Origin: Bacteroidetes bacterium QS_8_68_15
GTDB taxonomy: Bacteria; Bacteroidota; Rhodothermia; Rhodothermales; Salinibacteraceae
Assembly (NCBI GenBank): GCA_003023245.1
Contig: PXTR01000016.1
Span: 1 to 14,840 of the forward strand
DNA: 14,840 bases
Direction of reading: 5' to 3'
The notes beneath the pieces were generated by a model. It saw nothing but the letters and a program-made list of their open reading frames with translations. It did not search any database and was not told the DNA's origin. Within the stretch, counting starts at the first letter, position 1; each line of letters opens with the position of its first letter. Both the position numbers and the translations under genes were made by a program. This document shows, piece by piece, positions 1 through 14,840 of this stretch.

Positions 1-423
1 GACGGCTCGCAGCTGCCGCGCTTTTTGCTCGTCGGCTGCGCGCTGCTTTTGCTGTGCGGAGTCGTGCTCGGGATCGCCTTCGAAGGGTGGGCCTTTCTGA
101 AAGAACATTACTGGGCACCGCTGCTATGGGCCGGGCTGGCGGTGCTGGTGTACCGCTTCTCGTTTCGCCAGCGCCCGTTCTTTCAGGTGGCCCCGGACGG
201 GCTGACGTTCTGTCTCGACGCGCACCGGGCCGAGCGCCGTATCGCCTGGAGCGATCTGGAGCGCATCGATCTGACGCCCGACCTCGGCGCCGCGCTTATC
301 CTGCACCATGCCACGAGCGGGCCGGTGTACCTCCACTTCTCCAGTCTCCCCGAGGAGCGCGTGCAGGCGCTTCGAAGCGCCCTCGCCGACGCCGCCCGCG
401 TCCACGACGTGCCGATGACGTGA
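1..423 (+). CDS. Membrane protein with PH-like C-terminal domain, 5' partial
   Basis: The reading frame is open from base 1, so the gene starts upstream of the window; the TTG at 25 is only the first start-like codon inside it. About 140 residues are visible. Two hydrophobic stretches come first, one with a run of Leu, Val and Cys and the next around WAPLLWAGLAVLVYRF. A soluble part of about 85 residues follows, with alternating strands (FFQVAPDGLTF, RIAWSDLERIDL, PVYLHFSS) and a final amphipathic helix. This layout resembles small bacterial PH-domain-like membrane proteins in which a two-helix anchor carries a PH fold. The family call is inference from pattern only and no function is claimed. 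It converges on the next gene with a gap of about 20 bases. Confidence 0.6.
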   Translation, partial: DGSQLPRFLLVGCALLLLCGVVLGIAFEGWAFLKEHYWAPLLWAGLAVLVYRFSFRQRPFFQVAPDGLTFCLDAHRAERRIAWSDLERIDLTPDLGAALILHHATSGPVYLHFSSLPEERVQALRSALADAARVHDVPMT

Positions 424-444
424 CGCGCGCCGCTCTTGTGGTAT

Positions 445-990
445 TCACTCGCGCACCGTCTGGCCGGCGGAGTAGTCCTCGTCGCGCTGCCGCCCCGCCC
501 GCTCGCTTGCGGGGTCGCCGCGGCGGCGCAGGTAGCGGTTCCACCAGAAGACGCCGAAGCCGAACAAAAGCGCCGCCACGCCGCTCATCGCTGCGTTGAC
601 GACGGCCAGCCGTTGCTGCGTCGCCCCGAGCGGCGGCCCGCCCGAGCGCGCCTTTTCGCGAAGGACCACCTCCTGCGCGGCCCCGGGGCGCACGAACACC
701 TTGAGACGTTTTTTGTCTTGCAGCAGCGGCGCGAGCGTATGCGGCACCGACATCTTGCCCGTCCGGAGCGTCCCGCCGCCTTCCGGCCGTTCGACACGCA
801 ACTTCATATAGTCGTACGTCACGTCCACGCGGTTTTCCTGGTGCAGCTCCGTCACCTCGGCAACGGTCGGCGTGCCCTGCTGAAGGGTCTGCCCGAGCGT
901 GTAGGCCGCCCAGATCTGCTGCCCACAGATAACGAGCAAAAAGGCCGGCACGAGCCAGAGCGCCCGCGCGACCCAGCGGGTAGAGGTCAT
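445..990 (-). CDS. DUF3592-like two-helix membrane protein
   Basis: The 181-residue protein has a membrane helix at about 8-30, an extracytoplasmic beta-rich segment at about 40-110 (PTVAEVTELHQENRVDVTYDY, then LKVFVRPGAAQEVVL), and a second helix at about 128-150 ending in WWNRYLRRR. A strand-rich insert between two helices, with a VFVRP.. line near its end, is how DUF3592 proteins look; their function is unknown. The C-terminal tail is short, charged and probably cytoplasmic. The ATG at 990 follows directly after a heptamer array, the arrangement seen at several other genes here. The HNH gene lies upstream on the same strand, separated only by that array. Confidence 0.6.
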   Translation of the reverse strand: MTSTRWVARALWLVPAFLLVICGQQIWAAYTLGQTLQQGTPTVAEVTELHQENRVDVTYDYMKLRVERPEGGGTLRTGKMSVPHTLAPLLQDKKRLKVFVRPGAAQEVVLREKARSGGPPLGATQQRLAVVNAAMSGVAALLFGFGVFWWNRYLRRRGDPASERAGRQRDEDYSAGQTVRE

Positions 991-1083
991 TTGGTTTTGG
1001 GTCTTTTGGTCTTTGGGCTTCGTGGAGCGGGGTTCATGCCGTAGCCCCTTTCAAGCCCGAAGACCCAAGCCACGAAGACGAGT
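991..1083. repeat. Heptamer array pair, TTTGGTC flavour
   Basis: On the + strand, bases 991-1025 read as 7-base units ttggttt, tgggtct, tttggtc, tttgggc, ttcgtgg. After a 25-base loop, 1051-1080 reads aagcccg, aagaccc, aagccac, gaagacg, which is the reverse-complement flavour. The two arms can pair into a hairpin. The right arm overlaps the 3' end of the HNH gene and supplies its last residues and TGA stop. The left arm runs up to the ATG of the DUF3592-like gene. No long core is present here, unlike at the larger loci. Confidence 0.75.
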
Positions 1084-1461
1084 GGCGTCGCCCTTGCGAT
1101 TGTTGCAGGGCACACAGGCGGCCACCAGGTTTTCCCACGAGTCTTCCCCGCCGCGCGACTTGGGGGGGATGTGGTCGATGGTCAGGCGCTTGCCAGAGCC
1201 GCAGTACTGGCAGGTGTGGCGGTCGCGGCGCAGCACGTTCTTGCGCGAGAGCATGACCCGCTTGTAAGGCACGTTGACGTACGCCTTGAGCCGCACGACG
1301 CTGGGCCACGGGATCTCCACGCTCGGGGAGCGCACTTCTTTCCCGGGCACCGACTCGACGAGATGCACCTTCTGCAAGTGCATCAAGACGACGGCGCGCT
1401 CGACACTGCATACCGTCAGCGCGCTGTAATCCTGGTTGAGCACGAGGACGTGTCCATTCAT
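1051..1461 (-). CDS. HNH endonuclease family protein
   Basis: The 136-residue protein has a treble-clef HNH fold: CxxC at 84-87 (CQYCG), the catalytic DH pair at 96-97 within LTIDHIPPKSRGG, ENL at 110-112, and a second CxxC at 116-119 followed by NNRKGD. The first 75 residues (VLVLNQDYSALTVCSVERAV) match the N-terminal domain of a common stand-alone family of bacterial HNH proteins of unsettled biological role. I chose the ATG at 1461 over upstream in-frame starts because the conserved MNGHVLVLNQ begins there and the 51 residues upstream look non-coding. An AAGGGAG lies about 12 bases upstream. The C-terminal LRGLGLRA is encoded by a heptamer array, so the native end may have been replaced. 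Confidence 0.88.
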   Translation of the reverse strand: MNGHVLVLNQDYSALTVCSVERAVVLMHLQKVHLVESVPGKEVRSPSVEIPWPSVVRLKAYVNVPYKRVMLSRKNVLRRDRHTCQYCGSGKRLTIDHIPPKSRGGEDSWENLVAACVPCNNRKGDATRLRGLGLRA

Positions 1462-1770
1462 GGCGCGACGCGCTCCCTTCTGCTGTGAGTGGCGAAGGCG
1501 AGAAACGAGCAGCAAAGCGCATGCGCCCGAGCGAAATGGGAGAGCAGGGAAGCTCTGAAGGTGCGGAGGTCCCGGTTGAGGAAAAAGCCGTCTCGGCGCG
1601 CTCAGCGGCGACACCCGGTGCTACTCGCGAAATCGCTGTTTCAAGCCGGGTACAAATGTGTTCGGATGAAGAACAACGACTCCGCACTTGCACACGATTT
1701 GACGACGCGTTCGTTCCGCCCAGCAGTGCGCAACGGACGGGGCCGGGACGACGCCCGCCCGCCGCACACC
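1462..1770. other. Gene-free spacer between HNH and rfbC
   Basis: This stretch of 309 bases lies between the HNH start and the rfbC stop. It holds no heptamer array, no convincing promoter and no clear terminator. A local AT-richer patch at about 1640-1700 could hold the HNH promoter: on the minus strand CACATTTG resembles TAnnTTTG, but no matching upstream TTG sits at the right distance. Open frames across it do not look like protein. Confidence 0.5.
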
Positions 1771-2334
1771 CTACCCCGGCAGCGTCTCCGGCGGCACCTC
1801 CGCGAAAGTCGGCGCGGCGGCGTCTTTTTCGGAAAGCACGGGCGCACCGTCGATCTCGTCGAGCGGCCAGTCGACGGCAAAGGCCGGGTCGTCCCAGGCG
1901 AGCGTGCGGTCACAGTCGGGCGCGTAATAGGCGGTGCACTTGTACTGCACGAGCGCTTCGGCGGAGAGCACCAGGAAGCCGTGCGCGCATCCCTCGGGCA
2001 CGTAGAGCTGGCGTCCGTTCGCGCGCGAGAGGCGGTGCCCCGTCCATGTTTTGAACGCCGGAGAATCGGGGCGCAAGTCGACAGCCACGTCGAAGACGTC
2101 GCCGGCGAGCACGCTCACGAGCTTGCCCTGCGCCTGCGGATGCTGGTAATGCAATCCGCGCAGCACGCCGTGCTCGGAAACCGACACGTTGTCCTGCACG
2201 AACGCCGACGGCATCCCCGCTTCCTCGCGGTAACGCGCCCGGTGCCACAACTCCATGAACGAACCGCGCGCGTCGGCGTGGCGCACCGGTTCGACGAGGC
2301 GCGCGCCCGGCAGGTCGGTATCAGTGACGGTCAT
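1771..2334 (-). CDS. rfbC: dTDP-4-dehydrorhamnose 3,5-epimerase
   Basis: The 187-residue protein has the usual length for RmlC and epimerises C3 and C5 of dTDP-4-keto-6-deoxyglucose on the way to dTDP-rhamnose for surface polysaccharide. Visible family marks are DARGSFMELWH near 21-31, QDNVSVSEHGVLRGLHYQ with the catalytic base His62, YVPEGCAHGFLVLS at 111-124, the catalytic Tyr131 in YKCTAYY, and WDDPAF..DWP. The start was set at the ATG at 2334 (MTVTDTDLPGARLVEP); ten further residues upstream (MQHALRITFP) are translated heptamer array and are unlikely to be native. rfbA lies upstream on the same strand, but repeat element D separates the two. rfbB and rfbD are not in the window. Confidence 0.93.
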   Translation of the reverse strand: MTVTDTDLPGARLVEPVRHADARGSFMELWHRARYREEAGMPSAFVQDNVSVSEHGVLRGLHYQHPQAQGKLVSVLAGDVFDVAVDLRPDSPAFKTWTGHRLSRANGRQLYVPEGCAHGFLVLSAEALVQYKCTAYYAPDCDRTLAWDDPAFAVDWPLDEIDGAPVLSEKDAAAPTFAEVPPETLPG

Positions 2335-2556
2335 GGGGAACGTGATGCGTAATGCGTGTTGCAACCTGAAGGCTATAGTGCTGGTCCGCAGTGCACTTCC
2401 TCACTTCGTTCAGGGCGCGTGAGGCTGCTGGTTCGCAGAGGCTGTACCCTACCCTCGAGCGCCAGCGCTTTCTGAATGGCCAAACACCAGTTGTGGAAGG
2501 CAATCTGCTACCGGTCTGCTTTCATCACGCATCACGTGTCACGCATTACGTGTGAG
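2335..2556 (+). repeat. Element D: armed repeat with conserved core
   Basis: The left arm (2340-2362) reads cgtgatg, cgtaatg, cgtgttg. The right arm (2523-2556) reads catcacg, catcacg, tgtcacg, cattacg, tgtgagg, the reverse-complement flavour. Between them lies a core of about 160 bases, the longest of the family. It contains GCTTTCTGAATGG at 2467, then after a longer gap GTGGAAGGCAATC, which matches GAAGCAGGCAATC in element C. About 80 additional bases at 2370-2450 have no match at the other loci. The right arm overlaps the 3' end of rfbA and encodes its last residues TRNA and its stop. The left arm runs up to within four bases of the rfbC ATG. Confidence 0.75.
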
Positions 2557-3417
2557 GTCTAACAAATACCGTCCGTAGTCATTTTTTTTGAGCGGCTCGG
2601 CGAGGTGCCTGACGTCCTCGGCGTCGATCCAGCCCTGGCGGTAGGCGATCTCCTCGGGGCAGGCGATCTTGAGCCCCTGTCGCGCTTCGATGGTTTCCAC
2701 GAAGTGCGACGCCTGCAGGAGCGAAACGTGCGTCCCCGTGTCGAGCCACGCGACGCCGCGGCCCATGCGCTCCACGCGCAGCGCGCCCTCGTCGAGGTAC
2801 GCGCGGTTGACGTCCGTGATTTCCAGCTCGCCGCGGTCGGACGGTTCCAGTTCGCGCGCGATACGGGTCACGCGCTCGTCGTAGAAGTAGCAGCCGGTCA
2901 CGGCGTAGCGTGAGCGCGGTTGCTCGGGCTTTTCTTCGATGCTTGTGGCGCGGCCCTCGTCGTCGAAGTCCACCACGCCGTAGCGCTCGGGGTCTTTCAC
3001 GCGGTAGCCGAAGACCGTCGCGCCTCCCTCTCGCTCGGTGCGGCGTGCAGCGCGGCGCAGCATCCATGTGAGGCCCTGCCCGTAAAAGAGGTTGTCGCCC
3101 AGGATGAGCGCCACGGGCGCGCCGTCGACGAAGTCGTCCCCGATGACAAACGCTTGCGCGATGCCCTCGGGGCGCGGCTGCTCGGCATAGCTCAGCGACA
3201 GGCCCCACTGCGCCCCGTCGCCCAGCAGCTCGCGGAAGCGCGGCAGGTCGCGCGGCGTCGAAATGACGAGGATCTCGCGCACCTCCGCCCGCATCAGCAC
3301 CGAGAGCGGGTAGTAGATCATCGGCTTGTCGTAGACGGGCAACAGCTGCTTGCTGACCGCCGTGGTGACCGGACGCAGCCGCGTGCCCGCCCCGCCGGCC
3401 AAGATGATGCCTTTCAT
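2539..3417 (-). CDS. rfbA: Glucose-1-phosphate thymidylyltransferase
   Basis: The 292-residue protein matches RmlA length. It makes dTDP-glucose from dTTP and glucose-1-phosphate, the entry step of dTDP-rhamnose synthesis. The nucleotidyltransferase signature [11 protein letters not shown] is at 8-18, followed by [18 protein letters not shown], then [13 protein letters not shown] with the metal-binding Asp near 110, [24 protein letters not shown] and WLDTGTH. The start is the ATG at 3417, because MKGIILAGG is the conserved N-terminus; a longer open frame upstream runs through tRNA and repeat sequence. The final TRNA and the TGA are encoded by the right arm of element D. The gene lies between the tRNA-Gly terminator and rfbC. 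Confidence 0.95.
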
Positions 3418-3451
3418 GGCGCAGGGCGCGGGGCGTGGGGCGCAGAGCGTT
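3418..3451. repeat. Single heptamer array, GCGGGGC flavour
   Basis: On the + strand the units are gcagggc, gcggggc, gtggggc and gcagagc (3421-3448), with three bases to the ATG of rfbA. There is no opposing array and no core. It occupies the rfbA leader directly before the start codon, the same position other arrays take at downstream genes. Four units of seven with a fixed GC at the phase boundary make chance unlikely. Confidence 0.6.
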
Positions 3452-3477
3452 TCATCGCGGAACGGAGGGAGTACGTC

Positions 3478-3517
3478 AAAAGAAAAGCGAAGCCGGCCGC
3501 ACGGGCTGACTTCGCTT
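3478..3517 (-). terminator. Intrinsic terminator after tRNA-Gly
   Basis: On the minus strand an AAGCGAAG arm pairs with CTTCGCTT eight for eight. The stem is extended inward by TCAGCC against GGCCGG with one mismatch, around a five-base loop. A T-rich tail (TTTTCTTTT) follows at once. It lies about 20 bases after the tRNA 3' end, so it should end the tRNA transcript before rfbA. Confidence 0.85.
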
Positions 3518-3537
3518 CCGCGAGAGATTGCGATGTT

Positions 3538-3612
3538 TGGAGCGGGTGAGGGGATTCGAACCCCCGACCTTCTGCATGGCAAGCAGATGCTCTGCCACTG
3601 AGCTACACCCGC
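3538..3612 (-). tRNA. tRNA-Gly (anticodon GCC)
   Basis: All parts of the cloverleaf are visible on the minus strand: acceptor GCGGGTG pairing with CACCCGC, D arm GCTC..GAGC, anticodon stem TCTGC/GCAGA around loop TTGCCAT (anticodon GCC), and T arm GGGGG-TTCGAAT-CCCCT. The discriminator base is T, as expected for bacterial tRNA-Gly, and CCA is encoded. A promoter lies upstream and an intrinsic terminator downstream, so it looks like a stand-alone, intact gene. Confidence 0.97.
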
Positions 3613-3655
3613 GTTTGGTTTTCGCGCTGCCATGCCTTTCGGCGCGCGGGAGTTA

Positions 3656-3687
3656 CAATGCTACGGACTGGGCGGTGTTCCTGTCAA
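3656..3687 (-). promoter_or_regulatory. Candidate promoter of tRNA-Gly
   Basis: On the minus strand TTGACA at 3687-3682 is followed, 18 bases later, by TAGCATTG at 3663-3656. This fits the Bacteroidota vegetative consensus TTG-about 20-TAnnTTTG with one mismatch, and it also keeps a canonical -35. Transcription would begin about 36 bases before the tRNA. Spacing and both boxes are seen directly; activity is inferred. Confidence 0.6.
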
Positions 3688-3702
3688 TGGCTTCACGCAA
3701 AC

Positions 3703-3885
3703 TTATCGCGTCTCGGCTCGAAGGGTGGACTCGTCGACCGATTCTATGTCAGCGCGTTTCCCGTTCGAGCGAAAAAGCAGGCCCGCCGACCCGTCGCCGG
3801 TCGTTTCGACGATCACCGCGAGGACCTGGCCGGGGTGCGTGACGAGGATCATCAGAAAGCCGGGGCCGGAGGTCTCGTAATCCAA
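3703..3885 (-). CDS. Possible small protein, uncertain
   Basis: The minus frame reads about 60 residues from a TTG at 3885 (LDYETSGPGFLMILVTHP, then VLAVIVETTGDGSAGLLFR) to a TAA at 3703. Codons favour G or C at third positions, and the alternating hydrophobic pattern suggests beta strands. The frame stays open upstream without ATG until a TGA near 3950. A short ATG frame in another phase begins right after the GNAT stop, so a one-base frameshift would join them into a protein of roughly 85 residues. I do not recognise a family. It may be a decayed gene or chance. Confidence 0.25.
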   Translation of the reverse strand: MDYETSGPGFLMILVTHPGQVLAVIVETTGDGSAGLLFRSNGKRADIESVDESTLRAETR

Positions 3886-3955
3886 TTCCAGTCGAACGTC
3901 GGGCCGTCTACGTTTGGAGAAAGAGGAAGTCGCCGCGCGCCTGCGCCTTCATTCC

Positions 3956-4492
3956 TCAGAATCCGATCCGCCCGCGCTCGGGCCGTGCTTCGTCGTCGCG
4001 CTTCCCGCGTTCCAGTTCCACCGTCATCGTCACGGCAAACGGATCGCCGCCGACGCGTTCCCAGAACGCCCGCCCCGCGTCGTTTCCGTGCAAGACGCGC
4101 AGGCGCAGGCGGTCGGCGTCCAGTTCGTCAGCCCAGTCGCGCAGCGCCCCGGCCAGGCGGCGGCCCACGCCCTCGCGGCGCGCCTCGGGCGCGACGTAAA
4201 ACTCGTCCACGAAGACCTCCGACGCCTCGGCGTAGATCGGCGGCGGGCCCCAGCGGTGCGCCGTGGCGAACCCAACGAGTTCGGCGTCTCCCTCCTCGCT
4301 CGTTCGCTCGGCCACGACCGTGTGCTGCGTCCCGTCGTCGATCCAGACGGGGAAATCGTTGTCGAAGCGCTCGCGCGCGTCGTCGGCGACCTGAAAGCGA
4401 GCGTCGCAGGCAGCCTGTTCTTCCAGAAAGGCCGTCCAGAGCGCTGCGACGCGGTCTTTGTCCTGCTTCTCAGCTTGGCGAACCGTGAGCAT
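3956..4492 (-). CDS. GNAT family N-acetyltransferase
   Basis: The 178-residue protein has the GNAT order: N-terminal strand VRQAEKQDKDRVAALW, a central strand VDEFYVAPEARR, the acetyl-CoA pyrophosphate loop RREGVGRRL at 105-113 (the R/Q-x-x-G-x-G/A motif), and the later VLHGNDAGRAFWERVG (134-148), where an Asn and aromatic residues close the fold. The substrate cannot be predicted. It follows asd on the same strand with a gap consisting only of four heptamer units, so it is probably cotranscribed with lysC and asd. The charged tail after residue 160 (ERGKRDDEARPERGRIGF) looks disordered. Confidence 0.85.
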   Translation of the reverse strand: MLTVRQAEKQDKDRVAALWTAFLEEQAACDARFQVADDARERFDNDFPVWIDDGTQHTVVAERTSEEGDAELVGFATAHRWGPPPIYAEASEVFVDEFYVAPEARREGVGRRLAGALRDWADELDADRLRLRVLHGNDAGRAFWERVGGDPFAVTMTVELERGKRDDEARPERGRIGF

Positions 4493-4520
4493 GGGCGATT
4501 TCCGATGGGCGATTGGGGAT
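4493..4520. repeat. Four-unit heptamer array filling the asd-GNAT gap
   Basis: On the + strand the units are gggcgat, ttccgat, gggcgat and tggggat, exactly 28 bases. They span from the base next to the GNAT ATG to the first base of the asd stop triplet. The whole intergenic gap is therefore the array. On the minus strand the flavour is ATCGCCC, close to the CAATCGC flavour at 11592-11626. No opposing arm or core is present. Confidence 0.7.
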
Positions 4521-5647
4521 CAGGCCGGCGCTTGCGTTCGCTCGGTGCGCGACTTCAGGTAACCTTCTTCCGCCAGCAGTTCGGCGTTGAGGAGGGCACC
4601 GCCGGCGGCGCCGCGCACGGTGTTGTGCGAAAGGAGCGCCATCTTGATGCCCATGATCGAGCACTCGCGCACGCGGCCCACCGAGGTGGTCATGCCCCCG
4701 CCCAGGCCGGCGTGGCGGCGCGGCTGCGGGAAGCGCTCCTTCTCGAAGACGCGAATGAACTGTTCCGGCGCGCTGGGTAGTTCTCGTCCGTCGGTCGCCG
4801 GGCTGAACGAACGCAGCGCGTCTTTCACCTTTGCGGGGCTCGGCTCGCCCGTCAGGCGGACCGAGACCGCCTCGAGGTGCCCGTCGACGACGGCCACGCG
4901 GTTGCACTGCGCGCTGACGGGGAAGCGCGTGTGCTGCACATCGTCGCCGCCTCCGTCGGGGAGCGTGCCCAGAATCTTATGCGGCTCGGAGGCGATCTTG
5001 TCTTCCTCCCCGCCGATGTACGGCAGCGCATTGCCGACGGCGTCGAGCGACGGCACGCCGGGGTAGCCGGCTCCGCTCAGGGCCTGCATCGTGACGACCT
5101 GCACTGCCTCGACGCCGAAGGCTTCCTGGAGCGGCGCAAGCACGCAGACGAGGCCGACGGTCGAGCAGTTGGGATTGGTCACGACGAAACCGCCGCCGGA
5201 ATCGCCATTTGCTCCGGTCGCCCCGTCGCCACCGCCGTCGCTCCAGAACTGCCGCTCGATGAGCGCGGCGTGCCCCGGATTGATTTCCGGCACCAGCAGC
5301 GGCACGTCGGCCTGCATGCGGTAATTTTTGGCGTTGGAGATGACCGGCAGGCCAGCGGCGGCGAAGGCGCGTTCGATTTGCCCGGCGACCGACGAGTCGA
5401 GCCCACTGAAGACGAAGTCGCAATCGTCGAACGCCTCCGGCACGCACTCCTGCACGGTCAGGTCGGCGATGGCCTCAGGCCGAGGCGTGCCCGCCAGCCA
5501 GTGAGCCGCTTCGCGGTACGATTGGCCGGCGGATCGCTCCGAGGCCCCCAGCGCGGCGACGTCGAACCACGGGTGGTCGTCCAGAAGGCGAATGAAGGTC
5601 TGCCCGACGGCGCCGGTCGCGCCCAAGATGCCTGCGGTTAGGTTCAT
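4520..5647 (-). CDS. asd: Aspartate-semialdehyde dehydrogenase (archaeal/yeast-type)
   Basis: The 375-residue protein reduces aspartyl phosphate to aspartate semialdehyde, the branch point for lysine, diaminopimelate, threonine and methionine. The NADP-binding GILGATGAVGQ is at 7-17; the catalytic Cys161 is in NPNCST; ALSGAGYPG and EEDKIASEPHKI follow; the catalytic His is in VVDGHLEAV (about 257). These and the length resemble the archaeal/yeast type. A Gly-rich stretch at 137-153 just before the active-site strand looks like an insertion. The start is the ATG at 5647, because MNLTAGILGATG fits the family; the frame remains open upstream but there translates a repeat element. lysC lies upstream across element B. 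Confidence 0.93.
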   Translation of the reverse strand: MNLTAGILGATGAVGQTFIRLLDDHPWFDVAALGASERSAGQSYREAAHWLAGTPRPEAIADLTVQECVPEAFDDCDFVFSGLDSSVAGQIERAFAAAGLPVISNAKNYRMQADVPLLVPEINPGHAALIERQFWSDGGGDGATGANGDSGGGFVVTNPNCSTVGLVCVLAPLQEAFGVEAVQVVTMQALSGAGYPGVPSLDAVGNALPYIGGEEDKIASEPHKILGTLPDGGGDDVQHTRFPVSAQCNRVAVVDGHLEAVSVRLTGEPSPAKVKDALRSFSPATDGRELPSAPEQFIRVFEKERFPQPRRHAGLGGGMTTSVGRVRECSIMGIKMALLSHNTVRGAAGGALLNAELLAEEGYLKSRTERTQAPA

Positions 5648-5705
5648 GTCGTTGGAGTTCGTTTGAGAAGAGGGGCTGTGGTTCGTGGGTCGGCTTGCTC
5701 TGAAA

Positions 5706-5862
5706 ATGTGCGTGATGCGTATCGCGTGATGCGTGAAGTGGCTTTCGATAAACGGCGAGGATAAATTCAAGCTCCAATGCTTTCGGAAGAGCGTTGCCAA
5801 TAGAACCAAAGCGCAGACAATGCGGGCTCTTTTCCTCACGCATCACGAGTCACGCATCACAC
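5706..5862 (+). repeat. Element B: armed repeat with conserved core
   Basis: The left arm (5711-5738) reads cgtgatg, cgtatcg, cgtgatg, cgtgaag. The right arm (5834-5861) reads cctcacg, catcacg, agtcacg, catcaca, the reverse-complement flavour. The core of about 95 bases contains AAATTCAAGC at 5763 and then GCTTTCGGAAGAGCG with GCCAATAGAACCA (5779-5807), gapless against element C over about 30 bases. It lies between lysC and asd, both on the minus strand. Its right arm starts about 36 bases after the lysC stop, so here no stop codon is overlapped. Confidence 0.8.
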
Positions 5863-5898
5863 TCGCCTCCCCGCAAGTCGAAACGGCGCGTTTACCCG

Positions 5899-6885
5899 CT
5901 ACGCCTGCTTCCTCGCCAAGACGCCTTCAGGCCGAATCCGCGTGCCGTCCCCCTCCGGCTTGGTGGTGCAGCGAATGTGCGCCGGGATGCCGGCTTCCAG
6001 GAGCGGGCGCAGGGCCTTCGGGTGCATCCCCAGCCCGCCCTCGTCGTTGAGGCGCGCGGCCTGCTCCATCGTCAGTTCGTCGATGCGTTCGGCGTCGGGG
6101 TCGGTGTTGGGGTCGGCGGTGAAGAGGCCGTCCACGTCGGTCCAGCGCTCGAAGGCGTCGGCTTCGAGAAAGGCCGCCACCAGCGCGGCGGAATAGTCGC
6201 TGCCTTCGAAGCCGAGGGTGGTCGTTCGCCCATCGGGCGTGCTGCCCACATATCCGGCCAAGAGCGGCACGACGCCGGGGGCGCAGCCGGCAAACCAGCC
6301 GCGCACGTTCTTGGCGGTGGCCGCGCGGTCGACGCGCGCCTCGCCGAAGGCGTCGTCGGTGACGAATAGCTCGGTGGACACGCCGTAGGCGGCATCCAGG
6401 TCCTCCGCGCGCAACGCCTCGGCCAGGAGCGGCACCGAACACAGCTCGCCGGTCGCCAGCACGCGGTCGCGCAGTTCCGGCGTCACGCCGTGTTCGCTCG
6501 CCTCCCGGAGTGCGTCGGCGCAGCGTTCCAACTCACGCTCCAGGAGCGGCGCGTAGCGGTCGCGCCCGTCGGGCGGAAGCACAGCGTCGGCGTGCTCGGT
6601 GTGCCGCTCGCGCATCGCTTCGGCAGCCTGCTCGGGGGCGAGGCGTCCGGCGGCGGCGTCTTCGAGCGCAGCGTCGAGCTGGCGCGTCACGCCGCTGAGC
6701 GCGGAGGCCACCACGACGGGGCGCCCGCCCTCTGCCGCGCGCGCCTTGACAATCTGCGCGACCTGACGCATCCGCCCGGGTTCCCCCATGGACGTGCCGC
6801 CGAACTTCATGACGGTGGCCGGGCGGTCCGGCGTGCCGTTTTCTGACGTGTTCATCTCAGGCGCAGCGTCTCGGGAAGTCTGCAT
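5899..6885 (-). CDS. lysC: Aspartate kinase without ACT domains
   Basis: The enzyme phosphorylates aspartate, the first step to lysine, threonine and methionine. The 328 residues cover the kinase fold only: VMKFGGTSMG at 25-34, VVVASALSGVTRQLD, LATGELCSVPLL, TTLGFEGSDYSAALVAAF, WTDVDGLFTADP, and a final GMHPKALRPLLEAGIPAHIR with GDGTRI. Most stand-alone aspartate kinases run to 400-450 residues, with two C-terminal ACT domains for feedback control. Here the stop follows the kinase domain within 12 residues and no ACT remnant is visible downstream. Candidate starts are the ATGs at 6885, 6855 and 6810; I kept 6885, the first ATG after the array. asd and the GNAT gene follow. Confidence 0.9.
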   Translation of the reverse strand: MQTSRDAAPEMNTSENGTPDRPATVMKFGGTSMGEPGRMRQVAQIVKARAAEGGRPVVVASALSGVTRQLDAALEDAAAGRLAPEQAAEAMRERHTEHADAVLPPDGRDRYAPLLERELERCADALREASEHGVTPELRDRVLATGELCSVPLLAEALRAEDLDAAYGVSTELFVTDDAFGEARVDRAATAKNVRGWFAGCAPGVVPLLAGYVGSTPDGRTTTLGFEGSDYSAALVAAFLEADAFERWTDVDGLFTADPNTDPDAERIDELTMEQAARLNDEGGLGMHPKALRPLLEAGIPAHIRCTTKPEGDGTRIRPEGVLARKQA

Positions 6886-7047
6886 GAGGGCGTGTGGCGT
6901 ATGGCGTAAGGCTGCCGGTGTACAGACGCTGGAAAGAAATTCGAAGCAGAACCGTTTCTTGAATGGTCCTGCCGGTAGAATCAGAGCGCGAGCGGTTCAA
7001 CGTGCTGTCATCACGCATCACGTTTTACGCATCACGTGTTGCGCATC
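6886..7047 (+). repeat. Element A: armed repeat with conserved core
   Basis: The short left arm (6890-6911) reads cgtgtgg, cgtatgg, cgtaagg. The long right arm (7012-7047) reads catcacg, catcacg, ttttacg, catcacg, tgttgcg, catcgcg. The core of about 100 bases contains ACAG at 6922, then AAATTCGAAGC at 6938, then GTTTCTTGAATGG and GCCGGTAGAATCAG (6954-6984). It lies in the divergent lysC/folD region, right against the lysC ATG. Its core has the same orientation as the other four copies, so orientation does not follow gene direction. Confidence 0.8.
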
Positions 7048-7086
7048 GCGCGCTGCCTTCTGCTTTTTTCAACTATGGATGGGGAC

Positions 7087-7117
7087 GAACGATAAGAAGT
7101 GCGCGGTCCACCCCAAA
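7087..7117 (-). promoter_or_regulatory. Weak candidate promoter of lysC
   Basis: On the minus strand TTTG (7117-7114) is followed after 19 bases by TATCGTTC (7094-7087), which fits the Bacteroidota pattern TTTG-19-TAnnTTTG with two mismatches in the second box. Transcription from here would carry element A in the lysC leader. The evidence is the boxes and spacing only. Confidence 0.25.
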
Positions 7118-7188
7118 CCCGAGAGCAAAAATTTCGCCGCTTATTTGCGCGCCTCCGCGCCGCGAGGCGGCACATGCGCCGCCCCTCG

Positions 7189-7219
7189 TTGACAGCGCCC
7201 GTCGCGCAGGCTACCTTTT
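7189..7219 (+). promoter_or_regulatory. Candidate promoter of folD
   Basis: TTGACA at 7189-7194 is followed by TACCTTTT at 7212-7219, giving TTG-20-TAnnTTTt, one base off the Bacteroidota vegetative consensus. Transcription would start near 7226, leaving a leader of about 150 bases before the folD ATG. A 12-base tandem repeat starts inside the second box and covers the predicted start point. Confidence 0.55.
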
Positions 7220-7236
7220 CTGTGGCGGTTTCTGTG

Positions 7237-7307
7237 GCGGTCAGCATCCAGCGATCAGCCTCTCGCCCCGAAAGGCTGACCGCGAAAAGCTGACCGCATC
7301 ACGCGGT
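7237..7307 (+). promoter_or_regulatory. folD leader with competing hairpins
   Basis: GCGGTCAGC at 7237-7245 is the exact reverse complement of two copies of GCTGACCGC, at 7275-7283 and 7289-7297. An inner GATCAGCC (7253-7260) can also pair with the first copy, GGCTGACC, allowing one G-U. The second copy overlaps a small hairpin ACCGC-ATCAC-GCGGT (7293-7307). The structures exclude one another, as in attenuators and riboswitches. The region lies between the candidate folD promoter and the ATG. I do not recognise a known riboswitch class. Confidence 0.4.
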
Positions 7308-7378
7308 ATGACCTTCGCCCCCTGACGGCCGAACGCTTCCGAAAACGCCCCGCTCTTTTTCATTCACCCGCCCCCGCC

Positions 7379-8290
7379 ATGCCCGCCTCCGACACCGACT
7401 CGACCCTCATCGACGGGCGCGCCCTCGCTGCCGACGTGCGCGAAGACGTGCGCCGCGAGGTCGCGGAGCACACCGACGCGGGCCGTCGCGCACCAGCGCT
7501 GCGCGTCATCCTGGCCAACGGCAGCGCCGCCTCCGCCTCCTACGTGCGCGGCAAGGAAAAAGCCGCCGCCGAGGCGGGGATCGACTCCGATACGCTCCGC
7601 TTCGACCCGGACGACGTGACCGAGGACGAACTGCTCGGCACGCTCTCACAGCTCAACGACGACGAGGGCGTCGATGGCATCCTCGTGCAGCTCCCGCTGC
7701 CGGACCGCATCGACGAGGCGAAGGTCATCCACGCCATCGACCCGGCGAAGGACGTGGACGGCTTTCACCCCGAAAACACGGGCCGCCTGATGACCGGCGC
7801 GGACGGCTTCGTCCCCGCCACCCCCGCCGGCGTCATGGAAATGCTGCGCCGCACCGACGGCGTGGAAACGGAGGGGGCGCACGCTGTCATCGTGGGGCGG
7901 TCGAATCTGGTGGGCCGCCCGCTGGCGAACCTGCTGCTGCACCGCGACGCCAACGCCACGGTCACGGTCTGCCACAGCCGCACGCGCGACCTCGGCCGGC
8001 ACACGCGCACCGCCGACCTCCTCGTCAGCGCCGTGGGGCGGGCCGGCCTCATCCGCGGCGACATGGTGAAGGCCGGCGCCTGCGTGATCGACGTGGGCAT
8101 CAACCGCATCGACGACGACACGCGTGAGAAAGGCTACCGCCTCGCCGGCGACGTGGACTTCGCAGCCGCCCGCAAGCGCGCCTCGAAGATTACGCCCGTC
8201 CCCGGCGGCGTGGGCCCGATGACGATTGCGATGCTTCTGAAGAACACGCTGAAAGCGGCCGTCGGGCGGTCGTCGGAAGGTGAAGCGTAA
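7379..8290 (+). CDS. folD: Bifunctional methylenetetrahydrofolate dehydrogenase/cyclohydrolase
   Basis: The 303-residue protein interconverts 5,10-methylene- and 10-formyl-tetrahydrofolate with NADP, supplying one-carbon units for purines and formyl-Met. Family marks are SYVRGKEKAA with Tyr55 and the catalytic Lys59, ILVQLPLP at 101-108, KDVDGFHPENTGRL with Asp127, PATPAGVMEML, the Rossmann motif VIVGRSNLVGRPLANLL at 170-186, VIDVGINR, and ITPVPGGVGPMTIAMLL near the end. The N-terminal region is acidic, as in salt-adapted relatives. The ATG at 7379 starts a normal FolD N-terminus with little extension. The last codons and the TAA stop run straight into the left heptamer array of element C. 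Confidence 0.96.
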   Translation: MPASDTDSTLIDGRALAADVREDVRREVAEHTDAGRRAPALRVILANGSAASASYVRGKEKAAAEAGIDSDTLRFDPDDVTEDELLGTLSQLNDDEGVDGILVQLPLPDRIDEAKVIHAIDPAKDVDGFHPENTGRLMTGADGFVPATPAGVMEMLRRTDGVETEGAHAVIVGRSNLVGRPLANLLLHRDANATVTVCHSRTRDLGRHTRTADLLVSAVGRAGLIRGDMVKAGACVIDVGINRIDDDTREKGYRLAGDVDFAAARKRASKITPVPGGVGPMTIAMLLKNTLKAAVGRSSEGEA

Positions 8291-8432
8291 AACGTGAAAC
8301 GTGAAACTGCTCGTCCACAGGGGGCAACAAAGAATCCGAGCGAAGGCGCTTTTTGAACAGCGACGCCGGGTAGAAGCAGGCAATCCGCTTTCGACCCGGC
8401 GTCCTCACGTTTCACGCAATACGTTTTACGCC
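8279..8432 (+). repeat. Element C: armed repeat with conserved core
   Basis: The left arm (8287-8307) reads cgtaaaa, cgtgaaa, cgtgaaa, preceded by gtgaag that still belongs to folD. The right arm (8403-8430) reads cctcacg, tttcacg, caatacg, ttttacg. The core of about 95 bases contains ACAG at 8317, AGAATCCGAGC at 8331, then GCTTTTTGAACAGCG and GCCGGGTAGAAGCAG (8348-8378). It fills the folD-mscS gap; the left arm holds the folD stop, and the right arm ends six bases before the mscS ATG. Confidence 0.8.
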
Positions 8433-8436
8433 CCCC

Positions 8437-9552
8437 ATGCCCTCCGCTTCTCCCGAAACGGCCACGACCGCCGCTCCGCCCCAGTCGGCGGCGCAACAGC
8501 TCATGGGCGCCGCGCAGAGCGACACGACCGGGCCGGATGCCGTTCCGCCCGACTCCTCGACGATTCAGCGCCTCAGCGCGGAGGTCAGCGAGGCGACGCG
8601 GCTGCTCATGGGCGGGGAGTGGGACTTGCTCTGGCAGCGCGTCTACGCCCTCACCATCGACTTCTTCGTCGGCTTCGTGCCGCGCCTGGTGCAGGCGCTC
8701 ATCGTGCTGGGGCTGCTGTACCTGCTCTACCGCGGCGTGCGAGTCGTGCTGTTTCGCGTGCTCGACCGCTCGCAGCGCGTCGACGCGGGGCTTCAGGGTA
8801 TTTTGCTAAAGGTCTACCGCTTCGTGGCGGCCGTTTTCATCGGCGTGCTCGTCCTCGACCAGATCTTCGGCAGCATCGCAGGGCTGGTCGCCGGCCTCTC
8901 AATTGCCGGGATCGCCATCGGCTTTGCCGCGCGCGACTCGCTGGAAAACTTCATCAGCGGCGTCACCATCATGATGGACAAGCCTTTCCGCGTCGGCGAC
9001 AACGTGGAGGTCGACGGCCAGTTCGGCACCGTCGAGGACATCACGCTGCGCTCCACGCGCGTGCGGACCCTCAACAACGAGGTCATGGTGATGCCCAACA
9101 CGCAGATGATCAACCAGAAGATGCTGAACCACACGATGAAGGACATGCTGCGGGTGGAAATCTTTTTCGGCATCGCCTACAAGGAGCGCCCGCAGGAAGC
9201 GCGCGAGGTGGTCCTGACGCTCGTGGACGGCGACAACCGCTGGCACCCGGACTACGAGCCGTCGGTGGTCGTGACGGAGATGGGCGATTCGAGCGTCAAC
9301 ATGCGCCTGCGCCTGTTTCTGAAAAACCCGAAGCAGGAAGTGGCCGTGCGCTGGGAGTACACCGAAAAGGTACGCGAAGCACTGCGCGACGCGGACATCG
9401 AGATTCCCTTTCCCCACCTCCAGCTCTTCGTCGACGAGACGAAAGCCTTCGAGGGCGCGCCCTGGATGCCGGCTTCGGGACCGCAGACCGCGGACGGCAG
9501 CGGACCGCCGCCGAAGCAGCTGGGCGACGGCTTCTCGGCGGACGACTCCTGA
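8437..9552 (+). CDS. MscS-family mechanosensitive channel
   Basis: The 371-residue protein has a low-complexity N-terminus of about 60 residues, membrane helices at about 74-99 and 124-143, and the pore helix region GLVAGLSIAGIAIGFAARD (149-167), with small residues Gly and Ala alternating as in MscS TM3. Next come SLENFISGVTIMMDKPF, then the beta domain RVGDNVEVDGQFGTVEDITL and RSTRVRTLNNEVMVMPN, and an alpha/beta C-terminal domain to about 335. The tail is Pro/Gly-rich. Such channels release osmolytes on hypo-osmotic shock, which would suit a salt-adapted host (inference). The ATG at 8437 follows the right arm of element C. The gene converges on vapC with a gap of 44 bases. Confidence 0.93.
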   Translation: MPSASPETATTAAPPQSAAQQLMGAAQSDTTGPDAVPPDSSTIQRLSAEVSEATRLLMGGEWDLLWQRVYALTIDFFVGFVPRLVQALIVLGLLYLLYRGVRVVLFRVLDRSQRVDAGLQGILLKVYRFVAAVFIGVLVLDQIFGSIAGLVAGLSIAGIAIGFAARDSLENFISGVTIMMDKPFRVGDNVEVDGQFGTVEDITLRSTRVRTLNNEVMVMPNTQMINQKMLNHTMKDMLRVEIFFGIAYKERPQEAREVVLTLVDGDNRWHPDYEPSVVVTEMGDSSVNMRLRLFLKNPKQEVAVRWEYTEKVREALRDADIEIPFPHLQLFVDETKAFEGAPWMPASGPQTADGSGPPPKQLGDGFSADDS

Positions 9553-9596
9553 TGAGCCGGCCACATGCCTCAGATGCACGACCGCTTTGAGAGGAG

Positions 9597-9971
9597 TCAG
9601 TCGCGAATCCAGTCTTCGATGTCGAGCGCTTCAATACGGTCGTAGTGGCGGACGTTTCCCGTGACGAGCACGGCGCCGCGGGCGAGCGTGACGGCGGCGA
9701 TGAGCAGGTCGGCATCAGCCAGGCGTTGCCCTTCGAGTTCAAGATCAGCTTTGAGCCGGCCGAAGCGGCGTGCGGCGACGGCGTTCATTTCGAGCACGTC
9801 GAGCGTTCCGAGAAAGTCGTCGACGGCTTCTCGGTTTTCACGCGGAGCCGACGACTTGGCCGCTCCATAGTACCATTCGGATGCGACCGTCCACGTCGTC
9901 ACCACACGGTCATCGGTCTGCCGACGACGTTCGATGACGTGATTGTTGCCGCGCAGGATCTCGATTACCAC
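9597..9971 (-). CDS. vapC: VapC-like PIN-domain toxin, start uncertain
   Basis: The 124 residues from the GTG at 9971 match the PIN ribonuclease fold of type II toxins: WTVASEWYYGA with the second acidic residue, ADADLLIAAVTLARG with the third and fourth acids, and LVTGNVRHYDRIEALDIEDW at the end. The first catalytic Asp of the family lies in VIDTDVVIEILRG, and the codons for VIDTD are upstream of this GTG (9986-9972). No ATG, GTG or TTG precedes them before an in-frame TGA. The sequence there, GAGTAATCG, overlaps the vapB stop, so a start such as GTG in GTGA could have mutated to GTAA. The gene is either started at a non-standard codon, or is inactive. Confidence 0.8.
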   Translation of the reverse strand: MVIEILRGNNHVIERRRQTDDRVVTTWTVASEWYYGAAKSSAPRENREAVDDFLGTLDVLEMNAVAARRFGRLKADLELEGQRLADADLLIAAVTLARGAVLVTGNVRHYDRIEALDIEDWIRD

Positions 9972-9982
9972 GTCTGTATCGA

Positions 9983-10258
9983 TTACTCTCTCAGCCTGAC
10001 CTCCCGACCGGCGGAGCGGGCAGCATAGAGATCACGAATCAGCTTCTCTGGAGGAGCATCCGACTTCCAGCATCCTGCAAGCCGCTTCCACTGTTGTACC
10101 TGCATGTCTCTCTCATCGGAAACGTCTTGCTCATACGACATTCCTGTCTGGAGCACGTGGAGGGCCTGTTGCGAAAGGCTTTTTCGGCGCGAATTCGCCT
10201 GTTCGCGGAGCCGCTTCAGCAACTCGTCGGGCACGTCCTCAATCGTCAGCGTAGCCAT
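9983..10258 (-). CDS. vapB: VapB/FitA-like antitoxin
   Basis: The 91-residue protein begins MATLTIEDVPDELLKRLRE, followed by ANSRRKSLSQQALHVLQ, the ribbon-helix-helix DNA-binding fold of FitA/VapB antitoxins (one strand, two helices). The remainder (WKRLAGCWKSDAPPEKLI) is the usual toxin-binding tail, ending in RSAGREVRLRE. The ATG at 10258 sits inside the 3' end of the Uma2-like gene with an overlap of 13 bases, so translation is probably coupled. Its stop overlaps the extended vapC frame. By family precedent it neutralises the PIN toxin and represses the operon. Confidence 0.85.
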   Translation of the reverse strand: MATLTIEDVPDELLKRLREQANSRRKSLSQQALHVLQTGMSYEQDVSDERDMQVQQWKRLAGCWKSDAPPEKLIRDLYAARSAGREVRLRE

Positions 10259-10749
10259 ATCGGCTTGTCTCGTTTGGGGGCGGTGATCGGTCCGGAATTC
10301 GGATGGGTACGCCAATTTTGCCTGCCTATTTCGTTTCGCAACGTTTCGTTGATCAGATCCGTTTCCCACTGCAGCGCGCGGCTCGACTGCTCCCGCTCAC
10401 CCTCCGGCCCGAAGAAGCGCACCGTTCCGCCAGTGCGCACCAACCCGACCTCTTTGGCCCCGCGCTCGAACAGCAGAGCGCGCTTCTCTCTCATTTCCGC
10501 CTCCGTGTTCGAGGAGGAGAGCACCTCGACGCAGCGTTCCGGCGCGACGGGGCTTGCTTCGGCGTCGTCAGGGATCCGCGCAGCACGGTCCGACGAGATC
10601 CAGACCACGTCCGGTACCTTGGTGCCGTCAGCGGTCACGACGGCGAACGCCATTCCGATGCGCCCGGCGGCGTGCTCGTCGAGATGCTCTTCGATGAGCC
10701 GCCCGATGCGGTATTGCGCAAAGCTGTTGTCAGATTTGTGCGGGATCAA
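10246..10749 (-). CDS. Uma2-family (DUF820) protein, probably N-terminally truncated
   Basis: The 167 residues fit the Uma2 family of PD-(D/E)XK-fold proteins: a helix SFAQYRIGRLIEEHL, VPDVVWIS with the first acidic residue, CVEVLSSSNTEAEMREK with the Glu and the Lys, and LLFERGAKEVGLV. The usual N-terminal part, including a line like RYELIDGEL, is missing. The only start is a TTG at 10749 next to a run of six T. Immediately upstream, in another phase, is a coding-like tail ending at 10746. The C-terminal 30 residues are AT-richer and not typical of the family. The family is common in cyanobacteria and Bacteroidota and its role is unproven. Confidence 0.7.
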   Translation of the reverse strand: MIPHKSDNSFAQYRIGRLIEEHLDEHAAGRIGMAFAVVTADGTKVPDVVWISSDRAARIPDDAEASPVAPERCVEVLSSSNTEAEMREKRALLFERGAKEVGLVRTGGTVRFFGPEGEREQSSRALQWETDLINETLRNEIGRQNWRTHPNSGPITAPKRDKPIWLR

Positions 10750-10841
10750 AAAAGCGGGTCTTCGGGCGTGTTGGGGTTGTTGTCGCGCTCGGTGCGCGGG
10801 GACGGGTAGACGTTGCGCGTGCGTTCGAACGCCTCAGGCAG
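10746..10841 (-). pseudogene. Orphan C-terminal tail, SusD-like
   Basis: On the minus strand a frame of about 31 codons ending at TGA 10748-10746 reads LPEAFERTRNVYPSP, then RTERDNNPNTPEDPLF. Third positions are almost all G or C, unlike a shadow frame. SusD/RagB-family proteins end with a similar pattern (hydrophobic-Tyr/Trp-Pro-x-Pro, Glu, then NPN). No other part of such a gene is present; the frame runs into the HAD gene in a different phase. It may be a remnant left by recombination. Alternatively, one extra T in the six-T run would fuse it to the Uma2-like frame, making it that gene's front end. Confidence 0.35.
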
Positions 10842-11520
10842 TTTCGCGCCAGCCGTTCCCGAGCCGCTCGGCCAGTGCGGCGAAGCGGTCGGCGACGACG
10901 TGCGCACCGGCTTCGCGAAGCGGCTCCTCGGGCATCGACGTGGTGAGTGCAGCCACGCGGCAGCCGGCCGCGCGAGCGGAGCGCACGCCGCTGAGCGAGT
11001 CCTCGACGACGAGGCAGCGCTCCGGCGTCACGCCCAGCTTCTCGGCCGTGAGACGGTACGGCTCGGGGTCGGGCTTCGAGCGGGCGACGTCCTCGGCGGT
11101 GACGAACGTCTCGAAGTGTTCCTCCCAGCCGAGCGGGTCGAACGCCAGCTCGCGCGTGTGCTGCGAGGCGCTGGTGCAGAGTCCAACCCGGTAGCGCGCG
11201 GCGGCGGTTTCGACAAAGGCCTCGGCCCCGTCCATCGGCACGAGTCCGTCCAGGAGGTTCCAGAACTCCTCCCGCTTGCGCTCGATGAGGTCCTGGGCGC
11301 TCACGTCGTCGTCGGTGTGGTGGTCGGCCACGTGCTCCAGCACTTCCGCATCGGTGCGGCCCTTGAACTCGTCGTAGACCGCCTCGGGCACGGTGATGCC
11401 GAAGTGGTCGAAGACGCGGCGCTTGGCCTCTTCGTGCAACGGCTCGGAGTCGATCAAGACCCCGTCGAGGTCGAAAATCACCGCTTCAAGGTCGTCGGTC
11501 AGGGAGTCGTGCTCGGGCAT
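10834..11520 (-). CDS. HAD-IA phosphatase (beta-phosphoglucomutase-like)
   Basis: The 228-residue protein has the four HAD motifs: FDLDGVLIDSEPLH with nucleophile Asp17 and Asp19; LCTSAS near 114-119; SKPDPEPY with Lys149; and VVEDSLSGVRSARAAG with Glu173/Asp174. A helical cap lies between residues 25 and 95. DGVLIDSEPLH is typical of the beta-phosphoglucomutase and phosphoglycolate-phosphatase-like branch, so the substrate is a small phosphorylated metabolite that cannot be named. The start is ATG 11520, right after array F. The last residues (WRETA) lie over the orphan tail that follows, so the C-terminus may be slightly altered. surE lies upstream. Confidence 0.88.
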   Translation of the reverse strand: MPEHDSLTDDLEAVIFDLDGVLIDSEPLHEEAKRRVFDHFGITVPEAVYDEFKGRTDAEVLEHVADHHTDDDVSAQDLIERKREEFWNLLDGLVPMDGAEAFVETAAARYRVGLCTSASQHTRELAFDPLGWEEHFETFVTAEDVARSKPDPEPYRLTAEKLGVTPERCLVVEDSLSGVRSARAAGCRVAALTTSMPEEPLREAGAHVVADRFAALAERLGNGWRETA

Positions 11521-11523
11521 GAG

Positions 11524-11626
11524 CTTCGCGGTTGCGAGTTTCGGGTTGCGGGTTCGGGTTGCGGTCTGTTGTCAGCCAAAAGCCGTCATCTGTCAATCGC
11601 CAATCGCCGATCGCCAATCGTCAATC
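11524..11626. repeat. Heptamer array pair, GCGATTG flavour
   Basis: The right array (11594-11628) reads caatcgc, caatcgc, cgatcgc, caatcgt, caatccg: clean units of seven. The left array (11527-11560) reads looser units such as gcggttg, cgagttt, cgggttg, cgggttc. A spacer of about 30 bases separates them, without the core seen at elements A to E. On the minus strand the right array begins inside the surE stop codon (GATTGA) and supplies its last codons. The left array runs up to the HAD ATG. The pairing between the arms is imperfect. Confidence 0.65.
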
Positions 11627-12348
11627 CGCGTCCCACGTCCAGTCGTTGAGCGCGGCGAGGTGGTCGTAGGCGGTGAGGTCGTGCTGAAGCGGCGTGATCG
11701 AGACGGAGCCGTCGTCGATGGCGTCAAGGTCGGTGCCGTCGCCCTCGTCGAGGTCCACGAACTCGCCGGCGAGCCAGTAGTAGGGCTGGTCGAACGGGTC
11801 GACGCGCCGGGCGAAGGCCTCCTCCCAGCGCGAGTGCGCCTGCCGCGTGACGACGAGCTCGCCCAGTTCCTCGACGGGACGATTGGGAATGTTGACGTTC
11901 AAGAGCACCCCGTCCGGCAGGCCCTTCTCCAGCACGCGCCGGGCCACCCGCCGGGCCACCTGCGCGGCCGCGTCGTAGTGGCCGCCGTCCCACGCGCACA
12001 GCGAAAAGGCCGCTGCGTCGACCCCCAGGATCGACGCCTCGGTCGCCGCGCTGACCGTGCCGGAGTAGAGCACGTTGACGGCGGTGTTGGGGCCGCGATT
12101 GATCCCGCTGACCACCAGCTGCGGCGGGCGCGGCAACAGCTGGTGCGCCGCCAGCTTCACGCAGTCCGCCGGCGTGCCGCTGACGGCGTACGCGCCGGCG
12201 ACTCGTCCATCGGCGCGATGACGTGCACTTCGCCGAGATTGCCCATCACCCCGGCGAGCGCCGCGATGCCCTCCGAGTCGATCCCGTCGTCGTTGCACAC
12301 CAGAATCAACGGGGGGTTTTCGGGCGAGCCGTCGGTTCGATCTTCCAT
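11621..12348 (-). pseudogene. surE: surE, split by an internal out-of-frame deletion
   Basis: SurE is a metal-dependent 5'/3'-nucleotidase. The front (ATG 12348 to about 12211) reads [20 protein letters not shown] and EVHVIAP, with the metal-binding Asp pair at residues 20-21. The back, in another phase (about 12210 to 11621), reads [47 protein letters not shown], and ends normally. Between the halves, family members carry about 20 residues, including the metal-ligand Ser and the GxxxxLT..PL segment; these are absent. A loss of roughly 60 or more bases that also shifts the frame fits both facts. A single base-calling error would not remove that segment. Key ligands Asn (SGIN) and Asp remain, but Ser is lost. 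Confidence 0.8.
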
Positions 12349-12394
12349 CGCGTTGCTCAGGTAATGGGGGGTCGTCCGTTCGCTACACTCACTG

Positions 12395-12531
12395 GTTCGT
12401 GGGTCGTCCTCACCACGAGGGCATGACACAAGGCCCCTCGCTGACGCTCGCTCGTTCGTTCGTTGTTCGTGGATCGTGCTTTTCTACTACCGTCGCCGGC
12501 GGAACGAGAACGAACAACGACTCACGAATCA
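12395..12531 (+). repeat. Element E: armed repeat with short core
   Basis: The right arm (12504-12531) reads aacgaga, acgaaca, acgactc, acgaatc. The matching left flavour lies at 12460-12480 (tcgttgt, tcgtgga, tcgtgct), with a further stretch ttcgtgg gtcgtcc at 12395-12410. The core is short: GCTTTTCTAC, then GCCGGCGGAACGAG (12478-12508), which aligns without gaps to GCTTTTTGAA and GCCGGGTAGAAGCAG of element C. It lies between panB and surE, and the right arm overlaps the panB stop (TGA 12531-12529). Confidence 0.6.
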
Positions 12532-13416
12532 ATAACTTTCCTCCTCGCCCGGAAAGTCGCGCTCGCGCACGTCTTCCACGTAGCGCTCGACGGCGTCGAC
12601 GACCGTTTCGTCGAGGCGGGCGTAGCGGCGCACGAAGCTCGGATTAACATCGGTCGTCAGCCCCAGGAGGTCGTGCGAGACGAGCACCTGCCCGTCGCAC
12701 CCGTCCCCTGCCCCGATGCCGATTACCGGGATCGAGAGGGCCTCGGACACCTCCTTTCCCAGCGCGGCGGGAATCTTCTCCAGGACGAGCGCAAAGCAGC
12801 CGGCCTCTTCGAGCCGCTCAGCGTCGCGGCGGAGCCGGTCGGCCTCCGCTTCGTCCTCGGCGCGCACCTGCCACGTGCCAAACTCGTAGATCGACTGCGG
12901 CGTGAGACCGAGGTGGCCCATCACGGGAATCCCCGCCTCCACGATGCGCTCCGCGGCCCCGGCGACCGGCGCGCCGCCTTCCATCTTCACCGCATGTGCT
13001 CCGGTTTCTTTCATCACGCGGATCGCCGAGGCGAGCGCTTCTTTGTTGTCGCCCTGAAAGGACCCGAAGGGCAAATCCACCACCACGAGCGCCCGCTCGG
13101 TGCCGCGCACGACGCACTGCGCGTGGTAGACCATGTGGTCGAGCGTCATCGGCAGGGTCGTCTCGTGGCCGGCCATGACGTTGGCGGCGGAGTCGCCGAC
13201 CAAGAGCACGTCCACCCCTGCGCGGTCGAGGAGGCGCGCGGAGGTGTAGTCGTAAGCGGTGAGCGTGGCAATGGGCGTGCCGGCCGCCTTGAGCGCGCGC
13301 AGCGTCTGCGTGGTGACGCGCTCGGCATCGGTCGGGCCCGCGTAGTCGTCGTCGCCGCCCGCAGAGGGCGCCGCGGCGCCGGAGGAAGCGGTCGTCGAAG
13401 CCGGGGGCGTGCTCAT
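12529..13416 (-). CDS. panB: 3-methyl-2-oxobutanoate hydroxymethyltransferase
   Basis: The 295-residue enzyme moves a hydroxymethyl group from methylene-tetrahydrofolate to 2-oxoisovalerate, giving ketopantoate for pantothenate and coenzyme A. Marks are [28 protein letters not shown] with metal-binding Asp75, [11 protein letters not shown] with Asp114, HAVKMEGG with Lys144 and Glu146, [12 protein letters not shown], the catalytic Glu213 in VLEKIP, and PVIGIGAG. About 35 disordered residues precede the conserved domain (Ser/Ala/Thr, then [11 protein letters not shown]). The ATG at 13416 is the only clear start. The gene stands between the skp terminator and surE. Its TGA is part of a heptamer array. 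It uses the cofactor pool that folD serves. Confidence 0.95.
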
Positions 13417-13533
13417 CGGGGAAGCGGGGCGGGACGCGCGAAAGAGAGCGCACAGGCGACAACATACGAATCAGCCCGCTCCCACGCAGCCGCTCGGCGC
13501 GGCCTCGCAAAATGAAATCCCCCGTGCAACGCG

Positions 13534-13569
13534 AAAAGCGGGTCCCCGCACCGCGGCTGGGACCCGCTT
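13534..13569 (-). terminator. Intrinsic terminator after the skp/ompH pair
   Basis: On the minus strand AAGCGGGTCCC pairs with GGGACCCGCTT around a 13-base GC-rich loop, followed by TT within GCTTTTCG. The T run is short. It lies about 28 bases after the stop of the first skp/ompH gene and upstream of panB, so it probably separates the two transcripts. Confidence 0.75.
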
Positions 13570-13596
13570 CTGCCGATTCCTGTTTGCCGGGAAACG

Positions 13597-14226
13597 TTAC
13601 CGTCCACCGCCGCCGCTGCCGACCGGCAGCTCGCCGGGATCGACCTCGCCGCCGGCGTCCCCCGGCTGAAGCTCCACGCCCAGGCGCGAGGCGACCGCCT
13701 GCGTCACGTCCGTCACGGCCGCATCGTCGGTGTAGACGAGTGCCTGCTCGGTGATGACGAAGTCGAGCCCCTGCTCCTCGGCAACCGTCTCGACGGCGCT
13801 GCGGTACTTGTCGATGACCGGACGCAAAAGCTCGCGCTCCTGCTGCGCGATTTGCCGGCGGAGCTGCTGCATCTCCTCCCGAAGCTGCTGCTGCTGCTCA
13901 CGCAGCCGGCTCATGCGCTCCTGGCGCGTCTGCTCGGAGAGCATCTGGCTCTGGTTCTGGAACTTTTGCACGCGCTGCTGGAGCTGCTGCTGCTTCTGCT
14001 GAAGCTGCTGGCGCTCGGACTGTACTTGCTGCTGAAGCTGCTGCTGCGCCTGCTGCATCTCCGGCATCTCGGCCAGGACGGCCTGCTCGGTGATGTACCC
14101 GGCCCGTTGCGCCTGCGCGACCCCCTGCGGAGCCGCGACCCCAACCAACAGCGCGACGAAAGCCCCCACCGCCGACAGAAGCCGGTGCGAAGAAAGACGG
14201 GACATGAGCGTGCGTCGGTGAGTCAT
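13597..14226 (-). CDS. Skp/OmpH-like periplasmic chaperone, copy 1
   Basis: The 209-residue protein starts with a signal peptide (hydrophobic core LLSAVGAFVALLVGVA, cleavage likely after AQA at 37-39). Residues 50-135 are a Gln-rich coiled coil (QQLQQQVQSERQQL, QKQQQLQQRVQKF, then SRLREQQQQLREEM). A head region follows, ending in VITEQALVYTDDAAVTDVTQAV, the line by which OmpH/Skp proteins are known. Skp-like trimers hold unfolded outer-membrane proteins in the periplasm. ATGs at 14226 and 14205 are both possible; the shorter gives a more usual signal peptide. A Gly-rich tail follows residue 190. The second copy lies just upstream on the same strand. Confidence 0.88.
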   Translation of the reverse strand: MTHRRTLMSRLSSHRLLSAVGAFVALLVGVAAPQGVAQAQRAGYITEQAVLAEMPEMQQAQQQLQQQVQSERQQLQQKQQQLQQRVQKFQNQSQMLSEQTRQERMSRLREQQQQLREEMQQLRRQIAQQERELLRPVIDKYRSAVETVAEEQGLDFVITEQALVYTDDAAVTDVTQAVASRLGVELQPGDAGGEVDPGELPVGSGGGGR

Positions 14227-14297
14227 GGGAACGAGTGTGATGTGTGAAACAAATGGACGAAGCCAAACGGGCGAAAGCGCCGCTGTTACGGGTGCTG

Positions 14298-14840
14298 TTA
14301 CGGTTGCGCGGAGGGCTCTCTGCGCGAGGACGACGACGAGGCGGCGGCCTGTTCTGTTTCCTCATCAACATCGATGCCAAGTTCTTCGAGCACCTCACCG
14401 CTAAGGTCGAGGTCGGGGTTGGCGTACATGAAGAGCGCCGGGCCGCTCTTGTCGATGACGTAGTCGTAGCCTTCGGCCTCGGCGATGGACTGCGCCGCCG
14501 CCAGCACGCGCTCCTGGATCGGGCGCATCAGTTCCTTCTGGCGCTGGTAGAGCCGGCCCTGTTCAGGACCGAAGTAGCGCTGGCGCAACTGCTGCACCTG
14601 CTGGCGCGCCTGCTCGATCTGCCGGCGCTGCTGCTTGCGCTCCTCGTCGGTGTAAAGCAGTTCGCGGGCGCGAAACTCTTTCTGAAGCGTGTCGACGCGG
14701 GCTTCCTGGTCGGCGATTTCCTGCTCCCACTGTTTCGTCAGGCGGTCCAGGCGCTGCTGCACCGTGGCGTACTCGGGCACCTGTTCGAGGATGTACTGCG
14801 AATCGACGTAGGCGATCTCCTCCTGCGCCGACACCGGGGC
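14298..14840 (-). CDS. Skp/OmpH-like periplasmic chaperone, copy 2, 5' partial
   Basis: The frame is open to the window edge, so the start lies beyond 14840; the GTG at 14834 is inside it. The visible N-terminus (APVSAQ, then EEIAYVDSQYILEQVPEY) looks like the end of a signal peptide and the first strand of Skp. A long charged coiled coil follows (about residues 25-95, with EERKQQRRQIEQARQQVQQL). The head is RPIQERVLAAAQSIAEAEGYDYVIDKSGPALFMYANPDLDLS, split here by comma-free text only; its key line is YDYVIDKSG. The Ser-rich tail is SSSSSRREPSAQP. Its stop TAA is followed in phase by a second TAA. It leads copy 1 across 71 bases. Confidence 0.88.
   Translation of the reverse strand, partial: APVSAQEEIAYVDSQYILEQVPEYATVQQRLDRLTKQWEQEIADQEARVDTLQKEFRARELLYTDEERKQQRRQIEQARQQVQQLRQRYFGPEQGRLYQRQKELMRPIQERVLAAAQSIAEAEGYDYVIDKSGPALFMYANPDLDLSGEVLEELGIDVDEETEQAAASSSSSRREPSAQP

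Follow-up and report, generated by a model that had tools for sequence, protein, structure and literature searches.

The window, a stretch of 14,840 nucleotides from Bacteroidetes bacterium QS_8_68_15, carries mirrored arrays of short repeats, which raises the question of what these elements are and how they are related to each other. A sequence-only reading had described five of them (A to E) as sharing a core between the arrays. A core profile was built from 26 copies of the sister genome G001, none of the window copies being included. In the window, this profile matched B (E-value 8.7e-12), C (1.3e-11), A (7e-4, a partial match) and D (0.003), and the next matches had E-values of 0.94 and 2.3. 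The best E-value obtained in 20 shuffled windows was 1.6, and that in the backwards window 3.7. No match was found at element E in the window search, and E searched alone gave 3.6 bits on the opposite strand. Its repeats (GTTCGTG / CGAACAA) appear mirrored by eye. The common core was thus confirmed for A to D, all with E-values of at most 0.003, while E consists of arrays without the core. The cores of A to D are about 91 bases long and lie at four gene borders. The features are located as follows.

2341..2362, + strand: left heptamer arm of element A (GTGATGC GTAATGC GTGTTGC), from sequence and pair search
2363..2418, + strand: second repeat of element A ('family 2'), from left arm to core, from sequence comparison by eye
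2419..2524, + strand: core of element A, left end GTGAGGCTGC, 3' half degenerate, from profile matches
2525..2553, + strand: right (mirror) arm of element A, from sequence and pair search
5711..5737, + strand: left arm of element B, from sequence and pair search, pairing with the right arm in the fold
5738..5835, + strand: core of element B, from the profile match given above
5836..5860, + strand: right arm of element B, from pair search and fold
6891..6912, + strand: left arm of element C (GTGTGGC GTATGGC GTAAGGC), from sequence and pair search
6906..7010, + strand: core of element C, left end GTAAGGCTGC, from the profile match
7011..7052, + strand: right arm of element C, from sequence and pair search
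8280..8306, + strand: left arm of element D, overlapping the folD stop codon, from sequence, pair search and fold
8301..8404, + strand: core of element D, from the profile match, 0.60 identity to the L036 copy
8405..8430, + strand: right arm of element D, ending just 5' of the mscS start, from sequence, pair search and fold
12390..12540, + strand: element E, mirrored arrays of a different flavour without core, no profile match

Mirrored heptamer pairs of the GTRNNNC type were detected 24 times in 276 kb, made up of the window, L001 and 20 further G001 loci chosen for matches, and not once in each of five first-order Markov shuffles. Repeats related to family 2 were seen by eye in G001, where they adjoin the arms or stand in their place. 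The two elements that were folded, B and D, formed long-stem hairpins through their arms that were stronger than those of shuffled sequences (z of -3.96 and -6.97, respectively).

The proposal that the elements form a single family of small non-coding repeats scattered over gene borders was borne out by the search of relatives, since 87 core matches were obtained in G001, which is about 85% identical and syntenic. The profile search found no core in 21 of the 26 family relatives of G001. Marginal matches, one each, were obtained in G027 (E-value 0.007) and G021 (0.01); no arms were seen in the surrounding stretches, and both were therefore taken as chance. Neither plasmids, searched with window copy C, nor phages, searched with one L034 copy, gave any match. 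The 30 copies in the core alignments (A2/A3, which omit ten weaker or partial ones of 40 profile matches) are at most 73% alike, which argues against a recent burst among them. The gene context of the copies in the window and the G001 loci was assigned by a frame test that was right for 8 of 8 known window genes, ORF-based calling being unreliable in GC-rich DNA. Of 38 copies 31 could be placed: 12 against and 10 with the genes, 6 convergent and 3 divergent. Orientation is therefore unbiased relative to genes, and the uniform orientation noticed earlier holds for A to D within the window but not in general. Comparison of the same borders in relatives revealed differences in presence and absence; at border D, arrays were seen by eye in two of 22 relatives' stretches (L001 and L055).

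Mirrored ends of the same kind were encountered around genes of the PF05635 type, the family of the 23S rRNA intervening-sequence (IVS) protein (IVP genes). The arms and the left end GTRAGGNTGC enclose such a gene in four relatives that belong to the same order. The one in G073 lies between CGTR arms with the ends GTAAGGGTGC..GCACCCTTAC, and scores 57.9 bits with PF05635 (cut-off 33.8) and 70.6 bits with TIGR02436 (cut-off 24). Those of three Salinibacter-like genomes (G014 to G016), recognised at 224–229 bits with our own profile of 127 IVPs, are located between GTGATGC-type arms. The leader preceding the ATG in G015, GTGAGGCTGCTG..TCTGACCG, resembles by eye the left end of the core, GTGAGGCTGCTGGTCTACGG; this common end is short and could partly be a ribosome-binding leader. 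The pattern CGTRNNNCGTRAGGNTGC gave 241 matches, spread over 34 of the 114 genomes examined from the order, compared to 17 in the backwards control, and the left end is retained across the order around quite different interiors.

The association was then quantified on 49 IVP loci (58 minus 9 redundant ones, with L103, L104 and L111 kept though mutual orthologues). Their own mirror score was 24.2, against 11.6 for permuted flanks (highest of 5000 permuted means, 13.9), and 21 of them lay above the 99th percentile of permuted pairs. The best period-7 agreement of the flanks was 0.69–0.70, other lags from 3 to 12 reaching at most 0.50. Weak mirroring (score of 12 or less) was observed in L191, L195, L213, L230, L236 and L238; in L195, where the IVP frame lies within a bacterial 23S rRNA match covering the entire locus, mirrored heptamers are visible by eye. 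On plasmids and viral contigs, a score of at least 17 was reached by 36 of 39 IVP genes and by 1 of 20 control ORFs taken from the same loci at a distance of 250 bases or more (p 2e-11). A period of 7 was present in both flanks of 28 of the 39 and of none of the 20. The 39 genes derive from 54 plasmid or viral loci and were kept if the frame started with ATG, both flanks were complete and the upstream flank differed from the others; the plasmid loci represent 18 of 35 records with a match. An earlier control, in which 14 of 108 other ORFs scored at least 17, was not clean, some of these ORFs at least overlapping an IVP gene.

The intergenic repeats have the same kind of mirrored ends and may therefore be reduced forms within the mobile family that carries IVP genes. 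We lean towards the explanation that A to D are non-coding relatives of IVS/S23 elements that lack the protein gene and whose arms form hairpins. The profile scan found no IVP gene in the window (1.71 Mb of loci scanned overall), and the one IVP frame found in G001 (L037) is cut by a contig end and has a different repeat flavour upstream. The core was also considered as a relic of an IVP gene, but its interior was no more similar to the DNA of four IVP genes than shuffled sequences were, so that it is no simple deletion form of these genes. A protein-coding core was set aside after inspection of the consensus frames by eye. No rRNA match was found in the window, where A to D sit at gene borders and outside 23S rRNA. 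As in rRNA IVSs, the hairpin would allow excision of the element from the transcript by RNase III, which could explain why a position between genes of an operon is tolerated. Spread of copies might rely on a trans-acting process or on recombination among the numerous similar arrays. The position of an array would be comparatively stable, while its interior (core, other repeat or nothing, in either orientation) would be swapped and the arm length would shift. No movement of the elements was seen. A broader reading is more tentative: mirrored heptamer arrays may be the terminal repeats of one large mobile family, with PF05635 elements as its coding form, rRNA IVSs as those that landed in 23S rRNA, the window cores as protein-less forms able to outnumber them, and PF05635 as the nucleic-acid-handling factor of the element. 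PMC10053308 notes a resemblance between PF05635 and the Avd protein of diversity-generating retroelements.

Alternatively, the arrays could be self-made, with heptamers arising by replication slippage and mirrored by template switching in hairpins, and with core and family 2 carried along between similar arrays, in both orientations, through ectopic gene conversion, requiring neither a dedicated enzyme nor a link to IVPs. This is an unlikely competitor. Array sites are often retained while the interior changes between core, arms alone, inverted core or nothing. Heptamer repeats are present in L001 at all four window core sites with differing interiors: the counterparts of A and D have arms and no core, that of B has an inverted core, and that of C the right arm with family 2. 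In the four cases where two species both have a core, two pairs point in opposite directions, and the core at the same site in the other species was not the closest relative in any of the three cases ranked (ranks 3, 32 and 18 of 32, the J1 core being left out). In two relatives that are 90–97% identical (L105/L106), one element has kept its loop while its arms differ by some 27–30 bases, in repeats of a 14-base unit. That no Y1 transposase was found in the incomplete genomes G001, G010 and G002, and no reverse transcriptase in seven of eight genomes, also fits. However, among eight elements compared between G001 and G010, J2, anchored on both sides, lacks an array in G010, and J7 and J8 have none beside the single side that could be anchored, which suggests that arms and core may come and go together. 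The two arms of an element show weak concordance (0.740, against 0.696 after permutation, with 215 of 5000 permutations as high), the left end persists order-wide around different interiors, and the link to PF05635 genes would be left unexplained.

An ordinary MITE of some DNA transposon is improbable; in this reading its terminal repeats would be the GTRAGGNTGC ends, and the heptamers would serve as subterminal repeats or be its insertion target. Copies are indeed dispersed in both orientations, and interiors are lineage-specific between common ends, which are inverted in some copies of G055 and G061; among all interpretations offered by the sequence-only reading, MITE-like comes closest. Yet the few stretches read showed no transposase gene between such ends, and those interiors that were coding held genes of the PF05635 type and not of a known transposase. 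Target-site duplications were not noticed either, the empty border J2 showing no clear one by eye, and the limited likeness of the aligned copies speaks against a recent burst. Among families of transposition enzymes, the search covered Y1_Tnp and RVT_1. The REPIN-like variant was rejected, as Y1_Tnp was not found in G001, G010 and G002 (all incomplete genomes) and no REP motif was seen; G009 gave one Y1_Tnp match. Retro-mobility by a resident reverse transcriptase was likewise discarded, RVT_1 being found in one of eight genomes (G015) and not in the incomplete G001. A regulatory or structured RNA under selection at gene borders is very improbable and mostly refuted. The long stems put forward earlier do exist in B and D, and conservation varies between core columns more than in shuffled data (variance 0.029, against a maximum of 0.0115 in 2000 shuffles, kinship among copies being ignored), but RNAalifold on 30 copies gave not a single pair, no such Rfam match was found in the window at E-values up to 1, and neither the unbiased orientation nor the rarity of arrays at border D fits such a function.

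The IVS/S23 relationship that we lean towards can be compared with known systems. To our knowledge, tandem heptamers in bacteria have no accepted explanation. The small dispersed repeats of Nostoc, reportedly described by Elhai et al. in 2008 as short (21–27 bases), non-coding and embedded in tandem heptamers, are in this respect similar to A to D; they are not known to have mirrored arms or an IVP link. They are named in PMC3116915. REPINs with RAYT, as presented there, are like A to D intergenic, hairpin-forming, dispersed and non-autonomous; in contrast, no RAYT was found in the core-rich G001, and the arms of A to D are heptamer arrays. The TAACTGA direct repeats of Beggiatoaceae are also intergenic tandem heptamers, but PMC4679880 reports 169 direct sets and one inverted, instead of mirrored pairs around a core; polymerase slippage is cited there as a proposal for heptamers. 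IVSs of 23S rRNA with the S23 four-helix-bundle protein (PF05635/TIGR02436) share with A to D the terminal inverted repeats or long stem (folded for B and D), heptameric end repeats and a sporadic distribution, whereas A to D are intergenic, have no protein gene and contain a core without similarity to that gene. According to PMC4990558, two to three GACAGAT copies lie upstream of the S23p frame in the Coxiella burnetii IVS, and what IVSs do and where they come from was still regarded as unclear over 25 years after they had been discovered. Apart from the heptamers of that one IVS, no earlier statement of the link between mirrored heptamers, cores and PF05635 was found in the open-licence literature searched. 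If mirrored heptamers between genes, non-coding cores and PF05635 genes all belong to one element type, the questions of IVSs and heptamers would have a joint and testable answer, and Salinibacter and Nostoc would be harmless and culturable models. As a side observation on the arrays, stop codons fell within heptamer units in 157 of 207 cases.

The window is GC-rich, and its frames were read as rfbC, rfbA, asd, aspartokinase, folD, mscS-like, HAD hydrolase, surE, panB and skp-like genes; a tRNA-Gly gene was located by a separate search. The nearest relatives examined, L001 from the MAG Bacteroidetes bacterium SW_4_67_19 (G001) and L002 from QS_9_68_14 (G002), displayed synteny with most of the window. 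Gene order around folD was largely kept in the folD neighbourhoods of 20 further genomes of the family.

Five gene borders carry elements A (2341-2553), B (5711-5860), C (6891-7052), D (8280-8430) and E (12390-12540), which the sequence-only reading had assigned to one core family. A profile built from 26 G001 copies matched B, C, A and D, for which the single family stands, and not E. Once E is removed, the earlier observation is real and broader than claimed. At E-values up to 0.01 the core model detected at least 87 places in G001, where 150 of 1132 candidates were scored, as well as 11 in G010 and two in G009, with further related cores in G009 by eye. Four places were obtained in G002, one at 8e-9 and three near 0.005, two of these three being without arms by eye. 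G021 and G027 gave one marginal match each; the remaining 21 of the 27 genomes gave none, nor did plasmid and phage collections, with one copy tried in each. Thirty core copies showed a mean pairwise identity of 53% (maximum 73%) and uneven conservation, with 16 columns at 85% or above against at most 7 in 2000 shuffles, kinship being ignored. Array interiors listed for G048, G055 and G061 were unlike the core, and the left end GTRAGGNTGC recurs around other interiors.

The arms of A-D are mirror-image heptamers, searched as the unit GTRNNNC, of which GTGATGC was the commonest (72 of 207 units). Mirrored pairs of this type occurred 24 times in 276 kb and never in any of five shuffles. On the two sides of the core the innermost arm bases covary (G..C in 25 elements, A..T in 4, mixed in 4; Fisher 0.005; 33 of 40 elements scored), while agreement of whole arms is weak. 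Among genomes of the order, 24 of 114 have short-loop mirrored arrays; among those sampled from the phylum, 13 of 296 do. With the backwards control, the numbers of genomes matched were 0 and 1, respectively. In G377 (L185, L186; 3.7 Mb, outside the order sample), 87 mirrored-heptamer pattern matches of GTGAGAC flavour were counted, overlapping ones included. A second small repeat, family 2 (GCGCCCCGACTG..GGTCATCCCCTCGCGGGGG..AGTACTC), lies within or next to heptamer arms, at times in tandem. The three heptamer arrays listed with it are in part mirrored and in part also present at the corresponding borders in L001 or L002.

Family 2 repeat and further heptamer arrays
2363-2418 of the window; L001 6153-6372; L035, L042, L043, L053: family 2 repeat
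985-1080 of the window: heptamer array, flavour GGTCTTT/GGGTCTT
4491-4520 of the window: heptamer array, flavour GGGCGATT
11521-11626 of the window: heptamer array, flavour GGTTGCG with CAATCGC

Sites are often kept while their interiors change. Where the window has a core, L001 has arms only at A and D, an inverted core at B, and a right arm with tandem family 2 repeats at C. By eye, arms and an interior resembling the core recur at border D in the more distant G009, this interior being unscored by the G001 profile; no such arms or core were seen there in L002 and in relatives labelled Salinibacter-like by inference. The comparison for empty sites at the same gene borders, suggested earlier, gave J2, where a core in G001 faces nothing in G010 with both sides anchored; J7 and J8 show the same with an anchor on one side only. 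Both genomes have a core at J1, in opposite orientation, and at P3 and P4, in the same orientation. At J4 a core-like interior by eye in G001 corresponds to short arms in G010, and at J5 the G001 core corresponds to a right arm on one of two G010 contig ends. Cores at shared sites are not mutual nearest kin (ranks 3, 32 and 18 of 32; J1 unranked). Cores inverted relative to that at the sister species' orthologous border were seen at L001 5029-5167 and L046 386-477. Two Salinibacter-like genomes (90-97% identity over most aligned pieces) both carry repeats at 6/6 comparable sites, one being an IVP (intervening-sequence protein) gene edge; a seventh site without anchors was left out. Arm length differs by ~27-30 bases at one site (L105/L106), and at two sites one species has GTG-type arms where its counterpart has GTA-type ones.

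The REPIN-like reading found no support in the tests run, G001, G010 and G002 having yielded no Y1_Tnp. No known engine of movement was found, RVT_1 being likewise undetected in 7 of 8 genomes; both absences are weak evidence because several genomes are incomplete MAGs. The proposed structured RNA was likewise unsupported by the tests run; the arms of B and D have hairpin potential by folding, and the A-D family has no orientation bias relative to genes.

The anatomy of A-D is common to IVP elements. One case is G073, where these same arms, together with inverted ends, surround a gene for a 147-residue PF05635 protein. A profile of 127 IVPs, scanned against 1.71 Mb of loci, identified IVP-like genes flanked by GTGATGC-type arms in G014, G015 (with the leader CGTGATTCGTGAGGCTGCTGTGTTCTGACCG upstream of the ATG) and G016, and an IVP frame with other repeats at a contig end of G001. 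Over 49 non-redundant IVP loci, the mirror score was 24.2 for own flanks against 11.6 for permuted ones; 21 loci exceeded the 99th percentile of the permuted scores, flavours being shared among the permuted pairs. Agreement in the flanks was 0.69-0.70 at lag 7 and at most 0.50 at lags 3-6 and 8-12. A mirror score of at least 17 was reached by 14 of 108 other ORFs in an unclean control, at least some of those listed overlapping an IVP gene, and in the clean control by 36 of 39 IVP genes against 1 of 20 other ORFs.

The core interior was considered as a relic of an IVP gene and rejected, its resemblance to the DNA of four IVP genes not going beyond shuffles; "derivative" of IVP elements is therefore too strong a word, and the data allow A-D to be called relatives sharing the ends. 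PMC4990558, on 23S rRNA intervening sequences, describes RNase III cleavage, a 28-base-pair stem and heptamers upstream of the S23p frame. By analogy with that work, excision from transcripts might make insertion of an element between genes tolerable. The connection of A-D with IVP elements is of high interest because it links two open puzzles, the 23S rRNA intervening sequences and the tandem heptamers of bacteria.

Eight IVP genes of cyanobacterial plasmids were read first. By eye, six have mirrored heptamers of other flavours on their two sides, L193 has heptamers without simple mirroring, and L191 has none. Three of the eight (L187, L192, L193) sit between CRISPR-cas genes, with heptamer repeats. 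The Azospirillum IVP frame (L195) is contained in a match to bacterial LSU rRNA that covers the entire locus. Sequence comparison with solved structures yielded just one relative, 2gsc (E-value 0.0015), a PF05635 structure according to PMC10053308.
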